Positions 1-45,398 of a DNA stretch of 45,398 nucleotides are shown here, piece by piece. Source of the stretch: Bacilli bacterium (GTDB lineage Bacteria; Bacillota_I; Bacilli_A; ML615J-28; CAG-313); the NCBI GenBank assembly GCA_017463365.1, contig JAFTPH010000003.1, positions 1 to 45,398 of the forward strand. The letters are read 5' to 3'. Position numbers and translations under genes: made by a program. Each line of letters opens with the position of its first letter. Position 1 is the stretch's first letter. The notes beneath the pieces are model-generated. The model searched no databases and was not told where the DNA came from. It saw only the letters and a list, made by a program, of their open reading frames with translations.

Positions 1-550
1 TAACAAACGAAAACTATCAAGAATTAGAAAATAGGGTAAATAATATTGAAACGAATCTAATAAATATTAATAATCAAACAGAAGAAAACACTAAACTTAT
101 AAAAGGTATTACAAAAATAGTTTATGATAAAGAATATAAAGTAGACAAGATATTTTATAATGGATCTTTTTATGATGCCTATAGTCTTATTCAAGATTTC
201 TTTGAAAAAGCAAATGAAGAAATAATAATTATTGATAATAATAGAAACTAGTTTCTATTATTGAGCGAACAATACTTGATAGATTAGTAGTAAAGAAAAA
301 GACGGTTAAAGTGATTATTTATACAAGTATTAAAACATCAAGAATACTAGGAAGTGATATAGAAGCCTTTAATAAACAATATGGTTTATTAAAAGTAGAA
401 TATACTGATAAAGTACATGATAGATACATTATCATTGATAAACAAAAGTTATATCATGTAGGTGCCTCTATTAAAGATTTGGGAAAAAAGATCTTTTCAA
501 TAAGTGAATTAGATTATAATTTAATACCGGTATTATTAAAAAAAATTTAG
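1..550 (+). pseudogene. RhuM/ORF6N-type protein, 3' remnant, frameshifted
   Basis: The gene is cut by the left window edge and broken inside. One frame is open from base 3 to a TAG at 249-251 and encodes a hydrophilic, coiled-coil-like stretch followed by FYNGSFYDAYSLIQDFFEKA and EEIIIIDN. The homologous continuation (TILDRLVVKKK, then VIIYTS) resumes from 269 in a different frame and runs to the TAG at 550. The end carries HDRYIIID and HVGASIKDLG, the PLD-like C-terminal region I know from RhuM/ORF6N-domain DNA-binding proteins of mobile elements. The shift coincides with a perfect palindrome at 237-262. From memory of the family only about four codons separate the IDN and TILDRL motifs; here there are 29 nt, so roughly 17 nt are extra. 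The remnant 311-550 could still be translated as about 79 aa, but I read the whole as a decayed gene. The N-terminal DNA-binding domain lies outside the window. Confidence 0.75.
237..262. repeat. 26-bp perfect palindrome inside the broken gene
   Basis: The left half AATAATAGAAACT is followed directly by its exact reverse complement AGTTTCTATTATT, with no loop. It sits exactly where the reading frame of the RhuM-like gene is lost and supplies the in-frame TAG stop at its centre (CTAG). It could be a small palindromic insertion or a replication-error product. There is no T-tract, so it is not a normal terminator. Confidence 0.85.
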
Positions 551-614
551 GAAAATAATTTTGGATTATTTATTAAAATAAATTTATATATTAATATTTA
601 TAAAAAGAAAAATA

Positions 615-623
615 TGATATAAT
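615..623 (+). promoter_or_regulatory. extended -10 promoter of the rpiB-atp operon
   Basis: TGA TATAAT at 615-623 is an extended -10 element placed 24 bases before the ATG at 647. The -35 region (about 595-600) is weak. It is followed by a GAGGTG ribosome-binding site at 635-640. No terminator is visible before the atp genes, so this is the probable promoter of the whole 7.5-kb operon. Confidence 0.6.
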
Positions 624-646
624 TTACTATATACGAGGTGAATAAC

Positions 647-1087
647 ATGAAAATTGCTATTGGATCAGATCATGCTGGTTATAAATTAAAAAATGAAATT
701 ATCGAATTTTTACAAGAAAAAAACATTGAAGTTATTGATGAAGGTACTTATGGACTTGAATCGGTAGATTATCCAGACTTCGCGGTTAAAGTATGTAACG
801 ATTATGTAACTGGAAAAGTAGACTATGGAATTTTAGTTTGTTATACAGGTATTGGAATGTCTATGGCCGCAAATAAAACTAAAGGAGTTCGTGCTGCTTT
901 AGTAGGAATTAAAGAAGATGCTGTATTAACAAGAGAACATAATAACGCTAATGTATTATGTTTAAGTGCTAAAAATACATCTACTAATTTAGCTTTAGAA
1001 ATAGTTGAAACATTCTTAAATACAGAATTTACTGCTGGTCGTCACGAAAGACGAGTTCAAAAAGTAATGGATATTGAAAATGAATAG
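647..1087 (+). CDS. rpiB: ribose-5-phosphate isomerase B
   Basis: A 146-residue protein of the RpiB/LacAB family, which interconverts ribose 5-phosphate and ribulose 5-phosphate in the cytosolic pentose phosphate pathway. It starts with the typical MKIAIGSDHAGYKLK and has the active-site Cys65 in CYTGIGMSMAANK followed by GVRAAL. Most RpiB proteins read CGTGIG here, so the Tyr is a small variation. The length is normal. The start is the ATG at 647; the in-frame GTG at 638 lies inside the GAGGTG ribosome-binding site and is rejected. It is the first gene of the operon and overlaps the next gene by 8 bases. rpiB upstream of the ATP synthase genes is also seen in Bacillus (ywlF-glyA-upp-atp), which supports the assignment. 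Confidence 0.95.
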   Translation: MKIAIGSDHAGYKLKNEIIEFLQEKNIEVIDEGTYGLESVDYPDFAVKVCNDYVTGKVDYGILVCYTGIGMSMAANKTKGVRAALVGIKEDAVLTREHNNANVLCLSAKNTSTNLALEIVETFLNTEFTAGRHERRVQKVMDIENE

Positions 1088-1376
1088 TGAAAAGAAAAAA
1101 AGATTAGCAAGAGACTTTAAACTATATAATGTGATAATGAATAATGTTTGGAAATTTATTGTTACTGTTTTAATTGGAGTTTTACTAGGTTATTTAACAA
1201 CTAAAAAAAGTGAAGATGGTAACAACTATATGGTTTTTTGTATTGTTACATTTTTCATAATTGGCCTAATTAATTTTTTTGTTGGTATTATTAAAGAACA
1301 CAAAAAATTAGTTAAACATGAAGAACTTCGTAAAAAATTAGAAAATAAAGAAGTAGAAAAAAATGAAAAAAATTAA
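1080..1376 (+). CDS. atpZ: AtpZ/AtpI-type small membrane protein
   Basis: A 98-residue protein with two predicted membrane helices (about residues 18-35 and 47-67) between lysine-rich ends. Its size, topology and place directly before the ATP synthase genes match the AtpZ/ATPase gene 1 family, small proteins linked to magnesium/calcium transport or c-ring assembly; sequence identity to that family is not obvious by eye. The ATG at 1080 is chosen over the in-frame TTG at 1074. It overlaps rpiB by 8 bases and the next gene by 14 bases, so the three are probably translationally coupled. The highly charged C-terminus (KKLENKEVEKNEKN) lies over the start of the next gene. Confidence 0.6.
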   Translation: MNSEKKKRLARDFKLYNVIMNNVWKFIVTVLIGVLLGYLTTKKSEDGNNYMVFCIVTFFIIGLINFFVGIIKEHKKLVKHEELRKKLENKEVEKNEKN

Positions 1377-1743
1377 TGAATTTGATAAAAATATTATTAG
1401 ATATTCATTATTTGTTGCTTTAGGAATAGCTATTTTAGTAGTTATTTTATGCATTATTTTTCATTGGCCAATTACATATGTAATTGGTTTTATTCTAAGT
1501 TATATAGTTAATGTTATTGTTTTTTTAAAAAGCAATTATTATATCGATAAAATATTAAGTAGAGAAAAAGAAAATCCAAAGAAAAGTATGATAATTAATA
1601 ATCTTACTAATAATTTGTTACAAACGGGAATATTATTATTAAATTTATTATTAGATTGTTTTAATGTCTTTGTGGGACTAGTTGGGTTATTAATTATTAA
1701 AATAGTGGTAATTTTTGGATATGGTTTTAAAAAGAAAGAATAG
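1363..1743 (+). CDS. atpI: ATP synthase subunit I-like membrane protein
   Basis: A 126-residue membrane protein with about four predicted helices (residues roughly 15-32, 33-53, 80-98 and 100-120) and a basic loop and tail. Size, helix pattern and position just before atpB are those of AtpI/ATP synthase protein I, which helps assemble the c-ring. The ATG at 1363 overlaps the previous gene by 14 bases. Another ATG at 1376 is in a different frame and gives no long protein. The atpB ribosome-binding site begins right after its stop. Two AtpI-type genes in tandem are therefore present; the second is the more typical AtpI. Confidence 0.7.
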   Translation: MKKINEFDKNIIRYSLFVALGIAILVVILCIIFHWPITYVIGFILSYIVNVIVFLKSNYYIDKILSREKENPKKSMIINNLTNNLLQTGILLLNLLLDCFNVFVGLVGLLIIKIVVIFGYGFKKKE

Positions 1744-1755
1744 AAGGTGATAATT

Positions 1756-2460
1756 TTGAATTTTCTTGGAATAATTGAAACATATAAAAATTTATCTCCA
1801 AGTATAAAGTCATCATTAATAATTACAATTCTTTTAATAATTTTTTGTTTAATAGTTGGATATAAAGCTAAAAAACAAGATCCTAGTAAAGCTCCTAAAG
1901 GGATATTACTTTTAGTTGAGTGGTTAGTTTCATGGGTTAACAAATTGTGTTATGATATTTTAGGAGATAAGTCAAGAAAATATGCCCCAATGATTTTAAC
2001 CTTTGTGATTTTTATTTTTATATCTAATATTGCGGGATTATTTGGATTACATCCGCCAACAGCTAATGTTGCGATTACGGTGGCGCTTGGATTTATTGCA
2101 GCATTTGTTATCCATATTGCGGGAATTATAGAAGGGGGATTTAAAAATTGGTTAAAGGGATTTTTAGATCCTTCACCAATTATGTTACCACTAAATATTA
2201 TCAGTGAAATTGTAACGCCATTTTCTCTAGGAATGCGTTTGTTCGGTAATATTTTAAGTGGAGTTGTAATTATGAATATGATATATGGAGCTTTAACCTC
2301 AATTACAGTGGGAAGTTTTCCACTAGGAGGAGTTATTGCCCCATTTGTAACACCAGCATTTCATGCGATATTTGATGTCTTTTTTGGAGCTATTCAAACG
2401 TATGTATTTGCATTATTAACAATTGTTTTTATTTCTGGTAAAATACCAGATAATGAGTGA
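1756..2460 (+). CDS. atpB: ATP synthase Fo subunit a
   Basis: A 234-residue polytopic membrane protein, the stator channel subunit of the Fo motor. It contains SLGMRLFGNILSG, which carries the essential arginine facing the c-ring, and the typical C-terminal FHAIFDVFFGAIQTYVFALL helix. The start is a TTG at 1756, seven bases after AAGGTGAT; the in-frame GTG at 1747 is part of that ribosome-binding site. The N-terminal helices contain the conserved PTANVAITVALGF segment. It ends with TGA, showing that TGA is a stop in this genome. It is followed by atpE after 19 bases. Confidence 0.95.
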   Translation: MNFLGIIETYKNLSPSIKSSLIITILLIIFCLIVGYKAKKQDPSKAPKGILLLVEWLVSWVNKLCYDILGDKSRKYAPMILTFVIFIFISNIAGLFGLHPPTANVAITVALGFIAAFVIHIAGIIEGGFKNWLKGFLDPSPIMLPLNIISEIVTPFSLGMRLFGNILSGVVIMNMIYGALTSITVGSFPLGGVIAPFVTPAFHAIFDVFFGAIQTYVFALLTIVFISGKIPDNE

Positions 2461-2470
2461 AAAATAATAG

Positions 2471-2773
<303 letters not shown>

Positions 2774-2789
2774 GAAAGAGATGTAAATA

Positions 2790-3344
2790 ATGATTTTAAG
2801 TATCGCCGATTCAGTAAAAAATGCTATTGAGTTAGGTATTGATTTACTGAGAGATGGTGCGGGTATCGATGTAACAGCCATTACATTTATTGTTCAAATT
2901 TGTGCAACTCTAGTCTTATTTTTATTTGTTAGATTCTTCTTTTGGAATAAAGTAACAGAAATGATTGACAAACGTCGTGAAAATATTCAAAAAGATATCG
3001 ATTCTAAAGATGAGGCTCTTCGTGAGTTAGAAGAGGCTAGAGAAGAAGCATCTTTTATTATTTCATCGGCTAAGAAAGAAGCGGATTTAATTGTTGAAAA
3101 AGCTAAAACAAATAGTAAAACGGAAGCTGATACAATTATGAAACGTGCATTACAAGAAATTGAAGTTAAACAAAAAGCTTCAGTTGAACAAATTAAAAAT
3201 GACCGAGAAAAAATGGAAGAAAGTCTTCGTGATGAAATTATTACAGTTGCGTATGCTTTAGCTGAAAAAATTACTGAAAAAGAAATTGATCAAAGTAAAA
3301 ATGAAGATCTTGTTAATGATTTCTTAAAAGAAGTAGGTAAATAG
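2790..3344 (+). CDS. atpF: ATP synthase Fo subunit b
   Basis: A 184-residue peripheral stalk subunit. One membrane helix (about residues 30-52, TFIVQICATLVLFLFVRFFF) is followed by a long charged coiled coil (about 57-160) rich in Lys and Glu. The first 28 residues are an extra segment before the helix, as in several low-GC species. It starts at the ATG at 2790, 16 bases after atpE. It joins subunit delta at the top of F1 and holds the stator against rotation. The atpH start follows its stop without a gap. Confidence 0.93.
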   Translation: MILSIADSVKNAIELGIDLLRDGAGIDVTAITFIVQICATLVLFLFVRFFFWNKVTEMIDKRRENIQKDIDSKDEALRELEEAREEASFIISSAKKEADLIVEKAKTNSKTEADTIMKRALQEIEVKQKASVEQIKNDREKMEESLRDEIITVAYALAEKITEKEIDQSKNEDLVNDFLKEVGK

Positions 3345-5386
<2,042 letters not shown>

Positions 5387-5403
5387 AAAAGGAGGAATAA
5401 GTC

Positions 5404-6267
5404 ATGGCTCAATCGATTAGATCCATCAAAAGTAGAATTTCTGCAACTAAAAAGACATCACAAATAACGAAAGCCATGAATATGGTTTCCGCATCTAAAT
5501 TAAAAGGAGCTGAAAAGAGTATTAAAGAATACTTACCATTTACTGATAAAGTAAAAAGTATTGTTGGTAATCTTGTTAAAGCTAGTGAAACCCTTGAACA
5601 TCCGATTTTAAAAAAACGTGAAATTAAAACAATTTTATATGTAGTAGTAACCTCTGATAGAGGACTTGCAGGAGCATTTAATTCAAGCATCCTAAAAACT
5701 TTAGATCAAGAAATTTTAAATAATAAGCATAAAAATTATATGGTGATGCCTTTAGGATTAAAAGCTTATACATATGTGAAAAAACGCAAATATCCAACTA
5801 ATATATCTTTACCAGTATCATTAAAGGATAATGTCGAGTTTTCGGAAATTAGTGAAGTAGTTCACAAAATTGTTTTAGATTATTTATCATACAAAATTGA
5901 TTGTGTAAAAATTATTTACAATCATCATATTAATACCCTTATTCAAGAAGTAATGATAGAGAATTTATTACCTATTCAAGTAAATGAAGAATATTCTGGT
6001 AATATTAGTTATGAATTTGATGGGGGAAGAAAAGAAATATTAGACACTATTTTTCCAATATATATAGAAAATTCAATTTATGGAATGATTCTTGATTCCA
6101 AAGCTAGTGAGCATGCAGCTAGAATGAATGCTATGCAAAGTGCAACTGACAATGCAAGTGAAGTAATTGAAACTTTAGAGTTACTTTATAATAGGGCACG
6201 TCAAGAGTCAATTACTAATGAATTGACCGATATTGTTGGAGGAGCTAGTGTTATTAACGAAAGTTAG
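5404..6267 (+). CDS. atpG: ATP synthase F1 subunit gamma
   Basis: A 287-residue central-shaft subunit. It begins with the conserved SIRSIKSRISATKKTSQITKA helix and ends with ITNELTDIVGGASVINES, the two coiled-coil ends that turn inside the alpha/beta ring. TSDRGLAGAFN, the family motif, is at about residues 83-93. A strong AAGGAGGAA site lies before the ATG. It is 17 bases from atpA and 10 bases from atpD. Confidence 0.96.
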   Translation: MAQSIRSIKSRISATKKTSQITKAMNMVSASKLKGAEKSIKEYLPFTDKVKSIVGNLVKASETLEHPILKKREIKTILYVVVTSDRGLAGAFNSSILKTLDQEILNNKHKNYMVMPLGLKAYTYVKKRKYPTNISLPVSLKDNVEFSEISEVVHKIVLDYLSYKIDCVKIIYNHHINTLIQEVMIENLLPIQVNEEYSGNISYEFDGGRKEILDTIFPIYIENSIYGMILDSKASEHAARMNAMQSATDNASEVIETLELLYNRARQESITNELTDIVGGASVINES

Positions 6268-6271
6268 GTGA

Positions 6272-7696
<1,425 letters not shown>

Positions 7697-7699
7697 AAA

Positions 7700-8092
7700 A
7701 TGTTAAAACTAACAATTGTAACTCCCAAAGGAACAAGTTTTTCTGGTGATGTTGACTATGTAGTTGTTGATGGTAATGCTGGACAAATGGGGATTTTGGA
7801 AAATCATGTTCCAACCATTGTACCAGTAAAAGAGGGATTTTTAAAAAAAGTTGTAAAAGAAGAAGAATACTATTTCTATTTATCGGGAGCGATTCTTGAA
7901 CTTAGTCACAATATTATTACAGTTATCGCTCAAGAGGCAAGTAGTGGAGACACTTTAGAGCTTGCTAAAAAAGAGTTTGAAGAAATTCGTTTACAAGAAA
8001 AAAGGGAAAACCGTCGTAAATTAATTGATTTCACAAAAATGGAAAAGGATTTAGCGAAATCAATTAAAGAGATGAAAGCGGGTAGTTTATAA
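7700..8092 (+). CDS. atpC: ATP synthase F1 subunit epsilon
   Basis: A 130-residue epsilon subunit. The N-terminal beta-sandwich has the typical LKLTIVTPKGTSFSGDVDYV opening and GQMGILENHVPTIVPV. The C-terminal helical hairpin (about 88-130) is rich in Lys and Glu and can block rotation. It is the last gene of the operon, 3 bases after atpD, and is followed by a rho-independent terminator at 8114. Confidence 0.94.
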   Translation: MLKLTIVTPKGTSFSGDVDYVVVDGNAGQMGILENHVPTIVPVKEGFLKKVVKEEEYYFYLSGAILELSHNIITVIAQEASSGDTLELAKKEFEEIRLQEKRENRRKLIDFTKMEKDLAKSIKEMKAGSL

Positions 8093-8113
8093 ATAAAATT
8101 TCGAAATAAATTG

Positions 8114-8153
8114 AAAAAGGCTGACTTTTATTTTTTAGCCTTTTTTTCTTTTT
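8114..8153 (+). terminator. rho-independent terminator of the atp operon
   Basis: The arms AAAAAGGCT (8114-8122) and AGCCTTTTT (8137-8145) pair over a 14-base loop, and the right arm runs on into further T residues. It lies 21 bases after the atpC stop. Confidence 0.85.
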
Positions 8154-8159
8154 AATATA

Positions 8160-8168
8160 TGTTAAAAT
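8160..8168 (+). promoter_or_regulatory. extended -10 for a probably leaderless gene
   Basis: TG-T-TAAAAT at 8160-8168 lies only 5 bases before the ATG at 8174. A start site at the usual distance would fall on the start codon itself. No Shine-Dalgarno sequence fits between them. Confidence 0.45.
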
Positions 8169-8173
8169 AAAGT

Positions 8174-8449
8174 ATGAGAACATATAAGAACTTATTTGAT
8201 TTAAAAGAAACCAAACCAGTACTTGAAGAATACCTAATTGGTTATACCAAAATATATTTATATCAATCAATTGACTATGATGAAGAAATCTTTTTCAGCA
8301 AGCGAATAGCTAGTTTATTTAAACTTATGATATATACCGACTATTTATTGTTTTGGTTTTCATCATTTGACGAAATGTATGAAAGACTTGGAAGTTTTTT
8401 GGAAATTGTTGATGACAATTGTCTAAAAATAATTGTTATAATTAATTAA
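8174..8449 (+). CDS. small hypothetical protein
   Basis: A 91-residue open frame with no recognised family. It is soluble in its first half (MRTYKNLFDLKETKPVLEEY) and more hydrophobic in the second (LMIYTDYLLFWFSSF). No signal peptide or motif is seen. The ATG has no ribosome-binding site, and a -10 box lies directly before it, so a leaderless mRNA is possible. It occupies most of the space between the atp terminator and the hpf promoter and has no better competitor on the other strand. It is probably a real gene, but the support is only frame length and position. Confidence 0.5.
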   Translation: MRTYKNLFDLKETKPVLEEYLIGYTKIYLYQSIDYDEEIFFSKRIASLFKLMIYTDYLLFWFSSFDEMYERLGSFLEIVDDNCLKIIVIIN

Positions 8450-8481
8450 TCTTTTTTTTAGGTAAAAAATTATTGTAATAT

Positions 8482-8512
8482 TTGACTATTGAAAACGTTT
8501 TTATGGTATAAT
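8482..8512 (+). promoter_or_regulatory. promoter of hpf
   Basis: TTGACT at 8482-8487 and TATAAT at 8507-8512 with a 19-base spacer; TGG before the -10 makes it an extended -10. The transcript would have a leader of about 55 bases before the AGGAGG site. Confidence 0.7.
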
Positions 8513-8573
8513 ATAAGTGTCAAAGATATATGAGTATTTTTGATGATAGATTAAATTTTAAGGAGGACAATTT

Positions 8574-9116
8574 ATGAAAATGAACATCCATGGTAAGAAC
8601 AAATTTGAAGTAAAGCCAGGTCTTAGAAAGTACATTGAAGAAAAAATTGAAACCTTTGTAAAACTATTTAGTAATACGGATGGTTTATCTGTTAATGTAG
8701 TATGTAAAGAATATGGCGATGATAAGGTGGTAGAAATCACCATTCCAACTAAACATTTAATCTTAAGAGCTGAAGCTTCTACTGAAGACATGTTTTCGTC
8801 AGTAGATAGTTGTGTAACAAAATTAGAACAACAATTATTAAAACATCGTAAGAAAATTAATTCAATTATTCGTTCAAGAGATGGTGTATCTACTTACTTT
8901 AGTGAACAGTTTGAAAAACGTGAAGCAGATGAAGAAAATGGTCAAGTAGTACGTCAAAAAGAAGTTGACTTACAAGTAATGAGTGTTGATGAAGCAATGT
9001 TACAACTTGAATTATTAGAACATGACTTCTATATGTTTATAAACGAAGAAGATCATAAAGTAACGTTAATTTATTTACGTGAAGATGGTAATTACGGAAC
9101 AATGAGAGTTAAATAG
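8574..9116 (+). CDS. hpf: ribosome hibernation promoting factor, long form
   Basis: A 180-residue long HPF (YvyD type). Residues about 1-100 form the S30AE domain that binds the 30S decoding site (it starts MKMNIHGKNKFEVKPGLR). After a linker with acidic residues, residues about 122-178 form the C-terminal dimerisation domain (VMSVDEAMLQLELLEHDFYM and the end VTLIYLREDGNYGTMRVK). Long HPF joins two ribosomes into inactive 100S dimers during starvation. The ATG at 8574 follows AAGGAGGAC with good spacing. It is a single-gene unit with its own promoter and shares a hairpin terminator with the convergent gene. Confidence 0.95.
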   Translation: MKMNIHGKNKFEVKPGLRKYIEEKIETFVKLFSNTDGLSVNVVCKEYGDDKVVEITIPTKHLILRAEASTEDMFSSVDSCVTKLEQQLLKHRKKINSIIRSRDGVSTYFSEQFEKREADEENGQVVRQKEVDLQVMSVDEAMLQLELLEHDFYMFINEEDHKVTLIYLREDGNYGTMRVK

Positions 9117-9121
9117 TTTTA

Positions 9122-9150
9122 AAAGAGGCGAATTATTCGCCTCTTTCTTT
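9122..9150. terminator. bidirectional terminator between hpf and yidD
   Basis: An 11-bp perfect stem, AAAGAGGCGAA (9122-9132) with TTCGCCTCTTT (9136-9146), has a 3-base loop. T-rich sequence follows on the plus strand, and a short T-run follows on the minus strand. The minus-strand gene's stop codon lies in the loop and stem. Confidence 0.85.
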
Positions 9151-10044
9151 TGGGATATATAAATTATAATTATTGATTGAAAACTCTTCGTTTTCATCAA
9201 AAAAACGCACAATACAGTTTAAATGAAATAAAATCTTGGGATCAACTAAATTATCACCGGTAACAATAATAATTTTACTAGGTGTATTTTCTAAATATTT
9301 ATGAGTTAGATTTTCACTACTTATTACTTCCGCATCCCATACTTCTGTAAAATATTTTAAAGCTTGATGATCAATATTTTCAAAACCAATAATTGATTGG
9401 TTGTTAAAATATCTTTCGATTTCTTTTTTCCACATAGATAAAGGAATCTTGGATGTCTTATGTAAATAATAGTTAATCGGATAATTAGAACTTGGAATTA
9501 AATTAGCAAAATTAATTTTTTTCGAAGTATATTCTATTATTTTTAAGTCATTTAGTTTTTCTAAAAGTAAGATATAAGTATCAGGAATATTAACTAATGT
9601 TTTTTCTTGATTTATAAATTCTTTAGTTTTAACAAAATTTAAACCAAGATTTTCGATTCTATCAAATTCCAACTCACTCGTAAAGTTAAAGTTATAACCA
9701 TAAAGATATTGAATAGTTAGAATTAATAAATCATCATTTTTAAGATGTTTATGTTTTAATAATAGATCAAGATAGATTGGATCATTATTTTGTTTTAATA
9801 AATTAAATTCCCTCATTTGTTTTTTCTCATCTTTAGTTAAGGGTACTAAATCTACTCGTCGTTTAGTGAAAGGTGTACAACGTAAAATTCGAAAACCAGT
9901 TAAGATAGATGCATAAAACCAGTTAAACTTTTGATATGCTTCAATCGCATAATTAGAACAACTTGGTATAAAATGACATCTACCTGATATACGTTTATGT
10001 TTTTGATATAATCTAATTAATTTAATTGTTTTTTCATTACGCAT
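9133..10044 (-). CDS. yidD: YidD membrane insertion factor with long C-terminal extension
   Basis: A 303-residue protein. Residues about 1-70 are a clear YidD domain: LIRLYQKHKRISGRCHFIPS, then CSNYAIEA and ILRCTPFTKRRVDLVPL, with the three conserved cysteines. YidD is normally 70-90 residues and helps YidC insert membrane proteins. The remaining 230 residues are an unrecognised, mostly hydrophilic domain without membrane segments (blocks such as KNDDLLILTIQYLYGYN and SKIIIVTGDNLVDPKILFHL). The frame is unbroken, so this is a fusion or a lineage-specific extension. GAGGA precedes the ATG on the minus strand. It is convergent with hpf and divergent from ytfI. In many bacteria yidD sits beside rnpA and yidC; here it stands alone. 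Confidence 0.85.
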   Translation of the reverse strand: MRNEKTIKLIRLYQKHKRISGRCHFIPSCSNYAIEAYQKFNWFYASILTGFRILRCTPFTKRRVDLVPLTKDEKKQMREFNLLKQNNDPIYLDLLLKHKHLKNDDLLILTIQYLYGYNFNFTSELEFDRIENLGLNFVKTKEFINQEKTLVNIPDTYILLLEKLNDLKIIEYTSKKINFANLIPSSNYPINYYLHKTSKIPLSMWKKEIERYFNNQSIIGFENIDHQALKYFTEVWDAEVISSENLTHKYLENTPSKIIIVTGDNLVDPKILFHLNCIVRFFDENEEFSINNYNLYIPKERGE

Positions 10045-10063
10045 AATTTTATCCTCTAGATAT

Positions 10064-10072
10064 ATTTTAACA
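10064..10072 (-). promoter_or_regulatory. extended -10 promoter of the yidD gene
   Basis: On the minus strand TG-T-TAAAAT reads from 10072 to 10064, 20 bases upstream of the start codon. The -35 is not clear. Confidence 0.45.
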
Positions 10073-10114
10073 TAAAAGGGTTATAAAAAAGAAATAATTG
10101 GTAAAAATAATATT

Positions 10115-10606
10115 ATGAGATATCTAATGTTAGGCATATTATTACTATTTATTATTTTGATAATTATAAAAATTAAGTTGATAATTGAATATGATCAAGA
10201 ATTTAAAATTATGTTAGTAATAGGCAATATCTATAAAATTAAACTAAATAAACAAAACAATAACCAAAATACAGGAATAAAAGAAGTATTAGAAGTTTTA
10301 AAAAAAATAACTAATCCTTTTTTAATTAAGTTTTTAAATCAATCAACAGGATGTATATCGTTTATAGTGGGTAATAATCTTTTTGATAGTCCATATCTAA
10401 TATTTAGTAGTTATATGGGCTTAATACTAATAAAAAATGAACTTTCGAAACTAGTAGGAAAAATTAAAAAAGAAAATTACCAAGTAATAATTAACGAAAA
10501 ATCGCTAAAAATGGAACTTATTTTTAGTATTAGTTTATTAAAACTGGCTATAATAATTTTAACAAACTATCAAAATTTTAAACTATTAATTAAGGGGGAA
10601 TCATGA
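10115..10606 (+). CDS. ytfI: YtfI-like membrane protein (DUF2953 type)
   Basis: A 163-residue protein with one N-terminal membrane helix (about residues 3-20, all aliphatic) and a mostly basic, hydrophilic remainder. The sequence itself is weakly diagnostic. The assignment comes from position: it directly precedes and overlaps ytfJ (its TGA lies in ATGATG), as in Bacillus subtilis ytfI-ytfJ. Ribosome binding before the ATG is poor. A TAAAAA-like box 6-13 bases upstream could be a -10, giving a very short leader. The role is unknown; in spore formers it is made with YtfJ. Confidence 0.55.
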   Translation: MRYLMLGILLLFIILIIIKIKLIIEYDQEFKIMLVIGNIYKIKLNKQNNNQNTGIKEVLEVLKKITNPFLIKFLNQSTGCISFIVGNNLFDSPYLIFSSYMGLILIKNELSKLVGKIKKENYQVIINEKSLKMELIFSISLLKLAIIILTNYQNFKLLIKGES

Positions 10607-10977
10607 TGAGTGAACATCAAATCAGTAATCTATTAAATGTTTCTATGGATAACTTAAAAGAAATGGTTAAAGCCGGAATGATTGTGGGAGATCCCATTCA
10701 AGTTAGTGGAGGAGTTTTATTTCCAATTGTTAAAGTTAAATGTGGATTAGTTAGTGGGGGGATGGATCAGGGTAAGAAAACTATTGATAACAATATGTCT
10801 TTTTCTGGAGCTTCAGCATCGACCCTTTCTCTTACTCCTTTAGCGATTGTTTCATGTGTTAACAATGAAGTTAAACTTTTACATATGGAAGAATCATCTC
10901 ATATTATTGAAAAAGCCATTGATAGTATTAGTAATACTATAAATAAATTGATTGACAAAACTAGTTCAAAAAACTAG
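10606..10977 (+). CDS. ytfJ: GerW/YtfJ family protein
   Basis: A 123-residue protein clearly related to YtfJ (GerW), a protein that in spore formers affects lysozyme resistance or germination. Family marks are the N-terminal NLKEMVKAGMIVGDPI, the glycine-rich middle (VKCGLVSGGMDQGKK) and the C-terminal SLTPLAIVSCVNNEVKLLHM with EESSH. The ATG at 10606 is preferred over 10603 because it is seven bases from GGGGG. It is translationally coupled to ytfI. The hairpin terminator overlaps its stop codon. No other sporulation-specific gene is near except a YlmC-type gene at 27117, so a non-sporulation role is possible. Confidence 0.85.
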   Translation: MSEHQISNLLNVSMDNLKEMVKAGMIVGDPIQVSGGVLFPIVKVKCGLVSGGMDQGKKTIDNNMSFSGASASTLSLTPLAIVSCVNNEVKLLHMEESSHIIEKAIDSISNTINKLIDKTSSKN

Positions 10978-10986
10978 TTTTTTCTT
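10957..10986 (+). terminator. terminator of ytfI-ytfJ
   Basis: AAAACTAGTT (10957-10966) and AACTAGTTTT (10972-10981) form a perfect 10-bp stem with a 5-base loop, followed by TTCTTT. The stop codon TAG of ytfJ is inside the right arm. Confidence 0.8.
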
Positions 10987-11010
10987 TATCTAACAATTTT
11001 ATCAAAAATA

Positions 11011-11019
11011 TGATATAAT
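11011..11019 (+). promoter_or_regulatory. extended -10 promoter of the flavoprotein gene
   Basis: TGA TATAAT at 11011-11019, 18 bases before the start codon; the -35 is weak. Confidence 0.55.
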
Positions 11020-11036
11020 AATAAATGGTGATTTTT

Positions 11037-12284
11037 ATGAATAAAATAGTTATTATTGGTGGTGGAGCATCAGGTATTTTTACCGCAATTATGATTAAAA
11101 AGATGCTTAAAGAACAGGTAAAAGTTACATTATTAGAACGTTTAGATAAAATAGGAAAAAAGATTTTAGCTAGCGGGAATGGCCGTTGTAATTTTACGAA
11201 TGAAGCCGTAGATAAAAATAAATATAATAACCCTGATTTTGTGAAAAATGCTTTAGAAGTTTTTGGATATCAAGAAACAATTAGTTTTTTTGAAGAGTTA
11301 GGACTGATCAGTAAAGTTTTAACTGAAGGTAGGGTATATCCGGTAACTGAAAGTGCCAGTGCTGTTTTAGATGTATTACGTATGGCTCTTAAAAACTTAG
11401 AAATTGATGTAAAAACTTTGTTTGAAGTGAAAAATATTATTAAAAATAAAAATCGATATTTAATCCAAGCTACAAGTGGTGAACAATTAGATGCGGATTA
11501 TGTAGTTACATCAACTGGTGGTACTTCATCTAAAGTACTTGGTTCTAATGGAAGTGGATATGATTTATTAAGAAAACATCAAATCCAAATTACTAATATT
11601 GTGCCAGGACTAGTTGGGTTAAAAACAACTGACAACTTAAAAAGTTTAGATGGAATTAGAGTTAAAGCTTTAGTAAAAGTTATTGATAAAGTAAATGATA
11701 AGGAATGCTTTAGCGAACTTGGAGAAGTTCAATTTAAAACTGAAGGAATTAGTGGGATTGTTTCAATGCAGGCGTCAAGCTTTATTGGAAGAACATTTAA
11801 AAATCCATCAAAATATAAACTAAGTTTAGATCTTTTACCTAATTTAGAAATAAATGATATAAAGAAATATTTTGATAATAAGATTAAACTATATGGTTTA
11901 GAAAAATCAGAAAGTTTATTTACCGGTTTAATTAATAAAATGATTGGACTAAAAATTTTAAAAGATTTAAAAATAGAGATTAATAAAACCCTTAATGAGT
12001 TAACAAGTGATGAACTATATATGATTGGAGAAAAAATTAAAAATTTTAATTTAGATATTGATTCAACTTATGGTTTTGATAAATCACAAGTAACGATTGG
12101 TGGAGTAAGCTTAGAAGAAGTTAATCAAAAAACGTTAGAATTATATAAATTACCTAACGTATATGTAACGGGTGAACTATTAGATATTGATGGCGAATGT
12201 GGAGGATTTAATCTTCAATGGGCGTGGTCAAGTGCCAGTTTAGCCGCTATATCAATATGTAAAAAAATAAAAGGTGAACGATAA
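11037..12284 (+). CDS. HI0933/BaiN-like FAD-dependent flavoprotein
   Basis: A 415-residue flavoprotein of the HI0933 (YtfP/YhiN) family, often annotated as aminoacetone oxidase family. Residues 1-16 have the dinucleotide-binding fold (IVIIGGGASGIFTAI). ASGNGRCNFTNEA at about 47-59 is the family signature near the flavin. The C-terminal GGFNLQWAWSSASLAA closes the FAD site. The substrate is unknown; it is probably a cytosolic oxidoreductase. The start is the ATG at 11037; an in-frame GTG 12 bases earlier is part of the GGTGA ribosome-binding site. The stop overlaps the next start by one base. Confidence 0.85.
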   Translation: MNKIVIIGGGASGIFTAIMIKKMLKEQVKVTLLERLDKIGKKILASGNGRCNFTNEAVDKNKYNNPDFVKNALEVFGYQETISFFEELGLISKVLTEGRVYPVTESASAVLDVLRMALKNLEIDVKTLFEVKNIIKNKNRYLIQATSGEQLDADYVVTSTGGTSSKVLGSNGSGYDLLRKHQIQITNIVPGLVGLKTTDNLKSLDGIRVKALVKVIDKVNDKECFSELGEVQFKTEGISGIVSMQASSFIGRTFKNPSKYKLSLDLLPNLEINDIKKYFDNKIKLYGLEKSESLFTGLINKMIGLKILKDLKIEINKTLNELTSDELYMIGEKIKNFNLDIDSTYGFDKSQVTIGGVSLEEVNQKTLELYKLPNVYVTGELLDIDGECGGFNLQWAWSSASLAAISICKKIKGER

Positions 12285-13279
12285 TGAGTAATAAAATTGA
12301 TGATCAAAAAATTAATCATTTAACGGATTTATTAGATTATGCAAGTATGCTTTATTTTGATGAAAAAGAAGCAACGTATTTAGATTGTTTAAGTAAAGTA
12401 TTAGAATCATATATGGATGAAGAGGCTTTACCTTTAGAAGATGATACGCTTGAAAAATTAAATGAAGTATTTAGCGAATTAGATAAAACAAACTTGAATA
12501 TTGAAGAATTACGTAAAGTCTTTTTATTATTAAGTATAAAAGGGTTTAAACATGCGAATTTCTCGCTTGATATCATTACCCCTGATGCGGTGAGCATCAT
12601 ATGTGCATCCCTTGTTGATACTTTATTAAAAAGATTAGAAAAACCAAAAGATATTAAACGTAAGTTTTCACGTCCAATTAAAGGAAAATATCAAGTTTTA
12701 GATATCAATTATGGAGTAGGAAACTTAGTTTTAAATATTAATAATCATGTGGATGAAGATTTAAAATTTATTGGAATTGAATCAAGTAATGTGCTTGCTA
12801 ATTACGCCAATACCATTAATAATTTTATGGATTTAGATATTACTATTTACAATCAAGATGCTCTTAGTTTAATTGTGCCAGGAGCGGATTTAGTAATTGC
12901 TGATTTAGCAAGTTATGAATATGAAGACCCACTATATGATTCAGTTTTAAAACAAAAAGGGGTTACATACTTCCCATATTTAGCGATTGAAAAACATTTA
13001 AATAGTGGTCACGATAAAACAAAATATCTATATTTAATAGATTTTGATTTCTTTGAACATCCAGGTTCACTAGAATTTAAAAAGATTTTAAATGAGCAAG
13101 TGCTAATAAAATCTTTAATTGTGTTACCACAAAGTTTCTTTCAAACTTCACCAAAAGCTATTTTGATTCTTGATAAAGAAAAGAAAGGATCAACTAATAT
13201 TGTTACTTTACCTAACCTAACAGATAAAGAAAAATTTATGGAAGTTTTAAATGGTGTAAAAAAACAATTAGCAGAATAA
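12284..13279 (+). CDS. ytxK: YtxK-like SAM-dependent methyltransferase
   Basis: A 331-residue protein, the same length as YtxK of Bacillus (about 329), with an N-terminal helical part and a Rossmann-like methyltransferase core at about 130-330. Motif I reads VLDINYGVGNLVLNI (family: LDPAVGTGNLL). The catalytic motif, DLPVGYY-like in YtxK, reads DLASYEYEDPLYD here and so lacks the usual proline. The C-terminus has LPQSFFQTSPKAILIL, which is typical. It directly precedes ackA, as ytxK does in Bacillus, which strongly supports the name. It overlaps the flavoprotein gene by one base. The substrate is not known. Confidence 0.8.
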   Translation: MSNKIDDQKINHLTDLLDYASMLYFDEKEATYLDCLSKVLESYMDEEALPLEDDTLEKLNEVFSELDKTNLNIEELRKVFLLLSIKGFKHANFSLDIITPDAVSIICASLVDTLLKRLEKPKDIKRKFSRPIKGKYQVLDINYGVGNLVLNINNHVDEDLKFIGIESSNVLANYANTINNFMDLDITIYNQDALSLIVPGADLVIADLASYEYEDPLYDSVLKQKGVTYFPYLAIEKHLNSGHDKTKYLYLIDFDFFEHPGSLEFKKILNEQVLIKSLIVLPQSFFQTSPKAILILDKEKKGSTNIVTLPNLTDKEKFMEVLNGVKKQLAE

Positions 13280-13316
13280 AAATATGAATAAAAGGGTGGT
13301 TATTTTTTACAAAATG

Positions 13317-13325
13317 TGGTATAAT
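13317..13325 (+). promoter_or_regulatory. extended -10 promoter of ackA
   Basis: TGG TATAAT at 13317-13325, 40 bases before the ackA start codon. No good -35 is seen at the right distance, as is common with extended -10 promoters. There is an AGGAGG ribosome-binding site. Confidence 0.65.
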
Positions 13326-13364
13326 TCATATGATATAAAATAGAAAAATATTTAGGAGGATTTT

Positions 13365-14603
13365 ATGAGTAAAATAATGGCAGTTAATGCAGGTAGTTCA
13401 TCTATTAAATTCCAATTATTAGAAATGCCTGAAGAACAATTAATCTGTAGTGGATTAGTTGAAAGAATTGGAGAAGGTTTAATGTCTCACTATTTCTTCA
13501 AAGTAAATGGAAAAGTAGTATTAGATCGTGAATTACCAGTTAAAGACCATGCTGTAGGAGTACAATTAGTATTAGATGGTTTAAAAGAATTAAAAATTGT
13601 TGAAAGTTTAGACGAAATTTCAGGTGTTGGTCACCGTGTCGTTCAAGGTGGTCCATACTTCAGTGATTCAGCTGTTGTTACAGAAGATGTTAAAGCAAAA
13701 ATTAAAGAATTAATTCCGCTTGCACCATTACATAACCCAGCTCATATCGTAGGGATTGAAGCTTTCGAACAAGCATTACCTGGAGTATTAAATGTTGTAG
13801 TATTTGATACAGCATTCCATCAAACAATGCCAATTGAAAACTATTTATATGGAACACCATATGAATGGTATACAGAAAATAAAGTTAGAAAATATGGAGC
13901 TCATGGAACAAGCCATGCATACGTATCTCAAGTTTATTTAGATACAACAGGAACACCTGCGGAAGGATCTAAAGTTATTACTTGCCATATCGGTAATGGA
14001 GCATCTATTACTGCGGTTAAAGATGGTAAATGTTTAGATACAACAATGGGACTTACACCACTTGATGGATTCCCAATGGGAACAAGAAGTGGACATATGG
14101 ATCCAACTGTATTAAGCTATATTGCTGAACAAAAAGGTTTAAAATTAGATGAAATCATTAACATCTTAAATAAAAAATCTGGATATTTAGGAATGTCTGG
14201 ATTATCACATGACTCTCGTGATTTAGAAAATGCAATTATCGCTGGTGAAAAGGCTGATGCAACAGCTGAACAAAAAGCTTTAGCTGAAAGATGCCGTTTA
14301 GCATTTGAAGTTCAATTCAAGAGAATTTGTGATTACATTGGAAGCTACTATGTATTAATGGGTGGATGTGATGCGATTGTCTTCACTGCTGGTATTGGTG
14401 AAAATAGTGCATACTTACGTGAACACATCTGTGATAGACTTGCTGCATTAGGTGTTGAAATTGATAACGAATTAAACTGGGATGGAAGTATCCGTGGTAA
14501 GATCGTAAATATCGCTAAACCTACATCTAAAATCAAAGTTTATATTATTCCAACAAACGAAGAACTTGTTATCGCAAGAGACGTTGTTCGTTTAAGTAAA
14601 TAA
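13365..14603 (+). CDS. ackA: acetate kinase
   Basis: A 412-residue acetate kinase of normal length. It converts acetyl phosphate and ADP into acetate and ATP, the last step of acetate fermentation. The N-terminal MAVNAGSSSIKFQLLEM carries the phosphate-binding asparagine. GVGHRVVQGG holds the substrate arginine, VVFDTAFHQTMP holds the catalytic aspartate, and KYGAHGTSHAYV and FTAGIGENSAYLRE are the two family signatures. It has its own promoter and terminator. It sits next to ytxK as in Bacillus. No phosphotransacetylase gene is in the window. Confidence 0.98.
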   Translation: MSKIMAVNAGSSSIKFQLLEMPEEQLICSGLVERIGEGLMSHYFFKVNGKVVLDRELPVKDHAVGVQLVLDGLKELKIVESLDEISGVGHRVVQGGPYFSDSAVVTEDVKAKIKELIPLAPLHNPAHIVGIEAFEQALPGVLNVVVFDTAFHQTMPIENYLYGTPYEWYTENKVRKYGAHGTSHAYVSQVYLDTTGTPAEGSKVITCHIGNGASITAVKDGKCLDTTMGLTPLDGFPMGTRSGHMDPTVLSYIAEQKGLKLDEIINILNKKSGYLGMSGLSHDSRDLENAIIAGEKADATAEQKALAERCRLAFEVQFKRICDYIGSYYVLMGGCDAIVFTAGIGENSAYLREHICDRLAALGVEIDNELNWDGSIRGKIVNIAKPTSKIKVYIIPTNEELVIARDVVRLSK

Positions 14604-14626
14604 TAACCATAATTTTATCAAAAAAT

Positions 14627-14667
14627 AAGACTTTTAAGAAAGAATCTTCTTAAAAGTCTTTTTATTT
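14627..14667 (+). terminator. terminator of ackA
   Basis: AAGACTTTTAAGAA (14627-14640) pairs perfectly with TTCTTAAAAGTCTT (14647-14660) around a 6-base loop, followed by TTTATTTT. The A-run before the stem and the T-run after it make it symmetrical. Confidence 0.9.
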
Positions 14668-14734
14668 TACAAATTATTCGAAAAAGTAAAAAGAATAGTT
14701 TTTTCGTATTATATATTATGAAGGGGTGAAAGAA

Positions 14735-16633
14735 ATGAAATACAAAATTTTAATTTTAATGGCGGTAACATTACTAATTTTTACAAGTTATTTTATGTTG
14801 CCAGTAAAAGCAGAAAAAGAAATGGGTGATAAACCATTAATAATTATGGAAGGAGATGTTGACGAAGATTTATTTGAAAAAAGTGGTTATGTGATTATTA
14901 GTAATACGGTTAATTCCAATAAAGTAGGAGAATACGAAATTGTCTATCAATCACTAAATAGTAAGGAATTAATAACAAGAAAAGTAATTGTAATTGATAA
15001 GAATACGAAAGATTATTTTAATTTAGAAAGTAAGATTATTAAAAACTTTAATGATTATCCGATTATTTTAGAACAGGTGAGATTTATTGATGAAAATCAT
15101 CAACTTTTGATTGTTAAATATCTAACTGATGCTAATAAGAATAAAAGTCATGTATATATGTATGTTTTAAATAATAAAGAGATTATTAAAGAAGTTCAGT
15201 TATATTATAATGTTGAAATTGATATTAACGATGTAATTATTGAAAGTGATCGATTTATTATTACAGGTAAGATGTGGAATAGCTTATATGCTAACTATGA
15301 TATTATTTTTTGTTGTTATGATTATAATGGTTTATTAATCCATAATGAGAAGCTTGGAGGTAGTTTAGATGATGAAGCATATAAAATAATTAGTAGTGAG
15401 GATTGTTATATTTTAATTGGTAAAACTAGTTCAGTGGATAAGATTTTTGAAAATAACAAAAAAGAAAATAATACCTTTATAATGAGTCTTGATAAAGTTA
15501 GTATTACGCCCACTAACTGCACTTTAGGGGTTAAAAATATTCAAAATGAACATACTGTTTTTATTAATAATAACGATAAAAAATACTTAATTTATCAAAG
15601 TGATGATGAAACTTTAGAAATGATTCAAATAAAAGAAAATGGGGAAGTAATAAAAAAACAAAGTTTTAAAGAAGATTCGCCTTTTAATATTAGATGTATA
15701 TATATAATTAATGATCAAATTATGTTATTTAAAGAAGAAAAAGATGTATATAAAACCGGATTATTAGATATAAAAGATGGTTTTAGCGAAAAGAGTAGTT
15801 TTAAAAAAGAAGAATTTATTACATGTGCAGTAAGTAATAATCAATTAACGATTTTAGAAAAAATACCTGATGGAACAAAAATTACGGTTCTTGATGAGGC
15901 AGGAAATAAACAGTTTGAAAAAAATATTTATCAAGAAGTAGAAAGTAATAGTTCATTTCAAATTCTCAATAATCAAATATATGAAAATAATGAAAGTAAT
16001 ACTTGGATTAAAATTCATCACTTTAACTATTTAAAAATAGCTTCAATTGGTAAAACCATTTATGATGATACAAACTATCATGATCACAATATTTTAATTA
16101 ATGGTAAAAAAGTAAATCATTCTTTATTAAGTATTGATACGGTGAATAAAGAATTATTTGGAATATATCCTGTAATGTATTATTTTGATGATGATTTAGA
16201 TTTAATAATAAGTAAAGAAGTTTTGGTTCCGGTTAAGCCAGGGGTTGAAAATGGTGAAGTATATGATTTGGGAGTTAAACTTAAATTAAATGCTACCGGA
16301 TATTTGAATAACCAAGTAATTGAAGATGGTTATATTATTGATGAAGAAGGATCTTATACTCTAAAATTAATTGGTCAAGGAGGATTAGTTGAAGAATTTG
16401 ATTTTGAGGTTAAAAAGTTATCAGTTTCCCAAAATGCTCTAGAACAAATAGATAATATTGAAGTATATACTAAGGTGTTAACGACTGATGTAAAAAATGA
16501 AGAATTAATATTGAAAGTAGTAACTTTAGAAAATACGTATGGGCATGTTAAAAATTCCTTTGACTTTATGTATCTTGTTCCCACATTATTAATGATGGTA
16601 TCAGGCTTCTTTATTATTAAAAGTAAATATTAA
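14735..16633 (+). CDS. membrane-anchored surface protein, beta-propeller/Ig-like
   Basis: A 632-residue protein with an N-terminal signal peptide (hydrophobic residues about 4-22, then PVKA before the likely cut) and a C-terminal membrane helix (about 610-628) with a short basic tail, so the body faces outside. Residues about 30-90 resemble a DUF5011-type Ig fold (VGEYEIVYQSL, RKVIVID). The middle has strand-rich repeats, including GGSLDDEAYKIISSEDCYIL followed by IGKTSS, which resembles the blade motif of extracellular beta-propeller repeats. Residues about 500-560 form another Ig-like unit ending EGSYTLKLIGQGGLVEEFDF. I recognise no exact family. The start is the ATG at 14735, after GGGGTGA. 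It is followed after 11 bases by a related protein. It may be an adhesin or a binding protein; that is a guess. Confidence 0.65.
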   Translation: MKYKILILMAVTLLIFTSYFMLPVKAEKEMGDKPLIIMEGDVDEDLFEKSGYVIISNTVNSNKVGEYEIVYQSLNSKELITRKVIVIDKNTKDYFNLESKIIKNFNDYPIILEQVRFIDENHQLLIVKYLTDANKNKSHVYMYVLNNKEIIKEVQLYYNVEIDINDVIIESDRFIITGKMWNSLYANYDIIFCCYDYNGLLIHNEKLGGSLDDEAYKIISSEDCYILIGKTSSVDKIFENNKKENNTFIMSLDKVSITPTNCTLGVKNIQNEHTVFINNNDKKYLIYQSDDETLEMIQIKENGEVIKKQSFKEDSPFNIRCIYIINDQIMLFKEEKDVYKTGLLDIKDGFSEKSSFKKEEFITCAVSNNQLTILEKIPDGTKITVLDEAGNKQFEKNIYQEVESNSSFQILNNQIYENNESNTWIKIHHFNYLKIASIGKTIYDDTNYHDHNILINGKKVNHSLLSIDTVNKELFGIYPVMYYFDDDLDLIISKEVLVPVKPGVENGEVYDLGVKLKLNATGYLNNQVIEDGYIIDEEGSYTLKLIGQGGLVEEFDFEVKKLSVSQNALEQIDNIEVYTKVLTTDVKNEELILKVVTLENTYGHVKNSFDFMYLVPTLLMMVSGFFIIKSKY

Positions 16634-16644
16634 GGAGGATTTTT

Positions 16645-18846
16645 ATGAAACGTAAGTTGATAATGATTTTTACATTACTAGTAATGATATTTAGTGGGAA
16701 AATAAATGTATTGGCATCAGGTGATGAAATAACTATTGAAACTACTAAAGTTTTGGGGATGGATGATAGTTATGAAATTAAGGAAACAAAAGAAGGGATT
16801 TTATTATACAAGACTCAAGAAATAAAGTATTTTTATCAAAATAATTTAATACTTGATTTAAAAGAAGAATATTTTTGTAGTTATAGTGAAGGAGAATGGT
16901 TATATTTGATTTCCAAAAATGCTGAAAAGATTATGCTTAGAAAAATTAATAAAGCAACAAAAAAAGCAAAAGAAGTAGAAATTATGATATCTTTTGTTAG
17001 TGATATTCTTATAGTGGGTAATGAAATAATTATTGTGGGAGAAATTAGGAAAGATGCGTTAATATGTAAATATAGTTTAGAATTAGAATATATTCATTCG
17101 TATACTTATGGTGGTGCTGGATATGAAACTTTTAATAATATCTATGAATATAATGGTGATTACTATTTAGTAGGTACTAAAGATGCTCATAGTTTAAATA
17201 GTCCTTTTGAGAATGTGGGAAGTATAAATGAAAAAAAGGTCTTTATGACGAAAATTAATAAACAAGGAATTATTGTAGATACTATTTATTTTAATCATTT
17301 AGAAGATACCGAGGATGTTTTAGATTTTGAAATAAATAAAGGGCATTTTTTATTACGAATTGGAACAAATAATGTTTATTATATATATTTAATTAATAGC
17401 GATTTAGAAGTTATTAGTTATTATGAAGAAGAAGTTAATGATTCACTTATTTGTTTAAGTAATACGCTAGATATTATAAAAATAAAAGATAATTTACTTA
17501 TTTATCGTCAAAATAATACATTTGATTTAGGTATTGATAGTAAAATTAAAAAAATTATCATAGACGATAATATTTTAAAATTATATTATTTTGATGAACA
17601 TTATTTATGTGAAGCACTAGTATATCAGTATAAAATTGATAAGCAAGAAGATATAATTATAAATACATATCAAAATAACTTTCATGAAAAAATGAATATG
17701 TTAGAAGTAAAAGAATTAAAGGTTTCTTCATTTATTCATGATCTTACTTTAGAATTAAATAAAATTGAACCATTTTTTGACAAACAAATACATGGAACTT
17801 ATATAGGGCATTTTAACCTAAAAATAAACGAAAATAAGCAGTTTTCTCTAAATAATAAGATAATTATTGAGGAATATGTAAATGTCACAAATGGACATAT
17901 ATATCCTGTGGGATATCCCTTAAAGTTTTTTGGATATGCATTTTTAGATGATAAGATGGTTGCATCAGGAACCCTTTTAAAAGCTGGAGAACATACTTTA
18001 GTTTTAAAAGATAACTTAGGAAAAGAGACGAAGATTTCTTTTAAAGTAGTAGAAGACTATTATAATAAGGAAGAAGATTTACCACTTACTGATTATGTAA
18101 TTAGTAAAAATCAAGAAGTTAACATCGAAATAAAAAGTGATGAAGTGATAAAAGAAGTTTTAATTAATGGACAAGTGTATCCTGTGGTAAATAAGGAAGA
18201 AAAACAAGTAGTTGTTTTAAATGGGTTTGAAAATTATGGAAATTATGTATTTCAAATAAACAAAGTTATAACTGAAACAAAAGAAGAATCGCATTATAAA
18301 ACTTTCACAGTTAAAGTTTTAAAAGAAGCGCCCTCTATTACTTTTACCGAAGAAGAAAGTGATAATTTTAAGCTTAGTATGAATATTTATGATCCAGATA
18401 AAAGTTTAATAGATATGTCTTTTTTGGTATATCTTGATGAAGAGTTAGTTGAAGTATATGATTCAAATCTTAAAAATCTTGATATTAATCTAGGAAATAT
18501 TAGTTTAGATAAAGTTTATAAAATAAAAGGAATTTTAACATATGATTTAGGAAATAAAGAAATAAAACAAGTAGAGTTTTTAAATCTTGAAGCTTTACTT
18601 GACTTAAAAGAATGGGACCTTTTAAAAGTTGAAATGGATGATTTAGCTAATATTAGTCTAAATATCTACACTAATCATGAAGATATAACAATTAATAAAC
18701 TAATGGTTAAAGATCTGGATTTAAAAGATAAATATCAAGTTGTTGTTGATTATTCACCGTTATATATAAGTATTGGATTAAGTGTTATTGTATTAATAAT
18801 TGGGGGAGGATATTACTTTTATAAAAAGAAAAAAGCAAATAGGTAA
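16645..18846 (+). CDS. membrane-anchored surface protein related to the upstream one
   Basis: A 733-residue protein with signal peptide (residues 1-24, ending VLASG), a large strand-rich extracellular region and a C-terminal membrane helix (about 708-727, ISIGLSVIVLIIGGGYYFY) followed by KKKKANR. Like its neighbour it has a propeller-like motif (YGGAGYETFNNIYEYNGDYY, then LVGTKDA) and an Ig-like unit, here AGEHTLVLKDNLGKETKISF. Beyond this unit it has about 230 extra residues with further Ig-like strands. The two genes are probably an old duplication with different C-terminal lengths. A full AAGGAGGA site precedes the ATG. No LPXTG motif or lipobox is present. The function is unknown. Confidence 0.65.
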   Translation: MKRKLIMIFTLLVMIFSGKINVLASGDEITIETTKVLGMDDSYEIKETKEGILLYKTQEIKYFYQNNLILDLKEEYFCSYSEGEWLYLISKNAEKIMLRKINKATKKAKEVEIMISFVSDILIVGNEIIIVGEIRKDALICKYSLELEYIHSYTYGGAGYETFNNIYEYNGDYYLVGTKDAHSLNSPFENVGSINEKKVFMTKINKQGIIVDTIYFNHLEDTEDVLDFEINKGHFLLRIGTNNVYYIYLINSDLEVISYYEEEVNDSLICLSNTLDIIKIKDNLLIYRQNNTFDLGIDSKIKKIIIDDNILKLYYFDEHYLCEALVYQYKIDKQEDIIINTYQNNFHEKMNMLEVKELKVSSFIHDLTLELNKIEPFFDKQIHGTYIGHFNLKINENKQFSLNNKIIIEEYVNVTNGHIYPVGYPLKFFGYAFLDDKMVASGTLLKAGEHTLVLKDNLGKETKISFKVVEDYYNKEEDLPLTDYVISKNQEVNIEIKSDEVIKEVLINGQVYPVVNKEEKQVVVLNGFENYGNYVFQINKVITETKEESHYKTFTVKVLKEAPSITFTEEESDNFKLSMNIYDPDKSLIDMSFLVYLDEELVEVYDSNLKNLDINLGNISLDKVYKIKGILTYDLGNKEIKQVEFLNLEALLDLKEWDLLKVEMDDLANISLNIYTNHEDITINKLMVKDLDLKDKYQVVVDYSPLYISIGLSVIVLIIGGGYYFYKKKKANR

Positions 18847-18863
18847 AAATTTACATTATGTAA

Positions 18864-18892
18864 TTGAAAAAAAAACATAAGTGTGGTATACT
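18864..18892 (+). promoter_or_regulatory. promoter of the dnaE operon
   Basis: TTGAAA (18864-18869), a 17-base spacer and TATACT (18887-18892) with TGG before it. It lies just after the second surface-protein gene and 30 bases before the dnaE start. Confidence 0.75.
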
Positions 18893-18921
18893 ATAATAAG
18901 AGTACTAGAGGTGAAATAGTT

Positions 18922-21900
18922 ATGGAATTTGTAAATCTTTTTGTGAAGACCGAATACTCAATGTTAGATAGCACCTGTGCTATTTCACGTCTTGTGGAAA
19001 AAGCGAGTGAAATTGGCTGTACGACACTTGGAATGTGTGACAATACAAACATGCATGGCGCGATAAAATTTTATGATGCGTGTGTTAAAAAGAATATCAA
19101 ACCAATTATTGGACTTAAGGTTAATTATCGATATAACGATATTGAAAGTTGTCTTTTGTTATACGCAATTAACAATATTGGTTATCAAAATTTGATGAAA
19201 ATAAGTAGCCGTAGTAAAATTCAAAATGGTTATGTTGAACTTGAATACTTAGAAAAAGCGAGCCTTGGAGTAGTAGCGGTAACAGCAGGAAGATATAATT
19301 TTATCTATAATAATTTTGAACAACATCCAAATTGGGCGATTGACCATTACTGTGCTTTAAAAAATATCTTTAGTTTTTTATATATTGGAATTACGAAAGA
19401 TTCTAAATATGAGTTAGATAAATGGGAAAAAATAAAAAAATTTATTAGAGATAATAGATGGCAACCATTAGCTCTTCATGAAGTAGCTTGTGTAAATAAA
19501 GATGAACATGATGCTTTAAATGTTTTAAAAACTATTAAAAATCCTAAACATCAAAATGATTTAGTTGATTATAGTTTGTTAACTAACGATGAATATTTTA
19601 AAAGATTTAATGATTATCCAGAAGCAATAAGTAATACTTTAGAAATAAAGAGATTATCAAGTATCTATTTTAAATTTGATGAATACTTAACGCCAAGTTA
19701 TTCAAATGAAATTGATAGTGAAAAATATTTGTTAGCTCTTTGTATGAAAGGGTTAGAAAAGCGTTTGGCGGATAATTTAATTACTAATCCTGTTTTAATT
19801 GATAAATATCAAAAACGTCTAAATTATGAGTTACAAGTTATCCACAAAATGGGATTTGATGATTATTTCTTAATTGTTTGGGATTATGTGAAGTTTGCTA
19901 AAAAAGAAGATATTTATGTCGGACCTGGAAGAGGTTCTGCTCCCGCATCGTTAGTAAGTTATTGTTTAGGAATTACGGATATTGATCCGATTAAACATCA
20001 ATTACTATTTGAACGTTTCTTAAATGCGGAAAGAGTTACTATGCCAGATATTGATATTGACTTCCCAGATGATCGCCGGGATGAAGTGATTAAATATGTT
20101 GGTAAGAAATATGGTAAAAATAGGGTTGCTCATATTGTTACTTTTGGTTGTTATGCCTCTCGTAGTGCTATTAGAGATGCCTCAAAAGTATTAAAGTTAA
20201 ATGATGTAAGATTAAAAGAAATATTAAAATGTGTAAGTAAAGACCCTTACACTTCGCTAAGTAGCATTTATGAACAAAGTGAAAAATTAAGGGATTTATG
20301 TGAAAAATATGATGATATTAAAAAGGTTGTCCAAATCGCGATGAAGATTGAAGGATTACCGCGTAATACCTCAACTCATGCGGCAGGAATTGTAATGACC
20401 AAAGAAGATTTGGTTAATTATACACCTTTAGATGTCGGACTTGATGATATATATCAAACACAGTATGAAGCCGTTGATTTAGAAAGATTAGGTCTACTGA
20501 AAAATGACTTTTTAGGACTAAGAAATTTAACTAATATTAAAAACTGTATTGATTCAATAAAACTTGAAAATCCAGCCTTTGTAATGCCGAAAGAATATAA
20601 TGATCCAAAAACATTTAGGATGATAGCTGAAGGTGATACAATGGGGGTCTTCCAATTAGAATCGGTTGGAATTAGAAAAGTATTAAGAGATTTAAAGGTT
20701 AGCAGTTTTGAAGATATTACGAATGCGATTGCTTTATATCGACCTGGACCAATGGATATCATTCCTAATTTCATTAAACGTAAATTTGGAGAAGAAAAAG
20801 TAATATATCCTCATCCTGACTTAGAACCAATTTTAAAAAGCACTTATGGAACGATTGTTTATCAAGATCAAATTATGCTTATTGCGTGGCGCTTTGCGGG
20901 ATACAGTTTAGGACAAGCCGATATTTTAAGACGAGCCGTTTCTAAAAAGAAAAAAGAAGTATTAGAAGCCGAACGAATTAACTTTGTTTCATCAAGTGTT
21001 AAACAAGGATATACCAAAGAAGTGGCTGAAGAAATATATGATTATATTGTTAAATTTGCTAATTACGGATTTAATAAGGCTCATAGTGTTGCCTACGCCG
21101 TAATAGCATATGAAACAGCTTACTTAAAAGCTAATTATCCAGAACACTATTTTAGTAGTTTAATGAGTAGTGTGATTGGATCTGACTCATCGATGAATGA
21201 GTATATCACAGAATGTCGAAAACTAAATATTAAAGTAATACCACCTTCAATTAATCGTAGTAGTGATATTTTTATCTCCAATAATCATCAAATTATTTAC
21301 CCACTATCTGGTATAATGGGTCTAGGAGTTATGAAAACAAAAGAGCTGCTTCTAGAACGTCAAAAAGGTTTATTTAAAGATTTTGAAGATTTTGTGGTAA
21401 GAAGTAAGAATATTATATCTAGCGCTCTGTTAGAAAATATTATTTATAGTGGGGCTTTAGATGAATTTGGTTTGACTAAAAAAGCAATGATTAGTACTTA
21501 TAAAAGTATTTTAAATAAATTACAATATAGTTTTATTAATCAACTTGAACTTTTGGCTACCGATTATGATATTGATGAATATTCATATGGATATTTACTT
21601 GAAAAAGAAAAAGAAATATTGGGTTTAAATATTAAATATAATTTTATGTTCCAATATCAACACTTATATAAAAACCCAAAACTTTTAAGAATCAAAGATG
21701 CGAAAAAAGCGCCATTCGCGAAAGTTTTAGGAATAGTTAAAAAAATTAAAGAAATTAAAACCTCAAATGGAGAAAATATGGCTTTTTGTACAATATATGA
21801 TGATTCGGATACTATTGAAGTCACACTTTTCCCAAAACAATATGAGAAGTTAACTAATTTTTCTATCGGTCAAGTATATGAGATTGAGGGAAAAATTGAA

Positions 21901-21951
21901 AAACGTAAAAACCAATTACAAATATTGGTTGAAAACATGCACTTGATATAG
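18922..21951 (+). CDS. dnaE: DNA polymerase III subunit alpha, DnaE type
   Basis: A 1009-residue C-family DNA polymerase, about 100 residues shorter than Bacillus DnaE. It begins with a PHP domain (about 1-200) whose metal motifs are altered: FVKTEYSMLDS in place of the usual VHS, and MCDNTNMHGAIKFY in place of TDHGNMFGA. The polymerase core has GPGRGSAPASLVSYCLG, the catalytic aspartates D378 and D380 in PDIDIDFPDDRR, and D529 in KNDFLGLRNLT. The C-terminus has a helix-hairpin-helix and an OB fold (about 900-1000, VLGIVKKIKEIKTSNGENMA). In low-GC bacteria DnaE works with PolC, mainly extending RNA primers. The ATG at 18922 follows GAGGTG; nothing upstream in frame is a better start. It leads a group with pgcA, pgi and tgt. 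Confidence 0.95.
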   Translation: MEFVNLFVKTEYSMLDSTCAISRLVEKASEIGCTTLGMCDNTNMHGAIKFYDACVKKNIKPIIGLKVNYRYNDIESCLLLYAINNIGYQNLMKISSRSKIQNGYVELEYLEKASLGVVAVTAGRYNFIYNNFEQHPNWAIDHYCALKNIFSFLYIGITKDSKYELDKWEKIKKFIRDNRWQPLALHEVACVNKDEHDALNVLKTIKNPKHQNDLVDYSLLTNDEYFKRFNDYPEAISNTLEIKRLSSIYFKFDEYLTPSYSNEIDSEKYLLALCMKGLEKRLADNLITNPVLIDKYQKRLNYELQVIHKMGFDDYFLIVWDYVKFAKKEDIYVGPGRGSAPASLVSYCLGITDIDPIKHQLLFERFLNAERVTMPDIDIDFPDDRRDEVIKYVGKKYGKNRVAHIVTFGCYASRSAIRDASKVLKLNDVRLKEILKCVSKDPYTSLSSIYEQSEKLRDLCEKYDDIKKVVQIAMKIEGLPRNTSTHAAGIVMTKEDLVNYTPLDVGLDDIYQTQYEAVDLERLGLLKNDFLGLRNLTNIKNCIDSIKLENPAFVMPKEYNDPKTFRMIAEGDTMGVFQLESVGIRKVLRDLKVSSFEDITNAIALYRPGPMDIIPNFIKRKFGEEKVIYPHPDLEPILKSTYGTIVYQDQIMLIAWRFAGYSLGQADILRRAVSKKKKEVLEAERINFVSSSVKQGYTKEVAEEIYDYIVKFANYGFNKAHSVAYAVIAYETAYLKANYPEHYFSSLMSSVIGSDSSMNEYITECRKLNIKVIPPSINRSSDIFISNNHQIIYPLSGIMGLGVMKTKELLLERQKGLFKDFEDFVVRSKNIISSALLENIIYSGALDEFGLTKKAMISTYKSILNKLQYSFINQLELLATDYDIDEYSYGYLLEKEKEILGLNIKYNFMFQYQHLYKNPKLLRIKDAKKAPFAKVLGIVKKIKEIKTSNGENMAFCTIYDDSDTIEVTLFPKQYEKLTNFSIGQVYEIEGKIEKRKNQLQILVENMHLI

Positions 21952-22003
21952 CGACAGAATGTTTATTTAGGTTATAAATATTAAAATATAGGAGAATAAT
22001 TTT

Positions 22004-23704
22004 ATGGATAAATTAGTATGTGAAAAAATCAAGAAGTGGCAAGAATACGCTTATCTTGACCCAAGATTGAAAGAAGAACTTGCATCTTTAGATGAAGATA
22101 AATTAAATGATGCGTTCTACACTGACTTAGAATTCGGAACAGGTGGATTAAGAGGTGTTTTAGGAGTAGGAACAAACCGTATGAATATTTATACTATTCA
22201 AAAAGCAACATATGGTTTCTACTTATATTTACGCGAAAGATTTGAAAATTTAAATGAACAAGGAATGGTTATTTCTTACGACTGCCGTAACTATAGTTAT
22301 GAATTTGCTTGTAGAGCAGCATCAGTACTTGCAAGTAACGGAGTAAAAGTATATCTATTCTCAAGTTTAAGACCAACTCCAGAATTAAGTTTCGCCGTAA
22401 GAGAATTAAAATGTGCTGGTGGAATAATGATTACTGCTAGTCACAACCCGCCTGAATATAATGGATATAAAGTTTATGATGAAGATGGATGTCAATTAAT
22501 TCCATGTCTTGCGGATATCGTTATTAACAAAATTGAAGGTATTGAAGATATCTTTGGTATTGAAGTTAAAGATTTTGAAGAATTAAAAGCAGCTGGTAAG
22601 ATTGTCTTTATTGATAAAGATGTTGATGATAAATATCTTGAAATGGTTAAAACTGTACCAGTTCAACAAGTTAAGAAAGATAACATCAAAATTGTTTTCA
22701 CACCACTTCATGGAACAGCATCTGTTCATTTAGCTGATTTATTAAAAGAATCTGGATATAACGTGGTTACTGTAAAAGAACAAATGATTCCGGATCCATA
22801 CTTTAGTACATTAAAATCTCCAAATCCTGAAGAATCAAGTGCGTTTGAATATGCGATTAAACTAGGAGTAGAAGAAAATGCGGATATCTTAATTGCGACT
22901 GACCCAGATGCTGACCGTATGGGTATTGCTGCAAAAAATGACTTAGGTGAATATGTATTACTTACTGGTAACCAAACAGGAGCAATCTTATTAAACTATC
23001 TTGCTAAATATAAAGCTCATGGTCCAAAAGTTAATGTTTACAATACAATTGTTACATCAAATATTTCTAAAGCTATTTGTGAAAAATTTGGATTAAAACT
23101 TGTTCAAACTTTAACAGGATTTAAATTTATTGGTGAACAAGCTAAGTTAATCGAAAATACTGATGAAGAATTCTTCTTTGGATATGAAGAATCTTATGGT
23201 TATGTAATTAAAGATTTTGTTCGTGATAAAGACTCGCTTCAAGCAACTTTATTATTAGCCGAAGTTGCATCATTCTATAAAGAACAAGGTAAGACTTTAG
23301 TACAAGTATTAAATGATATTTATGAAGAATTTGGATTCTATCAAGAAGGTGTTTTAAATATCTACTTACGTGGACAAGAAGGTAGTGCTCGTATTAAGAG
23401 AATTATGAACCACTTCCAAGGATTAGAAATCAACGAAATCGCTGGTAAAAAAGTAGTACGCGTTGAAGATTATGATTTAGGTGTTGCTAAAGAAAATGGT
23501 AATGTCGAAAAATTAACATTACCTAAATCACTTGTAGTTAAATACATCTTTGATGATGGTGGATGGTTCGTATTAAGACCATCAGGAACTGAACCTAAAT
23601 TAAAAGTGTATATTTCAATTGTATGTAAGACTAAGGCTGAATCACTTGCTTTAGTAGATACATTAAAGAAAGAAGTATCTAAAATTATTGATGAGGTGAA
23701 ATAA
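22004..23704 (+). CDS. pgcA: alpha-phosphoglucomutase/phosphomannomutase
   Basis: A 566-residue alpha-D-phosphohexomutase that interconverts glucose 1-phosphate and glucose 6-phosphate. [15 protein letters not shown] carries the active serine that is phosphorylated. [10 protein letters not shown] is the magnesium-binding loop, GYEESYGYV the sugar-binding loop, and [12 protein letters not shown] the phosphate-binding loop. The opening [12 protein letters not shown] is also typical. The length is that of PgcA of Bacillus. It supplies glucose 1-phosphate for cell-surface glycolipid or polysaccharide. It is followed by pgi after 2 bases. Confidence 0.96.
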
Positions 23705-23706
23705 TA

Positions 23707-25023
23707 ATGCTAAAATTTGATTATAAAAATACTGGTGTTACACCTGAAGTAATGGCTGCATCACATGATAAAGTTATGCAAGCTTACAACACTTTAGTTA
23801 ATAAAAGTGGAGCAGGTAATGATTTCTTAGGATGGTTAAAATGGCCAACTGAATATGATAAAGAAGAATTTGATAGAGTATTAAAATGTGCGAAAAAGAT
23901 TCGTGAAGATTCAGAAGTTTTAGTAGTTATCGGAATTGGTGGATCATATCTTGGGGCTAAAGCTGTAATTGAAGCTTTAAAAGGATATTTCCCAAAAGAA
24001 AAAGAATTAGAAGTGATTTTTGCTGGACACACTTTATCTTCAACTTATACACATCAATTACTTACTTATTTAAAAAACAAAGAATTTTCAATCAATGTAA
24101 TTTCTAAATCTGGAACAACTACTGAACCAGCTGTAGCATTCCGCTTATTTAAAGAATTATTAGTTCAAAAATATGGAGAAGCAGAAGCTAATAAAAGAAT
24201 TTATGCAACTACTGACTTAGTTAAAGGGGCATTACGAACTCAAGCTAATGAACTAGGTTATGTAACTTTCAATGTTCCTGATGATATCGGTGGAAGATAT
24301 TCAGTATTTACTGGTGTTGGTTTATTACCAATTGCTTGTGCTGGTATTGATATTGAAGCCTTAATGGAAGGAGCTCGTCTTGCTCAAGTAGATTGCTATG
24401 AAAAACCATTTGTTGATAATGAAGCAATGAAATATGCGGTTGTACGTAATCAAATGTATAACAACGAAAAAACAACAGAAATTTTAGTTACTTATGAACC
24501 AAAATTATCATTTATTAGTGAATGGTGGAAACAATTATTTGGAGAATCTGAAGGAAAAGATGGAAAAGGATTATTTCCAGCAAGCTTAGTATATTCAACT
24601 GATTTACATTCTTTAGGACAATATGTTCAAGAAGGTAAGAGAATTATGTTTGAAACGGTTATTAATGTGGTAAATCCAGAAGAAGTAGCAATTATTGAAA
24701 AAGCTGACTCTGATTTAGATGGTATCAATTATTTAGCTGGTACATCTTTAGATTTCGTTAATAAAAAAGCAATGCAAGGAACAATTCTTGCTCACGTTGA
24801 TGGAGGAGTTCCAAACGGAGTAATTAATTTAGAAAAGATTGACGCCTTACATATTGGATATTTATTATACTTCTTTATGTTTAGTTGTGGATTATCTTGT
24901 TACATGTTAGATATTAATCCATTTAATCAACCAGGGGTAGAGAGCTATAAGAAAAACATGTTTGCGTTATTAGGAAAAAAAGGATACGAAGAATTAAAAG
25001 AAGAATTAGAAAAACGTCTATAA
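23707..25023 (+). CDS. pgi: glucose-6-phosphate isomerase
   Basis: A 438-residue isomerase of the short bacterial type that converts glucose 6-phosphate and fructose 6-phosphate in glycolysis. [14 protein letters not shown] and [16 protein letters not shown] are the two sugar-phosphate SIS regions. [16 protein letters not shown] is a family signature, and the C-terminal [20 protein letters not shown] carries the conserved lysine. It is close-coupled with pgcA, joining glucose 1-phosphate, glucose 6-phosphate and fructose 6-phosphate in two adjacent steps. Confidence 0.97.
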
Positions 25024-25044
25024 TCTTTAATTTTCTTCGTTTGA

Positions 25045-26193
<1,149 letters not shown>

Positions 26194-26194
26194 T

Positions 26195-27034
26195 ATGAAG
26201 AAGATAGTTTTAGTGTTAATGATGTTTTTGATGGTCTTGACTTTAAGTAGTTGTGATGATACTATTTCTTTTGAAAATGGTGTAGATGTTACAATTCCTG
26301 ATGAAATTGTAAAACACTTAGTATATGCAGGAGAACTTCCAGTATTTCATTTTGAATATGATGGAGTAGTTAATGTTGCGGAATTCTCAACTAAATGTAA
26401 GTATTTATTTGCGAAAAACGATTTTTATGAATTTAGTGATGCATTTTCTAAAAATATTAAAAAATTCGAAGGTAGTAGTATAAATACTAAAGTAACTGAT
26501 CAAACAAATGATGAAGGTTTTGCGAGATTCGGATCAGTCGAATTACCACTAGATGCCCCTCAACAATATTCAAAAGAAATAATGTGTGTTGGTTGGGATA
26601 AAACGGGAACAAGATTTTCATTTTTCTATCGCACCTTTGTTAGCGGCGGGAAACGTTACTTTACAACTCCATATACGACAAATGTAACGATTACTATGGA
26701 AGTGCCTATTTATGTTGATCGTGATAATGGAGAAAATAAACTATACTTATTAAATTTACCATATGATACAAAGTATGAAGTAAGTGGTAACTTAGAGTTA
26801 GATGCTTTACTAAAGAAAGATGAATACGCAAATGAATTCTATTATCAATTTGAATACCCAGCTTATCTTACAGAAAATAAAGTGGAAGGTATTAAAGATT
26901 GGTATGAAAGATATTGTGAAGGATATGAAGAAAATGGATCTTTCTACTTTATCTATTTGGGCAATAAATTCGAAGTATTGTTTGATGTGAAAGTAAAAGA
27001 AACAATTGGTTTCCAAATTAAACTTGTAAAATAG
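26195..27034 (+). CDS. lipoprotein of unknown function
   Basis: A 279-residue protein with a lipoprotein signal: basic MKK, a hydrophobic core VLVLMMFLMVLTL and a lipobox SSC at about residue 18-20, followed by DD. The mature part is strand-rich and acidic (for example TPYTTNVTITMEVPIYVDRD) with two Cys, and has no family I recognise. It should sit on the outer face of the membrane. The ATG at 26195 is the next base but one after the tgt stop, so it is coupled to tgt, though a functional link is not evident. A strong terminator follows. Confidence 0.7.
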   Translation: MKKIVLVLMMFLMVLTLSSCDDTISFENGVDVTIPDEIVKHLVYAGELPVFHFEYDGVVNVAEFSTKCKYLFAKNDFYEFSDAFSKNIKKFEGSSINTKVTDQTNDEGFARFGSVELPLDAPQQYSKEIMCVGWDKTGTRFSFFYRTFVSGGKRYFTTPYTTNVTITMEVPIYVDRDNGENKLYLLNLPYDTKYEVSGNLELDALLKKDEYANEFYYQFEYPAYLTENKVEGIKDWYERYCEGYEENGSFYFIYLGNKFEVLFDVKVKETIGFQIKLVK

Positions 27035-27045
27035 ATAAGTATTTT

Positions 27046-27069
27046 AGGTGGCGAAAGCCACCTTTTTTT
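27046..27069 (+). terminator. terminator after the dnaE-tgt group
   Basis: AGGTGGC (27046-27052), a GAAA tetraloop, GCCACCT (27057-27063) and seven T in all: a classic strong rho-independent terminator. Confidence 0.93.
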
Positions 27070-27091
27070 CACCTTTTTTGGGTATTTATCA

Positions 27092-27097
27092 TATAAT
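27092..27097 (+). promoter_or_regulatory. -10 box before the ylmC gene
   Basis: TATAAT at 27092-27097, 20 bases before the ATG; the -35 is not convincing. Confidence 0.5.
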
Positions 27098-27116
27098 ATA
27101 GAGAAAGGGTGAAATA

Positions 27117-27371
27117 ATGTTATTATCAGAATTATCGATTAAAGATATCGTTAATGATCATGATGGATCTAAAGTAGGAAAAATTACTGATTTAGAAATC
27201 GATACATTAACAGGTAGAATTTTAAGTGTAAAGATTCAAGGAGGATCTAAGGTATATCAAATATTTAATAAAAATGCAACTTCAATTCCTTGGAATAAAA
27301 TAATAAAAATAGGCAGTGATGTTATAATTGTCGACAATCATCATAAAATTGATAAAGAAGATAAAAATTAA
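27117..27371 (+). CDS. ylmC: YlmC/YmxH family PRC-barrel protein
   Basis: An 84-residue PRC-barrel protein of the YlmC/YmxH family, annotated as sporulation-related in spore formers but also found in non-spore-forming relatives. It starts LLSELSIKDIVNDHDGSKVG, has LEIDTLTGRILSVKI and ends with SIPWNKIIKIGSDVIIVD, the typical last strand. The function is unknown. A GGGTGA site precedes the ATG. It has its own -10 box and is followed by a separate promoter, so it is probably a single-gene unit; no terminator is visible after it. Confidence 0.85.
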   Translation: MLLSELSIKDIVNDHDGSKVGKITDLEIDTLTGRILSVKIQGGSKVYQIFNKNATSIPWNKIIKIGSDVIIVDNHHKIDKEDKN

Positions 27372-27380
27372 TATCAAAAA

Positions 27381-27411
27381 TAGACAAAAAGTCATCAAGA
27401 TATGGTAAAAT
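27381..27411 (+). promoter_or_regulatory. promoter of the ROK-MBL gene pair
   Basis: TAGACA at 27381-27386, then TGG TAAAAT at 27403-27411; the spacer of 19 bases is long, but the extended -10 compensates. Confidence 0.55.
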
Positions 27412-27450
27412 ATAGGAGTATAAAAATATTTTATTTTTGAGGTGAAAAAA

Positions 27451-28806
27451 ATGTCTTTAAAGTACAATTTAAATTTAGATCCTAAGTTCCAACCAATGGT
27501 AATGGAATTAAGAGAATTCAAAGCAAAAGTTGCTAAAGCAGCTGAAAAAACAACTGTTTCATTCTGTGTAGAACGAAACAATGGTTATCGTTATCGTTAT
27601 GATTTAGATGTAATCCCAGGTGATCCTGCAAATGTTAAAATGGTTGAAAGACTATTAAAGAGTATTTTATGGGTTGTTGGTGGTTATAAAATTTATATTA
27701 ATGGGCCAAAAGATTTAACTGATGAAATTGTTAAAATCTTCAGTATGGAAGGAAGCCGCGCATTTGACGTTGAATTTATGTCAAGAGTTTACCGTAACAA
27801 GTTTGAAGTAGTAGTAACTGAAGATGTTCCTGCATCAGTTGAAGCTTCAATTAAAGTTGGTGGTCACTTAGATGGTTGTCGTATCGGATTTGATGCTGGT
27901 GGATCTGACCGTAAGGTAAGTGCTGTTGTTAATGGTGAAGTTATCTATAGTGAAGAAGTAGTTTGGTTCCCTAAAACTAATGAAGATCCAAATTATCACT
28001 ATGAAGGAATTTTAGATAGCTTTAATAGAGCTGCATCTAAAATGCCTAGAGTTGATGCTATCGGTGTATCAAGTGCTGGTATTTATATTGATAACGAAGT
28101 ACGTGTTGCTTCATTATTTGTAAAAGTTCCACAAGATAAATTCGATGCTGAAGCACGTGATATTTATATTCGTGCTGCAAAACAATTTGGTGATGTTCCT
28201 CTACAAGTTGTAAATGATGGTGATGTTACTGCCTTAGCTGGTGCATTATCTTTAGAAGATACTAAGATTTTAGGTATCGCAATGGGTACAAGTGAAGCAG
28301 TAGGTTATATCAATACTGATGGTAATATCAATGGTTGGTTATCAGAACTTGCATTCGTACCTGTTGACTATAATGAAGATGCAATGGTTGATGAATGGAG
28401 TGGTGACTACGGATGTGGTGTTAAATACTTCAGCCAAGATGGTGTAATTAAACTTGCTAAAAATGCTGGTATTGAATTAGATGAAGCTTTAAGCCCAGCT
28501 GAAAAATTAAAAGTAGTTCAAGGTTTAATGGCAAATGATGATCCAAGAGCTAAAGAAATCTATGAAACTATTGGTGTTTATTTAGGATATACAATTCCTT
28601 ACTATGCAGAATTCTATGATATCAAATACTTATTACTATTAGGACGTGTTACTAGTGGTAAAGGTGGAGATTTAATCATTGAAAAAGCTAACGAAGTATT
28701 AAAAGAAGTGTTCCCTGAATTCAATGTTCAAATCACTACACCTGATGAAAAAATGCGTCGTGTTGGACAAAGTATCGCGGCTGCATCACTTCCAGCAACA
28801 AAATAA
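27451..28806 (+). CDS. unusual ROK-family sugar kinase-like protein
   Basis: A 451-residue protein. Residues about 145-451 are a ROK/hexokinase-type ATPase: phosphate-1 loop IGFDAGGSDRKVSAVV, phosphate-2 region IGVSSAGIYIDN, catalytic Asp256 in VVNDGDVTALAGAL and adenosine loop LLLGRVTSGKGGD. The first 140 residues are an extra alpha/beta domain (from MSLKYNLNLDPKFQPMVMEL) that I do not recognise; it is not an obvious helix-turn-helix as in ROK repressors. The CxCGxxGCxE zinc motif of normal ROK kinases is missing; its place is taken by WSGDYGCGVKYFS. The substrate is unknown, perhaps a sugar. The ATG at 27451 follows GAGGTGAAAAA; an in-frame GTG inside that site is rejected. The MBL gene overlaps its stop by one base. 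Confidence 0.8.
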   Translation: MSLKYNLNLDPKFQPMVMELREFKAKVAKAAEKTTVSFCVERNNGYRYRYDLDVIPGDPANVKMVERLLKSILWVVGGYKIYINGPKDLTDEIVKIFSMEGSRAFDVEFMSRVYRNKFEVVVTEDVPASVEASIKVGGHLDGCRIGFDAGGSDRKVSAVVNGEVIYSEEVVWFPKTNEDPNYHYEGILDSFNRAASKMPRVDAIGVSSAGIYIDNEVRVASLFVKVPQDKFDAEARDIYIRAAKQFGDVPLQVVNDGDVTALAGALSLEDTKILGIAMGTSEAVGYINTDGNINGWLSELAFVPVDYNEDAMVDEWSGDYGCGVKYFSQDGVIKLAKNAGIELDEALSPAEKLKVVQGLMANDDPRAKEIYETIGVYLGYTIPYYAEFYDIKYLLLLGRVTSGKGGDLIIEKANEVLKEVFPEFNVQITTPDEKMRRVGQSIAAASLPATK

Positions 28807-29438
28807 TGCTAGATATTATTACTATTTGTGATAAAGGCGATAATGCTAATACATATATTGTTGGTAATGATGAAGAAGTAATTATTGTTGATCCAGCAAA
28901 TAGATTATCTAATATTACAACAGCTATTAAAAATCGTAAAGTTTTGGGAATCTTTTTAACCCATGGACATTATGATCATTTCATAACTTTAACAGATGTT
29001 TTAAACAAATACAATGTGAATTGTTACATTCACCAAAACGGATTTGGTAAATTAACTAATTTAATGAGTAGTTGTGCAATGTTCTTTGGAGTATCAAGTT
29101 TAAAAGATGTAGATAGAACCAAAATGGTTTTTGTGAAAGATAATCAAATTATTGAGTTATCAAAAAAACTAAAAATTAAAGTTATTACAACACCAGGACA
29201 TACTGATTGTTCGGTAACATATCAAATAGATGATGTTATGTTTACAGGTGATACCTTATTTAATAATGGGGTAGGTAGAACTGATTTACCAACGTCTAAT
29301 ACAATGACTTTAATTAATAGTTTAAAAAAATTACTAGATAATAAAAATCAAGCTAGTATTTATCCAGGTCATGGATGGGATTCAACACTTGAAGAAGAAC
29401 GCCATCATAATGACTTTTATCGAAGAGTAAAGGGTTAG
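28806..29438 (+). CDS. MBL-fold metallohydrolase, glyoxalase II-like
   Basis: A 210-residue metallo-beta-lactamase-fold hydrolase of the YqgX/glyoxalase II-like group. THGHYDHF is the HxHxDH metal motif at about 57-62. The further ligands lie in TPGHTDCSV (His), FTGDTLF (Asp) and YPGHGWDS (His). It probably hydrolyses a thioester or similar bond in the cytosol; the real substrate is unknown. It overlaps the ROK gene stop by one base (TAATG), so the two are coupled, and a terminator overlaps its end. Confidence 0.9.
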   Translation: MLDIITICDKGDNANTYIVGNDEEVIIVDPANRLSNITTAIKNRKVLGIFLTHGHYDHFITLTDVLNKYNVNCYIHQNGFGKLTNLMSSCAMFFGVSSLKDVDRTKMVFVKDNQIIELSKKLKIKVITTPGHTDCSVTYQIDDVMFTGDTLFNNGVGRTDLPTSNTMTLINSLKKLLDNKNQASIYPGHGWDSTLEEERHHNDFYRRVKG

Positions 29439-29457
29439 AAAAACTAACCCTTTTTTT
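29429..29457 (+). terminator. terminator of the ROK-MBL pair
   Basis: AAAGGGTTAG (29429-29438) and CTAACCC plus TTT (29444-29453) pair around a loop of five A, followed by more T. The stop codon of the MBL gene is inside the left arm. Confidence 0.9.
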
Positions 29458-29497
29458 CATGTATAAAAAAAATAAAATTGGTAAAAAATATTAAAAA

Positions 29498-29524
29498 TTA
29501 GCACTAAACACTTGACAGTGCTAA
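29498..29524. promoter_or_regulatory. CIRCE operator 1 (HrcA site)
   Basis: TTAGCACTA (29498-29506), nine bases, then CAGTGCTAA (29516-29524). This is the CIRCE consensus TTAGCACTC-N9-GAGTGCTAA with only the inner base of each arm changed. It covers the -35 box, so HrcA binding would block RNA polymerase. Confidence 0.93.
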
Positions 29525-29540
29525 CAAAATGGTGTATAAT
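29512..29540 (+). promoter_or_regulatory. consensus promoter of the hrcA-grpE-dnaK-dnaJ operon
   Basis: TTGACA (29512-29517), a 17-base spacer and TATAAT (29535-29540): a perfect housekeeping promoter, which therefore needs the repressor to keep it low. The -35 lies inside CIRCE 1, and the expected start site falls inside CIRCE 2. Confidence 0.93.
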
Positions 29541-29541
29541 G

Positions 29542-29568
29542 TTAGCAGAAGGGTTAAGTGAGTGCTAA
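29542..29568. promoter_or_regulatory. CIRCE operator 2 (HrcA site, degenerate left arm)
   Basis: TTAGCAGAA (29542-29550), nine bases, then a perfect right arm GAGTGCTAA (29560-29568). The left arm keeps TTAGCA but loses its last three bases. It begins two bases after the -10 box, so it would block the start site. It lies 44 bp downstream of operator 1, about four helical turns, so both face the same side. Confidence 0.85.
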
Positions 29569-29614
29569 CTCATTGATAAATAACTACTATATAATAAAAG
29601 GAAGTGAAAAGAAA

Positions 29615-30625
29615 ATGCTATCGGAACGTCAGAAACTTGTTTTAAAAGCTATCGTTGAAGAATATGTTAACACTAACGAACCAGTTGGATCAAGAACATT
29701 ATCTAAATCGTCATGGTTTAACGCAAGTCCAGCCACTTTAAGAAATGATATGGCCGATTTGGAAGATATGGGATATTTAGTAAAAACTCATACTTCAAGT
29801 GGAAGAATTCCATCAGAAAAAGGATATCGTTTCTATGTTGAAGAAATGATGAAAAAAGAACGTGAAACATCGCTTGAATTTCCAATGATTGATGACATTT
29901 TTAGACGTCAAGACATAAGTCGTGAAGAAGCCATTAATCAATCAATGAATTTAGTTTCTAATTTAACTAACTATACCTCAATTGTTCTAGGACAATCAGC
30001 GTATAATTCAAGAATTAAAAAATTAGAATTTCTAGCTTTACAAGATCATTTTGCGATTATATTAATGATTACCGATTTGGGTCATGTAGAAAGTAAAAAG
30101 ATTTTAATTCCTGAAGGAATGAGTGTAAAAGAAATTGAAAAAGTTATTAATGTTTTAGATGAAGTTTTACATAACTGTTTAGTAAGTGAAATTGAAACAA
30201 AACTTAAAGAAGAAATTAAAAATGAAGATATTCGTGATTTTATCGCATATCGTGAAGATTTAGTTAGTGCTTTCGCAAGTGCATTTGCGGATATGGCGAA
30301 AGACAAGTATCATGTTAGTGGACAATCTAAAATCTTACTTCAACCGGAATTTCAAAATGTGGAAAAAGTTAAAGATATTTTTGATGCCATTGAAAAACGT
30401 GAAATCTTAAAAGTTGTACGATATGATGAAACAGGAGTTACTGTAAGAATTGGACAAGAAAATGAAATTAAAGCTTTACAAGATTGTACAGTGATTACCG
30501 TTCCATATGAATCATCAAGTGGGGAACGTGGAGCAATTAGTGTATTTGGTCCTACTCGTATGGAATATAATAAGATTATTCCACTACTTGAATATATCGC
30601 GAAAAATATTAAAAATATCGTATAG
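29615..30625 (+). CDS. hrcA: heat-inducible transcription repressor HrcA
   Basis: A 336-residue repressor that binds CIRCE and needs GroEL to stay active, so heat stress frees the operon. The N-terminal winged helix begins LSERQKLVLKAIVEEYVNT and includes PVGSRTLSK and SPATLRNDMADLEDMGYL; the HTSSGRIPSEKGYRFYV segment follows. The C-terminal part has the GPTRMEYNKIIPLLEYIA end. The start is the ATG at 29615 after AAAGGAAGTGA; an in-frame GTG at 29558 is rejected because it lies within the operator and near the start site. It is the first gene of the operon and controls itself. Confidence 0.96.
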   Translation: MLSERQKLVLKAIVEEYVNTNEPVGSRTLSKSSWFNASPATLRNDMADLEDMGYLVKTHTSSGRIPSEKGYRFYVEEMMKKERETSLEFPMIDDIFRRQDISREEAINQSMNLVSNLTNYTSIVLGQSAYNSRIKKLEFLALQDHFAIILMITDLGHVESKKILIPEGMSVKEIEKVINVLDEVLHNCLVSEIETKLKEEIKNEDIRDFIAYREDLVSAFASAFADMAKDKYHVSGQSKILLQPEFQNVEKVKDIFDAIEKREILKVVRYDETGVTVRIGQENEIKALQDCTVITVPYESSSGERGAISVFGPTRMEYNKIIPLLEYIAKNIKNIV

Positions 30626-30633
30626 GAGGCATC

Positions 30634-31245
30634 ATGACGGAAAACAATCGTTATCGTGAAGAAGAAAAAGAATTAGAACAAGAAACTCCTCAAGAAGAAC
30701 CGGTCCAAGAAGAACAAGTTCAAGAGGAACAACCTAGTAAAAAGGAAGACAAAACTGAAAAAAATAAAAGAATCAAAAAATTACAAGAACGTATTGCTGA
30801 ACTAGAAGAAAGTGAAGCAGTATTAAAAAATGAATTATTAAAAGATCGAGCAGAACTTGAAAACTTTAAACGTCGTATGAATGAAGAACGTATTAAAGAT
30901 CGAAAATATGCTAGTCAAGATGTTTTTTCAGAAATAATTAATGTTTTAGATATTTTTGATAAAGCAGTTAATTTAGAAACAGAAGATCAAACACTTAAAA
31001 ATTTCTTAATTGGATTTGTGATGATTAATAATCAATTCGCAACAATCTTAGAAAATTATGGTGTTAAGAAAATTAAAGCCGTTGGTGAAAAATTTGATCC
31101 TGCGTATCATTCAGCAATCGAAACAGTTGAAACTGAAGATGTTGAATCAGGAGTTGTTTTAGAAGAAGTAATGACAGGTTACTTATATAAAGATCGTGTA
31201 TTAAGACCAAGTATGGTTAAAGTAAGCACAAAAAAAGAAAATTAA
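30634..31245 (+). CDS. grpE: nucleotide exchange factor GrpE
   Basis: A 203-residue GrpE that releases ADP from DnaK. The first 45 residues are very acidic and Gln-rich (EEPVQEEQVQEEQ) and probably disordered. A long coiled-coil helix follows (about 45-95, with ELENFKRRMNEERIKDRKYA). The C-terminal beta domain carries GEKFDPAYHSAIE and the end VLRPSMVKVS. It starts 8 bases after hrcA with a GGAGG site. Confidence 0.96.
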   Translation: MTENNRYREEEKELEQETPQEEPVQEEQVQEEQPSKKEDKTEKNKRIKKLQERIAELEESEAVLKNELLKDRAELENFKRRMNEERIKDRKYASQDVFSEIINVLDIFDKAVNLETEDQTLKNFLIGFVMINNQFATILENYGVKKIKAVGEKFDPAYHSAIETVETEDVESGVVLEEVMTGYLYKDRVLRPSMVKVSTKKEN

Positions 31246-33096
<1,851 letters not shown>

Positions 33097-33120
33097 TAAC
33101 TAATAAGAGGGAGGCCTAAA

Positions 33121-34245
33121 ATGGCAAATCAAAGAGATTATTATGAAGTATTAGGGGTATCAAAAACAGCATCAGAAGATGAAATAAAAAAGGCCTACCG
33201 ATCTTTAGCGAGAAAATATCATCCGGATGTTAGTACTGAACCTAACGCGGAAGAAAAATTCAAAGAAGTTCAGCGTGCTTATGATTGTTTAAGTGATCCA
33301 TCAAAACGAGAAAATTATGACCGATATGGTAGTGAAGATCCAATGCAAGGAGGCTTCGGTGGAGGTAGTGGTTTTAGCGGATTTGGTGGCGCTGGATTTG
33401 GAGGATTTGAAGATATCTTTGGAAGCTTCTTTGGTGGTGGTCGCTCAAGAAGTAATCCAAATGCGCCTCAAAAAGGTAATGATGTAAGAACAAAAGTTGA
33501 ATTAACATTTGAAGAAGCAGCTTTTGGAGTTAAAAAAGTAATGAATTTAAATCGTTACGAAGAATGTACATCATGTGGTGGAACAGGGGCTCATTCAAAA
33601 CAAGATATTTCAACTTGTTCAAGATGTCATGGAACTGGTAGAGTTATTATGGAACAAGCAACCATTCTTGGTCGTATTCAAACAGAAACTACATGTCCTG
33701 ATTGTGGTGGTAAGGGTAAAAAAATTACTAAACTATGCGAACATTGTAATGGGGCTGGTCGTGTTAAGAAAGCTGCAAAAATCAATGTTACAATCCCTGC
33801 GGGAATCGATAATGAACAAACACTTCGCCTAGGTGGTCAAGGAGAAGCTGGTATCAATGGAGGACCAAATGGTGATTTATACATTAACGTTATAGTTAAA
33901 CCACACGAAGTATTTGAACGTGAAGGAAACGATATATATTTAGAACTTCCAATCACTTTCTCACAAGCAGCTTTAGGTACAACAATTGAAGTTAAAACTC
34001 TTCATGGAAAAGTTGCTTTAAAAATTCCAAGTGGAACCCAATCTAATACAAGATTTAAACTTGCTGGTAAAGGTATTCAAAACGCAACAACAGGTAGAAG
34101 TGGTCATCAATATGTTATTGCGAAAGTCATTACACCGACTAACCTAACTAGTGAACAAAAAGAATTATTTAATAAATTAAGTAAAACAGATGAAACTGCT
34201 AATAATAGTTTCTTCGATCGTATAAAAAAATTCTTTAAAAACTAA
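33121..34245 (+). CDS. dnaJ: co-chaperone DnaJ (Hsp40)
   Basis: A 374-residue type I DnaJ. The J domain (1-70) has the YHPDVS tripeptide that triggers DnaK ATPase. A Gly/Phe-rich linker (about 75-112) follows. Then come four zinc-binding CxxCxGxG-type repeats: [24 protein letters not shown] and CEHCNGAG. The C-terminal substrate-binding barrels end the chain. GAGGGAGG precedes the ATG. It is the last gene of the operon, and a terminator follows. Confidence 0.98.
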
Positions 34246-34254
34246 TTCAAAAAT

Positions 34255-34284
34255 AAGAGCCTATTATAATTAGGCTCTTTTTTG
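34255..34284 (+). terminator. terminator of the heat-shock operon
   Basis: AAGAGCCTA (34255-34263) pairs with TAGGCTCTT (34271-34279) over a 7-base loop, followed by further T. The T-run flows into the -35 box of the next promoter. Confidence 0.9.
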
Positions 34285-34310
34285 ACAAAATAGAACTTTT
34301 ATGATAAAAT
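34282..34310 (+). promoter_or_regulatory. promoter of rsmE-mtaB-cshB-nfo
   Basis: TTGACA (34282-34287), a 17-base spacer and TAAAAT (34305-34310) with TGA before it, 25 bases before the rsmE start. Confidence 0.82.
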
Positions 34311-34335
34311 AAACTATAAGAAATTAGGTGATGTT

Positions 34336-35067
34336 ATGCAGAAGTATTTTGTGAATCCAAATAATTTTTATAATGACTATTCAGAAGTCATCATTGATAA
34401 AGATGACTCTTTTCATATTGTGAAAGTAATGCGAATGCGTGTAGGCGATGAAGTATTAGTTTCTGATAATCAAGATAGTTATTTAACAAAAATTAAAGTT
34501 CTTGATGAAAAAGGGGTTATTTTAGAAGTTATTGAAAAACAAGAAAATAGTTCGGAATTGCCATTAAAAGTTAGTATTGCTCAAGGATTGGTCCGAAAAG
34601 ACAAAATGGAAGAAGTTTTGTCAAAAATTACAGCTCTAGGTGCAAATTGTTATATTCCGGTTAATATGGAACGTTCAAATATTAAGATCAAAGAAGAAAA
34701 GAAAGATCGACAACTTAAAATTATTAAAGAAGCATCAGAACAATCAATGCGTAATAAACTAATGGAATTATCTAGTATTATATCTTTTAAAGATTTATTA
34801 AAATTAAAAACAAATTATGATGTTTGTTTATTTGCTTCTACCAAAGCAAGTTTAGATAATCCCAATTTAAAACAAGTATTAAAAAATAAAGATATTAAGT
34901 CTATATTAGTTGTTGTTGGACCAGAAGGAGGAATTTCTCCAAAAGAAGAAGAATTAATGGAGAAAGCTAACTTTTTACCAATTACTTTAGGACCAAGAAT
35001 TTTAAGAACCGAACTTGCGCCTATATATATTATGAGCGCAATTAGTTACGAAACTGAACTAGGGTGA
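34336..35067 (+). CDS. rsmE: 16S rRNA m3U1498 methyltransferase
   Basis: A 243-residue SPOUT-class methyltransferase that methylates U1498 of 16S rRNA. An N-terminal PUA-like part (HIVKVMRMRVGDEVLVSD) is followed by the knotted SAM-binding core with VVVGPEGGISPKEEELMEKA and LGPRILRTELAPIYIMSAI, the family signature. The length is normal. Its position after dnaJ is common in Bacillota (where prmA may lie between). Confidence 0.95.
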   Translation: MQKYFVNPNNFYNDYSEVIIDKDDSFHIVKVMRMRVGDEVLVSDNQDSYLTKIKVLDEKGVILEVIEKQENSSELPLKVSIAQGLVRKDKMEEVLSKITALGANCYIPVNMERSNIKIKEEKKDRQLKIIKEASEQSMRNKLMELSSIISFKDLLKLKTNYDVCLFASTKASLDNPNLKQVLKNKDIKSILVVVGPEGGISPKEEELMEKANFLPITLGPRILRTELAPIYIMSAISYETELG

Positions 35068-35072
35068 TATTT

Positions 35073-36395
35073 ATGAAATTTAAGACATATAGTTTAGGAT
35101 GTAAAGTAAATATATATGAAGTAGAGGCTATCACCAGTGAACTTAAAAATCATGGTTATGAATTAGTAGAAAATGATCAAGAAGCCGATGTTATCATTAT
35201 TAATACGTGTACAGTTACAAGTACAAGTGATAGTAAATCAAAACAATTAATTAGAAGAATTAGAAGGGCTAACAAAGATGCTATAATTGTGGCGATGGGA
35301 TGTTTTGTCCAATTAAATTCGGAAAGTGTTAAAAAAGATTTAGATGTTAATATTATTATTGGAACTAATAAACGTAATCAAATTATTGAGTTAATAGATG
35401 ATTATTTAAGTTCTAATAAAGTAATTGATAGAGTTAAACCATCAAGTGAATATACAAAATATGAAGAATTAAAAATGTGTGGATTATCAACGCACACTAG
35501 AGGTTTCGTAAAAATTCAAGATGGTTGTGAAAATTTCTGTACTTATTGTGCGATTCCTTATGCTCGTGGACCAATTAAGTCAAGGGATCCTCAAAATGTT
35601 ATCGAAGAAATTAGAAATCTCGTAGAAAATGGGGTTAAAGAAATAGTTTTATCGGGTATTAATACAGGAACGTATGGACAAGATTTGGGAAATATTACCC
35701 TAGCTCGTTTACTAGATAAAATTTTGATGGAAGTAAAAGGAGTATATAGATTACGTCTTTCATCTATTGAACTTATGGAAATAACTGATGAATTATTAGA
35801 TGTATATGAAAAATATCCTGTTTCTATCACAAGACATCTACATATTCCTTTACAAGCAGGTTCTGATAATACCTTAAAACGCATGAACCGCAAATATAAT
35901 ACCAAAGAATATGAAGAAGTGATTAACAAAATTAGACAAAGATTTGAAGGGATTGCGTTAACGACTGATTGTTTAGCAGGATTTGTCGGAGAAACCGAAG
36001 AAGATTTCTTAAATGCTTTAGCTTTCATTGAGAAAATAAATTATGCGGAAATGCATATCTTTCCATATTCAAGAAGAAAAGGCACAAAAGCGGACGAAAT
36101 GGAAGGACATTTAGACCATAGATTAATTAATGAACGAGCTAAGAAAATGCAAGAACTTGCGAAAAAAATGGCCAAAAATTACCGTAATGGTTTTAATAAT
36201 ACAAAACAACTTGTGTTAGTAGAACAACTTAAAAATGGGAAATGGATTGGTCATACAAGTAATTATTTAGAAGTATCATTTACACAAACTGGTGATTACA
36301 ATAACAAAATAGTTTTAGTGGAAATTATTGATACAAGTAGTCCCGTTGTAGAAGGAAAGTTTGTTGAGGAGGTAGATGATTATTATGAAGTTTAA
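35073..36395 (+). CDS. mtaB: tRNA N6-threonylcarbamoyladenosine methylthiotransferase
   Basis: A 440-residue radical-SAM methylthiotransferase that turns t6A37 into ms2t6A37 in tRNA. The N-terminal domain holds Cys10 (SLGCKVN), Cys46 (NTCTVTS) and Cys77 (MGCFVQ) for one iron-sulfur cluster. The radical-SAM triad is Cys152, Cys156 and Cys159 (GCENFCTYCAIPYARGP). The C-terminal TRAM domain (about 375-440) binds RNA. The ATG at 35073 is preferred to an in-frame GTG at 35064, which is part of the GGGTGAT site. It overlaps the end of rsmE only by its ribosome-binding site. Confidence 0.94.
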   Translation: MKFKTYSLGCKVNIYEVEAITSELKNHGYELVENDQEADVIIINTCTVTSTSDSKSKQLIRRIRRANKDAIIVAMGCFVQLNSESVKKDLDVNIIIGTNKRNQIIELIDDYLSSNKVIDRVKPSSEYTKYEELKMCGLSTHTRGFVKIQDGCENFCTYCAIPYARGPIKSRDPQNVIEEIRNLVENGVKEIVLSGINTGTYGQDLGNITLARLLDKILMEVKGVYRLRLSSIELMEITDELLDVYEKYPVSITRHLHIPLQAGSDNTLKRMNRKYNTKEYEEVINKIRQRFEGIALTTDCLAGFVGETEEDFLNALAFIEKINYAEMHIFPYSRRKGTKADEMEGHLDHRLINERAKKMQELAKKMAKNYRNGFNNTKQLVLVEQLKNGKWIGHTSNYLEVSFTQTGDYNNKIVLVEIIDTSSPVVEGKFVEEVDDYYEV

Positions 36396-37704
36396 AGATT
36401 ATAATTTTAAGCCTTATTTAGAAAAAACTTTAGAACGTTTATCTTTTAATGAGGCAACACTTGTTCAAGAACGAGTGATTCCAGAAGCTTTAAAAGGTAA
36501 TAGTTTAGTTGTTGAAAGTGCTACAGGATCAGGAAAAACACATTCATTCTTACTACCAATTTTTCAAAATTTAGATGAAAGTAATAAGAATGTTCAAGCA
36601 GTAATTTTAAGTCCAACAAGAGAACTTGCTTCTCAATTATATAATGTTGCTAAAACATTAGTTGAAGATAATAGTGAAATTGACGTTAGACTTGTTATTG
36701 GTGGTCAAAACCGTGAATCTGAAATAAAACGGTTAAGTCAAAGTCAACCTCAAGTAGTTATTGGAACTTTAGGAAGAGTATCAGACCTAGCGATTAAAGC
36801 TAATGTTTTAAAAATCTATCAAGCAAAAACTTTAGTTGTAGATGAAGCTGATATGGTTTTTGATGAAAAAGATTTAGTAGAAGTAGATAAAGTTATTAGC
36901 TTAATTCAAAATGAACCACAATTTTTAGTATTTAGTGCGACAATGCCAAAAGGTTTAAGAGTATTTATTAATAAATACTTAAGTGGTGTTGATGAAATCA
37001 TTATTGAAGAAAAGAGTTTAACAAAAGAAGCAATTGAGCATATTATGATTCCATGTAAAGCAAGAGCTAAAGAAGAAGTTTTATTAGATTTAATGCAGAC
37101 AATTACTCCTTACATGGCTATTATATTTGCTAATACAAAAGAAAAAGTGGATAAAATTAGTTCTTTTCTAGCAAGTAACAACTATAAAGTTGCTAAAATC
37201 CATGGAGATTTAGATGAACGAGAACGCAAACAAATTTTAAAAAGAATTCATGATTTAAAATATCAATATATTGTTGCGAGCGACATTGCAGCTCGTGGTA
37301 TTGATATTGAAGGTATTAGTGATGTAATTAACTTTGATTTACCAAAAGACATTGAATTCTATATTCATCGTTCAGGAAGAACAGCGAGATATGAAGCAAC
37401 TGGACGAGTATTTAGTTTATATACTTATGAAACAGAAAATTATGTTGATGAATTAAAGAAAAAAGGTTTAAATCCGAAATTTATGAAAATTGTTGAACAT
37501 GAATTAGTTCAAACAAAGTTACCGAAATCACGTAATATGTCTGTTGTTCAAGAAGCTGAAGCTGCGCTACATCAAAAATATAAATTACCAAAAAAAGTTA
37601 AACCTGGATATAAGAAAAAACGTATGGAAAAGATTAATAAAGAATTAAGAAAGGTAAAACGTAGTAGAGTTGAAGAAATCTACCGCCGTAAAAGCAGAGG
37701 ATGA
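36385..37704 (+). CDS. cshB: DEAD-box RNA helicase, CshB-like
   Basis: A 439-residue RNA helicase. The Q motif region (LSFNEATLVQERVIPEAL), Walker A ATGSGKT, PTRELASQ, the DEAD box in LVVDEADMVFDE, FSATMP and HRSGRTAR are all present. The C-terminal tail (about 400-439) is very basic (KKVKPGYKKKRMEKINKE) and likely binds RNA. The gene directly before nfo, as in Bacillus (cshB/yqfR-nfo), supports CshB rather than CshA. The start at 36385 is chosen because GAGGAGG (36367-36373) is 11 bases away; an ATG at 36376 is too close. It overlaps mtaB by 11 bases. Confidence 0.92.
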   Translation: MKFKDYNFKPYLEKTLERLSFNEATLVQERVIPEALKGNSLVVESATGSGKTHSFLLPIFQNLDESNKNVQAVILSPTRELASQLYNVAKTLVEDNSEIDVRLVIGGQNRESEIKRLSQSQPQVVIGTLGRVSDLAIKANVLKIYQAKTLVVDEADMVFDEKDLVEVDKVISLIQNEPQFLVFSATMPKGLRVFINKYLSGVDEIIIEEKSLTKEAIEHIMIPCKARAKEEVLLDLMQTITPYMAIIFANTKEKVDKISSFLASNNYKVAKIHGDLDERERKQILKRIHDLKYQYIVASDIAARGIDIEGISDVINFDLPKDIEFYIHRSGRTARYEATGRVFSLYTYETENYVDELKKKGLNPKFMKIVEHELVQTKLPKSRNMSVVQEAEAALHQKYKLPKKVKPGYKKKRMEKINKELRKVKRSRVEEIYRRKSRG

Positions 37705-38612
37705 AAATCGGAAGTCATGTAGGAAATAGTGGCGATTTAATGTTAAAGGGAAGTGTATTAGAAGCGCTAAGTTATGGTGAAAACTGTTTTATGGTTTATA
37801 TGGGTGCTCCTCAAAATACCTTTAGAAAACCCGTTCACTTAATGAATATTAAAGATTTTCAAGAAATTCTTTATGGTCATGACATTAATATTGAGGATGT
37901 TATTGTACATGCGCCATACATTGTTAATTTAGGACAAGTTGATGAAGAAAAACATAGTTTTGGGGTTAAATTTTTAACTGAAGAAGTGAATCGTATTGGA
38001 CAATGTGGTATGCGTTATATGGTATTACATCCAGGAGCATATACCAAAGCCACTTTGGAACAAGGACTAAATCAAATTGTCAAGGGTGTTAACCAAATTT
38101 TGTATAATACTGAATATTCTGGGGTTACAATTCTTTTAGAAACAATGGCAGGAAAAGGAACTGAATGTGGAAAAACATTTGAGGAATTAGCTTATATTAT
38201 TGATAATGTCATTGATCCATCAAGAATTGGTGTATGTTTAGATACTTGTCATATTCATGATGCAGGATATGATTTAGTAAATGATTATGAAGGAGTAATA
38301 CAGGAATTTGATGAAAAAATTGGGTTACAATTTTTAAAAGCGATTCATGTTAATGACTCAAAAAATATTAGAGGTTCACATAAAGACCGTCATGAAAACT
38401 TTGGGTTTGGGTTTATTGGTTTTACAACTTTACTAAAAGTCATCAATGATGAAAGATTTAAAGATATTCCTAAAATCTTAGAAACACCGTATATCCCAAG
38501 TGTTAAATATTCAGATGAATCATATGCACCATATAAAGAAGAAATTGAAATGATCAAAAAAGGTGTATTTGATGAAAATTTAAAAGTAAAAATCTTGAAA
38601 AATAATGAATAA
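37701..38612 (+). CDS. nfo: endonuclease IV
   Basis: A 303-residue AP endonuclease of the Nfo family that cuts the backbone 5' of abasic sites in base-excision repair. KIGSHVGNSG starts the TIM barrel. VHAPYIVNLG, VLHPGAYTKA, LLETMAGKGTECGKTFEEL, VCLDTCHIHDAGYD, AIHVNDSKNIRGSHKDRHEN and ILETPYIPSV supply the trinuclear zinc ligands. It overlaps the cshB stop (ATGA). The frame ends at 38612 with no strong terminator before the tRNA promoter. Confidence 0.96.
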   Translation: MKIGSHVGNSGDLMLKGSVLEALSYGENCFMVYMGAPQNTFRKPVHLMNIKDFQEILYGHDINIEDVIVHAPYIVNLGQVDEEKHSFGVKFLTEEVNRIGQCGMRYMVLHPGAYTKATLEQGLNQIVKGVNQILYNTEYSGVTILLETMAGKGTECGKTFEELAYIIDNVIDPSRIGVCLDTCHIHDAGYDLVNDYEGVIQEFDEKIGLQFLKAIHVNDSKNIRGSHKDRHENFGFGFIGFTTLLKVINDERFKDIPKILETPYIPSVKYSDESYAPYKEEIEMIKKGVFDENLKVKILKNNE

Positions 38613-38643
38613 AAAATATTTTTATAAAATATTATCAAATTAC

Positions 38644-38672
38644 TTGCATTAATAGATAGAAAGTAGTATAAT
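38644..38672 (+). promoter_or_regulatory. promoter of tRNA-Glu
   Basis: TTGCAT (38644-38649), a 17-base spacer and TATAAT (38667-38672). The predicted start near 38679 lies within the hairpin before the tRNA. Confidence 0.75.
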
Positions 38673-38676
38673 TAAA

Positions 38677-38697
38677 GGGCTTGAATGAAGCAAGCCC
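38677..38697 (+). other. hairpin directly upstream of tRNA-Glu
   Basis: GGGCTTG (38677-38683) and CAAGCCC (38691-38697) form a perfect 7-bp GC-rich stem with a 7-base loop. It starts about 5 bases after the -10 and ends 5 bases before the mature tRNA 5' end. It could be a 5' leader structure read by RNase P or a stabilising cap; it has no T-run, so it is not a terminator. Confidence 0.6.
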
Positions 38698-38702
38698 AAA
38701 AT

Positions 38703-38779
38703 GGTCCGTTGGAGAAGCGGCTTAACTCACATGCCTTTCACGCATGCATTCACGGGTTCGAATCCCGTACGGACTACCA
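38703..38779 (+). tRNA. tRNA-Glu (anticodon UUC)
   Basis: The cloverleaf folds well. The acceptor GGTCCGT pairs with ACGGACT (first pair G-U), and the D stem GAG pairs with CTC. The anticodon stem CATGC/GCATG has loop CTTTCAC with anticodon TTC. The T arm is ACGGG TTCGAAT CCCGT, and CCA at 38777-38779 is encoded. TTC reads GAA/GAG glutamate codons, which are very common here. Confidence 0.96.
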
Positions 38780-38886
38780 TTTAGAATTTAAAGTCACTTG
38801 TAAAAGTGGCTTTTTTTATTTTAACATAAAGGGATTCGAACCTATAAGAGATAATTGTGGAAATATATTAAGTATTATGGTATAAC
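38778..38886 (+). repeat. dispersed repeat R1, copy a (behind tRNA-Glu)
   Basis: About 109 bases that recur at 41177-41286 with clear identity, and in part at 43334-43384. The repeat starts at the tRNA CCA end (CATTTAGAATTTAAAGTCAC) and includes a terminator hairpin, a run TTTTTTTATTTTAACATAAA, the conserved GGGATTCGAAC and a decayed promoter-like end (TTGTGG, GGTATAAC). Confidence 0.85.
38790..38817 (+). terminator. terminator of tRNA-Glu, inside repeat R1a
   Basis: AAAGTCACTT (38790-38799) and AAGTGGCTTT (38804-38813), ten pairs with one G-U, a loop GTAA, then TTTT. Confidence 0.88.
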
Positions 38887-38947
38887 GATGTCAACTAGAG
38901 AGTGACAAAGTTCCACCTTGACTTGGTAGACTTTATATACATTAAGA

Positions 38948-38956
38948 TGATATAAT
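38948..38956 (+). promoter_or_regulatory. extended -10 promoter of the XRE gene
   Basis: TGA TATAAT at 38948-38956, 35 bases before the ATG. TTGACT at 38918 is too far away (27 bases) to be its -35. Confidence 0.6.
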
Positions 38957-38990
38957 TTTATTGTAAATTAAAGAATAAGGAGATTCATAT

Positions 38991-39968
38991 ATGACATTAG
39001 GTAATAGAATACAAGAAATTAGAACTCAAGCAGGATTATCACAAGAAGCTTTTGGAGAAAAAATCGGTGTAACTCGTCAAACAGTATCTAAGTGGGAATT
39101 AGATCAAGTATATCCTGAACTAGAAAAAATTGTTCTAATAAGTAAAATATTTAAAGTAACTACTGATTCATTATTAATAGATGGTATTGATACTTTTGAT
39201 GTAAAGTATGATAATTTTGTTTGTGGAGTTTATAAATCAAAAAATTCAGAAATTGTCGTTACCAATAAATATACATTATATTTTTATGCAACAAGTCAAC
39301 ATGTATTTGGTGTAAAGTTATATCAAGGGTTTGAAAATAATAAGTCATTAATTGCAATAGTTGAAAGAGATGATGATTTAGCAAGTACAAAATATGCGTA
39401 TAAATTTGGAGATAAAGTTTTTTATAACGATGAAAATATTAGAAAATATCTTGGAGAAATGTATAATTCAATAATTACTAGAAAAATGGATAGAATCGAA
39501 AAATTTGATACAATATCACAAAAAGTAGAAAATCCAAAAGTAAGTGAAGTTGGCATTAGAAAAGCATTAATTTCATGGCGATCACGTAGTGTTCTTGAAG
39601 TAGATAATACTCAATTAATCTTTTATATAACTACACCTAAAAAAGATTATGCTTTTACTATTCAAAGAGAAAATGAAAACATTTATTGTTTTGCATCATT
39701 TGATGAACCATTTGATTTAGGATTACGTGGAGGAACACAAACTTTTAGAATTAGAAATTATAAAGGTGACATTGCCAATAAAGAGTCATGGTGTAATTCG
39801 GGATATGATTTTATAACTAATTATGAAAATAATAAAATAGAATATACTATTGAATGGCTAGTTAAGAGATATACAGATGATGAAATTATATTAAATGGTT
39901 GTTCAGGTGATGAATACAAGTATACTAGAAATTCTAATTATGATGAAAAGATAATTGTGTGCGAATAG
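38991..39968 (+). CDS. XRE-family regulator with unknown C-terminal domain
   Basis: A 325-residue protein. Residues about 3-65 are a typical XRE/Cro helix-turn-helix (GNRIQEIRTQAGLSQEAFGE, then VTRQTVSKWE and LISKIFKVTTDSLL). The next 260 residues are strand-rich (for example NKYTLYFYATSQHVFGVKLY) and I recognise no family. There is no membrane segment, protease motif or nuclease motif. GGAG precedes the ATG with good spacing. It lies alone between repeats R1a and R2a, in the accessory stretch behind tRNA-Glu, and points the same way as fic. It may sense a ligand through the C-terminal part; that is inference. Confidence 0.8.
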   Translation: MTLGNRIQEIRTQAGLSQEAFGEKIGVTRQTVSKWELDQVYPELEKIVLISKIFKVTTDSLLIDGIDTFDVKYDNFVCGVYKSKNSEIVVTNKYTLYFYATSQHVFGVKLYQGFENNKSLIAIVERDDDLASTKYAYKFGDKVFYNDENIRKYLGEMYNSIITRKMDRIEKFDTISQKVENPKVSEVGIRKALISWRSRSVLEVDNTQLIFYITTPKKDYAFTIQRENENIYCFASFDEPFDLGLRGGTQTFRIRNYKGDIANKESWCNSGYDFITNYENNKIEYTIEWLVKRYTDDEIILNGCSGDEYKYTRNSNYDEKIIVCE

Positions 39969-40035
39969 TGGTTAGATGTCATGCCAGTTAACCAATCAAC
40001 AAAAAGGTTACCTAGCTTTTTTTCTTATAATACAC

Positions 40036-40119
40036 GTATCATTCATGATGTAATGATACAGTAAGTATGGTCAGATTCTAATCTAGTTTTTGTTTTTATT
40101 ATATTTCAATATTCCTTTA
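40036..40119 (+). repeat. dispersed repeat R2, copy a (degenerate)
   Basis: It matches 41563-41654. The first part is an inverted repeat GTATCATT (40036-40043) / AATGATAC (40052-40059). Then comes CAGTAAGTATGGTCAGATT, a decayed terminator stem AGATT-CT-AATCT followed by TTTTTGTTTTT, and the shared end ATATTTCAATATTCCTTTA. It ends where the fic operator begins. Together with 39969-40035, which holds no gene, it fills the space between the XRE gene and fic. Confidence 0.75.
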
Positions 40120-40173
40120 TCGGCAAAATATAACAAAAAAATAAAATATAATATGTTTGATATTTTGCCGATA
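40118..40173. promoter_or_regulatory. 14-bp-arm inverted repeat on the fic promoter (operator)
   Basis: TATCGGCAAAATAT (40118-40131) and its exact reverse complement ATATTTTGCCGATA (40160-40173) are separated by 28 bases. The start-to-start distance is 42 bp, about four helical turns. The right arm covers the end of the -35 box and most of the spacer. A dimeric or tetrameric repressor could loop across both arms; the Fic protein itself or the XRE protein are candidates. Confidence 0.75.
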
Positions 40174-40185
40174 ATTTGATATAAT
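40157..40185 (+). promoter_or_regulatory. promoter of fic
   Basis: TTGATA (40157-40162), a 17-base spacer and TATAAT (40180-40185) with TGA before it. A GAGGTG site lies at 40197-40202. Confidence 0.82.
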
Positions 40186-40207
40186 AATAGTAAATAGAGG
40201 TGTTATT

Positions 40208-41104
40208 ATGAATTTTTTAAGCGTAGCCGAAATAGCAAAACTATGGAATGTATCAGAACGAAGTGTTAGAAATTATTGTGCTGAAGGAAGAATCCCTGGT
40301 GCTTATCTTGTTGGTAAAACTTGGATGATACCAAGTGATGCTGTTAAACCTGATAGAAAAGCAAGATTAACTAGTAGTAAGAAAACATTACTTGATATTT
40401 TAAAAATAGAAAAAGAATCTAAACTTAAAGGGGGAATTTATCATAAGGTCCAAATTGAACTTACATATAATTCTAACCATATTGAAGGAAGCCGTCTTAC
40501 ACATGATCAAACAAGATATATATATGAAACTAATACAATAGGTTTAACTGATGAAGTTATTAATGTTGATGATATTGTTGAAACTGCTAATCACTTTAGA
40601 TGTATAGATTTAATCATAGATAAAGCTAATTTTAATATTACTGAAAATTTAATAAAGCAACTACACTTTATTTTAAAAAACGGGACAACTGATAGTAGAA
40701 GAAATTGGTTCGTTGTAGGTAATTATAAAAAACTTCCTAATGAGGTTGGTGGTAGAGTTACAACGAGTCCTGAAAAAGTAGAAGATGAAGTTAAATCTTT
40801 AATTGAATGGTATAACAACATAAAAAATAAGACATTAAATGATATAATCGAGTTTCATTATAGATTTGAATACATCCATCCTTTTCAAGATGGTAATGGT
40901 AGGGTAGGTAGACTTTTAATGTTTAAGGAATGCCTTAAATATAACATAGTTCCTTTTATAATAGATGAAAAACTAAAGATGTTTTATTATAGAGGGCTAA
41001 AAGAATGGAAACAAGAAAAAGGATATTTAATTGATACGTGTCTTGCAGCACAAGATCAATTTAAAGCGTATCTTGATTATTTTAGAATTAAGTATGATAA
41101 GTAA
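40208..41104 (+). CDS. Fic-domain AMPylase with N-terminal helix-turn-helix
   Basis: A 298-residue protein. Residues about 2-52 are a MerR/excisionase-type DNA-binding domain (FLSVAEIAKLWNVSERSVRN, then GRIPGAYLVGKTWMIPSDAV). The Fic core follows. The catalytic motif is complete, HPFQDGNGR at 224-232. An inhibitory motif of the form [S/T]xxxE[G/N] is seen upstream as SNHIEG at 89-94, so this is a class II, self-inhibited enzyme that would AMPylate a target when Glu93 is displaced. The target is not known. The start is the ATG at 40208. The arrangement suggests a protein that controls its own promoter at the 14-bp-arm operator. It is not paired with a separate antitoxin gene such as phd or fiT. 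It is flanked by R2a upstream and R1b downstream. Confidence 0.92.
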   Translation: MNFLSVAEIAKLWNVSERSVRNYCAEGRIPGAYLVGKTWMIPSDAVKPDRKARLTSSKKTLLDILKIEKESKLKGGIYHKVQIELTYNSNHIEGSRLTHDQTRYIYETNTIGLTDEVINVDDIVETANHFRCIDLIIDKANFNITENLIKQLHFILKNGTTDSRRNWFVVGNYKKLPNEVGGRVTTSPEKVEDEVKSLIEWYNNIKNKTLNDIIEFHYRFEYIHPFQDGNGRVGRLLMFKECLKYNIVPFIIDEKLKMFYYRGLKEWKQEKGYLIDTCLAAQDQFKAYLDYFRIKYDK

Positions 41105-41132
41105 ATTTTTGCTATTTAAATTAAATTAGGTT

Positions 41133-41172
41133 ATTACGACAAAAAGATACATTTAACACTTTTTGTCGTAAT
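41133..41172. repeat. 14-bp-arm inverted repeat after fic
   Basis: ATTACGACAAAAAG (41133-41146) and CTTTTTGTCGTAAT (41159-41172) pair perfectly around a 12-base loop. It may end fic transcription, but it has no T-run after the stem. The arm resembles the upstream fic operator (CGGCAAAAT there, CGACAAAAA here), so it may be a second binding site. Bases 41105-41132 hold nothing else. Confidence 0.75.
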
Positions 41173-41176
41173 GACA

Positions 41177-41286
41177 CATTTAGAATTTAAAGTCACTTGT
41201 AAAGTGACTTTTTTTATTTTAACATAAAGGGATTCGAACATATAATAAATAATTATTGGAAAATTGTTAAATTTAGTGTATAATAA
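41177..41286 (+). repeat. dispersed repeat R1, copy b
   Basis: A second copy of R1a (38778-38886), beginning CATTTAGAATTTAAAGTCAC. It contains a perfect 10-bp terminator stem AAAGTCACTT (41189-41198) / AAGTGACTTT (41202-41211) with the same T-run, the shared AACATAAAGGGATTCGAAC, and a promoter at its end. In both copies the hairpin is followed by the same TATTTTAACATAAAG sequence, so this is a true duplication. Confidence 0.85.
41256..41284 (+). promoter_or_regulatory. promoter of the small membrane protein gene, within R1b
   Basis: TTGGAA (41256-41261), a 17-base spacer and TATAAT (41279-41284). In R1a the same place reads TTGTGG and GGTATAAC, which is weaker. Confidence 0.7.
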
Positions 41287-41323
41287 TAGTGTAAGATAAA
41301 TTAGAATTTATAGTGGTGAACAT

Positions 41324-41527
41324 ATGAAAGATAAATTAATCAATAGTATTTTTATAATAGGAATTTTTTTAGTTTTTATGACTGGAACATGGGGAATAAT
41401 TTATGAATATGTTATTTTTGATAAATCTATTATTCCTGATATGACATTTGTTATAACATGTGTATTAGGTTATATAGGTATTATTTTGCTAGTCTTATGG
41501 TATATTTGGCAAAAGTCAAAAAAATAA
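41324..41527 (+). CDS. small two-helix membrane protein
   Basis: A 67-residue protein with two predicted membrane helices (about residues 6-28 and 39-61), a short outer loop and basic ends (MKDK, KSKK). No family is recognised. A GGTGA site lies 8 bases before the ATG, and a good promoter lies inside repeat R1b. The R2b terminator follows. It is a self-contained unit between repeats, so it is probably a real gene. Confidence 0.65.
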   Translation: MKDKLINSIFIIGIFLVFMTGTWGIIYEYVIFDKSIIPDMTFVITCVLGYIGIILLVLWYIWQKSKK

Positions 41528-41562
41528 TTTTACATAAATTCTTATTTAATGAGTAGTATAAA

Positions 41563-41654
41563 GTATCGCTCGTGGTTTGATGACACAGTAAATATGGCCA
41601 GATTAGAATCTGGCCTTTTGTTTTAATAGAATAAAAATATTTCAATACTGCCTT
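41563..41654 (+). repeat. dispersed repeat R2, copy b, with intact terminator
   Basis: It matches R2a in GTATCGCTCGTGGTTTGATG, then ACACAGTAAATATGGCCAGATT and the shared end ATATTTCAATACTGCCTTTA. The terminator here is intact: GGCCAGATT (41596-41604) and AATCTGGCC (41607-41615) followed by TTTTGTTTT. It ends the small membrane protein gene. Confidence 0.82.
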
Positions 41655-41661
41655 TAGTTAT

Positions 41662-41694
41662 AAAAAGAACGGACCTCAAGGTCCGCTCTTTTTT
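41662..41694. terminator. bidirectional terminator after the CDF gene
   Basis: CGGACCT (41670-41676), loop CA and AGGTCCG (41679-41685), extended by AAAAAGA/TCTTTTT on the outside with one mismatch. It serves the minus-strand CDF gene and can act as a second stop for plus-strand reading. Confidence 0.85.
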
Positions 41695-42595
41695 AATGGT
41701 GATGGTGATGATGATGATGATGACCAGAAGAAATTGTTCCAACCTCTACATGACAATGTTCATCGTGACAATGCTCTCCTGGGGCTTCAAGTTCAAGTGT
41801 TGCATGTCCAATGCCGTGTTTTTTCAATTCTTCTCGAACTTGTGCTTTAATTTGATGAGCATCAGAATTTGTAACAATATGCATGGTTGCATAGTTACTT
41901 TGACCATCCATACTCCATATGTGAACATGGTGAACATTTTGTACTCCGTTAATTTCTGAAATATGCCCTTGGATTTCATTAATATCAATTCCGTTAGGTG
42001 TTTTTTCAAGGAATAGGTCAATGACTTCCTTTAAGTTTTTAATAGCATTTATAAGAATAAATACTGCAACACCAATAGACATAATTGGATCAATGATAGC
42101 AAAATCAGTAAATCGCATGACAACTGACCCAATTAATACAATCACCCATCCAAGTACATCTTCAAGCATATGTAAATTGACTGCTTTTTGATTTAATGAG
42201 TTTCCTTTGCGGGTAAAAAAGGCCGCACAGAAATTAACACAAACGCCGATAATTGCGAAAATAATCATGCCATTATAGTTAATTTCTGTTGGTTTAATAA
42301 TTCTGTTAATTGCATTGAAAATAACCATTACAGATCCGAATAGCAGAATTAAAGTAGTAATTACGCTGCCAATGATAGAGTATCTTGCATATCCGTAAGT
42401 ATATTTTTCATCAGGTTGTTTTTTGCTTTTCTTTTCAAGAAAATAAGATATACCAATGCTAGTTGCATCTCCAATATCATGTACAGCATCAGATATGATG
42501 GCAACACTACCAGTAAAAATTCCACCTACAAACTCAAAAATGGAAAATGTCAAATTCAAAATAAAAGCAATTAAGATATTTTTTTCTGTTTTCAT
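41693..42595 (-). CDS. cation diffusion facilitator, metal exporter
   Basis: A 300-residue CDF-family transporter with six predicted membrane helices in residues about 8-205 and a cytosolic C-terminal domain. The metal site has Asp36 and Asp40 in helix 2 (ISDAVHDIGD) and His142 and Asp146 in helix 5 (NLHMLEDVLGW), the DD-HD pattern of zinc/iron-type members. The C-terminus has VHHVHIWSMDGQSNYATMHI, then the His-rich EHCHDEHCH and a run of nine His at the very end. It exports a divalent metal, zinc most likely, by proton antiport. GGAGGG precedes the ATG on the minus strand. It is divergent from a TetR gene, with a nested operator between. Confidence 0.92.
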   Translation of the reverse strand: MKTEKNILIAFILNLTFSIFEFVGGIFTGSVAIISDAVHDIGDATSIGISYFLEKKSKKQPDEKYTYGYARYSIIGSVITTLILLFGSVMVIFNAINRIIKPTEINYNGMIIFAIIGVCVNFCAAFFTRKGNSLNQKAVNLHMLEDVLGWVIVLIGSVVMRFTDFAIIDPIMSIGVAVFILINAIKNLKEVIDLFLEKTPNGIDINEIQGHISEINGVQNVHHVHIWSMDGQSNYATMHIVTNSDAHQIKAQVREELKKHGIGHATLELEAPGEHCHDEHCHVEVGTISSGHHHHHHHHH

Positions 42596-42629
42596 AAAGC
42601 CCTCCCATTGACTTTAATATGATATTATG

Positions 42630-42661
42630 ATACAATAAGTTCTATATTGAACGCTTTGTAT
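42630..42661. promoter_or_regulatory. nested palindromic operator between the CDF and TetR genes
   Basis: ATACAA (42630-42635) and TTGTAT (42656-42661) enclose a second symmetric pair, GTTC (42639-42642) and GAAC (42649-42652), on the same centre, 32 bp in all. The right outer arm is the -35 of the TetR promoter. Spacing and symmetry fit a TetR dimer or two dimers. Confidence 0.7.
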
Positions 42662-42684
42662 ATTATTATTATACAGGATATAAT
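42656..42684 (+). promoter_or_regulatory. promoter of the TetR gene
   Basis: TTGTAT (42656-42661), a 17-base spacer and TATAAT (42679-42684). The leader is about 65 bases long. The opposite promoter for the CDF gene must lie within 42596-42655, but its boxes are poor (TTCAAT, 16 bases and CATAAT are possible). Confidence 0.7.
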
Positions 42685-42757
42685 GAAAAAATGCAATAAG
42701 CAAATTATTGATGTTGTACGATACTGAACATTTTTATAAAATTGTATGGAGAAAATT

Positions 42758-43309
42758 ATGGATAGAAGACAAAGAAAAACAAGAGAAGCAATTTTTACTG
42801 CTTTTATTAAACTACTTTCAAAAAAAGATTTTGGACGAATTACTGTAGGAGAGATAATTGAACAGGCCGATATAGGACGAGCTACTTTTTATTCACATTT
42901 TGAAACAAAAGACTTTCTTTTGAAGGAATTATGTGAAGAACTATTTTGTCATATTTTTGACGCAATGAACAATGAACATTCTAATCACCATCATATTTTT
43001 GATTGTGATGCACCAAATTCTGTTTTTTTACATCTTTTTCAACATTTAAAGAAGAATGATAATAATATCTTAGAATTGTTGTCATGTCAAAATAACGAGT
43101 TGTTTCTTTGGTATTTCAAAAACAATCTACAAAAGTTGGCTGTAAGCCAACTTCCAATGTTCAAAAATCGAAAAAGTGATATATTACCTGATAGTTTTTG
43201 GATAAACCATATAGCATCTACTTTTGTTGAAACGGTTAGATGGTGGATTGATAATGGAATGAAACAGTCTCCTGAAACAATAACAGAGTATTTTTATTCA
43301 GTTGTGTAA
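42758..43309 (+). CDS. TetR-family regulator, probable metal sensor
   Basis: A 183-residue TetR/AcrR regulator. Residues about 10-50 hold the helix-turn-helix (ITVGEIIEQADIGRATFYSH). The ligand domain contains a His/Asp/Cys cluster at 74-84 (H74, H77-H79, D82, C83, D84) in a sequence that reads EHSNHHHIFDCD, which suggests a metal site. The start is the ATG at 42758 because GGAG lies 6 bases upstream; the in-frame ATG at 42746 is rejected. It is transcribed away from the CDF exporter and likely represses both by binding the shared operator, releasing when metal binds; that mechanism is inferred. Confidence 0.88.
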   Translation: MDRRQRKTREAIFTAFIKLLSKKDFGRITVGEIIEQADIGRATFYSHFETKDFLLKELCEELFCHIFDAMNNEHSNHHHIFDCDAPNSVFLHLFQHLKKNDNNILELLSCQNNELFLWYFKNNLQKLAVSQLPMFKNRKSDILPDSFWINHIASTFVETVRWWIDNGMKQSPETITEYFYSVV

Positions 43310-43333
43310 AGTTCTATTTAAATGACGTTCACG

Positions 43334-43384
43334 CATTAAAGTCTAAAGTCACTTGCTAAAGTGACTTTTTATAATTAAAAAATA
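43334..43384 (+). repeat. dispersed repeat R1, partial copy c (terminator)
   Basis: A shortened R1. CATTAAAGTCTAAAGTCACT leads to the stem AAAGTCACTT (43345-43354) / AAGTGACTTT (43359-43368), a perfect 10-bp stem with loop GCTA and TT after it, then TATAATT. It ends the TetR gene. Confidence 0.72.
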
Positions 43385-43394
43385 GTTTTTTTAA

Positions 43395-43423
43395 TTGTAT
43401 TTTCAACATAGTCATGTTATAAT
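43395..43423 (+). promoter_or_regulatory. promoter of the PiT-DUF47 operon
   Basis: TTGTAT (43395-43400), a 17-base spacer and TATAAT (43418-43423) with TGT before it. The leader before the start is about 65 bases. Confidence 0.75.
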
Positions 43424-43496
43424 TTACATAACTTGCGAAAAAATGTAAGTTAAATTTGTTAAATTAGATATATTTTTTATTTAAATGGAGGAAAAA

Positions 43497-44552
43497 ATGG
43501 GACTATTTGATTTTTTCAAACTGCTTATTGATAAACCTATTTTATTAATTGTAGTTCTATTAGTTTCAGCAGTAATAATGATTAATGGATGGACAGATGC
43601 TCCTAATGCTATCGCAACATGTGTTTCGACAAGAGCGATGTCTCCTAAAAGTGCAATTATTATGGCTGTAATATTCAACTTCTTAGGTGTGTTGATAATG
43701 ACAATGATTAGTAGTAGTGTTACTTCTACGATATCAAAAATGGGTAATTTTAATGGAGATCCAGAGCAACAATTAATAGCAATATGTGCTGGGATGGTTG
43801 GAATAGTTGTTTGGGCAACTGCCGCATGGTTTTTTGGAATCCCAACTAGTGAAAGTCACGCTTTAATTGCTGGTATTGCTGGTGCTGCCGTTGCACTAAA
43901 TGGTTTAGATGGATTTAGTGGTACAGGTGGAGCATGGTTAAATGTTCTATATGGTATTGGTATTTCTACTGTTGTAGGATTTGGATTATCATTTATAGTT
44001 ACTAAAGTAGTTCAATTAATATGTAAAAAAGTTAATCGCAGAAAAGCAAATCGTGCTTTTGCGAAAGCTCAAATTTTTGGTGGTGCTTCAATGGCATTCA
44101 TGCATGGGGCCCAAGATGGATTAAAATTCATGGGTATTTTCTTACTTGCGACTAGTTTTGTTGAACCTAGTGTTGTAAGTGCTGATGGATCATTTGTAAT
44201 TCCAATTTGGTTAATGGTTTATTGTTCATTAATTATGGGACTTGGTACTTCAATTGGTGGATATAAGATTATTAAAACTGTTGGTATGGATATGGTTAAA
44301 CTTGAACAATATCAAGGGTTCGTATCAGATGTAACCGCATCAACATGTTTATTCTTCTCATCAGTTGTGGGAATTCCTGTTTCAACAACACATATGAAAT
44401 CAGCTTCAATCATGGGGGTTGGTTCTGCCAAGAGATTTAAGTCAGTTAATTGGAGTGTTGTAAAAGAAATGGTTATGACTTGGGTAATGACATTCCCAGG
44501 TTGTGGATTATGTGGTTTTTTAGTAGCTAAATTATTTTTATATTTATTCTAG
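43497..44552 (+). CDS. PiT-family phosphate permease
   Basis: A 351-residue membrane protein of the PiT family with about ten helices. The two inverted family motifs are present: NGWTDAPNAIATCVSTRAMS near residue 30 and IPVSTTHMKSASIMGVGS near residue 300. The first reads GWTDAPN instead of the common GANDVAN form. It carries phosphate with a cation into the cell. The start is the ATG at 43497 because GGAGG at 43487-43491 precedes it; an ATG at 43485 lies just before that site. It is cotranscribed with the DUF47 gene, the standard pair. Confidence 0.93.
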   Translation: MGLFDFFKLLIDKPILLIVVLLVSAVIMINGWTDAPNAIATCVSTRAMSPKSAIIMAVIFNFLGVLIMTMISSSVTSTISKMGNFNGDPEQQLIAICAGMVGIVVWATAAWFFGIPTSESHALIAGIAGAAVALNGLDGFSGTGGAWLNVLYGIGISTVVGFGLSFIVTKVVQLICKKVNRRKANRAFAKAQIFGGASMAFMHGAQDGLKFMGIFLLATSFVEPSVVSADGSFVIPIWLMVYCSLIMGLGTSIGGYKIIKTVGMDMVKLEQYQGFVSDVTASTCLFFSSVVGIPVSTTHMKSASIMGVGSAKRFKSVNWSVVKEMVMTWVMTFPGCGLCGFLVAKLFLYLF

Positions 44553-44564
44553 GAGGACAATACG

Positions 44565-45188
44565 ATGAAAAAGAAAGAAGTAAATTATTATTTTAAAACA
44601 TTTTCTGAATTATTTGAATATACAAAAAAAGCCGCTATTTATTTAAATAGTGTAGTTAAAAACTTTGATGGGGGAATTACTGAACAACAAAAAGATGAAA
44701 TGCATGAAATTGAACATAGTGCAGATTTATGCTTACATGATGCTCTAGCAAAACTTGCGAAAGAATTTATTACTCCAATTGAAAATGAAGATATTTTAAC
44801 AATTATCAAAACAATTGACGATGCTACTGACGTAATTGAAGAAGCATTAATTAAAATGTATATTCACAATGTTAAAAAATTACCAGAAGCTGCTGTTGTA
44901 TTTGCGGATATCATTCAAAGAGAATGTATTGCGGTAGAAGAAGTACTTGCTGAATTCCCTAACTTCAAAAAATCTTCAACATTAAAAGATAAGATTATGG
45001 AAGTATTAGATATTGAATCAGAAGGAGATAAATTATATATGTCTTCTATTCGCGAATTATATCAATCTTCAGCTAGTTTTGAAGAAATTTATTTAACAGA
45101 AAACTTAATTAATATTTTTGAAGAATGCTGTGATGTAATCGAAGAAATCGCTCAAGTAATCGATGAAGCAGTTATGAAAAATGCATAA
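44565..45188 (+). CDS. DUF47/PhoU-like accessory protein of the phosphate permease
   Basis: A 207-residue, all-helical DUF47 (YkaA/PhoU-like) protein. Acidic metal-binding patches typical of PhoU folds are seen (EHSADLCLHDALAKLAKEFI, then TPIENEDILTIIKTIDDATD, and CCDVIEEIAQVIDEA). It lies 12 bases after the PiT gene with a good AGGAGG site, so it probably controls the permease. It is soluble, with no membrane segment. It is the last complete gene of the window. Confidence 0.93.
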   Translation: MKKKEVNYYFKTFSELFEYTKKAAIYLNSVVKNFDGGITEQQKDEMHEIEHSADLCLHDALAKLAKEFITPIENEDILTIIKTIDDATDVIEEALIKMYIHNVKKLPEAAVVFADIIQRECIAVEEVLAEFPNFKKSSTLKDKIMEVLDIESEGDKLYMSSIRELYQSSASFEEIYLTENLINIFEECCDVIEEIAQVIDEAVMKNA

Positions 45189-45201
45189 TATTTAATAAAT
45201 C

Positions 45202-45232
45202 AGAATTCAATGGTATTCATTGAATTCTTTTA
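45202..45232 (+). terminator. terminator of the phosphate operon
   Basis: AGAATTCAATG (45202-45212) pairs with CATTGAATTCT (45218-45228) around the loop GTATT, followed by TTTT. Confidence 0.9.
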
Positions 45233-45338
45233 ATTTTATTAAATGTTATTTTTAAATAAAAAATTATACTTTTAGTTGATAATAAAATAAAATATTGTTA
45301 AAATTATAGCGTGATATAAAACAAATCACAAAACAAGT

Positions 45339-45372
45339 TATAATAAGGGGTGGGAACATGTACAATAAATAA
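45339..45372 (+). promoter_or_regulatory. -10 box, strong ribosome-binding site and four-codon ORF at the window end
   Basis: TATAAT (45339-45344) is followed by GGGGTGGG and an ATG at 45358 that opens only MYNK before TAA (45370-45372). The -35 is weak, and the inverted repeat GTGAT/ATCAC (45311-45329) overlaps its expected place. The rest of 45233-45398 shows no gene. It may be a leader peptide of a gene beyond the window, or chance. Confidence 0.35.
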
Positions 45373-45398
45373 TTAACATAGATAAAACAATAATTTAA

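Follow-up and report, generated by a model that had tools for sequence, protein, structure and literature searches.

To our knowledge the mechanism of YidD is poorly understood, and a yidD gene of an uncultured, gut-type Bacilli bacterium raises the question of what a C-terminal extension of 230 residues, joined in frame to a YidD domain, is and where it came from. The gene lies in a stretch of 45,398 nucleotides, here called the window (contig JAFTPH010000003.1 of assembly GCA_017463365.1; genome G000). YidD has been tied to membrane protein insertion in E. coli (Yu et al., 2011, as entered in a table of PMC8082313), and the protein is also treated in a section of PMC6822775; the string YIDD in a section of PMC4244168, taken up as a candidate mention of the protein, is a reverse transcriptase motif and was discarded. 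No such YidD fusion is reported in the titles or abstract openings of the papers retrieved on YidD, membrane protein insertion and rnpA/yidC. The features to which we refer are the following:

9133..10044, minus strand: complete gene for a 303-residue protein, YidD plus a C-terminal extension of 230 residues (list of open reading frames, domain scan)
9844..10029, minus strand: YidD domain, residues 6-67, with C..PSCSNY and RILRC retained and the GGYDPVP end changed to KRRVDLVP (Pfam, consensus)
9785..9843, minus strand: linker (LTKDEKK...), residues 68-86, common to all YidD proteins of family f1, the unextended one included (alignment)
9496..9797, minus strand: probable eroded U domain (described below), approximately residues 83-183 (profile comparison, moderate)
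9151..9405, minus strand: possible remnant of a P-loop kinase core, approximately residues 214-298, with a beta-alpha-beta-alpha-beta pattern and no P-loop motif (weak)
9116..9156, no strand assigned: hairpin between the convergent 3' ends of hpf and yidD (z -2.78; the terminator scan did not report it)
8574..9116, plus strand: neighbouring long ribosome hibernation factor HPF, convergent with yidD (Pfam/NCBIfam scan)
10115..10606, plus strand: neighbouring 163-residue protein, divergent from yidD, with PF14663 as its only match (E 0.035, below the cut-off; Pfam/NCBIfam scan)
10603..10977, plus strand: neighbouring GerW/YtfJ family protein, which together with HI0933 marks the conserved yidD locus (Pfam/NCBIfam scan, loci of the relatives)

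The window gene and its extension

The yidD frame is single and open, starts with ATG and is preceded by AGAGGA, which resembles a ribosome-binding site. Residues 6-67 match the YidD family well above both curated cut-offs, with an E-value of 2.9e-17 and 62.6 bits for Pfam PF01809 (cut-off 27; profile positions 4-67 of 67) and 44.8 bits for NCBIfam TIGR00278 (cut-off 40). CHFIPSCSNY and RILRC correspond to the YidD motifs CxxxPTCSxY and RxLRC; the end of the domain departs from the family, as the window reads KRRVDLVP where the consensus is KGGYDPVP and where most other YidD proteins of the same family of genomes (f1) have KxYDPVP. We nevertheless regard the protein, the sole YidD of its genome, as a YidD, because the score of the curated domain is still reached, and its role in insertion is presumably retained. 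The remaining approximately 230 residues, which distinguish the protein from a short YidD, gave no Pfam or NCBIfam match up to an E-value of 10, and the best hit of a PDB sequence search had an E-value of only 1.9. They contain no membrane helix, the highest mean hydropathy over 19 residues in the entire protein being 0.88. The first-pass annotation had described a YidD fused in one frame to an unknown extension devoid of membrane helices, and both points were confirmed. Downstream, the yidD stop codon lies in the loop of the hairpin, so that the last yidD codons are in its stem; on the divergent side, an HI0933-like flavoprotein accompanies the 163-residue and GerW-like proteins.

YidD proteins are usually short, as had been noted before. 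YidD is present in 47 of the 60 relatives searched; in the sister family f2 all 14 translated YidD proteins have 76-100 residues, and a search with the alignment of the window group (the window protein and its two nearest relatives, G003 and G008) retrieved short YidD proteins (52-127 residues) at 34 of 36 named genome loci. The other two, both long, are the Bacilli MAGs RGIG2093 from goat colon (G008) and RGIG5470 from sheep colon (G003), which were assembled independently and carry the window's type of long frame. Within f1, 14 of the 15 genomes, the window's own included, encode a YidD, and 13 of these 14 proteins are extended (172-449 residues in total), the sole unextended one being the 87-residue YidD of G005. 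Among 13 yidD regions fetched from relatives, gerW adjoins yidD in 11 and HI0933 in 9, and at least one of the two is present in all 13, which indicates that the f1 yidD genes are orthologues at one locus.

Other YidD proteins of the class have C-terminal partners as well. Two genera of family f13 (G155 and G196) contain YidD in frame with an AhpC/TSA peroxiredoxin (L135:702-1391 and L134:709-1464, both on the minus strand), divergent from a methyltransferase-like gene that by eye resembles the one at 12284-13279 of the window, and in G085 YidD is in frame with a ZnuA-type lipoprotein (L133:330-1454, minus strand), where an internal signal-like start may point to two overlapping genes or to an error. 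These partners belong to known families and are unrelated to the window tail.

Could the long frame be an artefact, in which a frameshift, a lost stop codon or a mis-assembly merges yidD with its neighbour? The long frames of G085, G155 and G196, each conceivably erroneous, would be in line with such a reading. It is opposed by the extensions in 13 of 14 family members at the same locus, two of them of the window's type, and by selection on the frame: between G003 and G008, dN/dS is 0.365 for the tail (at dS 0.88) and 0.065 for the YidD part, values that are approximate because third positions are AT-rich, and intact tails of other relatives have dN/dS of 0.16-0.36. The tail thus varies far more than YidD. 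Since two independent relatives share the long frame and the dN/dS of the tail is about 0.37, a sequencing error joining two genes, raised in the first-pass annotation as what would overturn its reading, is unlikely, and purifying selection argues that the tail is not junk. We regard the artefact reading as highly improbable and largely refuted; the window gene is a real, selected fusion, and the extension is real and conserved in the family.

The U domain and the tail states of the relatives

The extensions of the relatives differ in their state of preservation. In G001, G006, G011 and G013, YidD is followed by a clean domain of approximately 170 residues, which we named U, with the motifs YQxxFGPxH ... 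HSxxYxxxYxPHYRVI and, in the alignment, invariant features that include YQxxxGPxH, GNG-R, H and PHYR. In G004, YidD, U and a P-loop kinase form one protein of 449 residues (E-value of 1.7e-112 with the U-kinase profile). Five relatives have a worn U: G010 and G012 are matched by the U profile (2.5e-13 and 9.3e-13) though several motifs are lost, and the profile of YidD-fused U gives 2.2e-8 for G007, 6.3e-6 for G002 and 0.36, not significant alone, for G014; taken as a group, with the linker included, these last three reach 2.9e-9. The window protein, G003 and G008 have the most diverged form of the tail. The f1 YidD proteins thus show a series from intact fusion through erosion to loss. The YidD-U and YidD-U-kinase proteins share with the window the locus, the linker and the start of the extension; they differ in that YQxxxGPxH and HSxxY are present in all five and absent from G000, G003 and G008, and in that G004 keeps the kinase and its GxxxxGK[ST] loop, which the window tail lacks.

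U is also found away from YidD. Within the class, the U profile matched 53 of the 395 genomes searched, and no Pfam or NCBIfam model was found for it when the U proteins were scanned, so that U appears to be an undescribed domain family. Standalone U proteins of 166-195 residues were translated at 20 loci (L037-L049, L051, L054-L056, L067, L075 and L081), and U is fused once to an aldo/keto reductase (L050). The question posed in the first-pass annotation, of whether the extension ever occurs alone, is thus answered positively for the intact U of the relatives, an answer that does not extend to the window's own diverged version. At these 21 standalone-type loci, motif searches placed a Fe-S aldo/keto reductase adjacent or fused to U at 7 (the fusion counted) and a UPF0047 gene at 3, the motif missing a UPF0047-like gene at L042 that was seen by eye. 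Among viral contigs, 161 pattern matches to U yielded no confirmed case.

We further collected 20 U-kinase proteins without YidD (323-370 residues), a set that excludes fragmentary places and the long U proteins L059 (267 residues) and L068 (about 445 residues by coordinates). In these proteins, one of which (G000:C2) is encoded in the window's own genome, U precedes the P-loop kinase, as is also proposed for the protein from which the window tail derives; they lack YidD, and 19 of the 20 keep the GxxxxGK[ST] loop that is missing from the window. Their kinase part is nearest to the NCBIfam models PRK06547, uridine kinase and dephospho-CoA kinase, all below the cut-off. One U-kinase of family f2 (L074:1527-2546, plus strand), also without YidD, reads GRNENMIT at the P-loop and is probably a dead kinase. 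Of the 9 family genomes in which the YidD tail is worn or missing, 4 encode a U-kinase as a separate gene (G000:C2:20738-21190, G003:C12, G008:C4 and G012:C22), as against 0 of the 5 with an intact YidD-U; with so few genomes the difference is not significant (Fisher p ~0.13). YidD fusions themselves aside, none of the checked U or U-kinase loci has yidD beside it.

In a tree of 48 U domains, from which the window group is absent as too diverged, the YidD-fused domains do not form one clade (three changes, two of them forced by starred branches) and the U of G004 stands on a very long branch (3.55). This split leaves a single fusion event unestablished, and both one fusion followed by fast change and two fusions would fit. 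The U-kinases that the family encodes separately cluster in a starred group distinct from the YidD-fused U, and on this ground the window tail, itself outside the tree, was rejected as a recent copy of the U-kinase of its own genome.

Comparison of the window tail with U and with the kinase

Past the common linker, G000, G003 and G008 align colinearly. A profile comparison of this group with YidD-fused U gave an E-value of 1.3e-6 with the linker and 0.0033 once it was removed (a score reached by 1 of 200 column shuffles); without the linker, the G003/G008 pair gave 0.0055 (0 of 100 shuffles as high), and the group gave 0.059 against wider U profiles (6 of 200 shuffles as high). The window sequence alone matches YidD-fused U weakly (P 0.13, 13 of 100 shuffles), in register on the N-terminal motif of U: its residues 100-121 take the position of this motif in the relatives, and IENLGLNFVK that of IEDIGNGYVR. 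A search of the window's genome with the U profile did not find the tail at E-values up to 1, and the U-kinase profile matched it with an E-value of approximately 1. When whole tails were tested with the U-kinase profile against their shuffles, the outcome depended on the parameters (Z of 1.3 to 4.1 for G000, with G003 and G008 mostly no better than shuffles); in one of these tests the top scores were high because the 51 ORFs taken as negatives included a few true YidD-U or U proteins. Position, spacing and the profile comparison (P ~0.003 after removal of the linker) make an eroded U in the window tail probable, and we hold this assignment with moderate confidence.

For the C-terminal part, we used a two-module kinase score, one module spanning beta1 to beta2 and the other beta3 to beta4, designed after the alignment had been seen by eye. 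Shuffles scored as high in 7 of 500 cases for G000, 5 of 500 for G003 and 26 of 500 for G008, and unrelated segments in 17, 0 and 5 of 427 cases, respectively; in the control G010, expected to be without kinase, 427 of 500 shuffles did so. The profile comparison of this part with the kinase was not significant (its score was reached by 32 of 200 shuffles and, in a second comparison, by 19-78 of 100), and GxxxxGK[ST] is absent from the window protein. Structure prediction, proposed in the first-pass annotation for the tail, gave an AlphaFold model that is good to approximately residue 115; beyond it pLDDT is 28-66, except for a helix at residues 151-170 or so, the tail model of a sister has a mean pLDDT of 44, and Foldseek returned 0 matches at E-values up to 0.001. 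In this low-confidence model, for which no kinase sequence was used, residues 200-298 or thereabouts come closest to P-loop NTPase folds (a top Z of 5.3, which chance often produces), and among the P-loop folds that residues 202-298 resemble are AAA+ ATPases and designed P-loop proteins (Z no higher than 5.3). A dead kinase remnant in the C-terminal part is only suggested by these data. Since the window protein retains neither a P-loop nor a U motif, a second catalytic activity in it is unlikely; the earlier proposal of a second activity attached to YidD finds its counterpart in G004, with its intact-looking P-loop kinase.

Origin and possible role of the tail

The reading that we favour, and consider rather probable, is that the orthologous yidD genes of the family gained U and a P-loop kinase and that the window's branch eroded this extension to a dead, still selected tail. 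The C-terminus of yidD would once have gained the U domain with the small P-loop kinase behind it, a state surviving in G004, and the ancestral YidD would have anchored a small-molecule kinase at the membrane. The branch of the window would then have lost the U motifs together with the ATP-binding loop of the kinase, and a folded, catalytically dead tail would persist under relaxed yet real purifying selection, so that the window tail is probably a catalytically dead remnant of YidD-U-kinase. Common origin with U-kinase is likely for the U part and less so for the kinase part. We infer both the loss of catalysis and the role of the tail: the YidD part would lie at the inner membrane face and aid insertion as in other bacteria, and the tail would be in the cytoplasm and have no catalytic action, serving at most for binding or to stabilise YidD.

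Three other readings accept the fusion as real. That U was replaced after the linker, in the window's branch, by an unrelated or new domain with its own function would explain why neither single sequences nor whole-length profiles gave a significant match to U or kinase, and a dN/dS of about 0.37 shows such a domain to be kept; the same spacing after the linker, the weak matches in register, the profile comparison (P 0.003 when the linker is left out) and the sister genomes, in which a series of U tails is plainly eroding, speak against it, and we judge it unlikely, although it is the strongest of the three. A working insertion module that binds clients, the ribosome or YidC, close to the client- or ribosome-binding function proposed in the first-pass annotation, would be consistent with a soluble, selected tail fused to YidD and with the link of YidD to insertion in E. 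coli entered in PMC8082313. The company of intact U is metabolic, however, as the domain stands alone, with kinase or with aldo/keto reductase at loci where yidD is not adjacent; moreover, G005 does without the extension and the tail is far more variable than YidD. No result here speaks for contact with ribosomes or clients, and this function seems improbable. Slightly more doubtful still is that U-kinase is a new small-molecule kinase module that part of the family ties to the membrane via YidD, the window's branch having turned it into a pseudokinase that would sense a nucleotide or metabolite and tune YidD in insertion.

Under the favoured reading of an eroded YidD-U-kinase, the window gene is a curious fusion and not a novel insertion machinery. 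YidD alone, YidD-U, YidD-U-kinase and worn tails at one locus are natural variants for probing the C-terminus of YidD. The U domain is the more useful by-product: it is found in 53 of 395 genomes with no family model, and its company, P-loop kinase and aldo/keto reductase, makes its function testable.
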